Below the pieces are notes generated by a model, which was not told where the DNA came from, did no database searches, and saw only the letters and a list, made by a program, of their open reading frames with translations. The position numbers were made by a program, and so were the translations under genes. Shown piece by piece: positions 1-64,000 of a stretch of DNA of 64,000 bases (the first letter of the stretch is position 1; every line of letters begins with the position of its first letter). Where the stretch lies: positions 1 through 64,000 of the forward strand of contig NZ_JANGCE010000009.1 in NCBI RefSeq assembly GCF_024462775.1, read 5' to 3'. The stretch is from Butyricicoccus faecihominis (lineage in GTDB: Bacteria; Bacillota; Clostridia; Oscillospirales; Butyricicoccaceae).

Positions 1-2426
<2,426 letters not shown>

Positions 2427-2466
2427 GCCCCTTTCCTCCCCGCATTGTATGCCGCGGCTTGGCTGC

Positions 2467-2495
2467 TTGACACAGATGAGAAACCGCGCTATACT
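2467..2495 (+). promoter_or_regulatory. Sigma-A promoter of the ZIP transporter gene
   Basis: TTGACA (2467-2472), a 17-bp spacer and TATACT (2490-2495) form a near-consensus promoter about 100 bp upstream of the ZIP start codon. Confidence 0.8.
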
Positions 2496-2500
2496 TTAAG

Positions 2501-2514
2501 TTAGCACAAGCTAA
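2501..2514 (+). promoter_or_regulatory. Candidate metalloregulator operator TTAGC-ACAA-GCTAA
   Basis: A 5-bp inverted repeat with a 4-nt centre lies over the expected transcription start, just after the -10 box. The TTAG...CTAA pattern resembles operators of DtxR/IdeR-type metal regulators, and the downstream gene is a metal transporter. The regulator itself is not in the window. Confidence 0.45.
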
Positions 2515-2596
2515 CCCAAACCCTCTCACCCGCGTCACGCATACAATGAGAAATTGCAAGCGCGGTTATCATCCAATTTGAAAAGGAGTGTTTTTT

Positions 2597-3391
2597 ATGT
2601 CCAGTCCACTCGCCTACGCGGCCGCCGGTACCGGCTTTACATTTTTCATGACAACGCTTGGCGCGGCTCTTGTTTTTCTGGTGCGCCGCGGCCAAAGCAG
2701 AACGTTGCAGCGCCTGTGCCTTGGTTTTGCCGCGGGCGTGATGATCGCGGCTTCCGTATGGAGCCTGCTGGTGCCCGCTATTGAGGAAGCGGAAGCGCAG
2801 GGCATGGTCGGCTGGGTCCCCGCCGCAGGCGGTTTCCTGCTCGGCGTGGGGCTGCTGCTGCTGCTCGACCAACTGCTGCCCCACCTTCACCCGGACGGCG
2901 ATACGCCCGAGGGCCTGCCCTCTCCGCTTCACCGCACCACGCTTTTGGTGCTCGCGGTGACGCTGCACAATATACCGGAGGGCATGGCAGTCGGCCTGTC
3001 CTTCGCGCTGGCGGCGCAGCACGGGGGCGATCCCGCCATGTATGCCGCCGCGCTGGCGCTCGCCGTCGGTATCGGCATACAGAACTTTCCGGAGGGCGCG
3101 GCCGTCGCCCTGCCGCTTCGGCAGGAAGGCCTTTCCGCGCGCCGTTCGTTCCTTTACGGCAGCCTGTCCGGCGTCGTCGAACCGATCTTTGGCATTTTAG
3201 TCGTGCTGCTGGCGAAGGATATCGCCCCTCTGATGCCGTGGCTGCTCGCGGCGGCGGCGGGCGCGATGCTTTACGTCGTGGTGGAGGAGCTGATCCCCGA
3301 AGCCCATTTGGGCGAGCATTCCAACCTTGGCACCATGGGCGTCATGGCGGGCTTTCTCGCGATGATGATCCTCGACGTGGCGCTGGGCTGA
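2597..3391 (+). CDS. ZIP family divalent metal transporter (ZupT/GufA type)
   Basis: The 264-residue polytopic membrane protein carries the two ZIP signature helices, LHNIPEGMAVG (around residue 124) and QNFPEGAAVA (around 163), which hold the transported metal. A hydrophilic His-containing loop (PHLHPDGD) lies before the first signature, as is usual. It probably imports zinc, iron or manganese across the cytoplasmic membrane; the substrate cannot be read from sequence. ATG 2597 is preferred because AAAAGGAG lies 8 nt upstream; a GTG nine bases earlier lies inside that site. The gene stands alone, with its own promoter and a dyad at the transcription start. Confidence 0.9.
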   Translation: MSSPLAYAAAGTGFTFFMTTLGAALVFLVRRGQSRTLQRLCLGFAAGVMIAASVWSLLVPAIEEAEAQGMVGWVPAAGGFLLGVGLLLLLDQLLPHLHPDGDTPEGLPSPLHRTTLLVLAVTLHNIPEGMAVGLSFALAAQHGGDPAMYAAALALAVGIGIQNFPEGAAVALPLRQEGLSARRSFLYGSLSGVVEPIFGILVVLLAKDIAPLMPWLLAAAAGAMLYVVVEELIPEAHLGEHSNLGTMGVMAGFLAMMILDVALG

Positions 3392-3433
3392 CTTCCGAGA
3401 TACCGGCGGAAAAAGAAACATTTTTTGTTTGCC

Positions 3434-3462
3434 TTGTGCGGGACGTTTTGCTGTGCTAAAAT
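3434..3462 (+). promoter_or_regulatory. Probable promoter of the proB operon
   Basis: TTGTGC (3434-3439), 17 bp and TAAAAT (3457-3462) lie 40 bp upstream of proB. The match is moderate. Confidence 0.5.
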
Positions 3463-3501
3463 AAAGCTGGATACAAATGTGTGTAACAAGGAGATATTAC
3501 C

Positions 3502-4305
3502 ATGCTCAACATCAACGAGGTGCGGCGTATCGTCGTCAAGGTCGGCACCTCTACGCTTACTTATGATAACGGCAAGCTCAACATCCGGCGCATCGAGCAG
3601 CTCGTCCGCTGCATCTGCGATTTGCAAAACCGCGGTTTTGAAATGGTTTTGGTATCCTCCGGCGCGGTAACCGTGGGCGCGGCCAAGCTCGGTCTGCGGG
3701 AGCGGCCGCATAAGCTTTCCATGAAACAGGCCGCCGCCGCGGTAGGCCAATGCGAGCTGATGCATATATACGACAAAATGTTCTTGGAATACGGCATCAA
3801 TGTTGCGCAAATATTACTGACACGGGAAAATATCACGAACGACGGCCAGCGGGAAAACATACACAACACCTTTTCCGCGCTTTTGCAGACCGGCGTCGTC
3901 CCGATCATCAACGAAAACGACACCGTCGCCACCGCCGAGCTGGTGCATATCGAAAACTTCGGCGATAACGATACGCTTTCCGCCGTTGTCGCGCGCATGT
4001 GCGAAGCCGATCTGCTCATCATTTTCACCGATATCGACGGTCTTTACGATTCCGATCCCCGCAAAAACCCGCAGGCAAAGCTGCTGCCCCTAATCTCCAA
4101 CATCGACGCGAAGGTGCGCCGCATGGCGGGCGGGCCGGGCTCGTCCGGCGGCACGGGCGGCATGGCGACCAAGCTGACCGCCGCCGAGCTGTGCATGGAC
4201 GCGGGCATCCCCATGCTGGTGGCTAACGGCGAAAACGCCGATATTTTATACGACATCGTGGATGGTAAACCGGTGGGCACGCTGTTTGCCAGAGAGCGTG
4301 CCTGA
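3502..4305 (+). CDS. proB: Glutamate 5-kinase
   Basis: This enzyme phosphorylates glutamate with ATP, the first step of proline synthesis. The 267-residue protein is an amino acid kinase domain: VVKVGTSTLT at the N-terminus, VLVSSGAVTVGA, the NENDTV substrate loop, FTDIDGLYDSDPR, and a Gly-rich GPGSSGGTGGMATKL segment. It lacks the C-terminal PUA domain of the roughly 370-residue E. coli enzyme; short forms occur in Firmicutes. ATG 3502 follows AAGGAGA. It is the first gene of a tight operon with an alpha/beta hydrolase, proA and a CYTH gene. Confidence 0.95.
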   Translation: MLNINEVRRIVVKVGTSTLTYDNGKLNIRRIEQLVRCICDLQNRGFEMVLVSSGAVTVGAAKLGLRERPHKLSMKQAAAAVGQCELMHIYDKMFLEYGINVAQILLTRENITNDGQRENIHNTFSALLQTGVVPIINENDTVATAELVHIENFGDNDTLSAVVARMCEADLLIIFTDIDGLYDSDPRKNPQAKLLPLISNIDAKVRRMAGGPGSSGGTGGMATKLTAAELCMDAGIPMLVANGENADILYDIVDGKPVGTLFARERA

Positions 4306-4329
4306 TAGGCGCGAAGGGAGCTGTAAAAC

Positions 4330-5295
4330 ATGAAGCAGGCGCAAAACTGGATTGAAGAATTCATTCCGCTGAACGGCACGGAGACCTATCTGCTCACCTT
4401 GCCCGCCGCGCCCGGCAAGCCCGTGGTCCTGTTTCTCCATGGCGGGCCGGGCGTAAGCGAAAGTTGCTTTGCATATGCTTACCATGACATGTTGGGCGAC
4501 GCCTGCACCCTTGCCTTTTACGACCAGCGCGGCGCGGGACGCACGCTGCGCCGTAATCCCGACGCGCCGCTTTCGATCGGCCTGATGCTTCATGATTTGG
4601 ACGGCGTGATCAAGCTACTGAAAAAGCGTTTTCCCGGCTCCCCCATCGTTTTGCTGGGCCACTCTTGGGGCACGGTGCTTGGCGCGCTGTACGCGCTGCG
4701 CCATCCGGAGCGGATCGCGCGCTATATCGGCGTTGGACAGGTCGTTTCCATGACGGCGGCCGAGCAGGCTTCGACCGCGGCGCTGCGCAAGGCGCTGGCC
4801 GAACGCGGCACGCCGCGCGATCAGGCTCGATTCGCTTCCATGCAGCCCTATCCGCCCGACCACTGGGATAAAAAAGGCTTGCGCCACTACGCCGCCATGA
4901 CCAAACTGCGCAACAAATACGGCCTGCGCGAGCCGAACCCGGTACCGCTGATCCCCGCCGTGCGGCGCAGCCCCACGCTTCAAAAACGCGACCTGATCGA
5001 TATTATCCGCGGCAACTTGACGAGCACGCCGCTGCTGTGCGCTTGCATGAACGTTTTCGATCTTACCCGGTTCAGCGCGCACTGGCGCGTTCCCGCGCTG
5101 TTCATACAGGGCGCGCGCGATCATATCACCCACCTTGCGCCGGTCGAACGCTACTTCGACCGCATAGACGCGCCGGAAAAGCAGCTTGTCGTGATGGCGG
5201 ACTGTGGCCACAGCCCGATGATTGATCGACCTGATCTGTTCGCGCGCCATATACGCGAGCAGCTGGCAAAAGCAGAAAAAGAGGTGCACCAATGA
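4330..5295 (+). CDS. Alpha/beta hydrolase, proline iminopeptidase-like
   Basis: The 321-residue protein has the alpha/beta hydrolase layout of the prolyl aminopeptidase group: HGGPG oxyanion loop (37-41), DQRGAGRT (65-72), nucleophile elbow GHSWG with Ser112, an Asp in GARDH and a His in DCGHSP near the C-terminus. Enzymes of this group release N-terminal proline from small peptides. Its place between proB and proA, overlapping proA by 4 bp (ATGA), suggests proline salvage beside proline synthesis, but related hydrolases act on other small esters or amides. No signal peptide is seen, so it is probably cytoplasmic. Confidence 0.8.
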   Translation: MKQAQNWIEEFIPLNGTETYLLTLPAAPGKPVVLFLHGGPGVSESCFAYAYHDMLGDACTLAFYDQRGAGRTLRRNPDAPLSIGLMLHDLDGVIKLLKKRFPGSPIVLLGHSWGTVLGALYALRHPERIARYIGVGQVVSMTAAEQASTAALRKALAERGTPRDQARFASMQPYPPDHWDKKGLRHYAAMTKLRNKYGLREPNPVPLIPAVRRSPTLQKRDLIDIIRGNLTSTPLLCACMNVFDLTRFSAHWRVPALFIQGARDHITHLAPVERYFDRIDAPEKQLVVMADCGHSPMIDRPDLFARHIREQLAKAEKEVHQ

Positions 5296-6539
5296 GACAA
5301 CTGATGGACATTGCCCGCGACGCGAACGAAGCAAAGCGCGCCGTTGCCAAGCTGGGCACGAACGACAAAAACCGGGGCCTATCGGCCATTGCGGACGCGC
5401 TTTTGGCGCACACGGACGAGATCATCGCCGCCAACCGCGCCGATATCGAGGCGGGCCGCGCGAGCGGCCTTGGCGAGGGGCTGATCGACCGGCTGATGCT
5501 TGATGAAAAGCGCATCGCGGGCATAGCGGAGGGTTGCCGTAAGGTGGCCGATCTGCCCGATCCAATCGGGGAAATGCTTTGGATGCGCAAAACGCCCTCG
5601 GGCCTGAACATCGGCGAAAAGCGCGTGCCCATGGGCGTGATCGGCATCATATACGAAGCGCGCCCCAACGTCACCGTGGACGCGGCGGCATTATGCTTCA
5701 AGGCGGGTTCGGCCTGCATCCTGCGCGGCGGCAAGGAGGCGTTCCACTCTTCCCTGTGCTTGACCGGGCTGATGCGCGCGGCGCTCGCCGCCGAGGGCCT
5801 GCCGGAGAACGCCATCAACCTTGTGGAGGATACGACGCGTGACAGCGCGAACCAAATGATGCGCCTGAACGGCTATCTCGACGTGCTCATCCCGCGCGGC
5901 GGGGCCGGGCTGATCCAAACGGTCGTGCAAAACGCGACCGTGCCGGTCATCGAAACGGGCACCGGCAACTGCCACGTGTATGTCGATTCCACGGCCGACC
6001 TCGCCATGGCGCAGAGCATTCTGGTCAACGCCAAGTGCCAACGCCCCTCCGTGTGCAACGCGGCGGAGAGTCTGCTCGTCCACCGCGACGTTGCGGCGGC
6101 CTTTTTGCCCATGGCGGCCGAGGGCCTCGCGCCGAGCGGCGTCAAGCTGCACGGCTGTCCGCGCACGCAGGAGATCTTAGGCGAAGCCGTCCTGCCCGCC
6201 ACGGATGAGGATTGGGGCAAGGAGTACCTCGATTTTGAGATCTCGGTCAAGGTGGTCGATTCGCTGGACGAAGCGATCGATCACATTAACCGCTATAACA
6301 CCGGCCACTCCGAGAGTATCGTTACCCGCGATTACGCGTCTTCCCAGCGTTTTCTGGAAGAGATCGACGCCGCCGCCGTCTATGTCAACGCTTCCACCCG
6401 CTTTACCGACGGGTTTGAGTTCGGCTTTGGCGCCGAGATCGGCATTTCCACCCAAAAGCTCCACGCGCGCGGGCCCATGGGCCTGACCGCGCTCACCTCC
6501 ACCAAATATATCGTATATGGAAACGGACAGGTGCGTTAA
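5292..6539 (+). CDS. proA: Gamma-glutamyl phosphate reductase
   Basis: This is the second enzyme of proline synthesis, reducing gamma-glutamyl phosphate to glutamate semialdehyde with NADPH. The 415 residues match the usual length. Visible signatures are PMGVIGIIYEARPNVT, LIPRGGAGLI, the catalytic Cys255 in QRPSVCNAAE, and the C-terminal GFGAEIGISTQKLHARGPMGL. The start overlaps the stop of the hydrolase gene and its stop overlaps the start of the next gene by one base, so translation is probably coupled through the operon. Confidence 0.97.
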   Translation: MRQLMDIARDANEAKRAVAKLGTNDKNRGLSAIADALLAHTDEIIAANRADIEAGRASGLGEGLIDRLMLDEKRIAGIAEGCRKVADLPDPIGEMLWMRKTPSGLNIGEKRVPMGVIGIIYEARPNVTVDAAALCFKAGSACILRGGKEAFHSSLCLTGLMRAALAAEGLPENAINLVEDTTRDSANQMMRLNGYLDVLIPRGGAGLIQTVVQNATVPVIETGTGNCHVYVDSTADLAMAQSILVNAKCQRPSVCNAAESLLVHRDVAAAFLPMAAEGLAPSGVKLHGCPRTQEILGEAVLPATDEDWGKEYLDFEISVKVVDSLDEAIDHINRYNTGHSESIVTRDYASSQRFLEEIDAAAVYVNASTRFTDGFEFGFGAEIGISTQKLHARGPMGLTALTSTKYIVYGNGQVR

Positions 6540-7132
6540 TGGAACGTGAATACAAATGGCGTGCGGACGAAGCCTTGCTCGGCGGCGCGTTGCTGTGGGC
6601 TTCCGGCAGGCTGGGCAGCGCCAGCCGAACCATCCACATGAGGTCGCAGTATTTTGACTCCGCAGACGGACTTTTACAGCAAAACGAGGCGGCGCTTCGT
6701 CTGCGGCTGGAAAACAGCCGCGGCGTGTGCTGCATGAAGCTGCGCAACGTATCAACGCCGGAAGGCATGCGGACGCACGAGGAATACGAGTGCGAGGCCG
6801 CCACGATTGAGGAAGGCCTTGCCCGCCTGCCGGAAGCCGGCGCGCCAAAGGATCTGTGCGCCAAGGCCGCTTCGGCCGAGCTTGCCGTGCAATGCACGGT
6901 GGATTTCATGCGCGTCGCCGTGCTCATCCAGCAAAACGACACGGTGTGCGAGCTCGCCCTCGATCAGGGCGAATTGCAGCATGAAGGCAGAACGGCGCCG
7001 CTGTGCGAGATCGAGCTTGAGCATATCGTGGGCAGCGAAGAACCCTTCCACGCCCTTGCCGCCGAGCTTGCCGAGCATCTCTCCCTCGTCCCGGAGCCCG
7101 AAAGCAAGCTCGCCCGGGCAATGAAGCTATAA
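6539..7132 (+). CDS. CYTH domain protein (triphosphate-binding tunnel enzyme)
   Basis: The 197-residue protein begins with the CYTH signature E-x-E-x-K (EREYK, residues 2-6). Typical basic and acidic strands follow, including RLRLENSRG and the C-terminal CEIELEH. CYTH proteins bind and hydrolyse inorganic or organic triphosphates; most bacterial members are triphosphatases and a few are class IV adenylate cyclases. The start overlaps the proA stop codon (TAATG), so it is the last gene of the proline operon, followed directly by a strong terminator. No link with proline chemistry is known to me; the substrate is not predictable. Confidence 0.85.
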   Translation: MEREYKWRADEALLGGALLWASGRLGSASRTIHMRSQYFDSADGLLQQNEAALRLRLENSRGVCCMKLRNVSTPEGMRTHEEYECEAATIEEGLARLPEAGAPKDLCAKAASAELAVQCTVDFMRVAVLIQQNDTVCELALDQGELQHEGRTAPLCEIELEHIVGSEEPFHALAAELAEHLSLVPEPESKLARAMKL

Positions 7133-7143
7133 CAAAATACAGC

Positions 7144-7175
7144 AAAACCGGCGGTGTTTTCGCACCGCCGGTTTT
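7144..7175 (+). terminator. Intrinsic terminator of the proB-proA operon
   Basis: A perfect 13-bp stem (7144-7156 with 7163-7175), rich in GC with A/T feet, has a TTTTCG loop and lies 11 bp after the CYTH stop codon. Confidence 0.9.
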
Positions 7176-7221
7176 CTATACAAAATGTCTTACGTCATTT
7201 TACAAAGGTGGAGATACCCGT

Positions 7222-7710
7222 ATGCAGCTTCCTAAAAGAAAGCATCCACGCCTGAAAGCCTACGATTACAGCAAAACCGGCGTGTATTTCCTGACGATCT
7301 GCACCAAAAACAAGGTCCATTCGCTGGGCGAGATTGTAGGGCGGGGTGACCTCACCCCGCCGCTCACCGTGCTCACGGCAACCGGCAAAAAAGTATGCAA
7401 AATAATTCAGACCATGTCCGAAGCATATCATAATGTTCGTTTACTGCATTTTGTCGTCATGCCAAACCATATACATATTCTGCTGGAACTTTCTCCGGAT
7501 GTCGGCGGGGTGGGGTCACCCCGCCCTACCCAAACGTCGGTGCCGAATATTATAAAAGGATTTAAGGCCATGACGCGGCGTGCTTGCGGCAGCAGCCTAT
7601 GGCAAACCGGCTATTACGACCATATCATCCGCAATGACGCGGACCTGCAAACTCATTGGACATATATCGACGAGAACCCCGCAAAATGGGCGGACGACGC
7701 GTATTTCTAA
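7222..7710 (+). CDS. REP-associated tyrosine transposase (RAYT, Y1/IS200-like)
   Basis: The 162-residue protein has the HUH signature MPNHIHIL, the N-terminal YFLTICTKNK strand and a Tyr-containing GYYDHIIRND helix near the C-terminus, as in RAYT proteins that nick single-stranded REP DNA. Two inserted segments, GRGDLTPP and GGVGSPRP, are encoded by copies of a GTAG-plus-palindrome repeat at 7336-7361 and, inverted, at 7504-7529. Despite these insertions the frame is open. The start follows GGTGGAG. It stands alone between terminators. Similar GTAG-hairpin sequences occur at 13554 and 20966, which suggests it is (or was) the mobiliser of these repeats. Confidence 0.85.
   Translation: MQLPKRKHPRLKAYDYSKTGVYFLTICTKNKVHSLGEIVGRGDLTPPLTVLTATGKKVCKIIQTMSEAYHNVRLLHFVVMPNHIHILLELSPDVGGVGSPRPTQTSVPNIIKGFKAMTRRACGSSLWQTGYYDHIIRNDADLQTHWTYIDENPAKWADDAYF
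7336..7361 (+). repeat. GTAG-plus-palindrome REP-like repeat inside the RAYT gene, copy 1
   Basis: GTAG is followed by a near-perfect palindrome (GGCGGGGTGA / TCACCCCGCC). It is translated in frame as part of the RAYT protein. Copy 2 at 7504-7529 is its reverse complement with one mismatch. Confidence 0.8.
7504..7529 (-). repeat. GTAG-plus-palindrome REP-like repeat inside the RAYT gene, copy 2
   Basis: This is the reverse complement of copy 1 at 25 of 26 positions, so the two copies form a head-to-head pair inside one reading frame. It encodes GGVGSPRP. Confidence 0.8.
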
Positions 7711-7717
7711 AGGAAAA

Positions 7718-7735
7718 GGGCGGCAAACGCCGCCC
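7718..7735 (+). terminator. Stem-loop after the RAYT gene
   Basis: GGGCGGC-AAAC-GCCGCCC, 7 bp after the RAYT stop. It has no U-tract on the plus strand, and is followed by short CTAATTCCTA-like direct repeats (7738-7768). Its role as a terminator is uncertain. Confidence 0.45.
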
Positions 7736-7769
7736 CAACTCCTAATTCCTATTTTCTAACTCCTAGCTC

Positions 7770-9161
7770 TCAAGCGTGTCTGATATCCGTATACTTTGAT
7801 ATCTCCCGGCTCACCGTGCACAGGTCGTTTACCGACAGATCGTGCACATCCTCATGCCCGGTGATACGGGCAAAGGTCTTGAGCTCCTCAGTCGAAACGG
7901 TCAGGAAATTGGCCACGCGCTGCGCCGCCGCGTCCTCATGCAGGCGCTGACGCAGCTCCGGGTCCTGCGTCGCCACGCCGACCGGACACTTGCCCGTGCC
8001 GCAGATGCGGTACTGCATACAGGCAGCCGCGATCAGCGCGGCGGAGGCAATGGCGACCGCGTCCGCGCCCATGGCGATAGCCTTGGCAAAGTCCGCGGAC
8101 ACGCGCAGGCCGCCCGTAATGACCAGATCGATGCCCTTGCCGTGCTTATCCAGATATTTGCGCGCCCGGTGCAGAGCGTAAACGGTCGGCACGCTGGTCG
8201 CGTCGCGGATCAGCTTGGGGCTCGCGCCGGTCGCGCCGCCGCGCCCATCAACCGTAATAAAATCCGGTTCCGCGAATACACAATAGGAGAGGTCATCTTC
8301 GATGCGGCCCGCCGCGATCTTGATGCCGATCGGCCTGCCCTCCGACCGTTCGCGCAGCTCGTCCACCAGCCGCTTCAAATCCTCCTTGGAATCGATACCC
8401 GGAAATTTCGACGGGCTGATCACGTCCTGCCCCACCGGCTTGCCGCGCACGGCGGCGATCTCCGGCGTGACCTTGCCGCCGGGCAGATGGCCGCCCATGC
8501 CGGGCTTGGTGCCCTGACCGATTTTGATCTCGATCGCGTCCGCGTTTTTCAAATTTTCATCGGTCACACTGTAAAGATTGGGCACATATTCAAATATGTA
8601 TTGATAGGCGGCTTCGCGCTCGGCGGGCAGGATGCCGCCCTCGCCCGAGCACATGGCTGTCTTCACCATCGCGCTGCCGCGGGAAAGCGCGGTTTTGGTT
8701 TCCGCCGAAAGCGCGCCGAACGACATATGCGAAATGTAGATGGGGCTTTCCAGCACCATCGGCTTTTTCGCCCGCTTGCCGATCACAGTCTGCACATTCA
8801 CTTCGGCGTGCTCCTCAAGCGGCGGCGGGTTGAGCTGCGCGCCGAGCAGCAGGATATCGTCAAAGCCCGGCATCGCCATCTGGGTGCCCATGGCCGCGAT
8901 GATCGGCTTGCCGGATACCGCCATTTCGTGTATCTCATCCATGTAGCGGACCGAAGCGTCCTGTCTGGCGTGCGCCGCCGGATAGGCCAAAGTTTCGGGC
9001 GCAGGCACAGGCGCGGGAACGGGCGCGGGCTCTCCCTCCACCAGTTCAAAATTTCCGATCGCCTGCTCGCAGCGCGGGCACTCGCTCAAAGTGGCGAAGG
9101 GCTTGCCCATTTTTTCCTCATCGTACACATAGCCACAGATCTTGCAACGGTATACTGCCAT
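7770..9161 (-). CDS. Rubredoxin-fused FMN glutamate synthase-like oxidoreductase
   Basis: The 463-residue protein has an N-terminal rubredoxin-like iron site (Cys6, Cys9, Cys28, Cys31: CKIC...CPRC), a Pro/Ala linker (about 44-60) and a glutamate synthase central/FMN domain. FMN-domain signatures are SFGALSAETKTALSRG, GQGTKPGMGGHLPG and VITGGLRVSADFAKA. Cys381, Cys387 and Cys392 match the 3Fe-4S cysteines of glutamate synthase. The glutaminase domain of GltB is missing. Such stand-alone forms are widespread in anaerobes; the electron donor and true substrate are unclear. ATG 9161 follows AGGAAGG. It has a strong promoter of its own. Confidence 0.9.
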   Translation of the reverse strand: MAVYRCKICGYVYDEEKMGKPFATLSECPRCEQAIGNFELVEGEPAPVPAPVPAPETLAYPAAHARQDASVRYMDEIHEMAVSGKPIIAAMGTQMAMPGFDDILLLGAQLNPPPLEEHAEVNVQTVIGKRAKKPMVLESPIYISHMSFGALSAETKTALSRGSAMVKTAMCSGEGGILPAEREAAYQYIFEYVPNLYSVTDENLKNADAIEIKIGQGTKPGMGGHLPGGKVTPEIAAVRGKPVGQDVISPSKFPGIDSKEDLKRLVDELRERSEGRPIGIKIAAGRIEDDLSYCVFAEPDFITVDGRGGATGASPKLIRDATSVPTVYALHRARKYLDKHGKGIDLVITGGLRVSADFAKAIAMGADAVAIASAALIAAACMQYRICGTGKCPVGVATQDPELRQRLHEDAAAQRVANFLTVSTEELKTFARITGHEDVHDLSVNDLCTVSREISKYTDIRHA

Positions 9162-9179
9162 ATCCAGCCTTCCTTTCTT

Positions 9180-9191
9180 TCCTAATTAGGA
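9180..9191. promoter_or_regulatory. 12-bp palindrome in the leader of the glutamate synthase-like gene
   Basis: TCCTAATTAGGA is a perfect palindrome between the promoter and the ribosome binding site of the minus-strand gene; it could be a regulator site. The binding protein is unknown. Confidence 0.35.
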
Positions 9192-9200
9192 TATAATACT

Positions 9201-9228
9201 ATTATATAACCAATTATCGGTTTGTCAA
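9201..9228 (-). promoter_or_regulatory. Sigma-A promoter of the glutamate synthase-like gene
   Basis: On the minus strand, TTGACA (9228-9223), a 16-bp spacer and TATAAT (9206-9201). The spacer contains the small dyad AACC...GGTT. Confidence 0.8.
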
Positions 9229-9316
9229 TTAAAATATATTCCGTGGCAACAGCCAAGCCGGAATTGGACGAATTGCACAAACCCCTTTTACGGGTTCTTT
9301 ATATTGCACCACGTTA

Positions 9317-9345
9317 TTGCAAAAAAGTGCGGTTCCATGTATAAT
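9317..9345 (+). promoter_or_regulatory. Promoter of putP
   Basis: TTGCAA (9317-9322), 17 bp, TATAAT (9340-9345), 33 bp upstream of the putP start. Confidence 0.75.
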
Positions 9346-9377
9346 AAAGGAGTATTTTAGGGAGGGTAATTGAAAAT

Positions 9378-10877
9378 ATGTTTATCAGCAACAACTTGGT
9401 GATCATCATCGCCTTCGCGTGCTATCTGATCTTTATGATCTGCATCGGTATGTTTTTCTACGGCAAAAACCGTACCACGACCGAATATTTCCTCGGGGGA
9501 AGAAAACTCGGTTCGTGGGTCACGTCCATGTCGGCGCAAGCCAGCGATATGTCGGGCTGGCTGCTCATGGGCCTGCCGGGCGCGGCCTATCTTTCCGGCA
9601 TTTCCGCGGGCTGGATCGCGATCGGTCTCGCCGTCGGCACCTATTTGAACTGGCTGCTGGTCGCCAAACCGCTGCGCCAGTATACCAAGGTCGCGAACGA
9701 CGCGATCACGTTGCCGCAATTCTTTAAAAACCGTTTTCAGGATCAAAGCGGTATGATCTCTGTGATCGCCGCCATGTTCATTCTGGTGTTTTTCCTGTTT
9801 TATGTGGCTTCCGGCTTCGTTTCGTGCGCCAAGCTGTTCTCTTCCGTGTTCGGCATTCCCTATCTGGTATCGCTGGCCGTGGGCGCGGTGGTCGTCATTT
9901 CGTACACCTTCGCGGGCGGCTTTTTCGCTGTTTGCTGGACCGACTTTTTTCAGGGCCTGCTGATGTTCTTCTGCGTGCTCGCGGTGCCCACCATCGTCAT
10001 CACCGAGCTCGGCGGCGTCGGCTCCTTCTTCACGCAGGTTCAGACGTTTAACCCCAACTTCCTGAGCATGTTTGTCGACGGCGCGACCAATACGCCGCTC
10101 ACGTTTATGGGTATTCTCTCGCTGGTCGCGTGGGGCCTCGGCTACTTCGGCCAGCCGCACATCCTTGTGCGTTTCATGGGCATTGAAAAGCCCTCGGCCA
10201 TCAAGAAATCCCGCCATATCGCAACCGTATGGGTGCTGATCTCGCTGACGGCGGCCGTGCTCATCGGCGTTGCGGGCCGCATGTATCTGGGCGACAGCCT
10301 GCTCAATGTAAGCGGTCTGGAAGAGACGATTTACATTACCATGGTCGGCCGTATTTTCCCGGTGTTCATCGGCGGCATCTTCCTTTCCGCTATTTTGGCC
10401 GCGATCATGTCTACGGCGGACAGCCAGCTGCTGGTTACCGCTTCGGCCATCACAGAGGACCTCTACCACAACAAGATCCGGCCCAAAGCCTCCGCCGGCG
10501 AACTGATGTGGGTCTCCCGCATCTGCGTTATGTCGGTCGCTGTCATCGCGGCGCTCATCGCCACCGATCAGAACAGCACCGTGCTCGGTCTGGTCTCCTA
10601 TGCTTGGGCCGGCTTCGGCTCGGCCTTCGGCCCGTTGGTGCTGTGCTCGCTGTTCTGGCGGCGCACGAACAAGCAGGGCGCTTTTGCCGGCATCATCGTC
10701 GGCGGCGTGGTCGATCTGGTCTGGGCGCAGCTGCACGGCGGCATTTTCGATCTGTACGAGATCGTGCCCGGCTTTGTCTGCGGCCTGATTGCCATCGTCA
10801 TCGTCAGCCTGCTGACCCCGGCCCCCTCGGCTGAGATTACGGATAAGTTCGATACCTACCGTACCTGCGAGGAGTAA
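9378..10877 (+). CDS. putP: Sodium/proline symporter
   Basis: The 499-residue SSS-family transporter has about 13 hydrophobic segments. It shows the PutP-type N-terminus (MFFYGKNRTTTEYFLGGRKL), SAQASDMSGWLLMGLPG, and the family signature AAIMSTADSQLLVTASAITEDLY, which includes the sodium-site serine and aspartate region. It imports proline with Na+. It lies downstream of the proline synthesis operon, so synthesis and uptake are close together but separately transcribed. ATG 9378 follows GGGAGGG. The next gene starts only 4 bp after its stop, with its ribosome site inside the putP stop region, so the two are probably co-transcribed. Confidence 0.93.
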   Translation: MFISNNLVIIIAFACYLIFMICIGMFFYGKNRTTTEYFLGGRKLGSWVTSMSAQASDMSGWLLMGLPGAAYLSGISAGWIAIGLAVGTYLNWLLVAKPLRQYTKVANDAITLPQFFKNRFQDQSGMISVIAAMFILVFFLFYVASGFVSCAKLFSSVFGIPYLVSLAVGAVVVISYTFAGGFFAVCWTDFFQGLLMFFCVLAVPTIVITELGGVGSFFTQVQTFNPNFLSMFVDGATNTPLTFMGILSLVAWGLGYFGQPHILVRFMGIEKPSAIKKSRHIATVWVLISLTAAVLIGVAGRMYLGDSLLNVSGLEETIYITMVGRIFPVFIGGIFLSAILAAIMSTADSQLLVTASAITEDLYHNKIRPKASAGELMWVSRICVMSVAVIAALIATDQNSTVLGLVSYAWAGFGSAFGPLVLCSLFWRRTNKQGAFAGIIVGGVVDLVWAQLHGGIFDLYEIVPGFVCGLIAIVIVSLLTPAPSAEITDKFDTYRTCEE

Positions 10878-10881
10878 TCGC

Positions 10882-11769
10882 TTGAAGACCCGCGCACATC
10901 GCAAGCTCCGTCTTGTACTGCTGCTTCTCGCGGCCCTGTTGGTCATAGCGGACGGCGCGTTGAGCCTTGCCGGTTATTCTTTCGGCGGCTCCGTGCTCAC
11001 GGAGGACACCGCCGTACACTTTATCGACGTTGGTCAGGGCGACGCGACGCTGCTCCTTTCGGGCGGCGACGCCGTGCTGATCGACGCGGGCGAGGCCTCC
11101 GCGGGCGATACGGTGGTCGAATACCTCCGCGCGCTCGGCGTGAAAAAGCTTTACGCGGCCGTCGCGACCCATCCGCACGCCGACCATATCGGCGGCATGG
11201 CGCAGGTGGTGGACGCCTTCCCCATCGATAATTTCTACATGGGCCCGGAAACCGCGAACACCGCCGCGTACGACAGGCTGCTCACCGCCCTTGAAAAGCG
11301 CGGCATCCGCCCCATCGTTCCCGAGGACGGCGAAACGCTTCGCTTCCGTTCGGACGCGGCGCTCGAATTTCTTGGCCCCGCGCCGTCGCGCGAAAAAGTG
11401 AAAAACCTAAACGACCGGTCGCTCATCACCCGCTTTGTGGCGGGAGAGCACAGCGTGCTTCTGATGGGCGACGCCGAGGCCGCCGCCGAAAAGGCGCTTC
11501 TCAGCAAGCATCCCCGCCTCTCGTGCGAGGTGCTGAAGGTGGGCCACCATGGCAGCGCGACCTCGTCCACCCCCGCGTTTCTCCGTGCCGTTCATCCCTC
11601 CGTCGCCGTGATCAGCTGCGGGCAGGATAACGATTTCGGACACCCCGACCCGGATACGCTGCAAAATCTTCAAAAGGTCGGCGTTTCCACCATCCACATC
11701 ACCGCCGAAGAAGGCGCGGTGATCCTTCCGTTCGACCAACCATCTGTCACCAAGGAGAATGCTGCATGA
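10882..11769 (+). CDS. Membrane-anchored MBL-fold hydrolase, ComEC C-terminal-like
   Basis: The 295-residue protein has an N-terminal membrane anchor or signal (about residues 9-30), then the ComEC/Rec2-like metallo-beta-lactamase fold: VHFIDVGQGDATLL, the metal motif HPHADH (H97, H99, D101, H102) and VLLMGDAEAAAE. It ends with a second histidine motif, KVGHHGSATS. It would act outside the membrane; related domains degrade DNA or other phosphodiesters. The start is TTG 10882, 7 nt after GAGGAG, directly behind putP. A DUF3006 gene overlaps its end by 4 bp, the usual pairing for this family. Confidence 0.85.
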   Translation: MKTRAHRKLRLVLLLLAALLVIADGALSLAGYSFGGSVLTEDTAVHFIDVGQGDATLLLSGGDAVLIDAGEASAGDTVVEYLRALGVKKLYAAVATHPHADHIGGMAQVVDAFPIDNFYMGPETANTAAYDRLLTALEKRGIRPIVPEDGETLRFRSDAALEFLGPAPSREKVKNLNDRSLITRFVAGEHSVLLMGDAEAAAEKALLSKHPRLSCEVLKVGHHGSATSSTPAFLRAVHPSVAVISCGQDNDFGHPDPDTLQNLQKVGVSTIHITAEEGAVILPFDQPSVTKENAA

Positions 11770-11999
11770 AACAATCCGGTATTGTGGATCGCTTTGAAGG
11801 CGATTTCGTCATCGTCGAGATCGATGACGAGCTGATCCGTTTTCCCCGCGCCGAAGCACCCGCCATGGTAGCGGAGGGTATGGTCGTCACCGTTGAAAAT
11901 GGCCGCATCACCGCTATTGACGAACTGGAGACCCAGCGCATTGAAGACGATATGCGCCGCCGGTTCGAGCGCTTGCTCGGCAAGAATATGGACGACTAA
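11766..11999 (+). CDS. DUF3006 domain small protein
   Basis: The 77-residue protein starts with the DUF3006 pattern (IVDRFEGDFVIVEIDDELIRFPR) and ends in a charged helix (ETQRIEDDMRRRFERLL). The family is often encoded next to ComEC-like MBL hydrolases, as here, where the start overlaps the hydrolase stop (ATGA). Its molecular function is unknown; a partner role to the hydrolase is inferred from the coupling. Confidence 0.8.
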   Translation: MKQSGIVDRFEGDFVIVEIDDELIRFPRAEAPAMVAEGMVVTVENGRITAIDELETQRIEDDMRRRFERLLGKNMDD

Positions 12000-12037
12000 C
12001 CACCCCCTCAAGCTATAAAGGAAAGGCGAAAATTTCA

Positions 12038-13303
12038 ATGGAAAAGAAACCCTTTGTCACCCTCCCCGAAGTGGAGGAGATGGTAAAGACTTACCCCACC
12101 CCGTTTTACCTGTACGATGAAAAGGCCATTCGCGAAAACGCCCGCAAGGTACGTCAGGCCTTTGCTTGGAACCCCGGCTACCGCGAATATTTTGCCGTAA
12201 AGGCAACGCCCACCCCGCGCCTGATTCAGATCCTGCACGAGGAAGGCTTTGGCTGCGACTGCTCCTCTTACACGGAGCTTCAGATGAGCCGCGCTTGCGG
12301 CGTCACGGGACACGATATCATGTTCTCCTCCAACGTCACGCCGGATGAGGATTTCAAGCTTGCCTCCGATCTGGACGCGATCATCAACTTTGACGATATC
12401 ACCCATCTGGATTATTACGACCGAGTGGGCACGTGGAAAGAGACCATGTCCTGCCGTTATAATCCGGGCGGCGATTTTGTCCTCGAAAACGAGATCATGG
12501 ACACCCCGCAGGAAGCCAAGTACGGTATGACCCGCGACCAGCTTTCCGAAGCGTTCAAAATCATGAAGAGCAAGGGCGTCAAAAACTTCGGTATTCACGC
12601 GTTTCTTGCTTCCAACACCGTGGCGAACGAGTACTACCCGGCGCTGGCCCGCATCCTGTTCAAGACCGCGGCCGAGCTGCAAAAGGAAACCGGCGTGCAC
12701 ATCGCGTTCATCAACCTGTCGGGCGGCGTGGGCATCCCCTATAAGCCGTGGCAGGAGCCGAACGATATCCTCGCGATCGGCGAGGGCGTGCACCGCGCGT
12801 ATGACGAGATCCTTGTTCCCGCCGGCATGGGCGACGTCGCCATCTACACCGAGATGGGGCGCTTCATTCTCGGCCCCTATGGCGCGTTGATTACGAAGTG
12901 CATCCATCACAAGCACACGCACAAGGAATATGCCGGGCTGGACGCCTGCGCGGCCAACCTGATGCGCCCCGCCATGTACGGCGCTTACCATCACATCACC
13001 GTGCTGGGCAAGGAAAACGCCCTGCACGACCGCACCTACGATGTGACCGGCGGCCTGTGCGAAAACAACGACAAGTTCGCGATCGACCGCAACCTGCCCC
13101 GCATCGACATCGGGGATTATCTGTTCATTCACGACGCGGGCGCGCACGGCTTCTCGATGGGCTACAACTACAACGGCAAGCTTCGCTCCGCCGAGGTTCT
13201 GCTCCGCGAGGACGGCACGACCGAGCTCATGCGCCGCGCAGAGACCCCGAAGGACTACTTCGCAACATTTGATTTTACGCATCTGTTCGACGATATCGAT
13301 TGA
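12038..13303 (+). CDS. lysA: Diaminopimelate decarboxylase-type PLP enzyme
   Basis: The 421-residue fold III PLP decarboxylase has the PLP lysine in YFAVKATPTP (K55), a Gly-rich phosphate loop (INLSGGVGIPY), and the C-terminal C-E/Y signature region (DVTGGLCENNDKF, GAHGFSMGYNYNG). Its best fit is LysA, which makes lysine from meso-diaminopimelate. The sequence departs from classical LysA in places (DACAANLMRPAMYGAYHHI), so another diamino acid decarboxylase cannot be ruled out. The start follows AAAGGAAAGG, and it may be the last gene of the putP transcript, since it is followed by a terminator. Confidence 0.85.
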   Translation: MEKKPFVTLPEVEEMVKTYPTPFYLYDEKAIRENARKVRQAFAWNPGYREYFAVKATPTPRLIQILHEEGFGCDCSSYTELQMSRACGVTGHDIMFSSNVTPDEDFKLASDLDAIINFDDITHLDYYDRVGTWKETMSCRYNPGGDFVLENEIMDTPQEAKYGMTRDQLSEAFKIMKSKGVKNFGIHAFLASNTVANEYYPALARILFKTAAELQKETGVHIAFINLSGGVGIPYKPWQEPNDILAIGEGVHRAYDEILVPAGMGDVAIYTEMGRFILGPYGALITKCIHHKHTHKEYAGLDACAANLMRPAMYGAYHHITVLGKENALHDRTYDVTGGLCENNDKFAIDRNLPRIDIGDYLFIHDAGAHGFSMGYNYNGKLRSAEVLLREDGTTELMRRAETPKDYFATFDFTHLFDDID

Positions 13304-13309
13304 TATGAA

Positions 13310-13337
13310 AAAGGCCGCCCAATTTTGGGCGGCCTTT
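13310..13337 (+). terminator. Intrinsic terminator after lysA
   Basis: A 12-bp perfect stem (AAAGGCCGCCCA with its complement), loop ATTT, six bases after the stop codon. Fragments of the same stem recur at 13479-13494 and 15070-15079, so this terminator sequence seems to have been duplicated or split by later insertions. Confidence 0.85.
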
Positions 13338-13342
13338 GCCAA

Positions 13343-13458
13343 CTTGTCAAAGAACCCCTCGCGCCGCAGCGCGCACAAAAGTATGCCTGAAAGGCGCGCG
13401 CAGAAGCCAGAATATTTGATCGAAATGGGGCTTTGTTTCGATCGACAGACTGTCAAAA
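13343..13458 (+). repeat. Dispersed intergenic repeat, intact copy
   Basis: The segment is repeated in inverse orientation at 22556-22635 and 22804-22841, where the two halves are separated. It contains a palindrome around CGATCGAAAT...TTTCGATCG and ends in GACAGACTGTCAAAA. No reading frame is supported in it. Confidence 0.8.
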
Positions 13459-13690
13459 ATCGTTTTAGAAAGCTTGAAAAAAGGCCGCCCAAGATCGGCG
13501 ATTTCATTCAGTTAAAGAAAACGATAGAAAAAAACAAGGGATTCACCGAGCTAGTAGGGCGCGACGCCCTCGGCGCGCCGTCTCGAATGGACGTAACGCT
13601 TCCTGAGAAACCATGTCCCTTCGCTCGGCCGTACCGGCCTGTTTGATGCTCTCACTTATCCCGGTGCTTCGCTCTCGGCGCGCCGAGGGC

Positions 13691-14986
13691 TGTATAGCCC
13701 AGTCACATAGTAAACAGTTTGTCCAAGCACATGGTATACAGTTTAGGAGTAAAATAACGGTATAAGTGGGAAAAGGAGAATTGCTTATGCCGTGGAAAGA
13801 GAAAACAGTAAAGTCAGAACGAGAAACGTTTGTAAAGGAGGCGCATCAACGAGAGATAAGTTTTAGCGCTCTATGTAGAAAACACGAAATCACACGAAAA
13901 ACAGGTTATAAGTGGTTACGAAGGTTTCAGGCTGGAGAGGAACTGACCGACCGCAGTCGGGCACCGACGCATCAAAGAACCCAGACATCGGCAGCAACGC
14001 AAGAACTGATATTGTCCGCGCGGGATGAACATCCGGCGTGGGGTCCCAGAAAGCTGGAGCGATATTTGCAAAATAAAGGCTACACAGAACTGCCATGCAA
14101 AAGCACAATCGGCAATATTCTTAAGCGAAACGAGCGAATCGAACCGGAAATCAGCCAGAAACACAAGCCCATTAATCGCTTTGCCAGAGAATGTCCTAAC
14201 GATTTGTGGCAAATGGACTACAAAGGCGACTTTACGATGCTCAATGGGCAGCGGTGCTATCCACTGACGATTTTGGATGACCACTCCCGGTTTTCTCTGT
14301 GCCTAAAGGCTGAGGACTCATTGTCCTACGAAAGGTTTTATCCTGCCCTTGTCCAAGTTTTCGAGATGTACGGTCTACCGCATGAACTGTTGTGCGACAA
14401 TGGGAAGCTCTGGGGCGACAGCAAGGGGGGTATCACCATGTTCGATGTGTGGATGATGCGTCTGAACATCCGGCCGATCCATGGCCGCCCCATGCACCCG
14501 CAGACCCAAGGCAAGGAGGAACGTTTTCACCGTACGTTGAAGGAAGAATTGCTTAGGCACCGCACAATGCTTAACTTATGTGATGCACAACAGGCATTTG
14601 ATGACTGGCAGTATGAGTACAACTACGAACGTCCCCACTCCGCGCTTGGCCTTGATGTCCCTGCCAAGCACTATAAAGTCAGCAGCAGGCCGTTCCTTCA
14701 GCAGCCCCCGGAACCTGATTATCCTGATGGAGCTAGGCTTAGAAGGGTCAACTACAAGGGCTACGTTAGCATTTGTAGGCATCGCTACTATCTCTCTGAG
14801 GCTTTCGCTGGAACCTACCTCCAACTTACGGATTCGGGGGAGAATTCTGTTGACCTCCACTATGGCTCCTTCCGTGTGGCTTCCATCAATCTCAGCGAGA
14901 GATTGATTACTTCTAAGCACATTTATTGGGCCACATAAACTGTATACCATGTGCTTGGACATGTTGTATACCATGTGGGCTATACA
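13691..14986 (+). mobile_element. IS481-family insertion sequence, 1296 bp
   Basis: The outer ends are TGTATAGCCC on the left and GGGCTATACA on the right, with inverted repeats of about 50 bp that each contain two CACATGGTATACA-like subrepeats. A 6-bp target duplication GAGGGC flanks it (13685-13690 and 14987-14992). It carries one intact transposase gene, so it looks recently inserted and possibly active. Confidence 0.85.
13787..14938 (+). CDS. IS481-family transposase
   Basis: The 383-residue DDE transposase has an N-terminal helix-turn-helix (residues about 20-60, FSALCRKHEITRKTGYKWLRRF) and an integrase core with D144 (QMDYKGDF), D204 (CDNGKLWG) and E244 (GKEERFHRTLKEEL). ATG 13787 is chosen because AAAAGGAG lies 8 nt upstream; an upstream in-frame GTG has no site. 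Base composition is lower in GC than the neighbours, in line with recent arrival. The frame is intact. Confidence 0.93.
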   Translation: MPWKEKTVKSERETFVKEAHQREISFSALCRKHEITRKTGYKWLRRFQAGEELTDRSRAPTHQRTQTSAATQELILSARDEHPAWGPRKLERYLQNKGYTELPCKSTIGNILKRNERIEPEISQKHKPINRFARECPNDLWQMDYKGDFTMLNGQRCYPLTILDDHSRFSLCLKAEDSLSYERFYPALVQVFEMYGLPHELLCDNGKLWGDSKGGITMFDVWMMRLNIRPIHGRPMHPQTQGKEERFHRTLKEELLRHRTMLNLCDAQQAFDDWQYEYNYERPHSALGLDVPAKHYKVSSRPFLQQPPEPDYPDGARLRRVNYKGYVSICRHRYYLSEAFAGTYLQLTDSGENSVDLHYGSFRVASINLSERLITSKHIYWAT

Positions 14987-15109
14987 GAGGGCGTCGCGCC
15001 CTACATTTTCAGTAAATGCAATACCGTTTTGCTTTGCCTGACCTTATCTGAATGACATTGACAAGATTGGGCGGCCTTTTCGTATATGATTTTGCGAGCG
15101 ATTCGCGGC

Positions 15110-15358
15110 TTAAAAAATACCTTTATCCGCGATGAGCAGCAGAACGGCCGCTGCTAGAAACAGGGCGATCAGCGCGCGCAGGGCGGTAAGCGTCCGGGCG
15201 CGCTTCTTATCGTTTTGCAGCCACTTTTCGCCGTATTCCGGCTCGGGCGGCACTTCCTCGGTGCCGTCCGGCTCATGGTCGATCAGCGGCACATGACAGG
15301 AGTTGCAGGTTGTAAACCCTTCCCGGAACTCCGCGCCGCATTTGGGACACCAAGGCAT
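15110..15358 (-). CDS. Small zinc-ribbon membrane protein
   Basis: The 82-residue protein begins with MPWCPKCGAEFREGFTTCNSC, a four-Cys zinc ribbon. A single C-terminal membrane helix (about 61-78) follows. The N-terminal 20 residues are nearly identical to those of the next gene upstream, so the pair are paralogues. It probably faces the cytoplasm with its zinc finger; the function is unknown. It is the last gene of the mnmM-like operon, 24 bp behind its paralogue. Confidence 0.75.
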   Translation of the reverse strand: MPWCPKCGAEFREGFTTCNSCHVPLIDHEPDGTEEVPPEPEYGEKWLQNDKKRARTLTALRALIALFLAAAVLLLIADKGIF

Positions 15359-15382
15359 GCAAGGTCTCCCCCTTTCCTAAGC

Positions 15383-15916
15383 TCAGCGTGTGATAAAGTA
15401 CAGCAAAACGAGCGCTAAGGCGATCACACCCGCGATCACCGGCATCATTTTGAAAGAAGCGTTATCCTCCATCGGCTGCTCGGGCATTTCCGTTGCCTGC
15501 TCCTCAGCCAGACGGGCCAGCTCGTCGTCGTCGATCGAGGCGTCCTTCAAGTCGCTCATGAAACGCTCGATCACCGCGCGGGCGGCAGCCGTTTGACTCG
15601 CCTCCACAATAATCTGAACGCCGTAACGCGCCGAACCGCCGCCATAGACGCGGTTTAATTGTGAAAACACCGCCATGCGCGTGGCCGCGGTGATATTCTC
15701 TTCCCGAAGGGCTTCGCAGAGCATGTCGGCGTCCTCCTTGGAAGACGCGGTATAAATAGCGATGGGATTTTCAAACCCTTCCGGCATCAACTCTTCTTGG
15801 GGTTCCGGTTCCTTCTCCTCCGGACGCGGCTCGATATTGGTCAGCGCGACGTGACATTCCGCGCACTCCGTAAAGCCTTCGCGGTATTCCGCCCCGCATT
15901 TGGGACACCATGGCAT
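15383..15916 (-). CDS. Zinc-ribbon, DUF2007-like membrane protein
   Basis: The 177-residue protein has the same MPWCPKCGAEYREGF...CAEC zinc ribbon, then a domain (about 50-110) with the pattern of DUF2007 (IAIYTASSKEDADMLCEALREENI), an acidic linker, and a C-terminal membrane helix (about 155-175). DUF2007 proteins are described as putative signal transducing proteins without a known activity. The ribosome site AAGGAGAG lies inside the end of the methyltransferase gene, so they are in one operon. Confidence 0.75.
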   Translation of the reverse strand: MPWCPKCGAEYREGFTECAECHVALTNIEPRPEEKEPEPQEELMPEGFENPIAIYTASSKEDADMLCEALREENITAATRMAVFSQLNRVYGGGSARYGVQIIVEASQTAAARAVIERFMSDLKDASIDDDELARLAEEQATEMPEQPMEDNASFKMMPVIAGVIALALVLLYFITR

Positions 15917-15922
15917 ATCGTT

Positions 15923-16513
15923 TCACTCTCCTTTTTGCTTCATTGTACCACATAGCCCCTGTTCTTTCCAGATAAAAATCGGGATCGGCGGGTCGTTTCG
16001 ACGGTTGAGCCAGTCGCACCGCAAAACGGTAAAGGACTTTGCGTCCAGCGTTTGCAGGTGCGTCAGCACCGCGTCCCGTTCGGCGTAGCCGTTCGCGCCG
16101 CCGTAATACAGCGCCAGCGCCATTACGCCGCCCGGCTTGAGAAGCCGCAGTCCCGCGTCGATCGCGGGCAGCGAGGTGATCTCCGTCGTAAAGACGGCTG
16201 GATCGCCGCCCGGCAGGCGGCCGAAATTGAAAACCACGCAGTCCGCCGTTTCAGGCGGCAGGTAGGCTTCCATATGGCTGTGGCTATCCTGTATTACCTC
16301 GGCGCAAAGTCCCTCTTTTTCCAGCAGCGCGCGCGTTTGCCATATCGCTTCCGGTTGGATATCGAACGCTAAAACGCGCCCCGCTTCACCCGCGAGCCTG
16401 CAAAGCAGCGCCGTGTCTCGCCCTCGTCCCGCCGTCGCGTCAACGCACACCGCGCCGGGCCGCACCTGCCGCCTCAAAAATTCATGTACCGCGCCCAAGG
16501 TATTGAGCTGCAT
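15923..16513 (-). CDS. mnmM: SAM-dependent tRNA methylase, MnmM/YtqB type
   Basis: The 196-residue class I methyltransferase has SAM motif I VCVDATAGRGRDTALL (about 22-37) and the family-specific NFGRLPGGD, matching YtqB-like proteins in which this reads N-x-G-x-LPGGD. YtqB/MnmM methylates the 5-aminomethyl group of U34 in certain tRNAs. ATG 16513 follows GGGAAGG. It heads an operon with the two zinc-ribbon genes. The gene symbol is assigned by family resemblance only. Confidence 0.82.
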   Translation of the reverse strand: MQLNTLGAVHEFLRRQVRPGAVCVDATAGRGRDTALLCRLAGEAGRVLAFDIQPEAIWQTRALLEKEGLCAEVIQDSHSHMEAYLPPETADCVVFNFGRLPGGDPAVFTTEITSLPAIDAGLRLLKPGGVMALALYYGGANGYAERDAVLTHLQTLDAKSFTVLRCDWLNRRNDPPIPIFIWKEQGLCGTMKQKGE

Positions 16514-16547
16514 AGCGATCTTCCCTTCCCTTGTCCGAATTAAATAG

Positions 16548-16573
16548 AAAATGGACGCGAAAGCGTCCATTTT
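16548..16573 (-). terminator. Intrinsic terminator of the DUF819 gene
   Basis: An 11-bp perfect stem AAAATGGACGC / GCGTCCATTTT with a 4-nt loop lies 12 bp after the minus-strand stop codon, with a T-rich tail on the minus strand. Confidence 0.85.
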
Positions 16574-16584
16574 CGAGTATGCGT

Positions 16585-17748
16585 TTACGCAAACAATCTC
16601 ATAATATTTGCAACAATTATACCGCCGCCGGTACCGATGACATAACCCATCAGCGCCATTAGCACGCCGACCGGAACCAGCGCGCCCGAGTAGGACGCCG
16701 CCAGAATCGGCGCGGAGGCCGTGCCGCCGATATTGGCAAGACTGGCCACACCGCAGGTGAACATATCGAGCTTGAAGATCTTGGCGAGCACGACAAGGAT
16801 GATGCCGTGAATCGCGAGAATCATAAAGCCGGACAGAATCCACATCGGCGCGTCTGTCATCTCGAGCAGGCTCGCGCGCGAGGCAAGAAGCGCGATGACG
16901 ATATACAGGAACACGTTGGAAAGCTCGGCCGAACCGGCAATCTTGCCCATCGGCGTAACCGCCGCTATCAGCGCGACAACCGTGACGAACAGCACCGTCC
17001 ACGTCGCCTTATCCAACCACGGAGCAACGCCGTTGATAGCCGCACCGATGTTCTGACCCACCGCCGACACCAAAAGCGCGCTGCCCACCAGAAACAGCAA
17101 ACCGGCAAAGGTGATGTGGCTTTCATTCGCCAACTGCTCGTCTTCCAAACGCTTGCATACCTCGTCGAGCGTGGAGGTGGAAGCCTTTGTCCACTTGTTG
17201 AACTGCGGCGCGAACGAGATCGCCCACAACAGGAACATGACCCAAACGGAATAGTCGATCGAGTCGATGACGAGCGCGTAGCCCATGTCAGCCGGGCCGA
17301 TATGCAGCGCCTCCTGCACGGCAACCATGTTGCCCGAACCGCCCATCCAGCTGCCGCAAAGCGCGCCGAGCGCCTTCCATGCGTCCGCACCGAGCTGGGA
17401 GTGCATTATGGCGTAGGTAGCGATAAAGCCGATGGCGATGGAGATACTTGCCGCGAAAAAGCCGCCCAGCATACGCGGGCCGAGCTTTAGGATTTTGCGG
17501 ATATCGCAGCGCAGCAACATCAACACAAGCATGGCGTACAGAATGTTGTTTTTCATCGCACCATACGCGGGTGCAGTCGCCTCCATATCCCATGCGCCGA
17601 CCGTGCAAAGCACCATGGTCAGCAGGTACAGCAGCACGACAGGCGGCACAAACTTGAAGAATTTCCATTTGGTCAGCTTTTCCGCGCCGACCAAAACGGC
17701 GGCCAGAAATACCAGAACCGCAATGTAAGTAAAGCCGTTGGTGATCAT
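16585..17748 (-). CDS. DUF819 family integral membrane protein
   Basis: The 387-residue protein has about 10-12 membrane helices, with family patterns such as KFVPPVVLLYLL, GSWMGGSGNMVAVQEAL and VASLANIGGTASAPILAA. DUF819 (YjcL-like) members resemble sodium-dependent anion or amino acid exporters, but no substrate is established. It has its own promoter and terminator and is divergent from pepV. ATG 17748 follows GAGAGGG. Confidence 0.85.
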   Translation of the reverse strand: MITNGFTYIAVLVFLAAVLVGAEKLTKWKFFKFVPPVVLLYLLTMVLCTVGAWDMEATAPAYGAMKNNILYAMLVLMLLRCDIRKILKLGPRMLGGFFAASISIAIGFIATYAIMHSQLGADAWKALGALCGSWMGGSGNMVAVQEALHIGPADMGYALVIDSIDYSVWVMFLLWAISFAPQFNKWTKASTSTLDEVCKRLEDEQLANESHITFAGLLFLVGSALLVSAVGQNIGAAINGVAPWLDKATWTVLFVTVVALIAAVTPMGKIAGSAELSNVFLYIVIALLASRASLLEMTDAPMWILSGFMILAIHGIILVVLAKIFKLDMFTCGVASLANIGGTASAPILAASYSGALVPVGVLMALMGYVIGTGGGIIVANIMRLFA

Positions 17749-17825
17749 ACAGTTTCCCTCTCTTTTTTCAGTTTTCTCCCCCGCCCCACCAAATTCCCCA
17801 CGGAGCGCGGCAGTTGTCTGCTCCC

Positions 17826-17854
17826 ATTATACATGATTTTTCCTCCCATTGCAA
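17826..17854 (-). promoter_or_regulatory. Promoter of the DUF819 gene
   Basis: On the minus strand, TTGCAA (17854-17849), 17 bp, TATAAT (17831-17826). The leader of about 75 nt is pyrimidine-rich on the plus strand. Confidence 0.7.
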
Positions 17855-17901
17855 TATGCTTAATTATTTTGCTTTTGGGCATAAGTTTTTTGTGCATTTA
17901 T

Positions 17902-17930
17902 TTGCAATACACTGTATTTTCGGGTACAAT
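17902..17930 (+). promoter_or_regulatory. Promoter of pepV
   Basis: TTGCAA (17902-17907), 17 bp, TACAAT (17925-17930), 35 bp upstream of the pepV start; divergent from the DUF819 promoter. Confidence 0.7.
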
Positions 17931-17964
17931 AAGCATATGGAACATAAGGAAAGGAAGGACAAGG

Positions 17965-19329
17965 ATGGATTTTAAAGCTTATCTCCGGCAGCATCAGGAC
18001 GACTTGCTTGCCGATCTAGCGTCGCTTATCCGCATCCCCAGCGTCGAAGGCCCGGCGGAGAACGGCGCGCCCTACGGGGCCGAGGTCCGGCGAAGTCTTG
18101 ACCAGATGCTGGCGCTTTGCGAAAAGCTGGGCTTTCCGGCCACCGATATGGACGGGCGCGTGGGCTGGTGCGAGTATGGCGAGGGCGAGGAAATGGTGGC
18201 CATTCTGGGCCATTTGGACGTCGTTCCCGCGGGCGACGGCTGGACGCGCGAGCCTTTTGGCGGCCAGATCGAAAACGGCCGCATATATGGGCGCGGCACC
18301 ATGGACGATAAAGGCCCCACCGTGGCGGCACTGTACGCGCTGGCCGCGTTAAAGGATGCGGGCGCGCCGCTTTCCCGCCGCATCCGTCTGCTGTTCGGCA
18401 CCAATGAGGAGACCGGCTGTCAGGATATGAAGTACTATTTGGAAAAGGGCGGCGAAATCCCCGTCATGGGCTTTACGCCGGATGGCGAATATCCGATCAT
18501 CAACGGTGAAAAGGGCATTATGAACTGCTCTTACAGCCGCAAGCTGCGCCAAAACGGCGCGTATCACCTGCGCCGGATCGAGGGCGGCACGGCGTCCAAC
18601 GTGTCCCCCGCCTTCGCCTTTGCCGAACTTTCCTGCCCGCCCGAAGCGGCGGATCGGATACATGTCGATAAAGTGACCGCAACGCCAATCCAAGGCGGCA
18701 TCCGTGTGGAAGCGCAGGGTGTTTCGGCGCATGGTTCCACGCCAGAGCAAGGCGAAAACGCCATTGGCCGTCTGGCGCAGGCGCTTTTACAACTGCCGCT
18801 GACCGAAGGCGATGTAAAGGAAACGCTGACCTTTTTGGCGGAGCGCATTGGCATGGAAACGCGCGGCGAGCATTTGGGTCTTGCCATGCGCGATGAGCTT
18901 TCGGGCGATCTGACCGTCAACCTAGGTGTGATCCGCGGCGGCGAGGACGAGGTATCCGTCACGCTTTCCGTGCGCTACCCCGTTACGAGGACCTTTGACG
19001 AAGCCGCGCCCCCGCTGCGCGCCGCCTTTGCCGAAGCGGGCTTTACCGAAACCGAAATGCGCCACAAGGCCGCCATTTATATGCCGCCCGAAAGCGAATT
19101 GATTGCAAAGCTATCCCGCGTTTACGAAGCCGAGACCGGCGACAAAGCGGTTTTAAAATCCATCGGCGGCGGCACCTATGCCAAGTCGATCCCGAATCTG
19201 GTGGCCTTTGGGCCGATCTTCCCGGGCGACGAGGTGCGCGAACACAAGCCGGATGAGTATATGGAGGTTGAACGCCTGCTGCAAAACGCCGAGATCATCG
19301 CCTCGGCCATGTTCGAGCTGGCGAAGTGA
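17965..19329 (+). CDS. pepV: M20 family dipeptidase PepV
   Basis: The 454-residue zinc peptidase has the metal motif GHLDVVPAGDGW (H83, D85), GRGTMDDKGP (bridging Asp), the catalytic EE in GTNEETGCQDM and a Gly-rich GGGTYAKSIPN near the end, as in PepV. It would cleave dipeptides in the cytoplasm. ATG 17965 is selected because AAAGGAAGGACAAGG precedes it; the frame is open further upstream but without a ribosome site and across the promoter. It is followed 19 bp later by a dipeptide epimerase gene, so together they may recycle cell wall dipeptides such as L-Ala-Glu. Confidence 0.93.
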   Translation: MDFKAYLRQHQDDLLADLASLIRIPSVEGPAENGAPYGAEVRRSLDQMLALCEKLGFPATDMDGRVGWCEYGEGEEMVAILGHLDVVPAGDGWTREPFGGQIENGRIYGRGTMDDKGPTVAALYALAALKDAGAPLSRRIRLLFGTNEETGCQDMKYYLEKGGEIPVMGFTPDGEYPIINGEKGIMNCSYSRKLRQNGAYHLRRIEGGTASNVSPAFAFAELSCPPEAADRIHVDKVTATPIQGGIRVEAQGVSAHGSTPEQGENAIGRLAQALLQLPLTEGDVKETLTFLAERIGMETRGEHLGLAMRDELSGDLTVNLGVIRGGEDEVSVTLSVRYPVTRTFDEAAPPLRAAFAEAGFTETEMRHKAAIYMPPESELIAKLSRVYEAETGDKAVLKSIGGGTYAKSIPNLVAFGPIFPGDEVREHKPDEYMEVERLLQNAEIIASAMFELAK

Positions 19330-19348
19330 GAAGGGAGCGTAACATTAT

Positions 19349-20440
19349 ATGAAAATCACCAAAGTAAGACTGGGCAAGATCTCCGTGCCGCTGCGCGTGC
19401 CGTTCAAAACGGCGGTGCGCTCGGTTTCCTCGGTGGAGGACGTTATCGTTGAGATTCACACCGACACGGGCGCGATCGGCTATGGCGAAGCGCCGCCGAC
19501 CGGCGCGGTCACGGGCGATACCGCGGGCGCGATCATCGGCGCGATCCGCGACCACATCGTCCCCACTATACTCGGCCGCGAGGTGGATGATTTTGAAAAC
19601 CTGATGCTCGCGCTGAACGCCTGTATCCTCAAGAATACAAGCGCCAAGGCCGCGGTCGATATGGCGCTGTGGGATCTTTACGGCCAGCTTTACGGCATTC
19701 CCGTTTACAAGCTGATGGGCGGCAGCCGCAGTAAGATCGTTACCGACATCACCATCAGTGTGAACGATCCGGAGGAAATGGCCCGCGACGCGCGCAACGC
19801 GATCGACCGTGGATACGACTGCCTGAAATGCAAGGTCGGCAAGGACGCGCCGCTCGACCTGAAGCGGCTGGAGGCCATCCGCAAGGAGGTCGGTTCGGAT
19901 GTGCGTATCCGCATCGACGCGAATCAGGGCTGGAAGCCCAAGGAAGCCGTGCGCATCCTTGGCCAGATGGAGGACAAGGGGCTGGACATCGAATTTGTCG
20001 AGCAGCCGGTGCATCAGCACGACCTTGTCGGTCTGAAATACGTGACGGACAACGTATCGATTCCCGTGTTGGCGGATGAAAGCGTGCAGGGCCCCTCCGA
20101 CGCGCTGACCATCATGCAGATGCGCGCGGCCGATCTGGTCAATATTAAACTGATGAAGTGCGGCGGCCTGTACAACGCGCTCAAGATTGCGTCCGCCGCC
20201 GAGGTTTACGGCGTCGAGTGTATGATCGGCTGTATGCTGGAAGCAAAAATTTCGGTCAACGCGGCGATTCATCTGGCCTGCGCTAAGCAGATCATCACCA
20301 AGGTCGATCTGGACGGCCCCGTGCTCTGTCTGGAGGATCCTATCCTCGGCGGCGCGGTGTTCCATGAAAAGGACATCACCGTTTCCGACGAGCCGGGTCT
20401 TGGGATTAAGGGGATCGAAAAGATTACATACCTCGATTAA
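19349..20440 (+). CDS. Dipeptide epimerase (L-Ala-D/L-Glu type), enolase superfamily
   Basis: The 363-residue muconate-lactonizing subgroup enzyme has the K-x-K base pair (K160, K162 in CLKCK), metal ligands D190 (RIDANQGW), the FVEQP glutamate and the ADES aspartate, and the second lysine in VNIKLMKCGG. This combination is that of L-Ala-D/L-Glu epimerases, which turn D-Glu dipeptides from murein into the all-L form. The upstream dipeptidase would then hydrolyse the product. Substrate range varies in the family, so Ala-Glu is the likely but not certain substrate. Confidence 0.9.
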   Translation: MKITKVRLGKISVPLRVPFKTAVRSVSSVEDVIVEIHTDTGAIGYGEAPPTGAVTGDTAGAIIGAIRDHIVPTILGREVDDFENLMLALNACILKNTSAKAAVDMALWDLYGQLYGIPVYKLMGGSRSKIVTDITISVNDPEEMARDARNAIDRGYDCLKCKVGKDAPLDLKRLEAIRKEVGSDVRIRIDANQGWKPKEAVRILGQMEDKGLDIEFVEQPVHQHDLVGLKYVTDNVSIPVLADESVQGPSDALTIMQMRAADLVNIKLMKCGGLYNALKIASAAEVYGVECMIGCMLEAKISVNAAIHLACAKQIITKVDLDGPVLCLEDPILGGAVFHEKDITVSDEPGLGIKGIEKITYLD

Positions 20441-20465
20441 TGTATCGTGCCGGGAGGTGCTTGAT

Positions 20466-20969
20466 ATGGACCATCCCTATTTACGTATTCCCTTGCTCTG
20501 CACGGTCTGTGGCATTGTGCTGACGATCACAGACTTCGTTTCTGCGTTTCAACTTACGCGGGCGCTGCTGCCGGACGCGAACGGCGTGTATAGCTCCGAG
20601 GTGATTAATCTTCCCCATACGTTGATTTTAGTCGGTATGGGTCTGGTTTTGTTCCTTCTGGTGGGTTTGCTGTTTGCTCGGCGCATGACCCGCCGTGAAC
20701 TCGCCCTGTCCGCCTCGCTCGTCGTAGTGTATCACGTCGTTTTTCTGGTTCTTGAAAAGGTCGTGCAGTTGATGGGGGCTTATCCTATAACCCTGTTTTT
20801 GCTGCTTGGCCTGCCCATACAGTTTTCCTCTGCCTTTTTGCAGGGCGTGTTTCAGATTTTTCCCGCGTTTCCCCTTTGGGGCGGTATCATCGTGTCCCTC
20901 TTTGTGCCGTACTTATTTGTGCTGTTCGGTAAAAAGGCGGAAAGGCATCATGAATCACATATGCCGTAG
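20466..20969 (+). CDS. Small four-helix membrane protein
   Basis: The 167-residue hydrophobic protein has about four membrane segments. I do not recognise the family. ATG 20466 follows GGGAGGTG, 26 bp after the epimerase, so it could share the pepV transcript. Its stop codon TAG is part of the GTAG that opens a repeat element (20966), so the repeat has inserted at, or created, the end of the gene; the original C-terminus may have been different. Confidence 0.65.
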   Translation: MDHPYLRIPLLCTVCGIVLTITDFVSAFQLTRALLPDANGVYSSEVINLPHTLILVGMGLVLFLLVGLLFARRMTRRELALSASLVVVYHVVFLVLEKVVQLMGAYPITLFLLLGLPIQFSSAFLQGVFQIFPAFPLWGGIIVSLFVPYLFVLFGKKAERHHESHMP

Positions 20970-21396
20970 GACGGGGTGACCCGCCAATGTCATTTAGTTA
21001 AGAGTGAGTAAGTACTAATTGGGTAGCAAATGCCCTTTGGGCTTCCCCCGACGAGGCATATGCGTAAACTTAAGCAATGCGCGGGGGCCAAAGACCGTTT
21101 TCTAGCCTTCCCCCCACGAGGGGAAGGTGGCGCGCGCCGTAGGCGCGTGACGAATGGGGGGCGTAACGAATAGCGCACTTTAAGGCAGCCACGCACATCA
21201 TGCTGCCCATTCATGCGCCCCCCATCAGTCACGGCTTCGCCGTGCCAGCTTCCCCTCGTCGGGGGAAGCCCAAAGAGCGCTCTATGCATACGCTGCTTCA
21301 GTTTACGCATATGCCCCGACGAGGGGAGGCCAAAGGGCGGCGCTATGTTGTATAGGAGTCAGTTATTCTTAACCGAAGGACATTGGTGACCTCACC
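20966..21396. repeat. Composite palindromic repeat element
   Basis: The 431-bp non-coding block starts with GTAGGACGGGGTGACC and ends in GACATTGGTGACCTCACC, an inverted-repeat pair shared with 27335-27511. The inside holds further nested palindromes: TTCCCC/GGGGAA blocks at about 21040, 21120 and 21255, and CATATGCGTAAAC against GTTTACGCATATG at 21056-21068 and 21301-21313. It separates the dipeptidase region from cysK. Confidence 0.8.
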
Positions 21397-21415
21397 GCCG
21401 CTCCAATGAAACACC

Positions 21416-21453
21416 AAATGAAGTTCTCAGTTCATACACTGAGAACTTCATTT
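21416..21453 (+). terminator. Strong stem-loop after the repeat block
   Basis: A perfect 15-bp stem (AAATGAAGTTCTCAG and complement) with an 8-nt loop and T-rich 3' end. It probably stops transcription entering from the left. Confidence 0.75.
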
Positions 21454-21514
21454 TTGTATACTGACCGTATCACCTTTTTAAACAAATTCTCTCCTACCCA
21501 TATAGAATGAACTG

Positions 21515-21523
21515 TGTTATAAT
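21515..21523 (+). promoter_or_regulatory. Extended -10 promoter of the cysK-like gene
   Basis: TGTTATAAT (TGn plus TATAAT at 21518-21523) with no good -35 box, 43 bp before the start codon. Confidence 0.55.
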
Positions 21524-21565
21524 AATAGCTATTGGACAACACGTTTGAGAGGAAGATCATTTAAC

Positions 21566-22495
21566 ATGGTTTACAGCAATATTCTAGAGGCCGTTGGCCA
21601 CACGCCGATGGTGCGACTGAGCCATATGGCGCCCGAGGGCGGCGCTGAGGTGCTGGTCAAGTACGAAGGCCTTAACGTAGGCGGTTCGATCAAAACGCGC
21701 ACCGCGCTGAACATGATTGAGGACGCGGAAAAGCGCGGTCTGATCGGCCCGGACACCATCATTGTCGAGCCGACAAGCGGCAATCAAGGCATCGGCCTTG
21801 CGCTGTGCGGCGCGGTAAAGGGCTACCGCACGGTCATCATTATGCCGGATTCGGTATCCGAGGAACGCCGGAAGCTCGTCCGCCATTACGGGGCCGAGGT
21901 CATCCTCGTGCACGACGCGGGCAATATTGGGGACTGCATCGATCAGTGCCTGCAAAAGGCCATGGATATGGCCACGAGCGATCCCAAGGTATTTGTTCCC
22001 CAGCAGTTCGACAACCCGGCAAATCCCGCCGTGCACCGCGCGCACACCGCGCTTGAGATTTTAGAGCAGGTTGGCGGCCCGATCGACGGCTTCTGCGCCG
22101 GTTTTGGTACGGGCGGTACGATCAGCGGCATCGGCGAGGTGCTGCGGGAGCATAACCCGGGACTGGAAATTTGGGCGGTCGAACCGGAAAACGCGGCCAT
22201 TTTGTCCGGCGGGTCGATCGGCACGCACCTGCAAATGGGCATTGGCGACGGCGTGATCCCCAAAAACCTGAATACGGAAATTTACGATAACCTGTACATT
22301 GTGTCCGACGACGAAGCCATTCAGACCGCGCGCGACCTCGCCCGTCTGGAAGGGCTGATGTGCGGCATTTCCAGCGGTACCAACGTAGCCGCCGCGATCC
22401 AACTGGCGCGCAAGCTCGGCCCCGGCAAAACGGTCGTTACCGTGCTGCCCGACACCGCCGAGCGGTACTTCTCCACCCCACTGTTCGACGAATGA
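21566..22495 (+). CDS. cysK: Cysteine synthase (O-acetylserine sulfhydrylase family)
   Basis: The 309-residue fold II PLP enzyme has the PLP lysine K43 in VGGSIKTRT, the substrate loop EPTSGNQGIGLA, and the phosphate-binding GFGTGGTISGIG. The usual product is cysteine from O-acetylserine and sulfide. Cystathionine beta-synthase-like relatives of the same length exist, so the exact substrate is inferred. ATG 21566 is preferred; an in-frame TTG at 21545 overlaps the GAGAGG site. It is monocistronic, between repeats. Confidence 0.88.
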   Translation: MVYSNILEAVGHTPMVRLSHMAPEGGAEVLVKYEGLNVGGSIKTRTALNMIEDAEKRGLIGPDTIIVEPTSGNQGIGLALCGAVKGYRTVIIMPDSVSEERRKLVRHYGAEVILVHDAGNIGDCIDQCLQKAMDMATSDPKVFVPQQFDNPANPAVHRAHTALEILEQVGGPIDGFCAGFGTGGTISGIGEVLREHNPGLEIWAVEPENAAILSGGSIGTHLQMGIGDGVIPKNLNTEIYDNLYIVSDDEAIQTARDLARLEGLMCGISSGTNVAAAIQLARKLGPGKTVVTVLPDTAERYFSTPLFDE

Positions 22496-22506
22496 TACAT
22501 CGCTGG

Positions 22507-22880
22507 GCGCATTGCAGAATTTTCTGCAATGCGCTTCAGACTGTCAAAAAACAAGTTTTGACAGTCTGTCGATCGAAACAAAGCCCCATTTCGATCGAGA
22601 ATTCCGGCTTCTGCGCGCGCCTTTTAGGCACACTTGAAGTCGGTTTGTATAGCCCGTAGGCCTCTATCCACTGACCGCCGCCGTGCGGCGATTAAATGAG
22701 AGCAAACCGAGATACACGGCCCAGGCCGGCCTCTCTTGGCCTACGGCCAATTCACCTTCTGCTCCCGGTTTTTATGAATTTTGTTTCTTGAAACAAAATC
22801 CTATTTTATACGCGCTGCGGCGCGAAGGGTTCTTTGATAAGCTGTGGCGCATTGCGGAATTTTCTGCAATGCGCTTTTTT
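22507..22880. repeat. Interrupted dispersed repeat flanked by duplicated hairpins
   Basis: It contains inverted copies of the 13343-13458 repeat in two pieces (22556-22635 and 22804-22841), with about 170 bp of unrelated sequence between them. At both ends lies nearly the same hairpin, GCGCATTGCAGAA/TTCTGCAATGCGC at 22507-22534 and again at 22847-22874. Only the right one is followed by T6 and looks like the working terminator of cysK. A third dyad CAGACTGTCAAAA / TTTTGACAGTCTG is at 22537-22568. No gene is supported here. Confidence 0.75.
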
Positions 22881-22885
22881 GTTCC

Positions 22886-22914
22886 TTGACAAAGCGTATG
22901 CTCCGCCTTATAAT
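22886..22914 (+). promoter_or_regulatory. Consensus sigma-A promoter of the TetR gene
   Basis: TTGACA (22886-22891), 17 bp, TATAAT (22909-22914), both hexamers perfect. Confidence 0.88.
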
Positions 22915-22930
22915 TGAACATAAGTTCAAT
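22913..22930. promoter_or_regulatory. TetR operator 1
   Basis: ATTGAACATAAGTTCAAT is an inverted repeat overlapping the end of the -10 box. The core TGAAC-N4-GTTCA is found again at 23548-23561 upstream of the MATE gene, pointing to autoregulation plus pump control. Confidence 0.75.
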
Positions 22931-22943
22931 ATTGGAGGACGCT

Positions 22944-23519
22944 ATGCCGCAGGTGTTAAAGGATGAAATCCGCGAGAATATTTTAAAGGCCGCGCTGGCG
23001 GAATTTTTTGAAAAGGGCTATCAGGCGGCTGTTATGCGCAGCATTGCCCAAAGGGCCAAAATACCGACCGGCCTGATCTACTCTTACTATAAAAACAAGC
23101 AGGCGCTTTTCGACGCCGTACTCCTCCCCGTTCTGTACGATTGGGAGCGCGTCCTCTGCGCGGGTGACCGGCAGGAACCCCAGCGGATGCACGGCGGCAA
23201 CGCTATTTACGGACTGAGCACAGCCGAGATCGACTGCTTGCTCGACCTATTTGACCACCGCGAGGAATTTATTATTTTGATCGATCAAAGCGGCGGCACC
23301 AAGTACGACCATGAAAAGGATCGCTTTATCGCCGAAATAGAGAAACATTTGGCGCAGCACTGTAACGACGAGACCGCGGATGAGGTTTTTGTCCATATCA
23401 TTGCAAGCAACTTTGTTGATGGCCTGATGCAGATCATGTATCATGATAAGGGAAAGGAATGGGCTGTTATGACCCTTCATAAATTATCCAAAATGTATTT
23501 ATCCGGAATCGGCCTTTAG
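22944..23519 (+). CDS. TetR family transcriptional regulator
   Basis: The 191-residue protein has a TetR N-terminal HTH (ENILKAALAEFFEKGYQAAVMRSIAQRAKIPTGLIYSYYKNKQALFDAV, residues about 8-57, given in part: IAQRAKIPTGLIYSYYKNK) and a variable helical ligand domain. It most likely represses itself and the MATE pump behind it through the shared TGAAC-N4-GTTCA dyad. ATG 22944 follows TTGGAGG at 5 nt spacing. Its stop codon lies inside a terminator stem, so the pump has a separate transcript. Confidence 0.9.
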   Translation: MPQVLKDEIRENILKAALAEFFEKGYQAAVMRSIAQRAKIPTGLIYSYYKNKQALFDAVLLPVLYDWERVLCAGDRQEPQRMHGGNAIYGLSTAEIDCLLDLFDHREEFIILIDQSGGTKYDHEKDRFIAEIEKHLAQHCNDETADEVFVHIIASNFVDGLMQIMYHDKGKEWAVMTLHKLSKMYLSGIGL

Positions 23520-23536
23520 GCCGGTTCCTTTTTTTA
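23505..23536 (+). terminator. Terminator overlapping the TetR stop codon
   Basis: A 10-bp stem (GGAATCGGCC / GGCCGGTTCC, one wobble pair) with loop TTTA, followed by T8 with the stop codon inside the stem. Confidence 0.85.
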
Positions 23537-23547
23537 TTGAACAATAT

Positions 23548-23561
23548 TGAACTAACGTTCA
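23548..23561. promoter_or_regulatory. TetR operator 2, upstream of the MATE gene
   Basis: TGAACTAACGTTCA has the same half-sites and spacing as operator 1. A further half-site TTGAAC lies just upstream at 23537. The MATE -35/-10 boxes are not clear. Confidence 0.65.
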
Positions 23562-23621
23562 TTTTTCGTCAATGATCCCGGCTTTGCCGATCATATAAAA
23601 CCATTTTAGGAGGACATGACC

Positions 23622-24977
23622 ATGTCTGAAAAATCCACGCACCTCTATCTTTTGCGGGAAGCGAACGTTGCTTCCGCCCTGCTCAAGCTGGGCATACCGA
23701 CGATGGTCGGCATGCTGATCTCCGCCTTGTACAACGTGATCGACGCATATTTCGTGGGCGGGTTAGGGCTCAGCCAAATGGGCGCCGTATCCGTTGTGTT
23801 CCCGATCGTGCAAATCATCATTGGCCTTGGCATGATGTTCGGCGCGGGCGCTTCCTCTTACATTTCCCGCTTGCTCGGCAAAGGCGATCACGAGCAGGCG
23901 GACCGGACCGCTTCGACCGCGCTTTTCTCCGGTATCTTATTAGGCGGCGCGATCATCGCGGTCATCCTTCTTTTTCTCGATCCCGTACTGACCTCTCTCG
24001 GCGCTACGGAAACGATTCTGCCCTATGCGCGCGCCTACGCGAAAATCTATGTCGCGGGCTCTATCATCAACGTGTTCACCGTATCCATGAACAACCTGCT
24101 TACCGCGCAGGGTGCTACCCGCTTTACCATGGCCGCTATGCTGACGGGCAGCCTTGCAAACGTGATTTTGGACCCCATCCTGATTTATGGCATGAAGCTG
24201 GGCATCGAGGGCGCGGCGATTGCCACCGTGCTCTCTCTGTGCCTGAATATGGCGCTTTATCTAGGCTATATCGCAAAAAAGAAGGGGGTGCTGCGTTTCT
24301 CGCCGCGCAAGATCACAATTTCGGGAAAAATTTACGGCGAAATTTTAAAAATAGGCGTTCCCGTGCTCCTGTTTCAATTTCTGGCAAGCGCGTCCATGGG
24401 GCTGATCAATACGGCTGCCAAGCCCTATGGCGATTATGCCGTCGCGGCCATGGGGGCCGTCACCCGTATCATGACCGTGTCCACCTATGTCGTGTTCGGT
24501 TTTCTAAAGGGTTTTCAGCCGTTTGCAGGCTATAATTACGGCGCAAAGCAATCGGCTCGGCTGAAACAATCCATCAAGCTGTGCCTGATCTGGTCGACCG
24601 CCTTTTGCGTGATCGCGGCGGCGGCGCTGATCGTATTTGCCGGGCCGGTGGTTTCCCTTTTCGGAAGCGACGCGCAGATGATCGCGCTGGCCAGCAAGGC
24701 GCTGCGGCTGAACGCCGTGCTGCTCATCACCTTTGGATTTCAAATGGTGTACGCTTCCCTCTATCTGGCGATTGGAAATAGCCTGATCGGCAGCGCGCTC
24801 AGCTTGAGCCGGCAGGGTATTTTCTTCTTTCCTCTCATATTCATCCTGCCCCGGCTGTTAGACCTGACCGGCGTGATCTGCGTACAGCCGGCGGCCGACC
24901 TTTTTTCGACCCTGCTAACCGTGTTTTTTGTTCTGAAAGCAAACGCATGGCAAAGCGAAAGCACGTCCGCAAGTTAA
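23622..24977 (+). CDS. MATE family efflux transporter
   Basis: The 451-residue protein has about 12 membrane helices and MATE patterns in both halves (LGIPTMVGMLISALYNVIDAYFVG, AQGATRFTMAAMLTGSLANVILDPIL). It would export drugs or other organic compounds with Na+ or H+ exchange. ATG 23622 lies 8 nt after AGGAGG; an ATG at 23616 is too close. It is controlled, by inference, by the adjacent TetR protein. Confidence 0.9.
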   Translation: MSEKSTHLYLLREANVASALLKLGIPTMVGMLISALYNVIDAYFVGGLGLSQMGAVSVVFPIVQIIIGLGMMFGAGASSYISRLLGKGDHEQADRTASTALFSGILLGGAIIAVILLFLDPVLTSLGATETILPYARAYAKIYVAGSIINVFTVSMNNLLTAQGATRFTMAAMLTGSLANVILDPILIYGMKLGIEGAAIATVLSLCLNMALYLGYIAKKKGVLRFSPRKITISGKIYGEILKIGVPVLLFQFLASASMGLINTAAKPYGDYAVAAMGAVTRIMTVSTYVVFGFLKGFQPFAGYNYGAKQSARLKQSIKLCLIWSTAFCVIAAAALIVFAGPVVSLFGSDAQMIALASKALRLNAVLLITFGFQMVYASLYLAIGNSLIGSALSLSRQGIFFFPLIFILPRLLDLTGVICVQPAADLFSTLLTVFFVLKANAWQSESTSAS

Positions 24978-24981
24978 GACA

Positions 24982-25020
24982 AAAGGGCTGTGAAAACCTT
25001 TACGGTTTTCACAGCCCTTT
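24982..25020. terminator. Bidirectional terminator between the MATE and parC-type genes
   Basis: A perfect 17-bp stem (24982-24998 with 25004-25020), AAAGGGCTGTGAAAACC and complement, 5-nt loop, between convergent genes. Confidence 0.92.
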
Positions 25021-25033
25021 CAGCCATACGACA

Positions 25034-27241
25034 TTAAAGCGTCAGCTGCTTATCCGGCAGATCCTCATCCGTCAGCAAAGCTCCAATGGAAGGAATGGAA
25101 CGGCAGCGGTAGCGGCCGTTATCGGTAAGCGCCGCGTCCTCCATGCGGACGGCGCGGGTGACCGTGTGCTTGCCGCGCAGCACCATCGCCTGTACGCCCT
25201 GTGTCGAGCGGCTGGCCTTGATATCCAGCATGCCCGCGCGGAAGGTCAGCGCGCGGTTCGCGGTGGAAAACATGGTGATCTCGGTCGTTTCATCCACCGG
25301 GAAGAAGAACTGAACGGCGGGCGACTTGCCCGAGTACGCGCCCGTCAGGCGGCGGCGGTTGGTCTTGGTTTCAAAGCTGTCGATCGAGAAACGGGCGGCC
25401 TTGCCGTTCTGGAACACGACCGCCATGATCCCCTTGTAATCGCCGGGCTGGAACGCGAACACCGGCGTTTCCCCTTCGTCCATGCCGAGCTTAGAGGCCA
25501 GATAGTCGCCCAGCGCGGAGGCTTTGCAGTCGTCAAAATCATACAGGCGGGCTTTGTAGGCCTGCTGCATGTTGGTCAGGAAGATGATCTCCGCCTTGTT
25601 GGTCGTTTCAGTCTGCCAAACGATCTCATCCCCTTCCTTGAGCTTGTGCTCGCTGCCCATGCGGAAGGATTGAGGCGTAATTTTCTTAAAGTAGCCCTCG
25701 CGCGTCAAGAAGAGCAGCACAGGGTAATCCTCGATGTGTTCGGTCTCGTCGAACACGGGCACGGCTTCGGCGGTGACGAGCTTGGTGCGCCGCTCGGACG
25801 GGTACTTTTTGATCACCTGCTCCAGCTCCGCGACGATGATATTTCGGATCTTCGCCTTGCTGCCCACGATCTCTTCGAGCTTTTTGATCTCTTTTTCAAG
25901 CGCTTCGGTCTCCTGCGTGCGCTTAAGGATATATTCCTTATTGATGTTGCGCAGGCGGATATCCGCGATATACTCGGCCTGAATCTGGTCGATTCCAAAG
26001 CCGATCATCAGGTTCGGGATGACCTCGGCTTCCTCGGCGGTCTCGCGGATGATGCGGATCGCCTTATCGATATCGAGCAGAATCTTGGCAAGGCCGTGCA
26101 GCAGATGCAGCTTGTCCTTCTTCTTGTTCAAATCGAAGTATACGCGGCGGCGCACGCATTCGGTGCGCCACGCCGTCCACTCGTCCAGCACCTGCCGAAC
26201 GCCTAAAACGCGCGGCAAGCCGCCGATCAGCACGTTGAAATTGCAGGAAAAGCTGTCCATGAGCGGCGTCATCTTCATCAGCTTGGCCATCAGCTTATCC
26301 GGGTCGGTGCCGCGCTTGAGATCGATTGCCAGTTTCAGGCCGGAAAGATCGGTCTCGTCGCGGATATCGGCGATTTCGCGCAGCTTGCCCGCCTTGGCCA
26401 GCTCGGCCACCTTGTCGATAATGGCTTCGATCGTGGTCGTATACGGGATCTCGGTGACCTCGATGATATTTTCCTTTTTTTGATATTCCCACTTAGCGCG
26501 CACCTTGAACGAACCGCGGCCGCTCTCATAAATGGCGCGCATTTCGTTTTCATCGTAGATCAGCTCGCCGCCGGTCGAAAAGTCGGGCGCGGGCAAGGTG
26601 GAAAGCAGATCGTGCGCCGGGTCCTTGATACAGGCGATTGCGGTGCGGCACACCTCGGCCAAATTGAAGCCGCAAAAGTTCGACGCCATGCCGACCGCGA
26701 TGCCCGTATTCGCGGAAGCGAGGATGTTCGGGAAGGTCGTCGGCAGCAGCGAAGGCTCCTTCATCGTGCCGTCGTAGTTGTCCACAAAATCAACCGCGTC
26801 GCAATCGATGTCGCGGAACAGCTCGGCGCAGAAAGCGTCCAGCTTTGCTTCGGTGTAACGCGGGGCCGCATAGGCCATATCACGCGAATAGACCTTGCCG
26901 AAGTTGCCCTTGGAATCAACAAAGGGATTTAAAAGCGCTTCGTTGCCGCGCGTCAGGCGCACCATGGTTTCATAGATCGCGCCGTCGCCGTGGGGGTTGA
27001 GCTTCATCGTTTCGCCCACGATGTTGGCGGACTTGGTGCGGTTGCCGTTCAGCAGCCCCTTTTTGTACATCGTGTACAGCAGCTTCCGGTGCGAGGGCTT
27101 GAAGCCGTCGATCTCCGGGATGGCGCGGGACACGATCACGCTCATCGCATAGGGCATATAGTTCTCGCGCAGCGTATCCGTGATGCGCTGCGGCGTGGAC
27201 GGATGCTCTTTATATTCTTTTTTCTCGGGTTTTTTAGCCAT
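25034..27241 (-). CDS. parC: Type IIA topoisomerase subunit A (ParC/GyrA-like)
   Basis: The 735-residue subunit is of the DNA-cleaving kind. It has the winged-helix and tower regions and the active tyrosine Y129 in AAPRYTEAKL. A coiled-coil gate follows, around residues 400-470 (TEALEKEIKKLEEIVGSKAK), with a C-terminal beta-propeller-like half. It is one of the divergent short subunits found in Clostridia beside the housekeeping GyrA, so it is probably the topoisomerase IV A subunit that decatenates chromosomes. The partner ParE-like gene lies upstream on the same strand but is separated by a membrane protein gene and a repeat. ATG 27241 follows AAAGGTG. Confidence 0.88.
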   Translation of the reverse strand: MAKKPEKKEYKEHPSTPQRITDTLRENYMPYAMSVIVSRAIPEIDGFKPSHRKLLYTMYKKGLLNGNRTKSANIVGETMKLNPHGDGAIYETMVRLTRGNEALLNPFVDSKGNFGKVYSRDMAYAAPRYTEAKLDAFCAELFRDIDCDAVDFVDNYDGTMKEPSLLPTTFPNILASANTGIAVGMASNFCGFNLAEVCRTAIACIKDPAHDLLSTLPAPDFSTGGELIYDENEMRAIYESGRGSFKVRAKWEYQKKENIIEVTEIPYTTTIEAIIDKVAELAKAGKLREIADIRDETDLSGLKLAIDLKRGTDPDKLMAKLMKMTPLMDSFSCNFNVLIGGLPRVLGVRQVLDEWTAWRTECVRRRVYFDLNKKKDKLHLLHGLAKILLDIDKAIRIIRETAEEAEVIPNLMIGFGIDQIQAEYIADIRLRNINKEYILKRTQETEALEKEIKKLEEIVGSKAKIRNIIVAELEQVIKKYPSERRTKLVTAEAVPVFDETEHIEDYPVLLFLTREGYFKKITPQSFRMGSEHKLKEGDEIVWQTETTNKAEIIFLTNMQQAYKARLYDFDDCKASALGDYLASKLGMDEGETPVFAFQPGDYKGIMAVVFQNGKAARFSIDSFETKTNRRRLTGAYSGKSPAVQFFFPVDETTEITMFSTANRALTFRAGMLDIKASRSTQGVQAMVLRGKHTVTRAVRMEDAALTDNGRYRCRSIPSIGALLTDEDLPDKQLTL

Positions 27242-27334
27242 TTATTTGTTCACCTTTTCAGCCAGCGGCATATGTGCCGCATGGAAATCTTTATCGAAAG
27301 CAGATTTATGAGGAAGGGTATGGGCGCGCCGCGG

Positions 27335-27511
27335 GGTGACCTCACCAATGTCATTTGGTTAATGATTTTGTCATCCTGAGCGAAGCGAAGGATCTCGCGC
27401 GAACGCGCGGTCCCATCATAAAATCGCGCATTCGCGCGAGATTCTTCGTCACTACGTTCCTCAGAATGACAATGCAATAAAACTTATCTTAACGACATTG
27501 GTGACCTCACC
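27335..27511. repeat. Nested palindromic repeat between parC and the upstream genes
   Basis: The 177-bp element is bounded by GGTGACCTCACCAATGTC (27335-27352) and, almost inverted, GACATTGGTGACCTCACC (27494-27511), the same ends as the 20966 element. The core 27370-27470 is a separate dyad starting GTCATCCTGAGCGAAGCGAA and ending TCAGAATGAC, the family also seen at 31621-31700. Non-coding. Confidence 0.8.
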
Positions 27512-27527
27512 GCGCACGTTAGGTATG

Positions 27528-27908
27528 CTATAAAATTTCCAGCAATATCGCACCCAACCATATGAATACGGCGCATACGCCAAACAATGGGGCAAGGGCG
27601 ATCCACTGCCGCAGCGCTTCCATCAGCGTTAGATCCCGCCGCATTTCTGGCGGACCGGCAAGCAGTTCTTCCTTACTTCTGCGCCACTTGGCGTTTTGCC
27701 AAACGCCGAACAGGTGCTCAAACGTCGCTTTGCCGTTTTGTTTAGCCAACCGCCGGACGATCCCTTGCGGTATCTTTGATAAGATATAAAGCGATACTGC
27801 GCCGCCAATAAAAAATAGCACCGTCGGTTTCCGATAGGACCAGCAAAAAAGCCAAAAGTCCGCCATTGCTAAAATCCAGAACGCGCACACAATTTTGACC
27901 TTCCGCAC
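27528..27908 (-). CDS. Small membrane protein between parE and parC
   Basis: The 126-residue protein has two hydrophobic segments near the N-terminus (residues about 5-45) and one at the C-terminus (about 100-124), with a basic middle. I do not recognise the family. GTG 27908 is chosen because GGAGAG lies 5 nt upstream; the frame is open to 27944 but without a ribosome site. It follows parE by 73 bp and may share its transcript. Confidence 0.5.
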   Translation of the reverse strand: MRKVKIVCAFWILAMADFWLFCWSYRKPTVLFFIGGAVSLYILSKIPQGIVRRLAKQNGKATFEHLFGVWQNAKWRRSKEELLAGPPEMRRDLTLMEALRQWIALAPLFGVCAVFIWLGAILLEIL

Positions 27909-27981
27909 AAAATCTCTCCGTTCCGGGTAAACGCGCCCCAACAACTATCTTCAGACACCCCGCAAAGCATAATGGATCTTC

Positions 27982-29976
27982 TTACGAGATATCGGCCAGC
28001 TCTAAATATAAATATCCGTTTTCCGCGATATATTCCTTGCGGCCCGCGAGGTTGTCGCCGAGCAGCAGGTCGAACATATCGCTGGTCGCCTTGGCTTCCT
28101 CTGGCTCGACGCGGATCAGGCGGCGGGTCTCCGGGTTCATGGTGGTCTCCCACATCATGTCGGCCTCGTTTTCGCCAAGGCCCTTGGAGCGCTGGATGAG
28201 CATCTTTTTGCCTTCCAGCTTTTTGATGATCGCGGCTTTTTCGGTTTCGTCGAACGCGAAATAGCTTTTGCCCTTGCACTCGATCTCATAAAGCGGCGAT
28301 TCCGCGATATAGACAAAGCCCTTTTCGATCAGCGTGGGCGTTAGGCGGTACAGCATGGTCAGAATCAGCGTGCGGATCTGGAAGCCGTCCACGTCCGCAT
28401 CGGTACAGATGATGACTTTATTCCACCGCAGGCTGTTCAGGTCAAAAGCGGAAAGGTCCTTGGAGGCTTTGTTGCGCACCTCTACCCCGCAGCCGAGCAC
28501 CTTTAAAAGATCGGTGATGATATCGTTTTTGAAAATTTTATCGTAATCGGCTTTCAGGCAGTTGAGTATTTTGCCGCGCACCGGCATGATGGCCTGAAAC
28601 TCGCTGTCGCGGCCCTGCTTGACCGAACCGAGCGCCGAATCGCCCTCCACGATGTATATCTCGCGGCGCGCAACGTCCTTGGTGCGGCAGTCGACAAATT
28701 TCTGCACGCGGTTGGCCAGATCAAGGTTGCCGGAAAGCTTTTTCTTGATGTTAAGGCGCGCTTTTTCGGCCTGCTCGCGCGAGCGCTTGTTGATGAGAAT
28801 CTGCTCGGCGATCTTGTCCGCTTCGGCCTTGTTTTCGATAAAATAGATTTCCAGACCCTGCTTTAAAAAGTCGGTCATCGCTTCCTGAATGAATTTATTG
28901 GTGATGGCCTTTTTGGTCTGGTTTTCGTACGAGGTCTGGGTGGAAAAGCAGTTGGTCACCAGCACGAGGCTGTCCGCCACGTCCTGAAAGGTGACCTTGC
29001 TCTCGCTTTTGGTGTACTTGCCGATCTGCTTGATATACCCATCGATCGCGGAAACAAAAGCCGAGCGCACCGCCTTGTCCGGCGCGCCGCCGTGCTCCAG
29101 CCACGAGGAGTTATGATAGTATTCCAGCCGCTGCTCGCTTGGGGAAAAGCAGAACGCGCAGGAAAGCTTCACCTTGTATTCCGGCTTGTCCGCGCGATCG
29201 CGGCCGCGCCTTTCGTTTTCCAGAAACTGCACGGAGGTGAGCGGCGTCCCGCCGGCCAGCTCCTGCACATAGTCGACAATGCCGTTTTGATATAAAAACT
29301 CGCTTGTTTCAAACTTGCCGCCCTGTTGGTCGCGCAGGATGAATTTCAGCTTATTGTTGACCACGGCCTGCCGCTTGAGCGTGTCCTGATAATAATCGAG
29401 CGGCACGCGGATATCGGTGAACACCTCAAGATCGGGCTTCCAGCGAATCTTGGTGCCGGTCCTTTTCGAGGTCGTCTCCTTTTTAATGAAGCCTTCCTTG
29501 GTGCCGGTCTTGTTTTCGCCCTTTTCAAAGTGCAGGCTGTATTCAAAGCCGTCGCGCACGACGGTAGCGTCCATATATTCGGAGGAGTACTGCGTGGCGC
29601 ACGTGCCAAGGCCGTTAAGACCCAGCGAAAACTCATAGTTTTCGCCGGTGTCGTTTTGGTATTTGCCGCCCGCGTACAATTCGCAAAAGATCAGCTCCCA
29701 GTTATAGCGGTTTTCCGCCGCGTTCCACTCCACCGGCATGCCGCGTCCTTGGTCGGCCACCTCGATCGAACCGTCCTCGTACCGGGTCACGGTGATCTCG
29801 CTGCCGTAGCCCTCGCGCGCTTCGTCGATTGAGTTGGAAAGTATTTCAAAAACCGCGTGCTCGCAGCCCTCCAGCCCGTCCGAGCCAAAGATAACGCCCG
29901 GGCGCTTGCGCACGCGATCCGCGCCCTTGAGCGAGGAAATACTTTCGTTTCCGTAATGCTGCTTTGCCTTACTCAT
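27982..29976 (-). CDS. parE: Type IIA topoisomerase subunit B (ParE/GyrB-like)
   Basis: The 664-residue ATPase subunit has a GHKL ATP site (ILSNSIDEAREGYG, DQGRGMPV, GLNGLGTCATQY), a transducer domain, and the TOPRIM motif VEGDSALGSVKQGRDSEFQAIMPVRGK with the catalytic acidic residue, plus the DADVDG metal site. It partners the ParC-like subunit downstream. Its length and divergence match the second topoisomerase set of Clostridia rather than the housekeeping GyrB. ATG 29976 follows TAGGAG at a rather long distance of 12 nt. Confidence 0.88.
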   Translation of the reverse strand: MSKAKQHYGNESISSLKGADRVRKRPGVIFGSDGLEGCEHAVFEILSNSIDEAREGYGSEITVTRYEDGSIEVADQGRGMPVEWNAAENRYNWELIFCELYAGGKYQNDTGENYEFSLGLNGLGTCATQYSSEYMDATVVRDGFEYSLHFEKGENKTGTKEGFIKKETTSKRTGTKIRWKPDLEVFTDIRVPLDYYQDTLKRQAVVNNKLKFILRDQQGGKFETSEFLYQNGIVDYVQELAGGTPLTSVQFLENERRGRDRADKPEYKVKLSCAFCFSPSEQRLEYYHNSSWLEHGGAPDKAVRSAFVSAIDGYIKQIGKYTKSESKVTFQDVADSLVLVTNCFSTQTSYENQTKKAITNKFIQEAMTDFLKQGLEIYFIENKAEADKIAEQILINKRSREQAEKARLNIKKKLSGNLDLANRVQKFVDCRTKDVARREIYIVEGDSALGSVKQGRDSEFQAIMPVRGKILNCLKADYDKIFKNDIITDLLKVLGCGVEVRNKASKDLSAFDLNSLRWNKVIICTDADVDGFQIRTLILTMLYRLTPTLIEKGFVYIAESPLYEIECKGKSYFAFDETEKAAIIKKLEGKKMLIQRSKGLGENEADMMWETTMNPETRRLIRVEPEEAKATSDMFDLLLGDNLAGRKEYIAENGYLYLELADIS

Positions 29977-30006
29977 GCTTTTTTTGCACTCCTATACCCA
30001 AATAAA

Positions 30007-30024
30007 ACCGGCGCTTTCGCCGGT
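30007..30024 (-). terminator. Terminator-like hairpin in the parE leader
   Basis: On the minus strand a 7-bp stem ACCGGCG-AAAG-CGCCGGT is followed by TTTATTT. It lies about 25 nt after the predicted start and before the parE ribosome site, so it could act as an attenuator or stabilise the mRNA. Confidence 0.55.
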
Positions 30025-30054
30025 GTCAAAATTTATACATATTACCACAACTAT

Positions 30055-30083
30055 ATTATATACCACATCTTGCGTTTCGTCAA
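30055..30083 (-). promoter_or_regulatory. Promoter of parE
   Basis: Minus strand TTGACG (30083-30078), 17 bp, TATAAT (30060-30055). Confidence 0.75.
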
Positions 30084-30103
30084 ATTGGATGCACTGCTCT
30101 CGG

Positions 30104-30133
30104 TGTATTTTCTCCCAATTTACGCACAAACTA
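30104..30133 (+). promoter_or_regulatory. Candidate sporulation (sigma-G-like) promoter of spoVAF
   Basis: TGTATT (30104-30109), 17 bp, CAAACTA (30127-30133) resembles the forespore sigma-G pattern CATnnTA more than sigma-A. It lies 31 bp upstream of a gene expected to be under sigma-G. Confidence 0.4.
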
Positions 30134-30164
30134 ACCGTAATTCTCCCTGAAAGGACGAAATGCC

Positions 30165-31568
30165 ATGTCTTCTTTCGATTCCCGGGTGAGCGCGCTGCGG
30201 CAGGCGCTTGCCGTTAACAAAAGCTTTGACCTGCTCGAGCGGCCGGTGCGCTTCGCCGGACGGCGCGCCATGTTCACGCTGATAGACGGCTTTGTCAAGG
30301 ACGAGCTGTTTGAAAAGATCATGGAGTTTTTCTACTCCCTGAAGCAGGACGATCCCTGCTTTGCCGATGAACAGGCCTTTTTAGACCTTGCCGTGCCCTA
30401 CTGCGAAGCCGCGCTGGAACAGGATGAGAGCAAGGTCGTCACCGCCGTGCTCGCCGGGCAGACCGCGCTGCTGATTGAAGGTTTTGCGCAGTACGTGCTG
30501 CTTGATATCCGCACCTATCCCCAGCGCGACACCGCCGAGCCGGAGAAGGACAAGGTTTTTCGCGGTTCGCACGACGGCTTTGTTGAAACCATGGTTTTAA
30601 ACTGTGCACTGATCCGCCGCCGTATACGCTCGCCGCACTTGCGGATGGAGGCTTTCACGCTTGGCGCCGCGAGCAAAACCGACGTGGTGCTCTGCTATAT
30701 GGCCGACCGCGCGGACGACGCGCTTTTGAAAAAGCTGCGCGACCGCCTGACGCGGGACGGACAGCAGGTGGACGCTTTGACCATGAACAGTGAAAGCTTG
30801 GCCGAGCTGCTGCTGCCCCATAAATGGTATAACCCGTTCCCCCGCTTCAAATACACCGAAAGGCCGGACGCCGCCGCCGCGCAGGTGCTCGAGGGCGACG
30901 TTGTCCTTCTGGTGGACAACTCCCCCGCCGCCATGACGCTGCCGACCTCTATTTTCGACATCATGGAGGAGGCGAACGACTATTATTTCCCGCCGCTGAC
31001 CGGCTCTTACTTGCGGCTGACGCGCTTTCTCGTGCTGCTGCTGATGCTGCTGGTCACGCCGCTTTGGCTGCTGGTCAACCAAAATCCCACATGGCTGCCG
31101 GAGGGGCTTGCGTTCCTCATTCCCTCCGAGCCGCCCGCGGTGCCGCTTTTCTGGCAGCTGATCATTTTAGAACTCGGCATCGACGGGCTCAAGCTCGCCA
31201 CCCTGAACACGCCTTCGATGCTGACGACCTCGCTTTCGGTCATAGCGGGTATCGTGGTGGGCGATTTCGCGGTCAAATCCGGTTGGTTTTCCTCCGAAGC
31301 CATGCTGTATATGGCCTTTGTCGCGTTGGGCGGGTTCAACCAGCCTTCGTTCGAGCTGGGCTATGCGATGAAATTCATGCGCATGGGCTTGCTGATCCTG
31401 ACCGTCACACTGAACGTTTGGGGCTTTTTGCTCGGCCTGCTCGCTATTCTGGTCATCCTGCTCTCGTGCAAAACCTTTTCGGGGCACAGCTATCTGTACC
31501 CCTTGATCCCCTTTAACGGCAAGCTGCTGATGAAAAAGCTGTTTCGCCCCTCGGTCCGCCGCCAATAA
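30165..31568 (+). CDS. spoVAF: Spore germination protein, SpoVAF/GerA family
   Basis: The 467-residue protein has a hydrophilic N-terminal domain (about 1-290) and a C-terminal block of four to five membrane helices, the GerA-A layout. Family patterns include EGDVVLLVDNSPAAMTLPTSIFDIMEEANDYY (in part: LPTSIFDIMEE), LTGSYLRLTRF and LNTPSMLTTSLSVIAG. SpoVAF belongs to the spore inner membrane machinery that acts in germination with the SpoVA channel. No spoVA genes adjoin it here. The start follows GAAAGGACG. Confidence 0.88.
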   Translation: MSSFDSRVSALRQALAVNKSFDLLERPVRFAGRRAMFTLIDGFVKDELFEKIMEFFYSLKQDDPCFADEQAFLDLAVPYCEAALEQDESKVVTAVLAGQTALLIEGFAQYVLLDIRTYPQRDTAEPEKDKVFRGSHDGFVETMVLNCALIRRRIRSPHLRMEAFTLGAASKTDVVLCYMADRADDALLKKLRDRLTRDGQQVDALTMNSESLAELLLPHKWYNPFPRFKYTERPDAAAAQVLEGDVVLLVDNSPAAMTLPTSIFDIMEEANDYYFPPLTGSYLRLTRFLVLLLMLLVTPLWLLVNQNPTWLPEGLAFLIPSEPPAVPLFWQLIILELGIDGLKLATLNTPSMLTTSLSVIAGIVVGDFAVKSGWFSSEAMLYMAFVALGGFNQPSFELGYAMKFMRMGLLILTVTLNVWGFLLGLLAILVILLSCKTFSGHSYLYPLIPFNGKLLMKKLFRPSVRRQ

Positions 31569-31589
31569 AACAAACGCGGGGTTACAAAA

Positions 31590-31734
31590 AAACTGTTGCA
31601 AAATAGAAGAGTAACCAAATGTCATTCTGAACGAAGTGAAGAATCTCGCGCGAACGCGCGTTCGCGCGAGATTCTTCGTCGCTTCGCTCCTCAGAATGAC
31701 AAAATTGGTAGCATTCTTCGCTTTGCAACAGTTT
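31590..31734. repeat. Two-layer palindromic repeat upstream of aroF
   Basis: Outer arms AAACTGTTGCAAA (31590-31602) and its complement (31722-31734) enclose an 80-bp near-perfect palindrome (31621-31700). That palindrome starts GTCATTCTGA and ends TCAGAATGAC, with CGCGCGAACGCG at the centre. The inner unit is shared with 27370-27470. Confidence 0.82.
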
Positions 31735-31786
31735 TCTATTCATTTGTGGGAACTTATTTTACAGCCTTTTCTTTTGCGTTTTTTCG

Positions 31787-31795
31787 TGTTATACT
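31787..31795 (+). promoter_or_regulatory. Extended -10 promoter of aroF
   Basis: TGTTATACT (TATACT at 31790-31795) with a weak TTTTCT at -35, 37 bp before the aroF start. Confidence 0.5.
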
Positions 31796-31831
31796 GGTTC
31801 TGCATTTTATCTGATAAAGGAGTAAACTGAC

Positions 31832-32851
31832 ATGATCGTCGTACTGAAACAGAACCCTGAAAAAACGCGTGTTGACCGGTTGATCCGGCACTTTGAAGAT
31901 ATTGGTCTGAAAATCAACTATTCCGAGGGCGCGAACACCACCATTCTTGGCCTGATGGGCGATACGTCCAGCATCGATGAAAACGATGTGCTGGCCTATG
32001 AAGTAGTCGAGCGGGTACAGCGCGTGACCGAGCCGTTCAAGGCCGTCAACCGCAAGTTCCACCCGGACGATACCGTGCTTGAGGTAGCGGGCCGCAAGAT
32101 CGGCGCGGGCTATTTCAACGTGATGGCGGGCCCGTGCTCGGTCGAGAGCGAGGAGCAGATTCTGGAGGTGGCCGAAAGCGTCAAGCGCGCGGGAGCGTCG
32201 TTTCTGCGCGGCGGCGCGTTCAAGCCGCGCACCTCGCCCTATTCCTTCCAAGGCTTGGAGGACGCGGGCCTGAAGCTGCTGCTGGAAGCCAAACGCCAGA
32301 CCGGCCTGCCCATCGTGACCGAGATCATGAGCGAAAAGCATCTCGATTTATTCGCGGACGTCGATATCATCCAGCTTGGCGCGCGCAACATGCAGAATTT
32401 TATGCTGCTCAAGGAGCTGGGCCGTTCGGATAAGCCGATCCTGCTCAAGCGCGGCCTTTCCGCCACCATGGAGGAGTTCCTGATGGCCGCCGAATACATC
32501 TTCGCCGAAGGCAACCGCAACGTTATCCTGTGCGAGCGCGGCATCCGCACGTTTGAAAACATGATCCGCAACAATTTGGATATCACGGCGGTGCCGCTTG
32601 TCAAAAAGCTCAGCCACCTGCCGATCATCATCGACCCGAGCCATGCGGCCGGACGGCGCGACATGGTGCAGCCGCTTTCCCGCGCGGCAATCGCCGCGGG
32701 CGCGGACGGCCTGATCATCGAAGCGCACAACAACCCGCGCTGCGCGCTGTGCGACGGCGCGCAGTCGCTCGACCTGCCGCAGTTCGACGAGGTCATGGCC
32801 GATATCAAGCGCCGCGCCGAATTTGAAGGCAGAACGTTTATTACCGAATAA
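31832..32851 (+). CDS. aroF: 3-Deoxy-7-phosphoheptulonate synthase (type I-beta, with N-terminal regulatory domain)
   Basis: The 339-residue enzyme condenses PEP and erythrose 4-phosphate, the entry to aromatic synthesis. An N-terminal domain of about 70 residues (MIVVLKQNPEKTRVDRLIRH, ferredoxin/ACT-like) precedes the barrel, as in the Thermotoga-type enzyme, where it mediates feedback inhibition. Barrel signatures are MAGPCSVESEEQ, FLRGGAFKPRTSPYSFQG, LLKRGLSATMEE and IIDPSHAAGRRD. ATG 31832 follows AAGGAG. It stands alone and no other aro genes adjoin it. Confidence 0.95.
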   Translation: MIVVLKQNPEKTRVDRLIRHFEDIGLKINYSEGANTTILGLMGDTSSIDENDVLAYEVVERVQRVTEPFKAVNRKFHPDDTVLEVAGRKIGAGYFNVMAGPCSVESEEQILEVAESVKRAGASFLRGGAFKPRTSPYSFQGLEDAGLKLLLEAKRQTGLPIVTEIMSEKHLDLFADVDIIQLGARNMQNFMLLKELGRSDKPILLKRGLSATMEEFLMAAEYIFAEGNRNVILCERGIRTFENMIRNNLDITAVPLVKKLSHLPIIIDPSHAAGRRDMVQPLSRAAIAAGADGLIIEAHNNPRCALCDGAQSLDLPQFDEVMADIKRRAEFEGRTFITE

Positions 32852-32863
32852 GAACAAAAAGAA

Positions 32864-32895
32864 ACGCCCGCCGCAACCTTCGTTGCGGCGGGCGT
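32864..32895. terminator. Terminator between aroF and the ECF operon
   Basis: A perfect 14-bp GC-rich stem, ACGCCCGCCGCAAC and complement, loop CTTC. The T-tract is on the minus strand (TTTCTTTTTG), so it serves mainly the convergent ECF gene. Confidence 0.85.
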
Positions 32896-32939
32896 TGGGC
32901 TGCCAAAAAAAGAATTTTGACAGTCTGAAAGGCTGGCGG

Positions 32940-33473
32940 CTATCTAGATACACGCAAAAAGGTTAACTGCCGCCGCAGCAGCGTGACCAGCAGCGGCGCA
33001 AAGATCAGCTGCAAAAGGATGCCGGGCAGACCGGTGACGACGCTCGTCAGCACGGAGGCGGGCGCGGCGCACTGCATGCCGAACAACGTGCCGCCGACAA
33101 ACAGCGCCAGCGCGTAAACAATGCGCCCGGCGACCTGCGCGCCGATCAGCGCGGGATAAAGGGGCAGTTTCTTGGCGAGCGCGCCCGATACCGCGCCGTA
33201 GGCCGTCAACTCACAGAGCATGAAGGGCAGCAGCGCCATCGGCGGCATGCCCGAAAGCAGGGCCGAGAGCAGCGGCGTGGCAAGGCCCGCCGCCGCGCCC
33301 CAAGCGGGGCCGAGCAGCAGGCCGCAAATCAGCACGGGCAGATGCATGGGCGAAAAGACAGAACCGGCGGCCCGGCCGCCGATCAGATGAAAGATCTGCG
33401 GCAGCAGCACGCCGACCGCGATGAGCAGGGAAGCCGCGCATAGGCGGCGTGTAAAGTCCTTTTGTTTTACCAT
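32940..33473 (-). CDS. ECF transporter substrate-binding (S) component
   Basis: The 177-residue protein has about six membrane helices and the pattern FSPMHLPVLICGLLLGPAWGAAAGLATPLL seen in the S components of energy-coupling factor transporters (in part: HLPVLICGLLLGP). These bind vitamins or their precursors and share a common ATPase module encoded elsewhere. The substrate cannot be told from sequence. The start overlaps the stop of the kinase gene by 7 bp, so it is the last gene of a three-gene operon with a DUF362 protein and a P-loop kinase. Confidence 0.82.
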   Translation of the reverse strand: MVKQKDFTRRLCAASLLIAVGVLLPQIFHLIGGRAAGSVFSPMHLPVLICGLLLGPAWGAAAGLATPLLSALLSGMPPMALLPFMLCELTAYGAVSGALAKKLPLYPALIGAQVAGRIVYALALFVGGTLFGMQCAAPASVLTSVVTGLPGILLQLIFAPLLVTLLRRQLTFLRVSR

Positions 33474-33958
33474 GTGGGTCGTTCCTCTGTGTTGTCAAAG
33501 ATTTCGGCATGCTCGTCCGCTCCGGGGGGCTCGAATTTCGCGTCCATACGGCCGAGCAACGCGCCTTCGATCAGGTAAACGCGCCGTGTTTCGTGTCGCA
33601 GGCCCTCGTTTCGGCGGGAAAGCCGCGCGAGCCTTGCCGGTTCCGCCGCTTGCACGACCAAAAGCCGCGCGGCAAGGCCGCGCGACGAAAAGTAGGCGCG
33701 CGCCGCGTCCCGTTCGGCGCGCAGCCAAAAGCCATAGTCCAAAACAGCGTCCACGCCCTTTTCCGCAAGCTGCGCGGCGAGAGAAAACAGGTAGGAAAGG
33801 CAGCGCAGGGCGGTTTCATCGTGCCGGGGACCAAGGCAGCCGTCAAACAGGGTGAGCATCAGCTCGTCGCACGAGAGGACGACCGCGCCCTGATCGGCAA
33901 AACGCCGCGCGAGCGCCGTTTTGCCGGCGGCGACGCGGCCGCATAAGATCGTGATCAA
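33467..33958 (-). CDS. P-loop kinase/ATPase of the AAA_33 type
   Basis: The 163-residue protein has a Walker A loop at its very N-terminus (ITILCGRVAAGKTALARRF), an SCDELML motif, and DYGFWLRAERDAARAYF, followed by LLVVQAAEPARLARLSRRN, the layout of zeta-toxin-like small-molecule kinases. The start is TTG 33958, overlapping the TGA of the upstream gene (TTGA), so it depends on coupled translation. The substrate is unknown; linkage to an ECF S component suggests a vitamin or cofactor, by inference. Confidence 0.7.
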   Translation of the reverse strand: MITILCGRVAAGKTALARRFADQGAVVLSCDELMLTLFDGCLGPRHDETALRCLSYLFSLAAQLAEKGVDAVLDYGFWLRAERDAARAYFSSRGLAARLLVVQAAEPARLARLSRRNEGLRHETRRVYLIEGALLGRMDAKFEPPGADEHAEIFDNTEERPTW

Positions 33959-35070
33959 ATTTTCACCAACTCGTACTGCCGCGTGCCGAGGCCGAGTGCC
34001 TCGCCGTGGTCGAGCGCGACGACCCAGTTCGTATCCGGGTGGGCGTAGTGGAAATGATCGTGCGCATGCCCGCCGTGAGAAGCATGCTCGTGCACATAGG
34101 AATCCGGGTTGGCGGGCATGGCGTTTACCGCGTCCGCGCAGGCCTGATCGAGGGCGATCGGGTCGTACGAGGCGAACATGCCGACGTTCGGCACGATCGG
34201 CACGTCGTTTTCGGCGTGACAGTCGCAGTTGGGCGAAACGTCGAGCACCAGCGAGATATGGAAGCAGGGCCTGCCGTCCACGACCGCCTTGGTGTACTCG
34301 GCGATCTTGCAGTTGAGGATATCGTTGGATTCGTCGTTCGCGGCGTCGACCGCGTCGCGCGGGCATACGCCGATGCAGCGGCCGCAGCCGACGCATTTGG
34401 CATGGTCGATCGTGGCCTTTTTCTCCGCGATCGTAATGGCGGAATGCGCGCAGATTTTCTGGCACATGCCGCAGCCGATGCAGTGGCCGTGCAGAACATG
34501 CGGCTTGCCCGCCGAATGCATTTCCATCTTACCGGCGCGCGAGCCGCAGCCCATGCCGATGTTTTTCAAGGTGCCGCCAAAGCCGGTTGCCTCGTGGCCC
34601 TTAAAATGGGTCAGGGTGATGAAGATATCAGCGTCCATCATGGCGCGGCCGATTTTGGCTTCCTTCACATATTTGCCGCCTTCGACGGGTACCAGCGCTT
34701 CGTCCGTGCCCTTCAGGCCGTCCGCGATGATGCAGTGGCAGCCGGTGGAGAAGGGGGAAAACCCGTTGAGATAGGCGGAATCCAAATGATCGAGCGCGTT
34801 TTTGCGCCCGCCGACGTACAGGGTGTTGCAGTCGGTCAAAAAGGGCTTGCCGCCGCGCTCGCGGATAAAGTCCACCACGGTCTTGGCCCAGTTGGGACGC
34901 AGGAACGCGAGGTTGCCCGGCTCGCCGAAGTGGATCTTGATGGCGGCGAATTTCTTGTCAAAGTCGATATCGCCCATGCCTGCCGTCTTTAGCAGGCGGG
35001 TCAGCTTTTGTTGCAGGTTTTCGTTCATCGACGCGTGAAAATCCGCAAAATAAACCTTGGATGCTGGCAT
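33955..35070 (-). CDS. DUF362 protein with two 4Fe-4S clusters and a His-rich loop
   Basis: The 371-residue protein has the DUF362 domain (FGEPGNLAFLRPNWAKTVVDFIRERG in part; LTHFKGHEATGFGGTLKN). A ferredoxin-like domain follows, with CIGCGMCQKIC and CVGCGRCIGVC, each fitting a 4Fe-4S cluster. Near the C-terminus a metal-binding HEHASHGGHAHDHFHYAH segment stands out. The family is common in anaerobes and has no firm activity. It leads the kinase-ECF operon. ATG 35070 follows GGAAGTG; upstream in-frame codons lack a site. Confidence 0.85.
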   Translation of the reverse strand: MPASKVYFADFHASMNENLQQKLTRLLKTAGMGDIDFDKKFAAIKIHFGEPGNLAFLRPNWAKTVVDFIRERGGKPFLTDCNTLYVGGRKNALDHLDSAYLNGFSPFSTGCHCIIADGLKGTDEALVPVEGGKYVKEAKIGRAMMDADIFITLTHFKGHEATGFGGTLKNIGMGCGSRAGKMEMHSAGKPHVLHGHCIGCGMCQKICAHSAITIAEKKATIDHAKCVGCGRCIGVCPRDAVDAANDESNDILNCKIAEYTKAVVDGRPCFHISLVLDVSPNCDCHAENDVPIVPNVGMFASYDPIALDQACADAVNAMPANPDSYVHEHASHGGHAHDHFHYAHPDTNWVVALDHGEALGLGTRQYELVKI

Positions 35071-35106
35071 AGTGCACTTCCTTTCCGTATGCTTGCTGTT
35101 ATTTTC

Positions 35107-35135
35107 AGTATAGCACGCGAAAAGGCGGCGGGCAA
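35107..35135 (-). promoter_or_regulatory. Probable promoter of the DUF362-kinase-ECF operon
   Basis: Minus strand TTGCCC (35135-35130), 17 bp, TGC-TATACT (35112-35107), an extended -10. Confidence 0.55.
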
Positions 35136-35142
35136 TGGGCAA

Positions 35143-35979
35143 TCAGCCCGCCTGCGTCAGGTCGGTCAGCGCGCCGAAGGTATAGCCCGCCTGCTCCCAT
35201 TTGGTCAGCAGTTCGTCAAGGATGCGGGCGTTGGTGGACGAGGTCGAGTGCAGCAGCACGATCGCGCCGTTGTGAATGCGCGGCAAAAGCTTGGAATAGG
35301 CCTGCTCATCTGTGGGCTGATTGTCGGTATACCAATCCACATAGGCAAGGCTCCAGAACACGGTCGTGTAGCCGAGGGACTGCGCCTGCTTCAAATTTTC
35401 TTCGGAAAACTTGCCCTGCGGGGGACGGTAAAACTTTTGCATCGGCTTGCCGGTCAGCGCTTCAAACTTTTCGGCAAGGCCGTTTAATTCGGCTTCAAAG
35501 GAGGCCTGATCCGCTATTTTGGACATATCCGGGTGGTGCATCGTGTGGTTGCCCACGATATGGCCCTCGTCCACCATGCGCTGCACCAGTTCGGGCGCGG
35601 TGTCGATAAAATTACCCACGAGGAAGAAGCACGCGGGCGCGGAATGCTTTTTCAGCGCATCCAAAATGGCCGGCGTGTTGCCGTTTTCAAACCCCGCGTC
35701 AAAGGTGATGTAAATGGTCGGTTTGGCGGTATCCGCGACGTAAAACGCGTTCCACTGCCGCAACGTGTCGGCGGAAACGTTGCCCACGGGCGGCTGGCCC
35801 TCGGTCTGGAAGGAAAGACCCCAATCGGAAACCGAAGCGGGTACCGCTGCTTCCGCTTCGGCGGAGGTCTGCGCGGCGTCGTCCGCCGGTAAGCGCCAGA
35901 ACAGCACGGCCAGCACCACACAGACCGCCGCCGCCGCGGCAATGCGATATAACGTATCGCGCGTGATCGTAATAAACAT
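35143..35979 (-). CDS. pdaA: Polysaccharide deacetylase, PdaA-like (spore cortex)
   Basis: The 278-residue protein has an N-terminal membrane anchor (about 10-28) and a NodB-type CE4 domain: TIYITFDAGFENGNTPAILDAL (catalytic Asp), GHIVGNHTMHHPDM (metal His pair) and FYRPPQGKFSEENL. TFDAGFENG in place of TFDDG is the hallmark of PdaA, which removes the acetyl group of muramic acid to allow muramic delta-lactam formation in spore cortex. ATG 35979 follows GGGGGCG. A sporulation-type promoter is proposed upstream. Confidence 0.88.
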   Translation of the reverse strand: MFITITRDTLYRIAAAAAVCVVLAVLFWRLPADDAAQTSAEAEAAVPASVSDWGLSFQTEGQPPVGNVSADTLRQWNAFYVADTAKPTIYITFDAGFENGNTPAILDALKKHSAPACFFLVGNFIDTAPELVQRMVDEGHIVGNHTMHHPDMSKIADQASFEAELNGLAEKFEALTGKPMQKFYRPPQGKFSEENLKQAQSLGYTTVFWSLAYVDWYTDNQPTDEQAYSKLLPRIHNGAIVLLHSTSSTNARILDELLTKWEQAGYTFGALTDLTQAG

Positions 35980-36001
35980 AGTGAAACGCCCCCTTGGTCA
36001 A

Positions 36002-36030
36002 ACAGTATGAAAGGGGGACGTGGATTATGC
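36002..36030 (-). promoter_or_regulatory. Candidate sporulation promoter of pdaA
   Basis: On the minus strand GCATA (36030-36026), 16 bp, CATACTGT (36009-36002). It fits the sigma-E/sigma-G pattern better than sigma-A. Short motif, so tentative. Confidence 0.4.
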
Positions 36031-36099
36031 GCTTTTTTATGTGCGCGGGCGGCGCGTAAAAAGGGTGGCGTAGCCGCGGCGGATCCCTCAATAATGCGC

Positions 36100-36128
36100 G
36101 TGACATTCCTGTGGGCGCATGATAAACT
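36100..36128 (+). promoter_or_regulatory. Promoter of the stalk-domain protein gene
   Basis: GTGACA (36100-36105), 17 bp, TAAACT (36123-36128), 35 bp before the start codon. Confidence 0.55.
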
Positions 36129-36163
36129 ATAAGTACCAAATAAAAGGACGGAGGTAGGTCTTT

Positions 36164-38032
36164 ATGGTACGAAAGCTGAAACGGGCGCTCGCGCTGCTGA
36201 CGGCGGCCCTGCTGCTCGGCACAATGGCCCCCTTGGCGCTTGCGGCGGGAAACGGGCAAACGCCGCTGTATGAATACCTTGGCTATGGATCCGAGCAGGC
36301 CTTTTTGAACGAATGGAACTGGTCGGAAAACGAGGAGGCAACCTACGACTGGTGGGAGGATACCTACCAAAACTTTGTGCTGCAATGCACGGAGGATCCG
36401 CAGCTGATGGTGGATTGGTACGGCTATACGCTGCCCACCGCGGCGGAGGTGAACGGCGTGACGGTGGAGGAGCTGCCGAAGGCCGCGGCGTGGGAAATGA
36501 CCGAGCAAAAATACGAAGAGACCTACGGTTGGAATTATGGCTGGGAAGAGCCCGAACCGCCCACGCTTTCCGTGCAGCTGATGGGGGAGACGGTCGCCTT
36601 TCCGGACGCGCAGCCCGAAACCGTGAACGGGCGCACGATGGTGCCGCTGCGCGCCATGGTGGACGCCCTGCATGGCGAGACCGGCTATGACGGCGGGGCG
36701 TCGTCCGTCACCGCCAAGGTGGGGGAAACGACCGTGCGCTTCGCGCTCGGCGGCGATAAGCTGTACTGGACGGGCCCGGCGGACAAAGCGCCGGAAGGCC
36801 TTGTAAAGGACGGCGCCGAAAGCTACCTGCCTATGGATGTACAACCCTATGAAAAGTCCGGCCGCACCTATGTGCCGGTGCGCTTTTTCGCGGAGGCGTT
36901 CGGCCTGACCGTCCAGTGGGACGAGTGGCAGCAGACGGCGGTGGTTTACGATAAAGCCGCGCTGATCGATTCCATCGACAGCCGGTTTACCGTGCTCAAC
37001 CAATGGCTCGCGGCGCAGCCGGCGCGGGATACCGATCAGGCGATGCGTATGGCGGCCACGATCGCGGTCACCTATACGACCTTCAACTCGATCGATGGGG
37101 ACGAGAGCTTTCCGCTGAACGGCACGCTTTCCGTGCTGACAGAGGGCCAAAGCTACCAGATGGATCTAAAGCTCGATCTGTACGCCATGGTACGCATGCT
37201 GATCGACAAGGCAGCGCCGTATGTGGACGAGGAGCTTTCCAAAGCGATCGACCTATTAAAGGGCGATCTGCAAAACGCTACCTTTGAAATGATCTATAAC
37301 GCGGATGAAAACACCCTGTATTTCCGCTGCCCGCTGCTGCTCAAGACGATCGGACTGGCCGAACCCGACATGACGCCCAAGGAAGGGACGGACGCTTGGG
37401 TGCGGATCGAGGACGCGATCGACCAAAGCCTGCTCGACGCGGCGGGGCTGTATAACCGCATCGCGGAAAACGGCGGCAAGCTGACGATCGGCGCGCTGAT
37501 CGTCGAGCCAAACGAAGCCAGCTTTAAAAAGTGGTTCGCGGCCTCGTTCTGGCAGAGCGCGAACGATGCGGCGGATGGCTTGGAGCTGTTTTTGGGCGAC
37601 GGCAAATTTACCAGAAACGGCGACGCCTATACCGCCCGCTTTGACGAGACCCCGCAGGAGGGCGCCGAAGGTCTGGCGGGCATGCTGGTAGACCTTGATA
37701 TCGCCTATGTGAAGGGTTCGGTCGTGCTGAATACCCGAACCGGCGTGGCGAGCGGCACGCTTGCGGTGCGGCAGGATACGTATTGGAGAGATCAGCTGCT
37801 GACCTATGAATTTGAGGGCGACGCGCAAAACGCGGCCTTTAAAATGAGCATACACACGAACAACACCGGCAAGCTTGAAATGGAAATGCAGATCACGGAA
37901 AAGCCCGCCTCCGGTTCTCCGGCCGCCCGGCCGCCGGAAAACGACAAGGTGATTGATCTGAACGATTGGCTCGGTTTGCCGGAAGCGGAGCCGGAAAGCC
38001 AAAACAACGTGATCGCCGTCATGGTGCCATAG
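36164..38032 (+). CDS. Secreted protein with copper amine oxidase-like stalk domain
   Basis: The 622-residue protein has a clear signal peptide (basic start, hydrophobic core to about residue 26, ALA cleavage region). A Trp/Tyr-rich acidic section follows (WNWSENEEATYDWWEDTYQNF in part), then a Cu-amine-oxidase N-terminal-like domain (about 135-265: NGRTMVPLRAMVDALHG...YVPVRFFAEAFGL). The rest is a long beta-rich extracellular domain without known motif. These stalk domains are common in cell-surface proteins of Clostridia, and no enzyme activity is implied. GGAGG precedes ATG 36164. Monocistronic, with its own terminator. Confidence 0.82.
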   Translation: MVRKLKRALALLTAALLLGTMAPLALAAGNGQTPLYEYLGYGSEQAFLNEWNWSENEEATYDWWEDTYQNFVLQCTEDPQLMVDWYGYTLPTAAEVNGVTVEELPKAAAWEMTEQKYEETYGWNYGWEEPEPPTLSVQLMGETVAFPDAQPETVNGRTMVPLRAMVDALHGETGYDGGASSVTAKVGETTVRFALGGDKLYWTGPADKAPEGLVKDGAESYLPMDVQPYEKSGRTYVPVRFFAEAFGLTVQWDEWQQTAVVYDKAALIDSIDSRFTVLNQWLAAQPARDTDQAMRMAATIAVTYTTFNSIDGDESFPLNGTLSVLTEGQSYQMDLKLDLYAMVRMLIDKAAPYVDEELSKAIDLLKGDLQNATFEMIYNADENTLYFRCPLLLKTIGLAEPDMTPKEGTDAWVRIEDAIDQSLLDAAGLYNRIAENGGKLTIGALIVEPNEASFKKWFAASFWQSANDAADGLELFLGDGKFTRNGDAYTARFDETPQEGAEGLAGMLVDLDIAYVKGSVVLNTRTGVASGTLAVRQDTYWRDQLLTYEFEGDAQNAAFKMSIHTNNTGKLEMEMQITEKPASGSPAARPPENDKVIDLNDWLGLPEAEPESQNNVIAVMVP

Positions 38033-38045
38033 TTTGTAAAAAACG

Positions 38046-38092
38046 CTGTAGCAGGATGATTCCAGAGGGAATCGCCTGCTGCGGCCTTTTTT
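38046..38092 (+). terminator. Intrinsic terminator of the stalk-domain gene
   Basis: A long imperfect stem (GCTGTAGCAGG...CCTGCTGCGGC with inner GATTCC/GGAATC) followed by T6. Confidence 0.82.
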
Positions 38093-38169
38093 ATGTACCG
38101 CGCCGGTTTTGATGAACCGCATGAGCGAGGGCGGCCGCGACCGGTGCCGCGCTGATTAACATATTCGAT

Positions 38170-38442
38170 TCAATCCTTCGCTTGCCGCTTGCCGCGCGCA
38201 TGGGTCAGCAGGATCACCAGCCGCGCATGCGCTGCTTCAACACTTTTTTGCGGCTTTGCGCCGGTCAAATAGCCCAGCGCTTGGTTCCATTCGCTGAGCG
38301 CCGTGGTATCCGGAGGGGCCGCCAGCAGTATTTCGATGAGCCTCTTTTGCTGGCCACTGTCCATATCATGCAGATCGGATACGCGGGCAGCGCCGCACTG
38401 TTCGGCTAGCTTGTCCAGCAATGATCTTTTATGGATCGCCAA
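38170..38442 (-). CDS. Small helical protein next to the putative invertible segment
   Basis: The 90-residue protein from TTG 38442 (GGGAGG 8 nt upstream) is mostly helical and charged (LLDKLAEQCGAARVSDLHDMDSGQQKRLIEILL in part: LIEILLAAPPDTTALSEWNQ). No family is recognised. The frame is open further upstream. In the present orientation the extension runs into a segment that is part of the inverted-repeat-bounded region. If that region were inverted, the frame would join in phase to ATG 38694 (MHERRQQARQNIDFVQKRRE...). No good promoter reads into it at present. Confidence 0.6.
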   Translation of the reverse strand: MAIHKRSLLDKLAEQCGAARVSDLHDMDSGQQKRLIEILLAAPPDTTALSEWNQALGYLTGAKPQKSVEAAHARLVILLTHARGKRQAKD

Positions 38443-38467
38443 ATCGTTCACCTCCCGCCGTTTCTGT

Positions 38468-38484
38468 ACAAAATCAATATTTTG
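38468..38484 (-). repeat. Left inverted repeat of the putative inverton (IRL)
   Basis: ACAAAATCAATATTTTG on the plus strand; its exact reverse complement is at 38721-38737. The repeat is itself a dyad (CAAAAT / ATTTTG) around a 4-bp asymmetric centre, the layout of a tyrosine recombinase core site. Confidence 0.7.
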
Positions 38485-38642
38485 TATAGAAGCGTCCCTT
38501 GACGGCGACAGAAGAAAACACAGAACATGTAAAAAACCGTCACATCCTGTCGTGATAAGGAGCGAAAGGGCGCAACAAATGCAGGCCGCAAAAGGAAAGC
38601 GCGCGCGACCTGTGTTTACTGTGCCTAAAATTCCCATATGAC

Positions 38643-38671
38643 TTGCGGTTTTTGACGAAACATGCTATAAT
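38643..38671 (+). promoter_or_regulatory. Promoter inside the putative inverton, facing the recombinase 3' end
   Basis: TTGCGG (38643-38648), 17 bp, TGC-TATAAT (38666-38671), extended -10. In the present orientation it would only make an antisense transcript into the recombinase gene. Confidence 0.65.
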
Positions 38672-38720
38672 TCTATGAAAATATGTATTTCAAATGCATG
38701 AGCGCCGGCAGCAAGCAAGG

Positions 38721-38737
38721 CAAAATATTGATTTTGT
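38721..38737 (+). repeat. Right inverted repeat of the putative inverton (IRR)
   Basis: CAAAATATTGATTTTGT, exact reverse complement of IRL, lies directly after the recombinase stop codon (on the minus strand). Confidence 0.7.
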
Positions 38738-39583
38738 CTAACTGACCAGCCCCAAACGATCCAGCTGGCGGATGTGCTCCGCGCCGGTGGTGAGAAGGTA
38801 GAGCCGCGTGGTTTCGATGCTGGAATGGCCCAGCGTATCCGCTAGACGCGTAATGTCTTTGCAAGCCTTATAAAAGGTCGTGGCGAACAGGTGCCGCAGA
38901 TTGTGCGGAAAGACCTTGCTTGGCGCTATTCCCGACAGTGAGCACAGGCCCTTCATTTCCGCCCAAATTTGCCGCCGGGATACGCGGCTTCCGCTTCTGG
39001 TGAGGAAAACTTCGCCCGAAGCGATCTTTTCTTTTTGGGCGTATTTCAGCAGCTTGCGGCACAACTTGGCGGATAGCAGGATTGTGCGCATTTTGCCTTT
39101 CAATGAAATTTCCGCCCGGCCGCGCCGAGCCGCTTCCACGGTGATATACCGCACCTCGCTTACCCTGATCCCTGTGGCCGCCATCGTTTCCATCAGCAGG
39201 GCCAGCCGGTCGCGGCCTTGGTTGCGGGCGGTTTCGACCAGCCGGTCGTACTCCTGTCGACTAAGCTCTCTTGCGGGATCGCGAAACATCCGCCGTTGGA
39301 GCCGCAGGAATTTGACGCGGCATTCCGTCCAGCCTGTGAAGCGCAAAAACGCGTTCAGCGCGGCCAGCATGGAATTCACCGTGACTGGGGCGTATCCCTC
39401 GGTCAGAAGATTTTCCTTCCATCCGGCGGCGGCTTCCTTTGTCACCGGCTCGCCGTTCAGCCACAGGGAAAAAGAACGCAGGTCGCGCAGATATTTTTCC
39501 CGTGTGCCGGGGCTGCGTTCCTCGGCTTGCAGGTATCCGCCGAAGGCGGCGGCCTGCTGTAGGGTTACATAACGGTCGTTCAT
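38738..39583 (-). CDS. Orphan tyrosine recombinase
   Basis: The 281-residue recombinase has a SAM-like N-terminal core-binding domain (about 10-95) and a complete catalytic set: R140 (ATGIRVSE), K164, H227 and R230 (HNLRHL), H253 (LGHSS) and nucleophile Y262 (RLYLL). It has no phage or plasmid genes beside it. An exact inverted-repeat pair starts immediately beyond its stop codon, so it is the likely enzyme of the putative inverton. It differs from housekeeping XerC/D in being next to its probable site. Its ribosome site GGGAGG is locked in a hairpin followed by T6, directly before ATG 39583. Confidence 0.9.
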   Translation of the reverse strand: MNDRYVTLQQAAAFGGYLQAEERSPGTREKYLRDLRSFSLWLNGEPVTKEAAAGWKENLLTEGYAPVTVNSMLAALNAFLRFTGWTECRVKFLRLQRRMFRDPARELSRQEYDRLVETARNQGRDRLALLMETMAATGIRVSEVRYITVEAARRGRAEISLKGKMRTILLSAKLCRKLLKYAQKEKIASGEVFLTRSGSRVSRRQIWAEMKGLCSLSGIAPSKVFPHNLRHLFATTFYKACKDITRLADTLGHSSIETTRLYLLTTGAEHIRQLDRLGLVS

Positions 39584-39590
39584 AAAAAAT

Positions 39591-39635
39591 GCCTCCCTAA
39601 TACGATAATATCCTTATTTTATCGTGTAGAGAGGC
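39591..39635 (-). promoter_or_regulatory. Leader hairpin hiding the recombinase ribosome site (attenuator-like)
   Basis: In the minus-strand mRNA, GCCTCTCTACACGATAA pairs with TTATCGTATTAGGGAGGC around a 10-nt loop, followed by ATTTTTTATG. The 3' arm contains the ribosome site and the T-run ends at the start codon, so the structure could stop both transcription and translation of the recombinase. Confidence 0.7.
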
Positions 39636-39658
39636 ATATATACGATTTTTCGTCCGCT

Positions 39659-39994
39659 TTAGGAGCCGTAATCCTCCAGCAGCTTTGCCAATGCTTCGGC
39701 GTCCGACAGGATCACGCCCCTGTTCAGCGCGTCGCGGTCGGCCTGAGGAAGCGAGCGCGTGTCGATTTCGGTGCGCATGAGCAGCGCGCCGTCGCGGTAA
39801 ACGGTAAGCCGTCCGTCCTCGCTTACCGCTGTGTAGCTTACCGGCACCGCCTGTTCGCTAAGCGCCGGAACGGCGGTGAACCAAGCGCGGGCGGCGAAAA
39901 AGGTAAAAATAAGCGCGGCGGCGCAGGCGGCCAGCGCGATCCGGCGGCGGCGTTTCAGCTGCTGCATCGCCAGCATGTAAAAGCCCTGCATCAT
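39659..39994 (-). CDS. Membrane-anchored BofC C-terminal-like protein
   Basis: The 111-residue protein has a basic start, one membrane helix (about 18-36) and an extracytoplasmic domain with the BofC C-terminal pattern: DGRLTVYRDGALL, DTRSLPQADRDALNRGVILSD and the final LLEDYGS. BofC controls processing of pro-sigma-K during sporulation in Bacillus; small anchored relatives are common in Clostridia with no tested role. The start follows AAAGGAAGTG. It is 76 bp upstream of the recombinase gene, same strand. Confidence 0.68.
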   Translation of the reverse strand: MMQGFYMLAMQQLKRRRRIALAACAAALIFTFFAARAWFTAVPALSEQAVPVSYTAVSEDGRLTVYRDGALLMRTEIDTRSLPQADRDALNRGVILSDAEALAKLLEDYGS

Positions 39995-40088
39995 CTTTTT
40001 TTCACTTCCTTTTTTCAGTGTTTCATTTCATTTGATCGGAGGATGTCCAAATAATTTGGATTTATTCACCAGATTGATGAAAAAAAGT

Positions 40089-40117
40089 TTGGAATTCTGA
40101 GGGCATTGTGGTATAAT
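40089..40117 (+). promoter_or_regulatory. PBP gene promoter P1
   Basis: TTGGAA (40089-40094), 17 bp, TGG-TATAAT (40112-40117). Confidence 0.7.
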
Positions 40118-40187
40118 AGCCGCATGGCGGCTGTGATACGCGTATTTAAAATCTTATACCGTCAGCGGCGTTTCGGCGGATGCTAGG

Positions 40188-40216
40188 CTTACAAAAAGCA
40201 GCCGCTGTGGTATAAT
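40188..40216 (+). promoter_or_regulatory. PBP gene promoter P2
   Basis: CTTACA (40188-40193), 17 bp, TGG-TATAAT (40211-40216). The -10 regions of P1 and P2 share TGTGGTATAATA. A stem GCGG-ATACTTA-CCGC follows in the leader. Confidence 0.7.
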
Positions 40217-40307
40217 ATCACCGTATGCTGGGAACAAAGCGGATACTTACCGCGTCCCAATCGAAAAGGCCCCATGGTACCGACCACCGGGCGGGGAGGA
40301 AACCGAA

Positions 40308-42782
40308 TTGGCAACTGGCAAAAGAAAATCGCATCGCTTTGGGCACGGCTTAGCGCGCGTGCTGCTTACGCTGCTGCTTATTGGCGTGCTGTGCGGCTGC
40401 TTCTGCGGCATGGCGTTCGCCTATTATGTGCATGCTTATATCAATCCCTCGATCGAGGAGACCGTAAGCGAGATGAGCATGGGGATGGGGCTTGACCTCA
40501 ACTCGTTCATCTATTCGGTCGACCCCGAAACCGGAGAGGAAAAGCTGTACGAAACGCTCAAAGGCACGGAAAACCGCATTTGGGTCGATGGCGACCAGAT
40601 CCCGCAGAACCTGAAAAACGCGGTCGTCGCGATCGAGGACCAGCGCTTTTATCAGCACAAGGGCGTGGACTGGAAGCGCACGCTGGGCGCGGTTCAGACA
40701 TGGCTGTTCGGCGGCGGCCAATACGGCGGCTCGACGATTACCCAGCAGCTGATTAAGAACATGACGCAAGAGGACGACTACTCGGTCAAGCGCAAGGTGA
40801 ACGAAATTTTCCGCGCGCTCGCTTTTGAAAAAGAGATCGACGACAAAGAGCGCATCCTCGAAATGTACCTGAATACGATCTATCTGGGGCGCAACACCTA
40901 CGGCGTCAAAACCGCGGCGGCGACCTACTTCGGCAAGGAAATATCCGATCTTGATCTCGCTGAGTGCGCGATCTTGGCCGGTATCACCAACAATCCTTCG
41001 CTGTACGATCCCTACACCTACCCGAGCAACATCAAAAAACGGCAGGAGACCATTCTGGAGCAGATGCTCAAGCAGGGGATGATCACGCAGGCGGAGCACG
41101 ACGCGGCGGTGGCCGAGGAGCTGAATTACCGTTCGGTCGAACTGTATAACCAAGATCTGTCCGAGCCGTACACCTATTTCACCGACGCCGTCATCAAGGA
41201 CGTGATTAAGGACCTGATGGATCAGAAGGGCGTATCACAACTGGTTGCGTCCAACATGGTAAACTCCGGCGGCCTGAAAATTTACGCGACGATCGATACC
41301 CGCGTCCAGCAGATCATGGACGAGGAGTATAATAACGCGGAAAACTTCCCGAACTATGAGCGCGACGGCATGCTGCCGGAAAGCGCGATGGTCATCACGG
41401 ATAAGCAGGGCAACATTCGCGGCATCGTCGGCGGTCGAGGCGAAAAGAAGGGCAAGCTGTCCTTCTCCCGCGCGACGGACGCCAAGCGTCAGCCCGGTTC
41501 GTCGATCAAGCCGCTGTCCACCTATGGCCCCGCGATGGACAAGGGCATTATCGTGCCCACCTCCAGCGTTTACGACAAGCCGCTCAAGGAAGTGGACGGC
41601 AAGATGTGGCCGCGCAACGACTCCGGCCGCTATACCGGCGGGCCGATGGTCGTCAAGACCGCGCTGGCCCACTCGGTCAACACTGTGGCGGTGCAGATCA
41701 TGAATATGCTCACGCCGCAGGCTTCTTTTGACTTCCTGACCCAGCGGCTGGGCTTCCAAGAATCTCTTGTTCCAAACCGGCAGAACGCGGACGGCTCGGT
41801 ATCCTCCGATATCGATCTTGCGCCGCTGGCGCTCGGCGGCCTGACCGACGGCGTGACCGTACGTCAGATGGCGGGCGGCTTCTCCGCCTTCATCAACGAC
41901 GGCGTGTTCGGCGGTACGCGCACCTATACCAAGGTGCTCGATTCCGAGGGCAATGTGGTGCTGGAAAACAATCCGCGCACCGATCTCGGCTTTGAAAACG
42001 TGCGGACCGCCTACTACATGCTCGAATGCATGCAGGGCACCACCTCGTTCGGCACCGCGACCAACGCGACCATCCCCGGCGTACAGACCGCCGGTAAGAC
42101 CGGTACGACGAGCGCGAACTACGATATCTGGTTCTGCGGCCTGACGCCAAAGTATTCCGGGGCTGTCTGGGTCGGCTATGACAAAAACTATACGCTGAAC
42201 GGCCTATACGGCCGAAACGCGGCCGCGATATGGACCACGATCATGCGGCGCGTGCATGAGGGCGATTCGGGCCTTGTGTTCGATTCGCATCCGCAGGATT
42301 TCGTCAACGCAAGCTACTGCATGGACAGCGGTCTCGCTCCCTCGGGCGCGTGCCGTTCGGCGGGCCGCGTTGCGACCGGACGCTTCTACAAGGATCAGGT
42401 GCCCACGGAGATCTGTAAGCATCAGGGCTATCAGAAATATAACCTGAGCGGCGGCATCGACGTGCCGGACGAGACCAAGGAACCCGATGATAAGGATAAG
42501 CCGGAAGAAAAGCCGGAGGAAAAACCGGTCGATCCCTCGACGGTCGACCCGGAAACCGGCTTGCCTTCCACCACTGATCCGGAAGGCGGCGCGACCAATC
42601 CGGGCGGAACGACCGATCCCGGCGGCACAACCGATCCGGGTGGAACGACCGATCCCGGAGGTACGACTGACCCGGGTGGGACGACCGACCCCGGCGGTAC
42701 GACCGATCCGGGCGGCACGACCGATCCCGGCGGTACGCCGGAACCCGAGCCGGAGCCTTCGCCGGACGACCCGGAGGCATAA
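40308..42782 (+). CDS. Class A penicillin-binding protein (transglycosylase/transpeptidase)
   Basis: The 824-residue protein has one N-terminal membrane helix (about 15-42). A GT51 domain follows, with catalytic EDQRFYQHKG and GGSTITQQLIKN. The transpeptidase domain has SxxK at S398 (PGSSIKPL), SVN (HSVNTV) and KTG (AGKTGTTS). It polymerises and cross-links peptidoglycan outside the membrane. The C-terminus is low complexity: an acidic DKPEEKPEEK stretch, eight copies of (T-D/N-P-G-G-T) and EPEPEPSPDD. The start is TTG 40308, 8 nt after GGGGAGG. It is driven by two tandem promoters. Confidence 0.95.
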   Translation: MATGKRKSHRFGHGLARVLLTLLLIGVLCGCFCGMAFAYYVHAYINPSIEETVSEMSMGMGLDLNSFIYSVDPETGEEKLYETLKGTENRIWVDGDQIPQNLKNAVVAIEDQRFYQHKGVDWKRTLGAVQTWLFGGGQYGGSTITQQLIKNMTQEDDYSVKRKVNEIFRALAFEKEIDDKERILEMYLNTIYLGRNTYGVKTAAATYFGKEISDLDLAECAILAGITNNPSLYDPYTYPSNIKKRQETILEQMLKQGMITQAEHDAAVAEELNYRSVELYNQDLSEPYTYFTDAVIKDVIKDLMDQKGVSQLVASNMVNSGGLKIYATIDTRVQQIMDEEYNNAENFPNYERDGMLPESAMVITDKQGNIRGIVGGRGEKKGKLSFSRATDAKRQPGSSIKPLSTYGPAMDKGIIVPTSSVYDKPLKEVDGKMWPRNDSGRYTGGPMVVKTALAHSVNTVAVQIMNMLTPQASFDFLTQRLGFQESLVPNRQNADGSVSSDIDLAPLALGGLTDGVTVRQMAGGFSAFINDGVFGGTRTYTKVLDSEGNVVLENNPRTDLGFENVRTAYYMLECMQGTTSFGTATNATIPGVQTAGKTGTTSANYDIWFCGLTPKYSGAVWVGYDKNYTLNGLYGRNAAAIWTTIMRRVHEGDSGLVFDSHPQDFVNASYCMDSGLAPSGACRSAGRVATGRFYKDQVPTEICKHQGYQKYNLSGGIDVPDETKEPDDKDKPEEKPEEKPVDPSTVDPETGLPSTTDPEGGATNPGGTTDPGGTTDPGGTTDPGGTTDPGGTTDPGGTTDPGGTTDPGGTPEPEPEPSPDDPEA
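42594..42737 (+). repeat. 18-bp tandem repeat in the PBP tail
   Basis: Eight units of 18 bp encode TNPGGT once and TDPGGT seven times. Third-position changes distinguish the units, so the array is not newly expanded. Confidence 0.9.
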
Positions 42783-42820
42783 CGCCCGGCAAAACAGCAC
42801 AAACTAGCAAAACAGCAAAA

Positions 42821-43131
42821 CTTTTTTCAGCGCCGCACAAGGCCGCACACATCGGGGAGGCAGCGGTGCCCTGTACCCGCAATCCGCTATAGCGGGGATG
42901 ATGCGGGGAAGGAGGGACGTCGTTTCGATGCGGCGTCCGCCCACAGAGCGATGAGAGACCGGTACTGCGCAACGGAGGACTGCGAACCATGTCAGGCGGG
43001 GAACCGAGCAGCATTAAGCAGAAACCATCGTGTGCCGCAGATCTGCCGATCTTGAGCTCGACGTGCGGAAAGGCAATCGGGAAGGCGATCTCGAATTTCC
43101 CGCGTGCGGTCTTGTGGGGCGCTGAAAAAAG
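42821..43131 (+). ncRNA. ffs: Large signal recognition particle RNA
   Basis: The conserved SRP core is plain at 42987-43018: CCATGTCAGGCGGGGAACCG followed by AGCAGCATTAAG, the Ffh-binding hairpin. The 5' domain (GGGGAGGCAGCGGTGCCCTG, near 42853) matches the Alu-type fold of long Clostridia/Bacillus SRP RNA. The ends pair: 42821-42841 with 43111-43131, 20 of 21 positions complementary, then GCCGCAC with GTGCGGT. Its place directly before dnaX is the standard one in Firmicutes. Exact 5' and 3' ends are inferred from the closing helix. The RNA docks ribosomes making membrane proteins to the translocon. Confidence 0.92.
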
Positions 43132-43164
43132 ATCAAATGCGCTTTTGCATAAAGTTCATAGACT

Positions 43165-43189
43165 GAGGCGGGCATACGCCCGCCTCTTT
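43165..43189 (+). terminator. Terminator between ffs and dnaX
   Basis: A 9-bp stem GAGGCGGGC-ATAC-GCCCGCCTC followed by TTTA. dnaX starts 32 bp later. Confidence 0.75.
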
Positions 43190-43220
43190 ATGGTATTCTT
43201 GATGGAAAGGGGCGGTGTGC

Positions 43221-44840
43221 ATGTATCAGGCGCTGTATCGGAAATGGCGGCCCATGACGTTCGCGGATGTGATCGGGCAGCAGCATATCACGGATACGCT
43301 GCGCGCGCAGCTCGTTTCCGGCAGGCTCAGCCACGCCTACCTGTTTACGGGCACGCGCGGTACGGGCAAGACCACCTGCGCCAAGATACTAGCGCGCGCG
43401 GTCAACTGTGAAAACCTGCAAAACGGAGACCCTTGCGGCGAATGCCCGGCCTGCCGCGGCATTTTGGACGGCTCGGTGCTCGATGTGACCGAGATTGACG
43501 CGGCTTCCAACAACGGCGTGGACAATATCCGCGATTTGCGGGATGAAACCCGCTATACGCCCGCGCAGGTAAAAAAACGTGTGTTCATCATCGACGAGGT
43601 GCACATGCTGTCGACCGGCGCGTTCAACGCGCTGCTAAAAACGCTCGAGGAGCCGCCCGGGCACGTACTGTTCATCCTCGCGACGACCGAGATACACAAG
43701 GTGCCGGCCACCATCCTGTCCCGCTGCCAGCGGTTTGATTTCCGCCGCATCGGGGCGGAGGACATCGCCCGCCGGCTGCTCGACATCGCGGCAAAGGAAC
43801 AAATCGAGCTGACCGAGGGCGCGGCCCGGCTGATCGCCCGCCTTGCGGACGGCGCCATGCGCGACGCGCTCTCCATGCTCGACCGCGCGGCGGCTTCCGG
43901 CGCGGTGAACGAGGACACGGTGACGAGCGCCCTCGGCATCCTTGGACAGGACGACGCGGTGAGTCTGGCCGAATACTTTAAAAAAGGCGATTTAGCGGGC
44001 GCGATCGCGCTGCTTGGCGAATACTACAACGCGGGGCGCGACCTTGCCGCTGTGTACGACCAAATGCTCACGCTGATTCGCGACGCGCTGCTGATCAAAA
44101 CCGCGCGGCAGGACGACGCGGCCCTCGCGGCGCTGATCTCTCCCGCCTATTCGGTGAGCACGCTCAAAAAGCTGTGCGACGGATTGGCGGCTTCCACGCT
44201 GCTCGCGTGGAGCCGGGGCATCGGCGCGTCGCTTGACCGGATGCGCAGCGCCTCCAACCGCCGGATCGAGGCCGAGCTATGCGCCGTGCGTTTATGCACG
44301 ATGGGCGCGGAGCAGTATGACTCGCTTGGCGGACGTCTGGAAGCGATTGAGGAAAAACTGAAAAACGGCGTGCCGGTCGCGTTCGCGGCGGCGGCTCCGG
44401 CGGCGCAAGCGGCGCCGGAAGACGGCCCGCCCCCGCCGGGCGATGAGGACGCGCCTCTCCTCGCGGAAGAGGACGGCGGCGCGGCGCAAAGCGCGAAGCC
44501 CGCGGCAAAGCCGGTAGATAGCTGGCCCGCGTGGCCGCGTCTGCTGGAAGCGCTCACCGGCAAGATCAATACGGGCGCGCACACGAACTTAAAGCTTTCC
44601 GCGCGGGGCGTGATGGAGGACGGCGCGCTCGTTCTGCTGTGCGAGGACGGGATTACCGCCATGTTGGCAAAGGCTGAACCGACCATGAAGGCCATCCGCG
44701 AGCAGGCGGCCGTTTTGGCGGGCGCGCCGATTAAGGTAAAGGTGCGGGAAGCGGACGCCGCTCCGCCGCCGCAGACCGGCGGCGCGGATGAGCTGATGGA
44801 TCGCGCAAAAGCATTCCATATAGAAATACATGAATTGTAA
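43221..44840 (+). CDS. dnaX: DNA polymerase III subunits gamma/tau
   Basis: The 539-residue clamp-loader ATPase has the typical MYQALYRKWRPMTFADVIGQ start, Walker A GTRGTGKTTCAKILARA, a zinc module (CGECPAC), DEVHMLSTGAFNALLKTLEEPP and the sensor TTEIHKVPATILSRCQRFDFRR. An Ala/Pro/acidic linker (about 390-430) precedes a small C-terminal domain. ATG 43221 is chosen over an overlapping GTG at 43215 from the GGAAAGGGG position. It heads the dnaX-ybaB-recR operon. Confidence 0.97.
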   Translation: MYQALYRKWRPMTFADVIGQQHITDTLRAQLVSGRLSHAYLFTGTRGTGKTTCAKILARAVNCENLQNGDPCGECPACRGILDGSVLDVTEIDAASNNGVDNIRDLRDETRYTPAQVKKRVFIIDEVHMLSTGAFNALLKTLEEPPGHVLFILATTEIHKVPATILSRCQRFDFRRIGAEDIARRLLDIAAKEQIELTEGAARLIARLADGAMRDALSMLDRAAASGAVNEDTVTSALGILGQDDAVSLAEYFKKGDLAGAIALLGEYYNAGRDLAAVYDQMLTLIRDALLIKTARQDDAALAALISPAYSVSTLKKLCDGLAASTLLAWSRGIGASLDRMRSASNRRIEAELCAVRLCTMGAEQYDSLGGRLEAIEEKLKNGVPVAFAAAAPAAQAAPEDGPPPPGDEDAPLLAEEDGGAAQSAKPAAKPVDSWPAWPRLLEALTGKINTGAHTNLKLSARGVMEDGALVLLCEDGITAMLAKAEPTMKAIREQAAVLAGAPIKVKVREADAAPPPQTGGADELMDRAKAFHIEIHEL

Positions 44841-44871
44841 GATACGAATTTAAAGGAGGACATCGTTTCAT

Positions 44872-45234
44872 ATGGCAAAGGGAAAATTTGGCGGCTTCGG
44901 CGGAGGCGGCATGAACATGCAGGCGATGATGAAGCAGGCGCAGAAGATGCAGGCCGATATGGTCAAGGCGCAGGAAGAGATCGCCCAGATGGAGACTGAG
45001 GCGACCGCCGGCGGCGGCGCGGTGACCGTGACCGTTTCCGGCACGAGCGAACTGAAAAAAATCGAGATCAAGCCCGAGGTGGTCGATCCCGACGATATTG
45101 AAATGCTGCAGGATCTGATTCTCGCGGCGGTGAACGAGGCGTTCCGCACGGCCCAGCAGAAGAGCCAGAGCCAGATGTCCGCGATCACCGGCGGTATGGG
45201 CGGCTTAGGCGGCATGGGCGGCGGCCTGTTCTGA
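44872..45234 (+). CDS. ybaB: YbaB/EbfC family nucleoid-associated protein
   Basis: The 120-residue protein has a Gly/Met-rich start ([25 protein letters not shown]), the central beta element [30 protein letters not shown] (in part) and a Gly/Met tail. It forms DNA-binding tweezer-like dimers. AAAGGAGG precedes the start; its stop overlaps the recR start (TGATG). Operon order as in most bacteria. Confidence 0.95.
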
Positions 45235-45833
45235 TGGACTACTTTGCGCCGCCCGTGGAGCGGCTGATCGAAGAATTTGCCAAGCTACCGGGCATCGGAC
45301 AAAAGACCGCCCAGCGGCTGGCTTTTCATGTTCTGACGCTGCCCATCGAAGCGGCCGACCGCTTTGCGGACGCTATCCGCGACGCGAAGGCGAAGACCTG
45401 CCTGTGCAAGCGGTGCCAGAACCTGTCGGACAGCGAGACCTGCCCCATCTGCGCCAACGCTTCGCGCGACCAGAAAACGGTTTGCGTGGTGGCCGATCCG
45501 CGCGATGTGATCGCGTTTGAGCGCACCAAGGAGTACGGGGGGCTGTACCATGTGCTGCATGGCACGCTGTCGCCCCTGAACCACGTCGGGCCGGATGATA
45601 TCCGCATCCGCGAGCTGGTGCAGCGTGTCGCCGACGAGGATGTGCAGGAGGTCATTCTGGCCACCAATCCGGATACCGAAGGCGAGGCGACCGCGATGTA
45701 TATTTCGCGCCTTTTAAGCCCGTTTGAGATCAAAATCACGCGGCTGGCCTATGGCGTGCCGGTCGGCGGCCATTTGGAATATGTGGACGAGGTCACGCTG
45801 ACCCGCGCCCTAGAGGGCCGCCGCGAGCTGTAA
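45234..45833 (+). CDS. recR: Recombination mediator RecR
   Basis: The 199-residue protein has an HhH DNA-binding start (LPGIGQKTAQRLAFH), a four-Cys zinc finger (CKRCQNLSDSETCPIC), and a TOPRIM domain (VCVVADPRDVIAFERT, ATNPDTEGEATAMYI). It works with RecF/RecO in single-strand gap repair. Translation is coupled to ybaB. Confidence 0.97.
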   Translation: MDYFAPPVERLIEEFAKLPGIGQKTAQRLAFHVLTLPIEAADRFADAIRDAKAKTCLCKRCQNLSDSETCPICANASRDQKTVCVVADPRDVIAFERTKEYGGLYHVLHGTLSPLNHVGPDDIRIRELVQRVADEDVQEVILATNPDTEGEATAMYISRLLSPFEIKITRLAYGVPVGGHLEYVDEVTLTRALEGRREL

Positions 45834-45883
45834 CGCCCCGCCCGCCACCTGCTTTAATTCATCCACCGGGAGGAAACCAACCT

Positions 45884-47479
45884 GTGTCAAACCTAGTCAA
45901 AGAAATTGAAAACCGGCGCACATTTGCGATCATTTCGCACCCTGACGCCGGCAAAACCACAATCACGGAAAAATTCCTGCTGTACGGCGGCGCCATTCAG
46001 GAAGCCGGTATGGTAAAGGGCAAGAAAAACAGCCGCCACGCCGTGTCCGACTGGATGGAGATCGAAAAGCAGCGCGGTATTTCAGTCACCAGCTCGGTTT
46101 TGCAGTTCCAGTATAACGGCAAGTGCATCAATATTCTGGACACGCCGGGCCATCAGGACTTTTCTGAGGATACCTACCGCACGCTGATGGCGGCGGATTC
46201 CGCCGTTATGGTCATCGATGCGTCCAAGGGCGTGGAAATGCAGACGCGCAAGCTGTTCAAGGTGTGCGCGATGCGCGGCGTGCCCATTTTTACCTTCATC
46301 AACAAGATGGACCGTGAAGCGCGCGACCCGTACGAGCTGCTGGAGGAGATCGAGAACGAGCTCGGCATCGGCACCTATGCGGTCAACTGGCCCATCGGCT
46401 CCGGCCCGCGTTTCCGCGGCGTGTATGACCGCATGGACGATCAGGTGATCCAATTTGACGGCGCGGATTTTCGGCATGAGATCAAGGCGACCCGCCTGTC
46501 GATCGACGACCCGATTCTGGAAGGCACGATGCCAAAGGAACAGTATGATACCCTGTGCGACGATATTGAGCTGCTCTCCGGCGCGGGGGATGCGTTCGAT
46601 CTGGAAGCGGTGCACGCGGGCAAGCTGTCGCCGGTATTCTTCGGTTCGGCGCTGACCAATTTCGGCGTGGAGCCGTTTTTGGAAAAATTCCTTGAAATGT
46701 CCACGCCGCCGTCCCCCCGCAAGGCTGATATCGGCGTGATCGACCCGTTTGACGAGCATTTTTCCGCGTTTGTCTTTAAAATTCAGGCCAATATGAACAA
46801 GGCCCACCGCGACCGCGTGGCCTTTATGCGCATCTGCTCGGGCAAGTTCGAGCGCGGGCAGGATGTGCTGCATGTACAGTCGGGTAAAAAAATGTCCCTT
46901 GCCGCGCCGCAGCAGCTGATGGCGCAGGACCGCTCGGTCGTCGACGAGGCGTACGCGGGCGATATCATCGGTATTTTTGATCCCGGCGTGTTTTCCATCG
47001 GCGACACGGTGTGCGATCCCAAGCGCAAATGCGTCTATTCCGGCATTCCGACCTTTGCGCCCGAGCTGTTCGCGCGCGTCCGGCAAAAGGACACGCTTAA
47101 GCGGAAGCAGTTCGTCAAGGGCGTGGAACAGATCGCGCAGGAAGGCGCGATACAGATCTTCCGCGAGCCGAACTCCGGCATGGAGGAGGTCATCGTCGGC
47201 GTGGTGGGCGTTTTGCAGTTTGAAGTGCTCGAATACCGCCTGAAAAACGAGTATAACGTCGAAATCATCCGTGAGATGCTTCCCTATGAGCACCTCCGCT
47301 GGGTCGAAAACGACGAGGAGGACTTTGATATCAAGTCGCTCGTGCTCACGAGCGATACCAAGCCGGTGCAGGACTTCCGGGGCAATTATCTGCTCCTGTT
47401 CACCTCGCCTTGGAACGTCACCTATGCGACCGACCACAACGAGGGCCTGCGCTTGGCCGAATTTTCGGAAAACACCTGA
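45884..47479 (+). CDS. prfC: Peptide chain release factor 3
   Basis: The 531-residue translational GTPase has G1 SHPDAGKTTITE, G3 DTPGHQDFSEDTYRT, G4 NKMDREARDP and the RF3-specific second half (SGKKMSLAAPQQLMAQDRS, GVLQFEVLEYRL). It recycles RF1/RF2 from the ribosome. The start is GTG 45884, 10 nt after GGGAGG. Confidence 0.97.
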   Translation: MSNLVKEIENRRTFAIISHPDAGKTTITEKFLLYGGAIQEAGMVKGKKNSRHAVSDWMEIEKQRGISVTSSVLQFQYNGKCINILDTPGHQDFSEDTYRTLMAADSAVMVIDASKGVEMQTRKLFKVCAMRGVPIFTFINKMDREARDPYELLEEIENELGIGTYAVNWPIGSGPRFRGVYDRMDDQVIQFDGADFRHEIKATRLSIDDPILEGTMPKEQYDTLCDDIELLSGAGDAFDLEAVHAGKLSPVFFGSALTNFGVEPFLEKFLEMSTPPSPRKADIGVIDPFDEHFSAFVFKIQANMNKAHRDRVAFMRICSGKFERGQDVLHVQSGKKMSLAAPQQLMAQDRSVVDEAYAGDIIGIFDPGVFSIGDTVCDPKRKCVYSGIPTFAPELFARVRQKDTLKRKQFVKGVEQIAQEGAIQIFREPNSGMEEVIVGVVGVLQFEVLEYRLKNEYNVEIIREMLPYEHLRWVENDEEDFDIKSLVLTSDTKPVQDFRGNYLLLFTSPWNVTYATDHNEGLRLAEFSENT

Positions 47480-47514
47480 GCGTTCTGCCGATCAAAAGAG
47501 GTGCCTAGGAAAGA

Positions 47515-47582
47515 AAGGTACCTTCAAAAATAAACTTGACATAATAGCAAGGTACCTGTATAATGAAAATACAAGGTACCTT
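47515..47582. promoter_or_regulatory. Three AAGGTACCTT boxes around the marR promoter
   Basis: The palindrome AAGGTACCTT is at 47515-47524 and 47573-47582 and, with one change, at 47549-47558. The boxes lie upstream of -35, within the -35/-10 spacer and just after the start site. Boxes 2 and 3 are also the arms of a longer inverted repeat (AATAGCAAGGTACCT and complement). Autorepression by MarR is the natural reading. Confidence 0.75.
47536..47564 (+). promoter_or_regulatory. Consensus sigma-A promoter of marR
   Basis: TTGACA (47536-47541), 17 bp, TATAAT (47559-47564), both perfect. Confidence 0.9.
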
Positions 47583-47610
47583 GCTATTATTTTTTTAGGA
47601 GGCGTGATCC

Positions 47611-48294
47611 ATGTCTGATCTGAACGAACAATTACTGGAACAGCTTTTGCAACTCAGCGCACAGCTGCACCGGTTCCAGATACTGCGCTACCGGGATCGC
47701 GGGCCGCTGGGCAATCCGCACCGTGGGCAGGGGCGGGTGCTGTCTATTTTAAAGCTGCAACCCAAAATCAGCCAGAAGGAATTGAGCTATCTGCTTGATA
47801 TGCGCAACCAGTCGCTGGGCGAGCTGCTGGGCAAGCTGGAGCAAAAGGGCTACCTGACCCGCAAGCCGTCGGAGACCGACCGGCGCACGGCCATGATCGA
47901 GCTGACGCCGGAGGGCGAAGCCGCGGCAAACAGCGTGGGGGACGACCAAGGCGATACCGATAAGCTTTTTGCTTCCCTGTCCGACGAAGAGAAGGCCGAG
48001 CTGGAGGAATATCTGGCCCGCCTGATCGCCTCGCTGGAGGAAACCTTGGCGCAAGCCGGCGCGGACGACCGGCGGCCGGGCTTCGACGGCCCGCCGCACC
48101 GTGGCCCGCACCACGGCGGCCCGGACCCGCGTTTAGCGTTCGGCGGTCCGCATGAGCCGCATGGTCCCCGCGGCCCGCTTGACCGGATGGGCGGATGGGG
48201 CGCGCCGCATGGAAGGCCGCCCTTTCCCCGCGGCTGGGCCGATGCGTCCGATGAGGGGCAACCTCCCGAGGACGACGGCCGTGAGCAGCCGTAA
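47611..48294 (+). CDS. MarR family regulator with His/Pro/Gly-rich tail
   Basis: The 227-residue protein has a complete MarR winged helix (about 35-110: ISQKELSYLLDMRNQSLGELLGKLEQKGYL, wing KPSETDRRTAMIELTPEG). From about residue 150 it carries an unusual tail rich in His, Pro, Gly and Arg (PPHRGPHHGGPDP, GGPHEPHGPRGP), which might bind metal. AGGAGG precedes ATG 47611. It almost certainly regulates itself through three promoter boxes. What else it controls may have been lost, as the next gene is a fragment. Confidence 0.88.
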   Translation: MSDLNEQLLEQLLQLSAQLHRFQILRYRDRGPLGNPHRGQGRVLSILKLQPKISQKELSYLLDMRNQSLGELLGKLEQKGYLTRKPSETDRRTAMIELTPEGEAAANSVGDDQGDTDKLFASLSDEEKAELEEYLARLIASLEETLAQAGADDRRPGFDGPPHRGPHHGGPDPRLAFGGPHEPHGPRGPLDRMGGWGAPHGRPPFPRGWADASDEGQPPEDDGREQP

Positions 48295-48306
48295 AGGGGG
48301 CTTGCT

Positions 48307-48431
48307 ATGCGTGTTAAGGAATTCAGCGACGGCGTGATAGCCATTGCCATCACGCCGATGGCGTTCGGATACCGCTGCCCGAACAGTTTGACCGGGCGGG
48401 TGTTTTAAGCTTGCTCGCGGCGGATAACTGA
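48307..48431 (+). pseudogene. Broken TMEM175-like (DUF1211) membrane protein fragment
   Basis: The reading frame MRVKEFSDGVIAIAIT matches the first-helix signature FSDGVIAIxIT of TMEM175-type potassium channels, then goes out of phase. The matching continuation (about RIPLPEQFDRAGVLSLL) is in the next frame, and nothing remains after 48431. The full family is about 200 residues, so this is a remnant, 12 bp behind marR and just before a terminator. Confidence 0.65.
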
Positions 48432-48433
48432 AG

Positions 48434-48477
48434 AAAACGCGGCCCGCATGGAATGGGTTCCATACGGGCCGCGTTTT
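48434..48477. terminator. Bidirectional terminator after marR
   Basis: A 20-bp stem with one mismatch (AAAACGCGGCCCGCATGGAA against its complement), loop TGGG, A/T feet on both sides, between convergent genes. Confidence 0.93.
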
Positions 48478-48485
48478 ATTTGTGT

Positions 48486-49064
48486 TTATGTGAGGGGATC
48501 GTCCTCACGGGCCTTTACCGCGCGAAGATACAGCCAAAACAGCGCGAGCATGATGATATAGCCCACATACTGCGCCGCGATGCTCAGCATGTACTGCTCC
48601 ATCATCTGAAAGGTCGCCGCGACGACCGAGCAAAGCAGCGGCGCGTAGAAGCACCAGCGAATCCGGCGCGCGGGAAAGGCGTAGCCCTGCGGGATGATGC
48701 GCTCATCCAGCGCCCAAAACAAATTGAATTCGCTGAGCAGGTTGAAGATGCCCCCGGTCATGATCAGCAGCAGCGCGAAGATGGAAAGCGTGTCGACCGC
48801 GATCTGACGCTGCATCAGCAGCGAGCAGACGATCGAAAGGGCAAGCAGCACGACCGTGATGATCTGATACGCAAAGGCGCGGCCAAAGCGCACGGATTCG
48901 TCCGCAAGGCGCTTGAGATGAAGCACCATGATGGCGTAAGCCGCGAGGGAAAGCAGGCTGCCGGCGACGTTTACGGCAAAAGAATCGGTCAGCCCGGTCA
49001 GCCCTGCCAGCGCCGAGATCAACAGGGCGATCCAGATGGCGCGCAGGCTCGTATAGATTTTCAT
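48486..49064 (-). CDS. Six-helix membrane protein of unknown function
   Basis: The 192-residue hydrophobic protein has about six membrane segments and a short basic C-terminus. No family is recognised with confidence. ATG 49064 follows AAAGGAGG at 12 nt. An extended -10 (TGT-TATACT, 49101-49096 on the minus strand) is the probable promoter. It is divergent from the GntR-ABC operon. Confidence 0.65.
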   Translation of the reverse strand: MKIYTSLRAIWIALLISALAGLTGLTDSFAVNVAGSLLSLAAYAIMVLHLKRLADESVRFGRAFAYQIITVVLLALSIVCSLLMQRQIAVDTLSIFALLLIMTGGIFNLLSEFNLFWALDERIIPQGYAFPARRIRWCFYAPLLCSVVAATFQMMEQYMLSIAAQYVGYIIMLALFWLYLRAVKAREDDPLT

Positions 49065-49142
49065 AGGGTTTATTTGCCTCCTTTAATCTTCCTATAGTAT
49101 AACATGGAAATAAGAAAAATTAAATTATTTTTGGGAAACCTC

Positions 49143-49171
49143 TTGACAAGTGTGTGCGAATGTATTATTGT
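49143..49171 (+). promoter_or_regulatory. Promoter of the GntR-ABC operon
   Basis: TTGACA (49143-49148), 17 bp, TATTGT (49166-49171). Confidence 0.75.
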
Positions 49172-49182
49172 ATTACCATCAT

Positions 49183-49198
49183 AGTACAGAAGTACAGA
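49183..49198. promoter_or_regulatory. Tandem AGTACAGA repeat, candidate GntR operator
   Basis: Two direct AGTACAGA copies just after the transcription start; GTAC-AGAA-GTAC inside them is also a dyad. Likely site for the GntR protein encoded directly downstream. Confidence 0.5.
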
Positions 49199-49211
49199 GA
49201 GGAGCACGGCT

Positions 49212-49601
49212 ATGCAATGGCAACTGAGGGGCGACCGGCCGATCTATCAGCAGCTGATGGAACAGCTGACCGAGCAGATCGTAAGCGGAGTACTTGGGGC
49301 GGGCGACAAAGTGCCGCCGGTGCGCGAGCTTGCGGCGGAAGCGGGCGTGAACCCAAACACAATGCAGCGCGCGCTGGCAGATTTAGAGCGGGAAGGCCTG
49401 CTGTATACCAACCGAACAAGCGGACGATACGTTACGGAGGATAAGAAAATGATCGATTCGGTACGCGAACGGATAGCGGCCGACCGCATCGCGGAGTTTC
49501 TATCCGGCATGAATCAACTGGGGTTTACCAAGGAACAAATCATAGCGCTGCTGGATAAGAGCAGCATCAAGGAGGGGGAGAAGCATGGAGAAAACAAATG
49601 A
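49212..49601 (+). CDS. GntR family regulator, short YtrA type
   Basis: The 129-residue protein has the GntR winged helix (DRPIYQQLMEQLTEQIVSGVLGAGDKVPPVRELAAEAGVNPNTMQRAL, in part: VRELAAEAGVNPNTMQRAL) and only a short dimerisation tail, as in YtrA-like repressors of ABC operons. It overlaps the next gene by 17 bp, so it regulates its own transporter operon by inference. Confidence 0.9.
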   Translation: MQWQLRGDRPIYQQLMEQLTEQIVSGVLGAGDKVPPVRELAAEAGVNPNTMQRALADLEREGLLYTNRTSGRYVTEDKKMIDSVRERIAADRIAEFLSGMNQLGFTKEQIIALLDKSSIKEGEKHGENK

Positions 49602-50292
49602 TCTTGTCGTTTGCCAAGGGCTGACCAAGGTATTTGGCACAGTGCGCGCACTCGACAACCTGAATTTGAATTTGGAGCGCGGCCGCTTTATCGGCCTGCT
49701 CGGCCCGAACGGCTCGGGCAAGACCACGGCGATCAAGCTGCTCAACGGTCTGCTGCAGCCGACGAGCGGAACGGTCACGATCGATGGACACGCGCCCGGC
49801 GTACACACCCACAGCGTGGTGAGCTACCTGCCCGACCGGCCCTATCTGAACGACTGGATGAAGGTTTGCGATCTGCTGGACTTTATCGGCAACTTCTATA
49901 AGGATTTTGACAAGGTAAAGGCCAACGATATGCTTAAGGCTTTGCAGATCAGCCCGTTCGACCGGCTGAAAACGATGAGCAAGGGCACCAAGGAAAAGGT
50001 ACAGCTCATATTGGTCATGAGCCGCAAGGCGCAGCTTTATCTGCTCGACGAACCGATCGGCGGCGTTGACCCGGCCGCGCGAGACTATATTCTCAACACA
50101 ATTCTTTCCAATTACAGCGAGGACGCGACCGTGCTGCTGTCCACGCATTTGATCGCCGATATCGAGCGCGTGCTCGACGAGGTGATCTTCCTGAAAAACG
50201 GTGTGCTGACGCTGCATGAGAGCGTGGATACCATTCGCGAGGAGCACGGAAAATCCGTCGATATGCTGTTCAGGGAGGTGTTCGCATGCTAA
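49585..50292 (+). CDS. ABC transporter ATP-binding protein
   Basis: The 235-residue ATPase has Walker A GPNGSGKTTAIK, a divergent signature MSKGTKEKVQLILVM in place of LSGGQ, Walker B LYLLDEPIGGVDP and the H-loop STHLIADI. It resembles YtrB-like exporters. GGAGGGGGAG precedes ATG 49585 inside the GntR gene. It pairs with the permease that overlaps its end by 7 bp. Confidence 0.93.
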   Translation: MEKTNDLVVCQGLTKVFGTVRALDNLNLNLERGRFIGLLGPNGSGKTTAIKLLNGLLQPTSGTVTIDGHAPGVHTHSVVSYLPDRPYLNDWMKVCDLLDFIGNFYKDFDKVKANDMLKALQISPFDRLKTMSKGTKEKVQLILVMSRKAQLYLLDEPIGGVDPAARDYILNTILSNYSEDATVLLSTHLIADIERVLDEVIFLKNGVLTLHESVDTIREEHGKSVDMLFREVFAC

Positions 50293-51098
50293 GGAAACTG
50301 ATAGGGTACGAGTGGAAGGCGTGCGCGCGCGCCTGCCTGCCGGTGTACGGCGCGCTGCTGGTAGTGGCGCTGATCAACCGCGTATTTTCCGCTTTAGACA
50401 TGGGCCGCTTTTTGGGCGGCATGCCCGAGGTGCTGGCCGCCATGGCCTACTTCGGCGTTATGGTGGCGGTGTTCGTCGTCACGACAGTCATCCTCATCCA
50501 GCGCTTTTACAAAAGCCTGCTCGGCGACGAGGGTTATCTGATGTTCACCCTGCCGGTCACCGTGACCCAGCACATCTGGGCCAAGTCCATCATCGCGCTT
50601 GTGATGAGCTTTTTAAGCTGCGTCGCTTCTGTGCTCAGCGTGGTGATCCTGTCGGCAAACAGCAGGCTGCCGCGCGATATCGCGCAGTTTATCTCCGAAA
50701 TTTTCCATATGTTCGCCCGATCGGAGTACGGCGCGGCAAACAGTGTGTTCTATATGATCGAAGCCATCCTGCTGGTCGTACTGTTCAGCTTGGCCGGCCT
50801 GCTGTTTATCTATCTGTGCATCGCGCTCGGCCATCTGGCGAAAAAACACCGCGTGGCCATGGCCATCGTCTGGTACTTTGTGCTCACCACGGTGATGCAG
50901 TTCCTGTTCAGCATGATCTTCTTCACCACGGGCGGCCAGAACGTCTTTGAAGCAATGTTCCGCTGGGTCAATCATATCCCAGAGGCGGTCGCTATCCATG
51001 TGGGCCTGCTGGTACTGTGCCTTGGCGCGGCGATTCCCGGGGCGATCTTTTTCCTCGGTACGCGCTATGTGCTGAAAAATAAATTAAATCTTGAATAA
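50286..51098 (+). CDS. ABC transporter permease
   Basis: The 270-residue protein has six membrane segments. It has no strong family motif but the position and size fit the membrane subunit of the preceding ATPase. The substrate is unknown; GntR-linked systems of this kind often answer cell envelope stress. Confidence 0.82.
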   Translation: MLRKLIGYEWKACARACLPVYGALLVVALINRVFSALDMGRFLGGMPEVLAAMAYFGVMVAVFVVTTVILIQRFYKSLLGDEGYLMFTLPVTVTQHIWAKSIIALVMSFLSCVASVLSVVILSANSRLPRDIAQFISEIFHMFARSEYGAANSVFYMIEAILLVVLFSLAGLLFIYLCIALGHLAKKHRVAMAIVWYFVLTTVMQFLFSMIFFTTGGQNVFEAMFRWVNHIPEAVAIHVGLLVLCLGAAIPGAIFFLGTRYVLKNKLNLE

Positions 51099-51107
51099 AT
51101 AATACGG

Positions 51108-51121
51108 ATTTCTTAAGAAAT
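51108..51121. promoter_or_regulatory. 14-bp palindrome upstream of the CmpB-like gene
   Basis: ATTTCTTAAGAAAT, perfect, in the gap after the permease gene. It might be an operator; a -10-like TATGAT is at 51151. Confidence 0.3.
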
Positions 51122-51182
51122 ATACCACGTCCGGCGAAAGAATTTCACGGTATGATAAGACCATGGAAGGGAGGGGAACCGC

Positions 51183-51851
51183 ATGACAGCCGTTATCACA
51201 CAAACGCTGAAAAGACACACCGCGCGCGCGGCGCGGCGCTACAACGCCTACGAGCTTGCCATGCTGTTCTTCGCCTTTGCGATGATCGGCTGGGTGTGGG
51301 AGGTTTTCCTGCACATCATGTTTGACGGCGAGCTTGTCAACCGCGGGACAATGCTAGGCCCGTGGCTGCCGATCTACGGTGTGGGCGGCGCTATCGTGAC
51401 GGCGCTTTTGCGGCGGCTGGCCGACCGCCCCGTCGCGGTGTTCTTCGCTTCGTCCGCCCTGTGCGCCGCCATCGAGTTTATCGCAAGCGTTTATCTGGAA
51501 GCGGTGTACGGACTGCGCTGGTGGGATTACAGCGCCTACACCTTCAACATCGACGGCCGCGTCTGTCTGGAAACGACGGTGGGCTTCGGCATCGGCTGCT
51601 GCATCGCGCTTTATATCGCGGCGCCTGCCATCGCGAACCGGCTGGGCAGCTTGCCGCAAACGGCAAGGCGCGTTCTGTGCGCCGCTCTGATCCTGCTGTT
51701 TGCCGCGGATTTTGTGTATTCCACCATTTCCCCGAACACGGGCAAGGGCATCACAGACGACGGCCCGGGTCAGGCCTTTGTGCAGGTGGACCCTACCGAA
51801 GTGTCGCAGCTGAACCTAATGGCGCTTACGGTCGTATACCCGCACCAATAA
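51183..51851 (+). CDS. Putative ABC transporter permease of the CmpB family (PF06541 type)
   Basis: The 222-residue membrane protein has about five helices and the family pattern MIGWVWEVFLHIMFDGELVNRGTMLGPWLPIYGVGGA (in part: NRGTMLGPWLPIYGVGGA). It is annotated as an ABC permease in databases but usually has no ATPase beside it. It does here: the GntR-ABC operon ends 84 bp upstream. GGGAGGGG precedes ATG 51183. Confidence 0.8.
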   Translation: MTAVITQTLKRHTARAARRYNAYELAMLFFAFAMIGWVWEVFLHIMFDGELVNRGTMLGPWLPIYGVGGAIVTALLRRLADRPVAVFFASSALCAAIEFIASVYLEAVYGLRWWDYSAYTFNIDGRVCLETTVGFGIGCCIALYIAAPAIANRLGSLPQTARRVLCAALILLFAADFVYSTISPNTGKGITDDGPGQAFVQVDPTEVSQLNLMALTVVYPHQ

Positions 51852-51874
51852 ATTTCGTTTGAGCCGAAAGGCTT

Positions 51875-51925
51875 GCGCGCCCCCTTTTTCTCTGGTATGA
51901 TAACTGTGAGAGAAAGGGGGCGCGC
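51875..51925 (+). promoter_or_regulatory. Hairpin plus T-run that ends at the next start codon
   Basis: GCGCGCCCCCTTTTTCTCT (51875-51893) pairs with AGAGAAAGGGGGCGCGC (51909-51925), followed by T5 and ATG 51931. The 3' arm holds the ribosome site AAAGGGGG. A TATGAT sits in the loop. It may terminate the upstream gene, or hide the ribosome site of the next one. Confidence 0.65.
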
Positions 51926-51930
51926 TTTTT

Positions 51931-52755
51931 ATGAAATGCAATAACTGCGGCGTTAATTTCGACGATGAGGATCGCGTATGTCCTATGTGCGGCACACCGG
52001 CCGGCGCGGGTAAAAAGCGGTATATGCCGCATTACACCGAGTATGGACATACGGATCACACGGACGGCTCCTGCACCCATCGCACCTTTACGCAAAAATA
52101 TACAAGCAAGCAGCCCGCGCGTTCCGCGTCGTCCGGCGCGGGGCAGAGAAAAAACTCTTCCAAAAACGTGCTGGTCATCGTGGTGGTGATCGTGCTGGGC
52201 ATGCTGCTTTCCGTGATACCGGAAGTTTTACAGGAAATGCGGCAGGCCGTCGAGCAAGTCGGCTGGAGCGCGCAAGGAGGCACCCCGGAACCCGAGCCGG
52301 AATCGGACTATTATGATTACGAAGCCAATCGCGTTGTACCGGCGGAGGTGCTAGGCGAATATCAGGCGGTGGACACGGGATTGGGCGATTTTATCCTGAT
52401 GCTTGATGATGAGGATAATTATATTTTTGCTTTTGAGGGCGATGGCTGGCGCTATGACGAGTCCGGCTGGGCATGGTGCGTCTATAACCCGCCCGAGCAA
52501 GAACTGTATCAGGATATCTACACGCCGGATCAGTATGATAGCTATACGCTGTGTTTGGATTTTGAGGAAGCCGGCGATGTAGGCGGCACGCAGCCTGAAA
52601 CCATCGCGGCGCATATCGAGCAAGGCGAAATGTGGATGCTTGTCTACGTGTCGCAAACAGACGGATCGATCGTGCTGGACGACGCCTACGGCGACGCCGG
52701 TGTGTTTTTCGGCGGCAACCAATTCCTGCCGCTGCAATCGATACAAAAAGGATAA
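51931..52755 (+). CDS. Zinc-ribbon membrane protein with extracellular acidic domain
   Basis: The 274-residue protein has an N-terminal zinc ribbon (CNNCGVNFDDEDRVCPMC), a basic His/Ser linker, one membrane helix (about 80-98) and a large acidic outer domain (about 115-274) rich in Asp, Tyr and Glu. Zinc-ribbon membrane proteins of this build are common in Clostridia and are presumed envelope sensors; no function is known. It is the last plus-strand gene before a terminator. Confidence 0.72.
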   Translation: MKCNNCGVNFDDEDRVCPMCGTPAGAGKKRYMPHYTEYGHTDHTDGSCTHRTFTQKYTSKQPARSASSGAGQRKNSSKNVLVIVVVIVLGMLLSVIPEVLQEMRQAVEQVGWSAQGGTPEPEPESDYYDYEANRVVPAEVLGEYQAVDTGLGDFILMLDDEDNYIFAFEGDGWRYDESGWAWCVYNPPEQELYQDIYTPDQYDSYTLCLDFEEAGDVGGTQPETIAAHIEQGEMWMLVYVSQTDGSIVLDDAYGDAGVFFGGNQFLPLQSIQKG

Positions 52756-52758
52756 AGT

Positions 52759-52793
52759 AAAAGCTGCTCAAAGGATTTTGAGCAGCTTTTTTT
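52759..52793. terminator. Bidirectional terminator
   Basis: A perfect 14-bp stem AAAAGCTGCTCAAA-GGAT and complement with a T7 tail, between convergent genes. Confidence 0.93.
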
Positions 52794-52799
52794 ATGCAG

Positions 52800-53225
52800 T
52801 TAGTCGCGCAGCAGGGGTAGGCTGCCGGTAAGCTTGTTCACCTTTTTCTTGGCGCCGCAAATGGCGACGCCAAGGTAGGTTAGATCGTTTTCGCTCGCCG
52901 CTTTCATTTTATCAATAAATATGTCGTAGGTATTGCAGCCCTGCGCCACATCGGAGAAATCCACCGTGGTCAAATCGGCGAAATCGGGCTCGTAAAGCCG
53001 CTGGCGGATCGACTTGATCTGTTCCGCGTTGCTTTTTAGAATAGGCACGGGGAGCGCGACGATGCCGAGGTGCTCGCTGCCCGTGCCGTCGGTCACGTCG
53101 GCCCCGACGGCTTCGGGTATTTTCTTGCCCAAGGTGATGCCCAAAATCGCCGCGGTGTTCGCGATCAGGCCGAGCGGCAGATTCTCATCGATCACCATCA
53201 CGCATTTTTCATTCTGGTAGTCCAT
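52800..53225 (-). CDS. DUF2000 domain protein
   Basis: The 141-residue protein has the family pattern KCVMVIDENLPLGLIANTAAILGITLGKK. DUF2000 proteins fold like peptidyl-tRNA hydrolase 2 relatives but have no known reaction. The start overlaps the EamA gene end by 17 bp. AraC-EamA-DUF2000 is the order here, suggesting one regulated unit. Confidence 0.85.
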   Translation of the reverse strand: MDYQNEKCVMVIDENLPLGLIANTAAILGITLGKKIPEAVGADVTDGTGSEHLGIVALPVPILKSNAEQIKSIRQRLYEPDFADLTTVDFSDVAQGCNTYDIFIDKMKAASENDLTYLGVAICGAKKKVNKLTGSLPLLRD

Positions 53226-54123
53226 TTGTTTTCCCTTCCTTTGCAGTTGTTCGGCGCTCCGAGAGAAGCAGGCCCGTCAGTGTCAAAACAATGCCCACGC
53301 AGGCGAGCGGGGTGACCCTTTCGTGCAGAACGAGCACGGAGGCGACGGCGGTGATCACGGGCACCATGTAAATATACAGGCTGGTCTTGATCGCGCCCAG
53401 CACCTGTACCGCGAAGTTCCAAGTGACAAAGCACAGAGCGGACGCGCCCAGACCCAAAAACAGGATCTGGAATAGGTTTTTCGGATCGGCAAAGCGCGCG
53501 AAGCCCCACTGAAAGTCAAAAAAGAACAGGGTGGGCAGCATGAAGAGCATGCCGTATAAGAACACCCGCCGGGTCGTGAGCAGGATGGGCTGGCCAAAGG
53601 AGCTGATCCGCTTGGTCAGCACCGCGTAGCAGGCCCAGACAAAAGCCGCCAGTACCGCCAGCAGATCGCCGATGGGGTTGAGTTCCAGCCGCGCGCCGCT
53701 GAAGCTGATCAGGCAGATGCCGGTCATAGCGACGGCAAAGCCGATGAAGAACTGCCCCCGCAGCTTTTCGCCGTCCTTGATGACGAAATGGCTGAGCATG
53801 GCGGTGAAAAACGGCGAGATCGAGATCATCACGCCCACATTGGAAGCGAACGTATAGGTCAGCGCGATGTTTTCGAGCAAGTAATACAGGCAGATGCCGC
53901 ACAGACCGGCGGCGGCAAAGGTGAGCTCCTGCCGGCGGTCTGTGCCGGTCAGGCGGCGCGGACAGATGAGCAGCAGTGCGAAAAAGCCGATCAAAAAGCG
54001 GAAAAACAAAATTTCCACCGGCTGGAACACGGTCAGTAAAAGCTTGGTGGAGATAAAGGTCGTGCCCCAGATCAAGATCGTGACGAGGGCGGCGAGATGG
54101 CCCAACGTGCCTTGGCGTTCCAT
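53209..54123 (-). CDS. EamA (DMT) family transporter
   Basis: The 304-residue protein has ten membrane helices in two EamA repeats (WGTTFISTKLLLTVFQPVEILFFRF, WACYAVLTKRISS). DMT proteins export amino acids or other metabolites. GGGGGG precedes ATG 54123, one base after the AraC stop. The substrate is not known. Confidence 0.88.
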   Translation of the reverse strand: MERQGTLGHLAALVTILIWGTTFISTKLLLTVFQPVEILFFRFLIGFFALLLICPRRLTGTDRRQELTFAAAGLCGICLYYLLENIALTYTFASNVGVMISISPFFTAMLSHFVIKDGEKLRGQFFIGFAVAMTGICLISFSGARLELNPIGDLLAVLAAFVWACYAVLTKRISSFGQPILLTTRRVFLYGMLFMLPTLFFFDFQWGFARFADPKNLFQILFLGLGASALCFVTWNFAVQVLGAIKTSLYIYMVPVITAVASVLVLHERVTPLACVGIVLTLTGLLLSERRTTAKEGKTNGLPE

Positions 54124-54124
54124 A

Positions 54125-54952
54125 TTATTTGCCCCCCGTCTGTTCTTTGAAGATATCCCGGTAAGCGGCGGGCGTCAGCCCGATAAAGCGGCTGAAATAG
54201 CTTGTAAAATGGCTTTGGTCGGAAAAGCCGGTTTGCATCGCGGCTTCAAGCGGCGAAAGCCCCTTTTCCAGCAGCTTTTTCGCCTCGCCCACGCGCACGG
54301 TTTCCAAATAGCGGTAGGGCGTCACGCCCTTGGATTTGGTAAAGGCGCGCAGCAGCGTCGACCGGCTCAGCCCGGCGCAATCGCAGATTTGGTCGAGCGA
54401 TATGCGCTCGGCGTAGTGCGCGGACAGAAAAGCGCAGGCCCGCTCGATCTCCTCGCGGCATTCGGGGATGCAGCTCGCGAACGGCCCACCGTATTTCTGT
54501 ATCAGCAGGGAAAGCAGAAAAAGCAGCTCTTCTTCCTTGGAAAATTCGCGCGAGCCGTTCATGATCATTTCGTGCAGCGGGTGCAGGCAACACGCGATCT
54601 CCTCGTCGATCACAATGGTTTCGGAAAAACCGGGCAGCTCGCGCTTGCCCGTCACCTCTTCCGCCAATTCCAGCATCACATCGGTTGGAATATTGAGCGC
54701 CCGGTAATCCAGCAGACTGTCGCCGATCGGGGAGCAGGCGTGGTTGTCGCCGGGATTGAAAAGGACAAGATGGCCCCGCTCTAGATTGTACTCCTTATTT
54801 TTACAGCACAGGTGGCGCTGGCCGCCCTCGATCAGGCCCACCACGAAATATTCGTGAAAATGGTTGGGGAAGCATTGCACAATGCCTTCCAGCCGGTAGG
54901 CTTCGATCCGCAGCTCCTCATCGTACACCACGGTGCGCGTTTCTTTTTTCAT
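54125..54952 (-). CDS. AraC family regulator with cupin sensor domain
   Basis: The 275-residue protein has an N-terminal AraC-type cupin (FHEYFVVGLIEGGQRHLCC, LVLFNPGDNHAC) and a C-terminal double HTH (ISLDQICDCAGLSRSTLLRAFTKSKGVTPYRYL, GFSDQSHFTSYFSRFIGLTPAAYR, both in part). It leads the operon with EamA and DUF2000 and probably activates or represses it in answer to a small ligand. AAGGAGG precedes ATG 54952. ATTGTAC...GTACAAT arms flank the likely promoter region 54978-55014. Confidence 0.9.
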   Translation of the reverse strand: MKKETRTVVYDEELRIEAYRLEGIVQCFPNHFHEYFVVGLIEGGQRHLCCKNKEYNLERGHLVLFNPGDNHACSPIGDSLLDYRALNIPTDVMLELAEEVTGKRELPGFSETIVIDEEIACCLHPLHEMIMNGSREFSKEEELLFLLSLLIQKYGGPFASCIPECREEIERACAFLSAHYAERISLDQICDCAGLSRSTLLRAFTKSKGVTPYRYLETVRVGEAKKLLEKGLSPLEAAMQTGFSDQSHFTSYFSRFIGLTPAAYRDIFKEQTGGK

Positions 54953-55040
54953 GGGTGTTTCCTCCTTGCCGTTTCCTATTGTACCACCCTGAAGGGTAAA
55001 AAGGCTTGTACAATATCTTCATTTTATGGCAAAGAAAAAA

Positions 55041-56375
55041 TTAGTAATGGTACACCGCGCGGTAACGGCGCAGGCATAGGCAGGAAACGAACAGCGCCGT
55101 CAACTCGGCCAGCGGCACGGCCAGCCATACCCCGGTCGCCTGAAAAAACAGAGGCAGCGTTAAAATCCCCAACGGCAGCAGGCAAAAGGTGCGGAGAAAG
55201 GAGATGCCGGCGGATATCTTGCCGTTTGACAGCGCGGTAAAAAACGCCGAAGCAAAAATATTGATCCCGCAAAAGAGAAAGCTGAAGGGAAAAATGAAAA
55301 AACCATGGCGCGCGATCTGGTAGACTGCGGTGCCGGGCGGCGCGAAAATACCGACCAAGGGCGCGCCAAAAACAAAAGAAAGCAAAAAAATAAGCAGCGA
55401 CGCCGCGCTGATAACCGTAAGGCAGACCCGAAACAGCTGCCTTAAACGGGTATGATCGCCCATACCGTATTGGTAGCTGACGACCGGGGCCACACCCATG
55501 GAAAAGCCGATAAAAAACGTGGTCAGTAAAAACTGCGTATAGATCAGGATGGTGATCGCGGCAACGCCCGCTTCGCCCAGCAGCCGCATCATGACGGCGT
55601 TGAAGAGGAAGGTGGTAACAGCCGCCGCAAGCTGGCTGACAAGCTCGGACGAACCGTTCAGGCAGCTTTGCGCCAGCATGCGAAAATCCCATTTGGGGCG
55701 GCAAAACCGAAGCGGCCCCCTGCTGCCAAGGAAGAATAAGAGCCCGGCCGCGGCGGACACCAGATACCCCGCGCCGGTGCCGAGCGCCGCGCCGGTGATG
55801 CCCAGACCCAGCGGCGCCATGAAACAATAGTCGAGCGCGATATTGATTACGCCCGCTGCGGTGGACAACGCCATGCCGAGGCCGGGGCGGCCGGCCGCCA
55901 CGATCAGGCTTTGAAAAAGCACCTGCAGCATGCTGGCCGGAGTGAAGAGCAGCAGGGGAACGAGGTACGCCCGGCAATAGGGAACCAGCCGTTCGCTCGC
56001 GCCGAGCGCGTAAATGATGCGGTCGGCGAATACCGTGCCCAACAGGGCGACGAGCACGCCGAGCGCCGCGCCGGTCAGCACGACCAGCGTAAAATTCTGC
56101 CGCGCCTTTGTGTGCGCGCCCGCGCCCATTTGCCGGGCGATGACCGCGCTGCTGCCGGTGGACAGCATGGCGCCCAACCCGACGATCAGATTGATCATGG
56201 GGCATACGATATTGAGCGCGGACAGCGCGTCCGTCCCGGCGAACCGCGCGACGAATATCGTGTCGGTGATCGTATAAAGGCCCATGAACAGCATGGTCAC
56301 GATGGTGGGCGCGGCAAAGCGCAGCAGGGAAAACAGATCAAAATCACGCGCAAGGGCGTTTTCCGGTTTACACAT
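55041..56375 (-). CDS. MATE family efflux transporter
   Basis: The 444-residue protein has 12 membrane helices and MATE patterns (MLFMGLYTITDTIFVARFAG, GAMLSTGSSAVIARQMGAG). It is distinct from the MATE protein at 23622. The start overlaps the end of the AraC-GNAT fusion gene by 8 bp, so they form a coupled pair: a regulator/acetyltransferase with a drug pump, both fitting a resistance role. Confidence 0.9.
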   Translation of the reverse strand: MCKPENALARDFDLFSLLRFAAPTIVTMLFMGLYTITDTIFVARFAGTDALSALNIVCPMINLIVGLGAMLSTGSSAVIARQMGAGAHTKARQNFTLVVLTGAALGVLVALLGTVFADRIIYALGASERLVPYCRAYLVPLLLFTPASMLQVLFQSLIVAAGRPGLGMALSTAAGVINIALDYCFMAPLGLGITGAALGTGAGYLVSAAAGLLFFLGSRGPLRFCRPKWDFRMLAQSCLNGSSELVSQLAAAVTTFLFNAVMMRLLGEAGVAAITILIYTQFLLTTFFIGFSMGVAPVVSYQYGMGDHTRLRQLFRVCLTVISAASLLIFLLSFVFGAPLVGIFAPPGTAVYQIARHGFFIFPFSFLFCGINIFASAFFTALSNGKISAGISFLRTFCLLPLGILTLPLFFQATGVWLAVPLAELTALFVSCLCLRRYRAVYHY

Positions 56376-57228
56376 CGCCGTCGCCCTCCGTTTGCTTATT
56401 GCGCAGAATAAAGCGCTGCGTCGGATAGCCGAACTCGGTCAAAAGCTCGGCCTCGGCAAAGCCGAGGCTCTTGATGACCGCGCGGTGGCCGGGATCGGCT
56501 TTATCGCCCTCGCGGAAGGTCGTGATGCTGACGGGCGTTTGCTCGGTCAGCTCGTCCAGTACCCGCCGCACGAACGCTTGGGCTATGCCGCGATCTCGGT
56601 ACTGGGGGTGTATGCCGAAAAAGTCGATGCTGCCCATTTCCGGGCAAAAGGCTAAAATGCCGATCGCGACCTCGCCGTCCTTCATGATCAGCGCCCGCTT
56701 TTCTTGGATCCGCCGGTGCAGCGTCCGCAAATATTCCGCTTCGTTCAAATGCGGAAAGCCGTCCACGACCATGCGCACCAGCGCCATCCAAGCGGGGATG
56801 TCGCGCTCCGCGGCGGGCACGATATCGCGTCGCCAATCGATCTCGCCCTTGACCGGCGTGGGCGAGGCGTGCAGTTCGTATCGAAGCTGCAACGGATAAA
56901 ACTCTCCCTCGTCCCGAAACTGGCCCGGCGCCTTTTTATACATGGCCCGAAAGGTGTCCGTGAAGGCCTGTTGGCTTTCATAGCCCGCGAGCAGCGCGAT
57001 CTCGATGATCGGGCGATCCGAGAATACCAGAAGCTTGGCGGCCTCGGTCAGTCTGCGGCGCTGTGCATAGTCGTGGATCGTCATGCCGACCGTGGAGACG
57101 AATATGCGGTGCAGGTGGTATTTGGAATAGTGTACGGCCGCCGCGACGCCTTCCAGATCCAGCTTTTCGGTTAGGTGCGTTTCGATGAACTGGATGGCGG
57201 CGGCAACATTTTCAATATGATGAAGCAT
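56368..57228 (-). CDS. AraC-type HTH fused to a GNAT acetyltransferase
   Basis: The 286-residue protein has an N-terminal AraC HTH pair (LDLEGVAAAVHYSKYHLHRIFVSTVGMTIHDYAQRRRL in part: YSKYHLHRIFVSTVGMT; IALLAGYESQQAFTDTFRAMYKKAPGQFR). It is joined to a GNAT domain (about 165-275) with the acetyl-CoA loop YRDRGIAQAFVRRVLDEL. AGGAGGG precedes ATG 57228. Such fusions suggest a regulator that also modifies, or senses through, a small substrate. The following MATE gene is translationally coupled. Confidence 0.85.
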   Translation of the reverse strand: MLHHIENVAAAIQFIETHLTEKLDLEGVAAAVHYSKYHLHRIFVSTVGMTIHDYAQRRRLTEAAKLLVFSDRPIIEIALLAGYESQQAFTDTFRAMYKKAPGQFRDEGEFYPLQLRYELHASPTPVKGEIDWRRDIVPAAERDIPAWMALVRMVVDGFPHLNEAEYLRTLHRRIQEKRALIMKDGEVAIGILAFCPEMGSIDFFGIHPQYRDRGIAQAFVRRVLDELTEQTPVSITTFREGDKADPGHRAVIKSLGFAEAELLTEFGYPTQRFILRNKQTEGDGDV

Positions 57229-57249
57229 GGGTTTCCCTCCTTTCTTTCG

Positions 57250-57258
57250 ATTATAGCA
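57250..57258 (-). promoter_or_regulatory. Extended -10 promoter of the AraC-GNAT/MATE pair
   Basis: Minus strand TGC-TATAAT (57258-57250), 22 bp before the start codon; no good -35 box. Confidence 0.55.
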
Positions 57259-57325
57259 AAGCGGAAATCGGCGGTTTTCATGTTTCTTGCTCTTCTGTAT
57301 CTGGATATGGTGCCCGAAAATCAAT

Positions 57326-57361
57326 GCTGCCCCCCATTTGCCAAAGCAAATGAAGGGCAGC
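57326..57361 (-). terminator. Stem-loop after the YczE-type gene
   Basis: GCTGCCC...CATTTG-CCAAAG-CAAATG...GGGCAGC with a small bulge, 18 bp after the stop. Its U-tract is weak. Confidence 0.5.
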
Positions 57362-57378
57362 AGGCAGGGAGGTAACGG

Positions 57379-58029
57379 TCATTTTTTTTGCAGGTTGCGC
57401 AGCGTTTCCGCCACGTTTTCCTGATGCAGCTCGGCCGCGTTAAAATGCAGATAGTGAAAATTTAGGTTGAATAGCGAGCCCAGCCCTAACGCGGCGATCA
57501 CCGTGCCGATACCGACCTGACCGCCGAGCAGCCAGCCGGAAAGGATTACGATCACCTCGACCGAGGCGCGGCACAGACCGACCGAGCGCCCCGTCTTGCG
57601 GGCGAGCGCCACCATCAGCGCGTCGCGCGGACCGGAGCCGAGCGCGGACTGCATATACAAATAGGTGCCGAAAGCGAGCAGTTCCAGCCCGCCAAGCAGC
57701 ATGAGAATACCGGACCACAGGCTGTGCATCGCAGGGATCCAGCCGAGGGCGAGCAGGCTGTCGATAAAAATCGCGCATAAAACAATGTTGATAACCGTGC
57801 CAAAGCCGAAGCTTTCCCCGCACAGCACCGCGATGCCGATCGCGACCGCGCCGACGATCACCGAAGCCGTGCCGTAGGTGATGTGGATCGATTCTGCGAG
57901 GCCCTGCTGCAAGACGCTCCACGGCTCCAAGCCGACGTTCGCCTGCAGCATCATCACGATGCCGACCGCGCTGACCAGCAGGCCCAGCGTGAGCACGCCT
58001 AGGCGGCGGATGTAGTGGTGCTGTTCCAT
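57379..58029 (-). CDS. YczE/YitT-like integral membrane protein
   Basis: The 216-residue protein has about five membrane helices and the family patterns LQANVGLEPWSVLQQGLAESIHITYGTASVIVG (in part: NVGLEPWSVLQQGLA) and SALGSGPRDALMVALARKTGRSVGLCR. The activity of the YczE family is not established. GGAGGGG precedes ATG 58029, only 4 bp after the threonine aldolase stop, so the two form an operon. Confidence 0.82.
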   Translation of the reverse strand: MEQHHYIRRLGVLTLGLLVSAVGIVMMLQANVGLEPWSVLQQGLAESIHITYGTASVIVGAVAIGIAVLCGESFGFGTVINIVLCAIFIDSLLALGWIPAMHSLWSGILMLLGGLELLAFGTYLYMQSALGSGPRDALMVALARKTGRSVGLCRASVEVIVILSGWLLGGQVGIGTVIAALGLGSLFNLNFHYLHFNAAELHQENVAETLRNLQKK

Positions 58030-58033
58030 GCGG

Positions 58034-59071
58034 TCACCCCTCCGATGCGAACGCGCGCACGGCGGCGGCAACGGCGCCGATATCCTCCGCGGTAACGCCG
58101 TAGTGCGTGACCATACGGTATTCGCCGTCCATCAGGCCGGTCACCTTGATGTTTTGGGAAAGCATGAAAGCGGGGTAGCGCGCGGCTTTCTCCGCATTCC
58201 AATCGGCGGAGAAAAAGACCATATCGGTCTGGATGCGTTCGTGGAACACCGAAACGCCGGGGATGGCGGCAAGCAGCTCGCCGAGGTAATGGGCGTTTTC
58301 GTGGTCCTCGTGCAGGCGGTGGGCCATTTCGCTGAGCGCCAGCTTGCCGGCCGCCGCGAGAAAGCCCGCCTGCCGCATCCCGCCGCCAAGCAGCTTGCGC
58401 ACCTTTTTGGCGCGCAAGATCGTTTCGCGCGGCCCGGCGAGGATAGAGCCGACCGGGGCGCACAGCCCCTTGGACAGGCAGCACATCACGGTATCGCAGT
58501 ACCGCGTCAGCTCGCGCGCGTCGGTTATGCCAAGGTAGGCCGCCGCGTTGTACAGGCGCGCGCCGTCTAGGTGAACGGGCACGCCCTTTTCGTTTGCGGT
58601 TTCATATACGGCGCGCATGTTGTCCAGCGGCACGACCGTGCCGGTGGAGTGCGCGTTTTCCAGCACGACCAGCCCGGCGCGGGCGATTTGCAGGTCGCTG
58701 TCGTCCGTCAGGCACGCGCGGAGCGAAGCGGGGTCCATAACGCCGTTCGCGCTTTCAGGAAAGCGCGGGGAAACCCCGGCAAGCTGGGCGTAAGAGCCGG
58801 CTTCGTGCGCGGCGATATGCGAAGTGGGGGCGAGCACCACGCAGTCGCCCCGCCGGGTCTGCGCCATCAGGGCGCAGGCGTTGCCCTGCGTGCCCGAGGT
58901 GACGAACAGCGCGGCTTCCTTGCCGAACAGTCCGGCGGCGTATTCCTCCAGCTCCTTTACGGTGGGGTCGTCGTCGAACACATCGTCTCCAACGGCCGCG
59001 TGAACCATCGCGTCCCGCATCGACTGCGTCGGCAGCGTCACCGTGTCGCTTCTTAAATCAATCTCCCTCAT
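58034..59071 (-). CDS. ltaE: Low-specificity L-threonine aldolase
   Basis: The 345-residue fold I PLP enzyme starts with the family hallmark MREIDLRSDTVTLPTQSM and has VFDDDPTVKELE, SGTQGNACALM, VHLDGARLYNAA and the PLP-lysine motif CLSKGLCAPVGS. It splits threonine or allo-threonine to glycine and acetaldehyde. ATG 59071 follows GAGAGGGTG. Upstream in-frame sequence crosses the hairpin cluster and is not coding. Confidence 0.93.
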   Translation of the reverse strand: MREIDLRSDTVTLPTQSMRDAMVHAAVGDDVFDDDPTVKELEEYAAGLFGKEAALFVTSGTQGNACALMAQTRRGDCVVLAPTSHIAAHEAGSYAQLAGVSPRFPESANGVMDPASLRACLTDDSDLQIARAGLVVLENAHSTGTVVPLDNMRAVYETANEKGVPVHLDGARLYNAAAYLGITDARELTRYCDTVMCCLSKGLCAPVGSILAGPRETILRAKKVRKLLGGGMRQAGFLAAAGKLALSEMAHRLHEDHENAHYLGELLAAIPGVSVFHERIQTDMVFFSADWNAEKAARYPAFMLSQNIKVTGLMDGEYRMVTHYGVTAEDIGAVAAAVRAFASEG

Positions 59072-59139
59072 GAAGAACACCCTCTCAAAAAACGATCCCG
59101 CGTTCGGCGCAACGCGCCGCGGCGCCGGTATGAAATGCT

Positions 59140-59305
59140 TTATAAAACCGGGGCTCTGCCTCGGTTTTATCCCACTGGCTTTGGACACGTGTCCAAAGCC
59201 GCCTTTGCCGTGCAAAGGCGAGGGGGATATCGAAAAAAATTTCAAGGGAACTTTTTTCGTATCTAAGGGGGACGGAGTCCACCTTAGACGAGGATCCCCC
59301 TTAGA
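59140..59305. repeat. Cluster of adjacent palindromes
   Basis: Five stem-loops follow one another: ATAAAACCGGGG.../...CTCGGTTTTAT near 59142-59170; the perfect 24-bp palindrome 59177-59200 (GGCTTTGGACAC and complement); GCCTTTGC...GCAAAGGC at 59201-59219; CGAAAAAA...TTTTTTCG at 59231-59259; and TCTAAGGGGGA...TCCCCCTTAGA at 59262-59305. The last contains the stop codon of the GNAT gene. Some act as terminators for it. Confidence 0.75.
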
Positions 59306-60071
59306 GGTACAGTTCTCCCCACCGTCCGCAAGGGGCGAAGCCGATGCGGCGGTATAGCTCCGCTACTTCGTCATATCCCGCGATTAGCCGGGGGGTCTTG
59401 CCCTTTTGCAGGATGCGCTGCGTCAAAAAGCGGCTGATATAGGAGCCCAGCCCCTGATGGCGGTATTCGGGCACAACGGCGATCGCCGCGAGCACGCCGC
59501 ATTCGTCGTCCTCCGATACGATGCAGCCCGTGCCGACGGCTTTGCCGTCCCGCTCCAGCTGGTACAGCTCCAGCAGGCCGCGTCCCTGCTTCTGAGCGAT
59601 GTCGCCCGCCCAAGAATCATACTCGAAATGCGTGCGGTAATATTCATGGCTGCGCCCCAAAACGTCGAACACCTTGGCTTTGTCGCCGGGTACGATATCG
59701 GGAAATTCCGCATGCGAAAGCGGGCCGCGGTATACCATGTAGTAGGAGCTTTCCGTCGTTCCGCCGAGCAGTCTCTGCAAATCCTGACATTGCGTCCAGT
59801 TGGTGTCCACTTCGGTGATTTGCTCCCGGCGGACAAGGTCGGCGATCACTTCGCTGTCGGCCCGTTCGTCGGAGGAAATGACCAGAACGCTGCCCGCTTG
59901 GTACAGCGCGGCGGCGGGCTCGCGCCCTTTGATGCAGACGTAGAACCGGGCGCGCGGGTCGCCGAGGCCGTAGGCGCGCAGCGCGGTTAGCGCTTTGGAG
60001 CCGAACACATGCTCATGCCCACACGCGGCCGTAAAGGCAGGGATCTCGGAAACGGTGAGCGGCAGCAGCAT
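59301..60071 (-). CDS. GNAT family acetyltransferase
   Basis: The 256-residue protein has an N-terminal unknown half and a C-terminal GNAT domain with the acetyl-CoA loop VVPEYRHQGLGSYISRFLTQ (about 202-221) and ELYRRIGFAPCGRWGELYL at the end. The substrate is unknown. AGGAGG precedes ATG 60071, 4 bp after the YheO-type gene, so the two are an operon. Confidence 0.85.
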   Translation of the reverse strand: MLLPLTVSEIPAFTAACGHEHVFGSKALTALRAYGLGDPRARFYVCIKGREPAAALYQAGSVLVISSDERADSEVIADLVRREQITEVDTNWTQCQDLQRLLGGTTESSYYMVYRGPLSHAEFPDIVPGDKAKVFDVLGRSHEYYRTHFEYDSWAGDIAQKQGRGLLELYQLERDGKAVGTGCIVSEDDECGVLAAIAVVPEYRHQGLGSYISRFLTQRILQKGKTPRLIAGYDEVAELYRRIGFAPCGRWGELYL

Positions 60072-60075
60072 GGCG

Positions 60076-60765
60076 TCACTCCTCCTTTTTCACTTGGGAT
60101 AAGTACCGGTACACGCTGGCCTGCGAGCAGTGCAGCGCGTCCGCCACGTCCTTGACGGCGCCCTTGAGCAGGAAAATGCCGCTGGCTTCGAGCGCGGCAA
60201 TGATTTGCACGCGTTCATCCGCCGTGGCGCGCTCCGCCGTGACGCCGAGCGCGTCAAGCTCGCGCCCGACCGCGTCCGCCGCGACCGCGTCGATCGTGTT
60301 GTGGAAAATCTCGGTCGGCGGGGTGATGTGGCGCGGTTTTTCGGTAGCGGTCTGCCGCAGCTGCAGGTTTTCGTCAATAAAAGCGTCCGGGTGGCACAGC
60401 CGCAGGATGTCGTCGCTCACGGACTGGTAGCGGCTGTCGTCAAAATTAATGCACAGCATGCCGATCAGCCGCGCGCCCTGTTTGATGAACAGCGTGGAGG
60501 AGCGGAGCATTTTGCCGTTTGCCGATACGCCGCGGTAGTGCAGCAGATAATCGGAGGATTCGTAGGTTTTATCCATCAGGATCTGCAGCGCGACATTGGT
60601 GAGCGGCGCGCCGACCTGCCGGCCGCTGACATGGCTGTTGGCGATCGCAATGATCGAACGGTTTCGGTCGGTCAAATCGTGTAGAGCGATCTCGTAGTCC
60701 GGGCCGAGCGCCTCGCCGAGAAATTCGGTCAGCTTAACATAATGTTGCAGCAATGGGGTTGCCAT
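60076..60765 (-). CDS. YheO-type PAS/HTH transcriptional regulator
   Basis: The 229-residue protein has a PAS-like N-terminal domain of the YheO kind (YEIALHDLTDRNRSIIAIANSHVSGRQVGAPL in part: NRSIIAIANSHVSGR) and a C-terminal HTH (IFLLKGAVKDVADALHCSQASVYRYLSQ). Family members control neighbouring amino acid catabolism genes. It is divergent from ridA-tnaA-transporter, its probable target. ATG 60765 is preferred to GTG 60774, which lies in the GAGGTGG site. Confidence 0.85.
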   Translation of the reverse strand: MATPLLQHYVKLTEFLGEALGPDYEIALHDLTDRNRSIIAIANSHVSGRQVGAPLTNVALQILMDKTYESSDYLLHYRGVSANGKMLRSSTLFIKQGARLIGMLCINFDDSRYQSVSDDILRLCHPDAFIDENLQLRQTATEKPRHITPPTEIFHNTIDAVAADAVGRELDALGVTAERATADERVQIIAALEASGIFLLKGAVKDVADALHCSQASVYRYLSQVKKEE

Positions 60766-60822
60766 AGGATCCACCTCGTTTCTGTTATCATAAGAAAAAT
60801 TTATAAAGAAACAATGCTATGC

Positions 60823-60850
60823 AAAAAACAGGCGCATATATAGCACCCGT
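60823..60850 (-). promoter_or_regulatory. Attenuator-like hairpin in the yheO-type leader
   Basis: On the minus strand ACGGGTGC-TATATAT-GCGCCTGT (two wobble pairs), followed by T5. It lies between the promoter and the ribosome site of the regulator gene. Confidence 0.5.
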
Positions 60851-60865
60851 TTTTCTCTTACTTTC

Positions 60866-60895
60866 ATTATAGCGTACCGCAATCGGCTTTGTCAA
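60866..60895 (-). promoter_or_regulatory. Promoter of the YheO-type regulator
   Basis: Minus strand TTGACA (60895-60890), 18 bp, TATAAT (60871-60866). Confidence 0.8.
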
Positions 60896-61021
60896 AAGAG
60901 AATAAAATAAATTATTACAATAATGAGGGATAAATTCTCATCAAAATGACAATGGTTATGGATAATTTCCATAAAAGAAAAGCGTGATTCTGATAAATAA
61001 TACAAAATGCACAAAATGGCA
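60896..61021. promoter_or_regulatory. AT-rich divergent control region
   Basis: About 125 bp of A/T-rich sequence between the two divergent promoters, unlike the GC-rich surroundings. It has small dyads such as TGAG-N9-CTCA (60924-60940) and AAAATG repeats. Probably the regulator binding region; no gene. Confidence 0.4.
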
Positions 61022-61050
61022 TTGACAAAAGTTTATTTTGGTGATAAATT
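61022..61050 (+). promoter_or_regulatory. Promoter of the ridA-tnaA operon
   Basis: TTGACA (61022-61027), 17 bp, TAAATT (61045-61050), 30 bp upstream of ridA. Confidence 0.75.
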
Positions 61051-61080
61051 AGTTGCACAGAGAAAGGGAGGCGGGAACGA

Positions 61081-61458
61081 ATGAAAAATGTAATTGCTAC
61101 GGATCGAGCGCCGGCGGCGATCGGCCCGTACTCGCAGGCAGTTTCCACGGCAGGCCTGCTGATCACCTCGGGCCAGCTGCCGATCGACCCCAAAACCGGA
61201 GCTTTTCCGGAGGGTATCGCGGAGCAGACCCATCAGTCGCTCATGAACGTAAAGGCCATATTGGCTGAAGCGGGCGTCGGCATGGACCGTGTGATAAAAA
61301 CCACGGTTTTTCTTAGCGACATGAACAATTTTGCCGCTATGAACGAGGTGTACGCCACCTTCTTCGGCGAGGGCGGTTTCCCGGCCCGCTCGGCGGTCGA
61401 GGTAGCGCGTCTGCCGAAGGACGCGCTGGTAGAGATCGAAGCGATCGTGGCTCTGTAA
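61081..61458 (+). CDS. ridA: RidA family enamine/imine deaminase
   Basis: The 125-residue protein has the RidA signatures [26 protein letters not shown], the conserved Arg in [24 protein letters not shown]. It hydrolyses reactive enamine/imine intermediates released by PLP enzymes. Its place before a PLP beta-eliminating lyase, which yields 2-aminoacrylate, is chemically fitting. GGGAGGCGG precedes ATG 61081. Confidence 0.93.
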
Positions 61459-61606
61459 GACGGGGCGGTGGCCCCAGCCGGTTTTCCTTAGTCAAAGGTA
61501 CTGTCCGCCAGTCGCATCAGCCGGAAGTCAAAAACCGGCGACCGATGACCGGGGTATCTCCAAATTAATGAAGGCGCAAAAGCGCCAAATATGGAGGTAA
61601 CATAGT
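61459..61606 (+). promoter_or_regulatory. Structured leader before the tryptophanase-type gene
   Basis: The 148-nt gap shows several possible helices: GGGGC-GGTG-GCCCC, AGCCGGTTTT with AAAACCGGC across about 50 nt, CCTT-AGTCA-AAGG, and GGCGC-AAAA-GCGCC just before the ribosome site TGGAGG. No known riboswitch class is recognised. It may be a regulatory or processing element. Confidence 0.45.
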
Positions 61607-63250
61607 ATGAAAGAGTATCCGTTGAGCGTTCCCGCCCCGCACCATTTTACATTTGCGGTCCGCGACCTTCCCGACGTCACGGTCGAGCAGCGCGAGCGCG
61701 CACTGAAAGCCACCCATTATAATGAGTTTGCCTTCCCCTCCGGGATGCTGACTATCGATATGCTGTCCGATTCCGGCACCACCGCCATGACCAACCAGCA
61801 GTGGGCGTCGCTGTTTTTAGGCGACGAGGCCTATGGCCGCAACACCGGCTATTATGTACTGCTGGACACCTTCCGCGACATCTTCGAGCGCGGCGGCGAG
61901 AAGAACTGGAAGAAGATCATCGATTTGGTCCGCACCGATTGCCGCGATGTGGAAAAGATGATGGATGAGGTTTATCTCTGCGAGTACGAAGGCGGCCTGT
62001 TCAACGGCGGCGCCGCGCAGATGGAACGCCCCAACGCTTTCATCATTCAGCAGGGCCGCGCGGCGGAATCCGTTCTGATGGAGATCGTCAAGAAGATCCT
62101 CGCCCAGCGCTATCCAGGCAAGGTGTTCACCATCCCGTCCAACGGCCACTTTGACACCACCGAAGGCAATATCAAGCAGATGGGCTCTATTCCGCGCAAC
62201 CTGTACAACAAGGAACTGCTGTACGAAGTACCCGAAGGCGGCAAGTACGAGAAGAACCCCTTCAAGGGCAACATGGATATCGAAAAGCTCGAACAGCTGA
62301 TCCAGACCTGCGGCCCGGAGAACGTGCCTCTGATCTTCACCTGCATCACCAACAACCCCATCTGCGGTCAGGCCGTTTCCATGGCCAACATCCGCGAGAT
62401 CAACCGCGTTGCCCATAAGTACGACATCCCGCTGGTATTCGACGTTGCCCGTTGGGCGGAAAACTGCTACTTCATCAAGATGAATGAAGAAGGCTACGCC
62501 GATAAATCCATCGCCGAGATCGCGACCGAGATGTTCTCCTACTGCGACGCGTTCAGCATGTCCGCCAAGAAGGACGGCCACGCCAACATGGGCGGTATGC
62601 TGGCCTTCCGCGACAAGGGCCTGTTCTGGAAGAAATTCTCCGACTTCAACGAGGACGGCTCGATCAAGACCGACGTTGGCGTTCTGCTCAAGGTCAAGCA
62701 GATCTCCTGCTACGGCAATGATTCCTACGGCGGCATGTCCGGCCGCGATATCATGGCGCTGGCTGTCGGCCTGTACGAGAGCTGCGACTATAACTACATG
62801 AGTGAGCGCGTGGAGCAGTGCAACTATTTGGCCGAGGGCTTCTACAATGCCGGCGTCAAGGGCGTTGTCATTCCCGCGGGCGGCCACGCCGTATACATCA
62901 ATATGGATGAGTTCTTCGACGGCAAGCGCGGCCACGATACCTTTGCCGGGCAGGGCTTCAGCATCGAGCTGATCCGCCGCTACGGTATCCGCACCGCAGA
63001 ATTGGGCGACTACTCCATGGAGTATGACCTCAAGACGCCGGAGCAGCAGGCCGAGCTGGCCAACGTGGTTCGCTTCGCGATCGACCGCAGCCGTTTGACC
63101 AAGGAGCATTTGGACTATGTAATCGCCGCGGTCAAGGCGCTGTACGAAGACCGCGAGAGCATTCCGAACATCCGTATCGTATGGGGCCACAACCTGCCGA
63201 TGCGTCACTTCCACGCATTTTTGGAGCCCTACCCGAACGAGGAAAAGTAA
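61607..63250 (+). CDS. tnaA: Tryptophanase-family beta-eliminating lyase
   Basis: The 547-residue PLP enzyme has TnaA/TPL-type motifs: MLTIDMLSDSGTTAMTNQQWASLFLGDEAYG (in part: SDSGTTAMTNQQWA), GRAAESVL, TCITNNPICGQAVS, FDVARWAENCYFI and the PLP-lysine region FSMSAKKDGHANMGGML. It would split tryptophan to indole, pyruvate and ammonia. It is about 75 residues longer than E. coli TnaA, with inserts, for example around 190-240, so a different aromatic or beta-substituted substrate is possible. GGAGG precedes ATG 61607. It lies between ridA and an amino acid transporter. Confidence 0.85.
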   Translation: MKEYPLSVPAPHHFTFAVRDLPDVTVEQRERALKATHYNEFAFPSGMLTIDMLSDSGTTAMTNQQWASLFLGDEAYGRNTGYYVLLDTFRDIFERGGEKNWKKIIDLVRTDCRDVEKMMDEVYLCEYEGGLFNGGAAQMERPNAFIIQQGRAAESVLMEIVKKILAQRYPGKVFTIPSNGHFDTTEGNIKQMGSIPRNLYNKELLYEVPEGGKYEKNPFKGNMDIEKLEQLIQTCGPENVPLIFTCITNNPICGQAVSMANIREINRVAHKYDIPLVFDVARWAENCYFIKMNEEGYADKSIAEIATEMFSYCDAFSMSAKKDGHANMGGMLAFRDKGLFWKKFSDFNEDGSIKTDVGVLLKVKQISCYGNDSYGGMSGRDIMALAVGLYESCDYNYMSERVEQCNYLAEGFYNAGVKGVVIPAGGHAVYINMDEFFDGKRGHDTFAGQGFSIELIRRYGIRTAELGDYSMEYDLKTPEQQAELANVVRFAIDRSRLTKEHLDYVIAAVKALYEDRESIPNIRIVWGHNLPMRHFHAFLEPYPNEEK

Positions 63251-63319
63251 TCAACCGGCAGACGGAACAATCTGTGCGTAACCTGCGCCGCGTGGAAAGT
63301 GCGCAGGAAGAATGATTGG

Positions 63320-63362
63320 AAAACGTCCGCGGAAAAGTAAAGAGTTCCGCGGACGTTTTTTT
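63320..63362 (+). terminator. Intrinsic terminator after the tryptophanase-type gene
   Basis: A perfect 15-bp stem AAAACGTCCGCGGAA and complement, 10-nt loop, T7 tail. The transporter gene starts 35 bp later, so the read-through level may set its expression. Confidence 0.92.
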
Positions 63363-63397
63363 CGGGTTTGAAAGAGAAAAAAGGGGTGTGACTACAT

Positions 63398-64000
63398 ATG
63401 AGTAACGAGACCACTACCAGCCGCGACGGCTTTAAAAGCAAGTGGGGCTTTATTCTGGCCTGTATCGGCTCCGCAGTAGGCATGGGCAATATCTGGCGTT
63501 TCCCGATCATGGTGCAGAAATTCGGCGGTTTGACATTCTTGATCCCGTATTTTATTTTCGTCGTACTGATCGCGTCCTCCGGCGTTATGGAGGAATTCGC
63601 CCTTGGCCGCCGCGCGGCGGCGGGCCCGGTAGGCGCGTTTGGCATGTGCACCGAGGAGCGCACGGGCAAGAAGGGTTCGGGCGAGCTGATCGGCGCGATC
63701 CCGATCATCGGCGCGCTGATGCTGGCCATCGGCTACACGGTCGTTTTAGGCTGGATATTCAAGTATACGTTTTTGTCCATTTCAGGCGGCTTGTTCGGTC
63801 TGGGCACCGATATGGGCGCGATCGGCGGCGCGTTCGGCGCGACCGCGCCGGAAGCGGAGCACTTGGGCGAGGCCATCGGCATGATGGCGTCGAACGGCTT
63901 CTTCGGAATCGGCAACGGCGTTTGGCAGCTCGTTGGTCTGGTTGCTTCGCTGGCCATTATGGCGCTTGGCGTTGCGGGCGGCATTGAGAAGGCCAACAAG
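63398..64000 (+). CDS. NSS/SNF family sodium-dependent amino acid transporter, 3' end outside window
   Basis: 201 residues are visible. The neurotransmitter:sodium symporter signature is at the N-terminus (WGFILACIGSAVGMGNIWRFP, unwound helix 1 with its Na+ and substrate-binding glycines), followed by MEEFALGRR in the second or third helix region. TnaT-type tryptophan transporters belong here and are often beside tnaA, so import of the lyase substrate is the likely role. AAAGGGGTG precedes ATG 63398. The frame is open to the window end. Confidence 0.9.
   Translation, partial: MSNETTTSRDGFKSKWGFILACIGSAVGMGNIWRFPIMVQKFGGLTFLIPYFIFVVLIASSGVMEEFALGRRAAAGPVGAFGMCTEERTGKKGSGELIGAIPIIGALMLAIGYTVVLGWIFKYTFLSISGGLFGLGTDMGAIGGAFGATAPEAEHLGEAIGMMASNGFFGIGNGVWQLVGLVASLAIMALGVAGGIEKANK

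Follow-up and report, generated by a model that had tools for sequence, protein, structure and literature searches.

Genes and repeats at the locus

The window, that is, the whole 64,000-nucleotide stretch of DNA that was analysed, contains a tyrosine recombinase gene and a small gene, both on the minus strand, with a short inverted repeat between them. The features of this locus are the following.

38170 to 38442, minus strand: small gene, presumed target of the switch; 90 aa with a TTG start; product predicted to be all-helical, from a conserved family (A1) with no database match
38451 to 38455, minus strand: GGAGG, ribosome-binding site for the small gene, 8 nt upstream of the TTG start and not within the putative invertible segment
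38468 to 38484, plus strand: putative left recombination arm, within a 20-bp dyad at 38467-38486; centre CAAT at 38475-38478
38485 to 38720, no strand: putative invertible segment, 236 bp; homologous segments elsewhere lie in both orientations
38643 to 38671, plus strand: predicted promoter TTGCGG-N17-TATAAT with TG extension; 49 bp separate the end of the -10 from the arm that the promoter faces
38721 to 38737, minus strand: putative right recombination arm, crossover centre 38727-38730; location conserved in relatives
38738 to 39583, minus strand: tyrosine recombinase, 281 aa, presumed invertase (PF00589, 1.5e-24; PF02899, 3.5e-8)

Invertons are recognised by exact or near-exact inverted repeats flanking a few hundred bp, and here the two arms agree at 17 of 17 positions around 236 bp. 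As the earlier note had described, the sequence ACAAAATCAATATTTTG at 38468-38484 on the plus strand returns as its exact reverse complement at 38721-38737, the first copy lying upstream of the small gene and the second immediately 3' of a complete recombinase gene; no base separates the right arm from the stop codon of that gene. The asymmetric 4-bp centre reported for each copy was also found: each arm is a dyad, CAAAAT-CAAT-ATTTTG, which on the left can be extended to TACAAAAT-CAAT-ATTTTGTA (38467-38486). Matches to the 17-mer with up to three mismatches were confined to these two arms in the window (0.09 expected), as were matches with no or one mismatch across the 3.69-Mb genome. Exact 17-bp inverted pairs spaced by 60-500 bp were absent from 40 Markov-shuffled windows, and the same search found one further exact pair in the window itself, of 22 bp, at 21035/21254. 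This pair (21035-21056 and 21254-21275) belongs to GC-rich palindromic repeats that lie between two genes, and looks like part of a palindromic repeat family rather than a switch. Separately, a 16-bp inverted pair at 7336-7351 and 7514-7529 surrounds GTAGGGCGGGGTGACC-type repeats; the gene that holds it, identified by eye, reads like a REP-associated (Y1-type) transposase. RNA folding of the segment was no better than that of shuffles in either direction, and we therefore claim no terminator for the window; perfect hairpins with a stem of at least 9 were likewise absent from the segment.

The recombinase carries a Phage_integrase domain and a SAM-like N domain, and retains all six catalytic residues, R140, K164, H227, R230, H253 and Y262; the gene is complete, as had been claimed. 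Its product scored below the cut-offs of all 11 NCBIfam models that it matched. The best matches were XerA/XerC/XerD-like, all of them below their equivalog cut-offs (131.3 bits against 220, 108 against 329.6 and 106.6 against 335.15), and the tyrosine-type DNA invertase models PRK09870 and PRK09871 gave 23.3 bits against 221 and 24 bits against 222. The description of this recombinase as an orphan had to be given up, because it belongs to a large family: matches at E <=0.001 occurred in 91 of the 99 genomes searched, its own included, many of them being remote recombinases of 25-35% identity, with a close full-length group at about 40-71%. Scanning species genomes yielded 24 recombinase loci, labelled mostly as Oscillospiraceae and other Clostridia, while loci with odd labels, for example Mailhella, may be mis-binned contigs. 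The viral contigs searched contained a single relative, which ended at a contig end. Genome G094 has 15 copies that are 40-45% identical to the window recombinase, several of its switches being nearly identical (L038, L095-L107), and a prepilin-like gene lies downstream in six of its loci. Just upstream of the window recombinase start, at 39602-39625, there is a dyad, ACGATAA-N10-TTATCGT, which is a unique match in the window and a possible operator controlling expression of the recombinase.

The small gene is followed by a convergent gene (36164-38032) encoding a copper-amine-oxidase N domain. Family A1, to which its product belongs, gave 21 matches in 12 of 87 family genomes, and 12 aligned members share invariant S22, D23, L24, L35, W52, L56, Y58 and L75. 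No match was found for the small protein in PHROGs, only single-member, chance-level matches were seen in Pfam (best E 0.042), and no relative was found among solved structures (best E 0.058). An AlphaFold model built on an alignment of five was all-helical with a mean pLDDT of 81; Foldseek with this model gave a best E of 3.2, so that no fold was assigned.

Conserved architecture and orientation of the segment

For comparison, 78 distinct homologous recombinase loci were collected, of which 70 with at least 450 bp downstream were kept and 8 dropped, near-identical paralogs of genome G094 being counted as individual loci. In 57 of the 70, an inverted pair that spans 150-420 bp begins no more than 100 bp from the stop codon, compared with 5 of 1400 Markov shuffles, where the search took inverted pairs only and the shuffles were resampled from dinucleotide transitions rather than being exact dinucleotide shuffles. 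No arm pair reached threshold in the other 13 loci, some of which have a single site after the stop codon (for example L066, L076 and L079); in L058 an arm pair is present below threshold. Five loci (L059, L063, L025, L090 and L091) have three recombination sites in place of two, one arm being doubled, and such an arrangement could permit deletion or alternative segments.

The second hallmark of an inverton is a promoter within the segment that flipping would aim at a gene, and this is present in the window in the form of a motif shared with relatives, TTG-N17-TGnTATAAT. The extended -10, TGCTATAAT, lies at 38663-38671 and the promoter points towards the recombinase and away from the small gene, in agreement with the direction given in the earlier note. 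That note had also called the promoter good, a description that holds in the sense of conservation among relatives, since a strict sigma-70 consensus scan of 37900-39900 listed no promoter; the -35 (TTGCGG, 38643-38648) is weak, with 3 of 6 consensus bases, and the motif becomes visible only through comparison with relatives. Across 59 segments (58 arm-pair loci plus L152, described below), a TTG-N16-18-TGnTAnnnT promoter was found in 38, against a mean of 2.5 and a maximum of 7 in 100 shuffled sets, and was absent from 21. It faces the recombinase (OFF) in 28 segments, the downstream gene (ON) in 9 and both ways in one, and 24 of the 37 one-way promoters end 44-52 bp from the arm that they face. 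Perfect hairpins with a stem of at least 9 occurred in 18 of the 59 segments and in 14 of 295 shuffles.

Both orientations occur among the homologous loci. On a recombinase tree of 37 rows, the 9 ON rows require a minimum of 9 changes of orientation, so that no shared change is required between any two of them; this was a quick tree in which 16 of 34 inner branches are weak, and the count has no shuffled control. Direct comparison of 43 pairs of similar segments, for which the arms of L091, L084, L063 and L025 were set by hand, gave 34 pairs on the same strand and 9 on opposite strands. Loci L056 and L060, on two contigs of one MAG, have segments that are 79% identical over 162 bp and lie in opposite orientation.

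The earlier note had suggested looking for the opposite orientation in related genomes. Both orientations occur among homologous loci (28 OFF, 9 ON); at the window locus itself a single orientation was seen. Genome G099, a single contig labelled as the same species, has a locus 99% identical to that of the window over 5 kb, with arms and promoter hexamers unchanged, in the same OFF orientation; an opposite orientation there was thus rejected, and no inverted copy of the window locus was found in the two species genomes, both of which are OFF. Neither the recombinase gene nor the small gene is disrupted in either genome: the former differs by 6 synonymous and 3 non-synonymous changes over 846 bp, and the latter by 2 and 1, respectively, over 267 bp. 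Two further recombinase loci common to these genomes differ by indels beside the stop codon, with no switch inversion seen, and one 70-bp reverse match at such a locus arises because a recombination site is doubled there. A lone site with two mismatches in the second genome (G099:C1:1062110) has no partner site. That genome also carries a second module, L152, with a recombinase 71% identical to that of the window, arms ACAAAATCGATAATTTG and centre CGAT. Its promoter is in the ON orientation, aimed at a gene for a 1373-aa exported protein, and a 16-bp perfect hairpin stands between recombinase and promoter; no counterpart was present among the five recombinase matches in the window's own genome, a 56-contig draft.

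These results bear on whether the window locus was once an inverton and has since become locked OFF or begun to decay, with an intact recombinase and a segment that no longer flips, or whose flipping became irrelevant with the loss of the large target gene. The OFF state of both species genomes would fit such a history, as would the missing hairpin and the lack of a surface-protein gene behind the small gene, compared with surface proteins (clusters c0 and c5, below) in 18 of 78 loci; among the 78, many are cut short and 10 gave no downstream protein. However, the arms are identical to each other and unchanged between the two genomes, both genes are intact with the base changes given above, and OFF is also the commoner state in relatives. 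We consider a locked or decaying switch unlikely, though its probability is not negligible.

Crossover centres and the proposed switch

The arms of homologous loci were next compared at their centres. The 4-bp centre was identical in both arms of a locus in 53 of 55 cases, the analysis covering 55 of 58 pairs after exclusion of L060, L082 and L073, which had a dyad score below 10. Centre bases were alike at 99% within a locus and 36% between loci, compared with 94% and 72%, respectively, for half-site bases in the same 55 pairs; the seed matching of arms biases towards identical arms, and it is the contrast between centre and half-site that is free of this bias. Site-specific strand exchange by tyrosine recombinases requires identity of the exchanged region, and operators have no such requirement.

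Among the findings that the earlier note had named as counting against a switch is evidence that the two repeats are merely operators of a repressor. Operators, too, are typically dyads of this size, and the arms do flank a promoter, so that a repressor might bind them, possibly one that controls the recombinase, with no recombination taking place. An operator would need neither the locus-specific match between the two centres nor the opposite orientations of homologous segments, and the arms lie at the end of the recombinase gene, far from the promoter core; we regard this explanation as very improbable. That the arms are attachment or resolution sites of a Xer/dif-like system or an integrative element is scarcely credible, for although the best NCBIfam matches are Xer-like they fall well short of their cut-offs, the pairs (inverted ones being the only kind searched) enclose a promoter, and the neighbouring genes include those for a penicillin-binding protein, a BofC-like protein and a polysaccharide deacetylase.

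We conclude that the window locus is very probably a promoter inverton that has a dedicated tyrosine recombinase, and that the sequenced DNA represents its OFF state. The phase-variable arrangement proposed in the earlier note is supported by the architecture common to homologous loci, by the crossover centres and by the occurrence of both orientations among those loci. We infer that this copy flips at the present day, that the adjoining recombinase is the agent and that the promoter is active. The recombinase would bind the half-sites ACAAAAT/ATTTTGT in both arms, bring the arms together and exchange strands over the 4-bp centre that they share, CAAT, and this exchange would invert the 236 bp between them. 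As sequenced, the promoter would fire at the recombinase gene, antisense to its 3' end, leaving the small gene OFF. After inversion, transcription would exit across the left arm and, with a leader of about 80-90 nt, the 90-aa protein would be made (ON).

Two uses follow from the conserved layout. Dozens of copies, each with a recombinase and its own crossover sequence, amount to natural parallel experiments on how a tyrosine recombinase recognises its own sites among others. As a practical rule, scanning just past the stop codon of such recombinases would give candidate phase-variable surface-protein operons, and the rule serves genomes for which there is no read evidence.

Downstream genes, possible feedback and known systems

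Clustering of 136 downstream proteins, up to four per locus and drawn from 68 of the 78 loci, revealed several families behind the switch. Large proteins with signal-peptide-like starts, judged by eye, form clusters c0 (14 loci) and c5 (4 loci), and prepilin-like proteins, also recognised by eye, form c4 (7 loci). Cluster c1 consists of repeated treble-clef DUF4379 proteins (10 loci; PF14311 in the one scanned), c2 is the small A1 family (9 loci by BLAST, 14 by profile), c3 comprises recombinase-like proteins (9 loci) and c7 is HU (2 loci; PF00216 in the one scanned). Single AP2-like and HTH-like downstream proteins scored under Pfam cut-offs, and in L141 a sortase has been added behind the switch. 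The first downstream position is occupied by 27 of 28 c1, c2 and c3 genes and by 5 of 18 c0 and c5 genes. The catalytic tyrosine was present in none of the 7 c3 proteins that were judged, each of which has at most one of the six residues; L061, which is cut short, and L079, which is gapped, were left out of this check. A catalytically degraded recombinase-like protein is the first downstream gene in L069, L066, L088, L057, L062, L065 and L064. From gene content it appears that in relatives the same switch often heads operons whose last genes encode large exported surface proteins. The small gene of the window stands alone before a convergent gene, and the switch may therefore control the small protein alone.

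Twelve A1 neighbourhoods (L137-L148) were inspected. A homolog of the window recombinase was present in 3 and no recombinase match was found in the other 9, and in one of the 3, L142, a serine recombinase precedes the A1 gene in its operon, with a surface-type protein downstream and a recombinase-like gene. The initial idea that the small protein has this tyrosine recombinase as its sole partner is weakened by these 9 neighbourhoods and by the serine recombinase of L142. In L146, by eye, an A1 gene is likewise close to a serine recombinase gene. Judged by the company of its genes, the A1 protein would often be a component of phase-variable surface operons, and our best guess is that it is DNA-binding or regulatory, because it occupies the place of DNA-binding-type proteins.

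A possible, still tentative, extension of the promoter inverton reading is that genes of the switched operon act back on the switch that controls them, the first genes being interchangeable state-dependent factors. Such factors would bind the arms or the segment and set the duration of the ON state; the first-gene families of many relatives, encoded ahead of surface proteins and comprising unrelated DNA-binding-type families (treble-clef DUF4379 proteins, recombinase copies without their catalytic residues, an HTH or AP2-like protein) as well as A1, would all serve in this way, and the 90-aa protein of the window would represent a new class. Should ON-state genes (broken recombinases, zinc-finger proteins, A1) indeed influence the switch, they would reveal how a flip-flop keeps a memory of its state.

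The kind of switch described here is already published. A study of a defined gut community reports 1837 invertons, among which inverton group 139 has a previously unpublished repeat motif, is dominated by Clostridia (32 of 33 invertons) and is strongly linked to tyrosine recombinase (invertase) group 35 (PMC11892184, Microbiome 2025). Orientation ratios shift in the reads of Clostridium sp. D5 and Intestinimonas butyriciproducens, and in the latter species the short arms lie about 227 bp apart (PMC11892184), close to the 236 bp in the window. Membership of group 139 with invertase group 35 would call for a tyrosine recombinase within 5 kb of a Clostridia inverton; in the window the recombinase adjoins the segment. 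The window locus likely belongs to this group, whose repeat motif is not given in the main text of PMC11892184, and the portions of that text available describe no crossover rule, small-gene family or broken recombinase copies. What would be new is the possible state-dependent feedback. Literature searches lying outside most subscription journals and bioRxiv returned, in the text portions available, nothing on broken recombinases or A1 in such switches, and no such feedback in what they covered on DUF4379 and inactive recombinases in phase variation.

Comparison can also be made with better-known switches. The RecV switches of Clostridioides difficile resemble the window locus in having a site-specific recombinase and short inverted repeats, and they have a regulatory segment before a surface or motility gene. 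RecV is one recombinase that acts on several distant loci; in the family of the window, unlike this, each recombinase adjoins its own arm pair. The fim switch, with FimB and FimE, has a tyrosine recombinase adjoining an invertible promoter, as in the window, but the window recombinase differs from the fim type in scoring 23-24 bits against the cut-offs of 221-222 of the two tyrosine-type DNA invertase models. The Mpi system of Bacteroides and the invertons found there with PhaseFinder are invertible promoters before surface-structure genes, like the relatives of the window locus, although they belong to a different phylum and probably differ in promoter and recombinase group.
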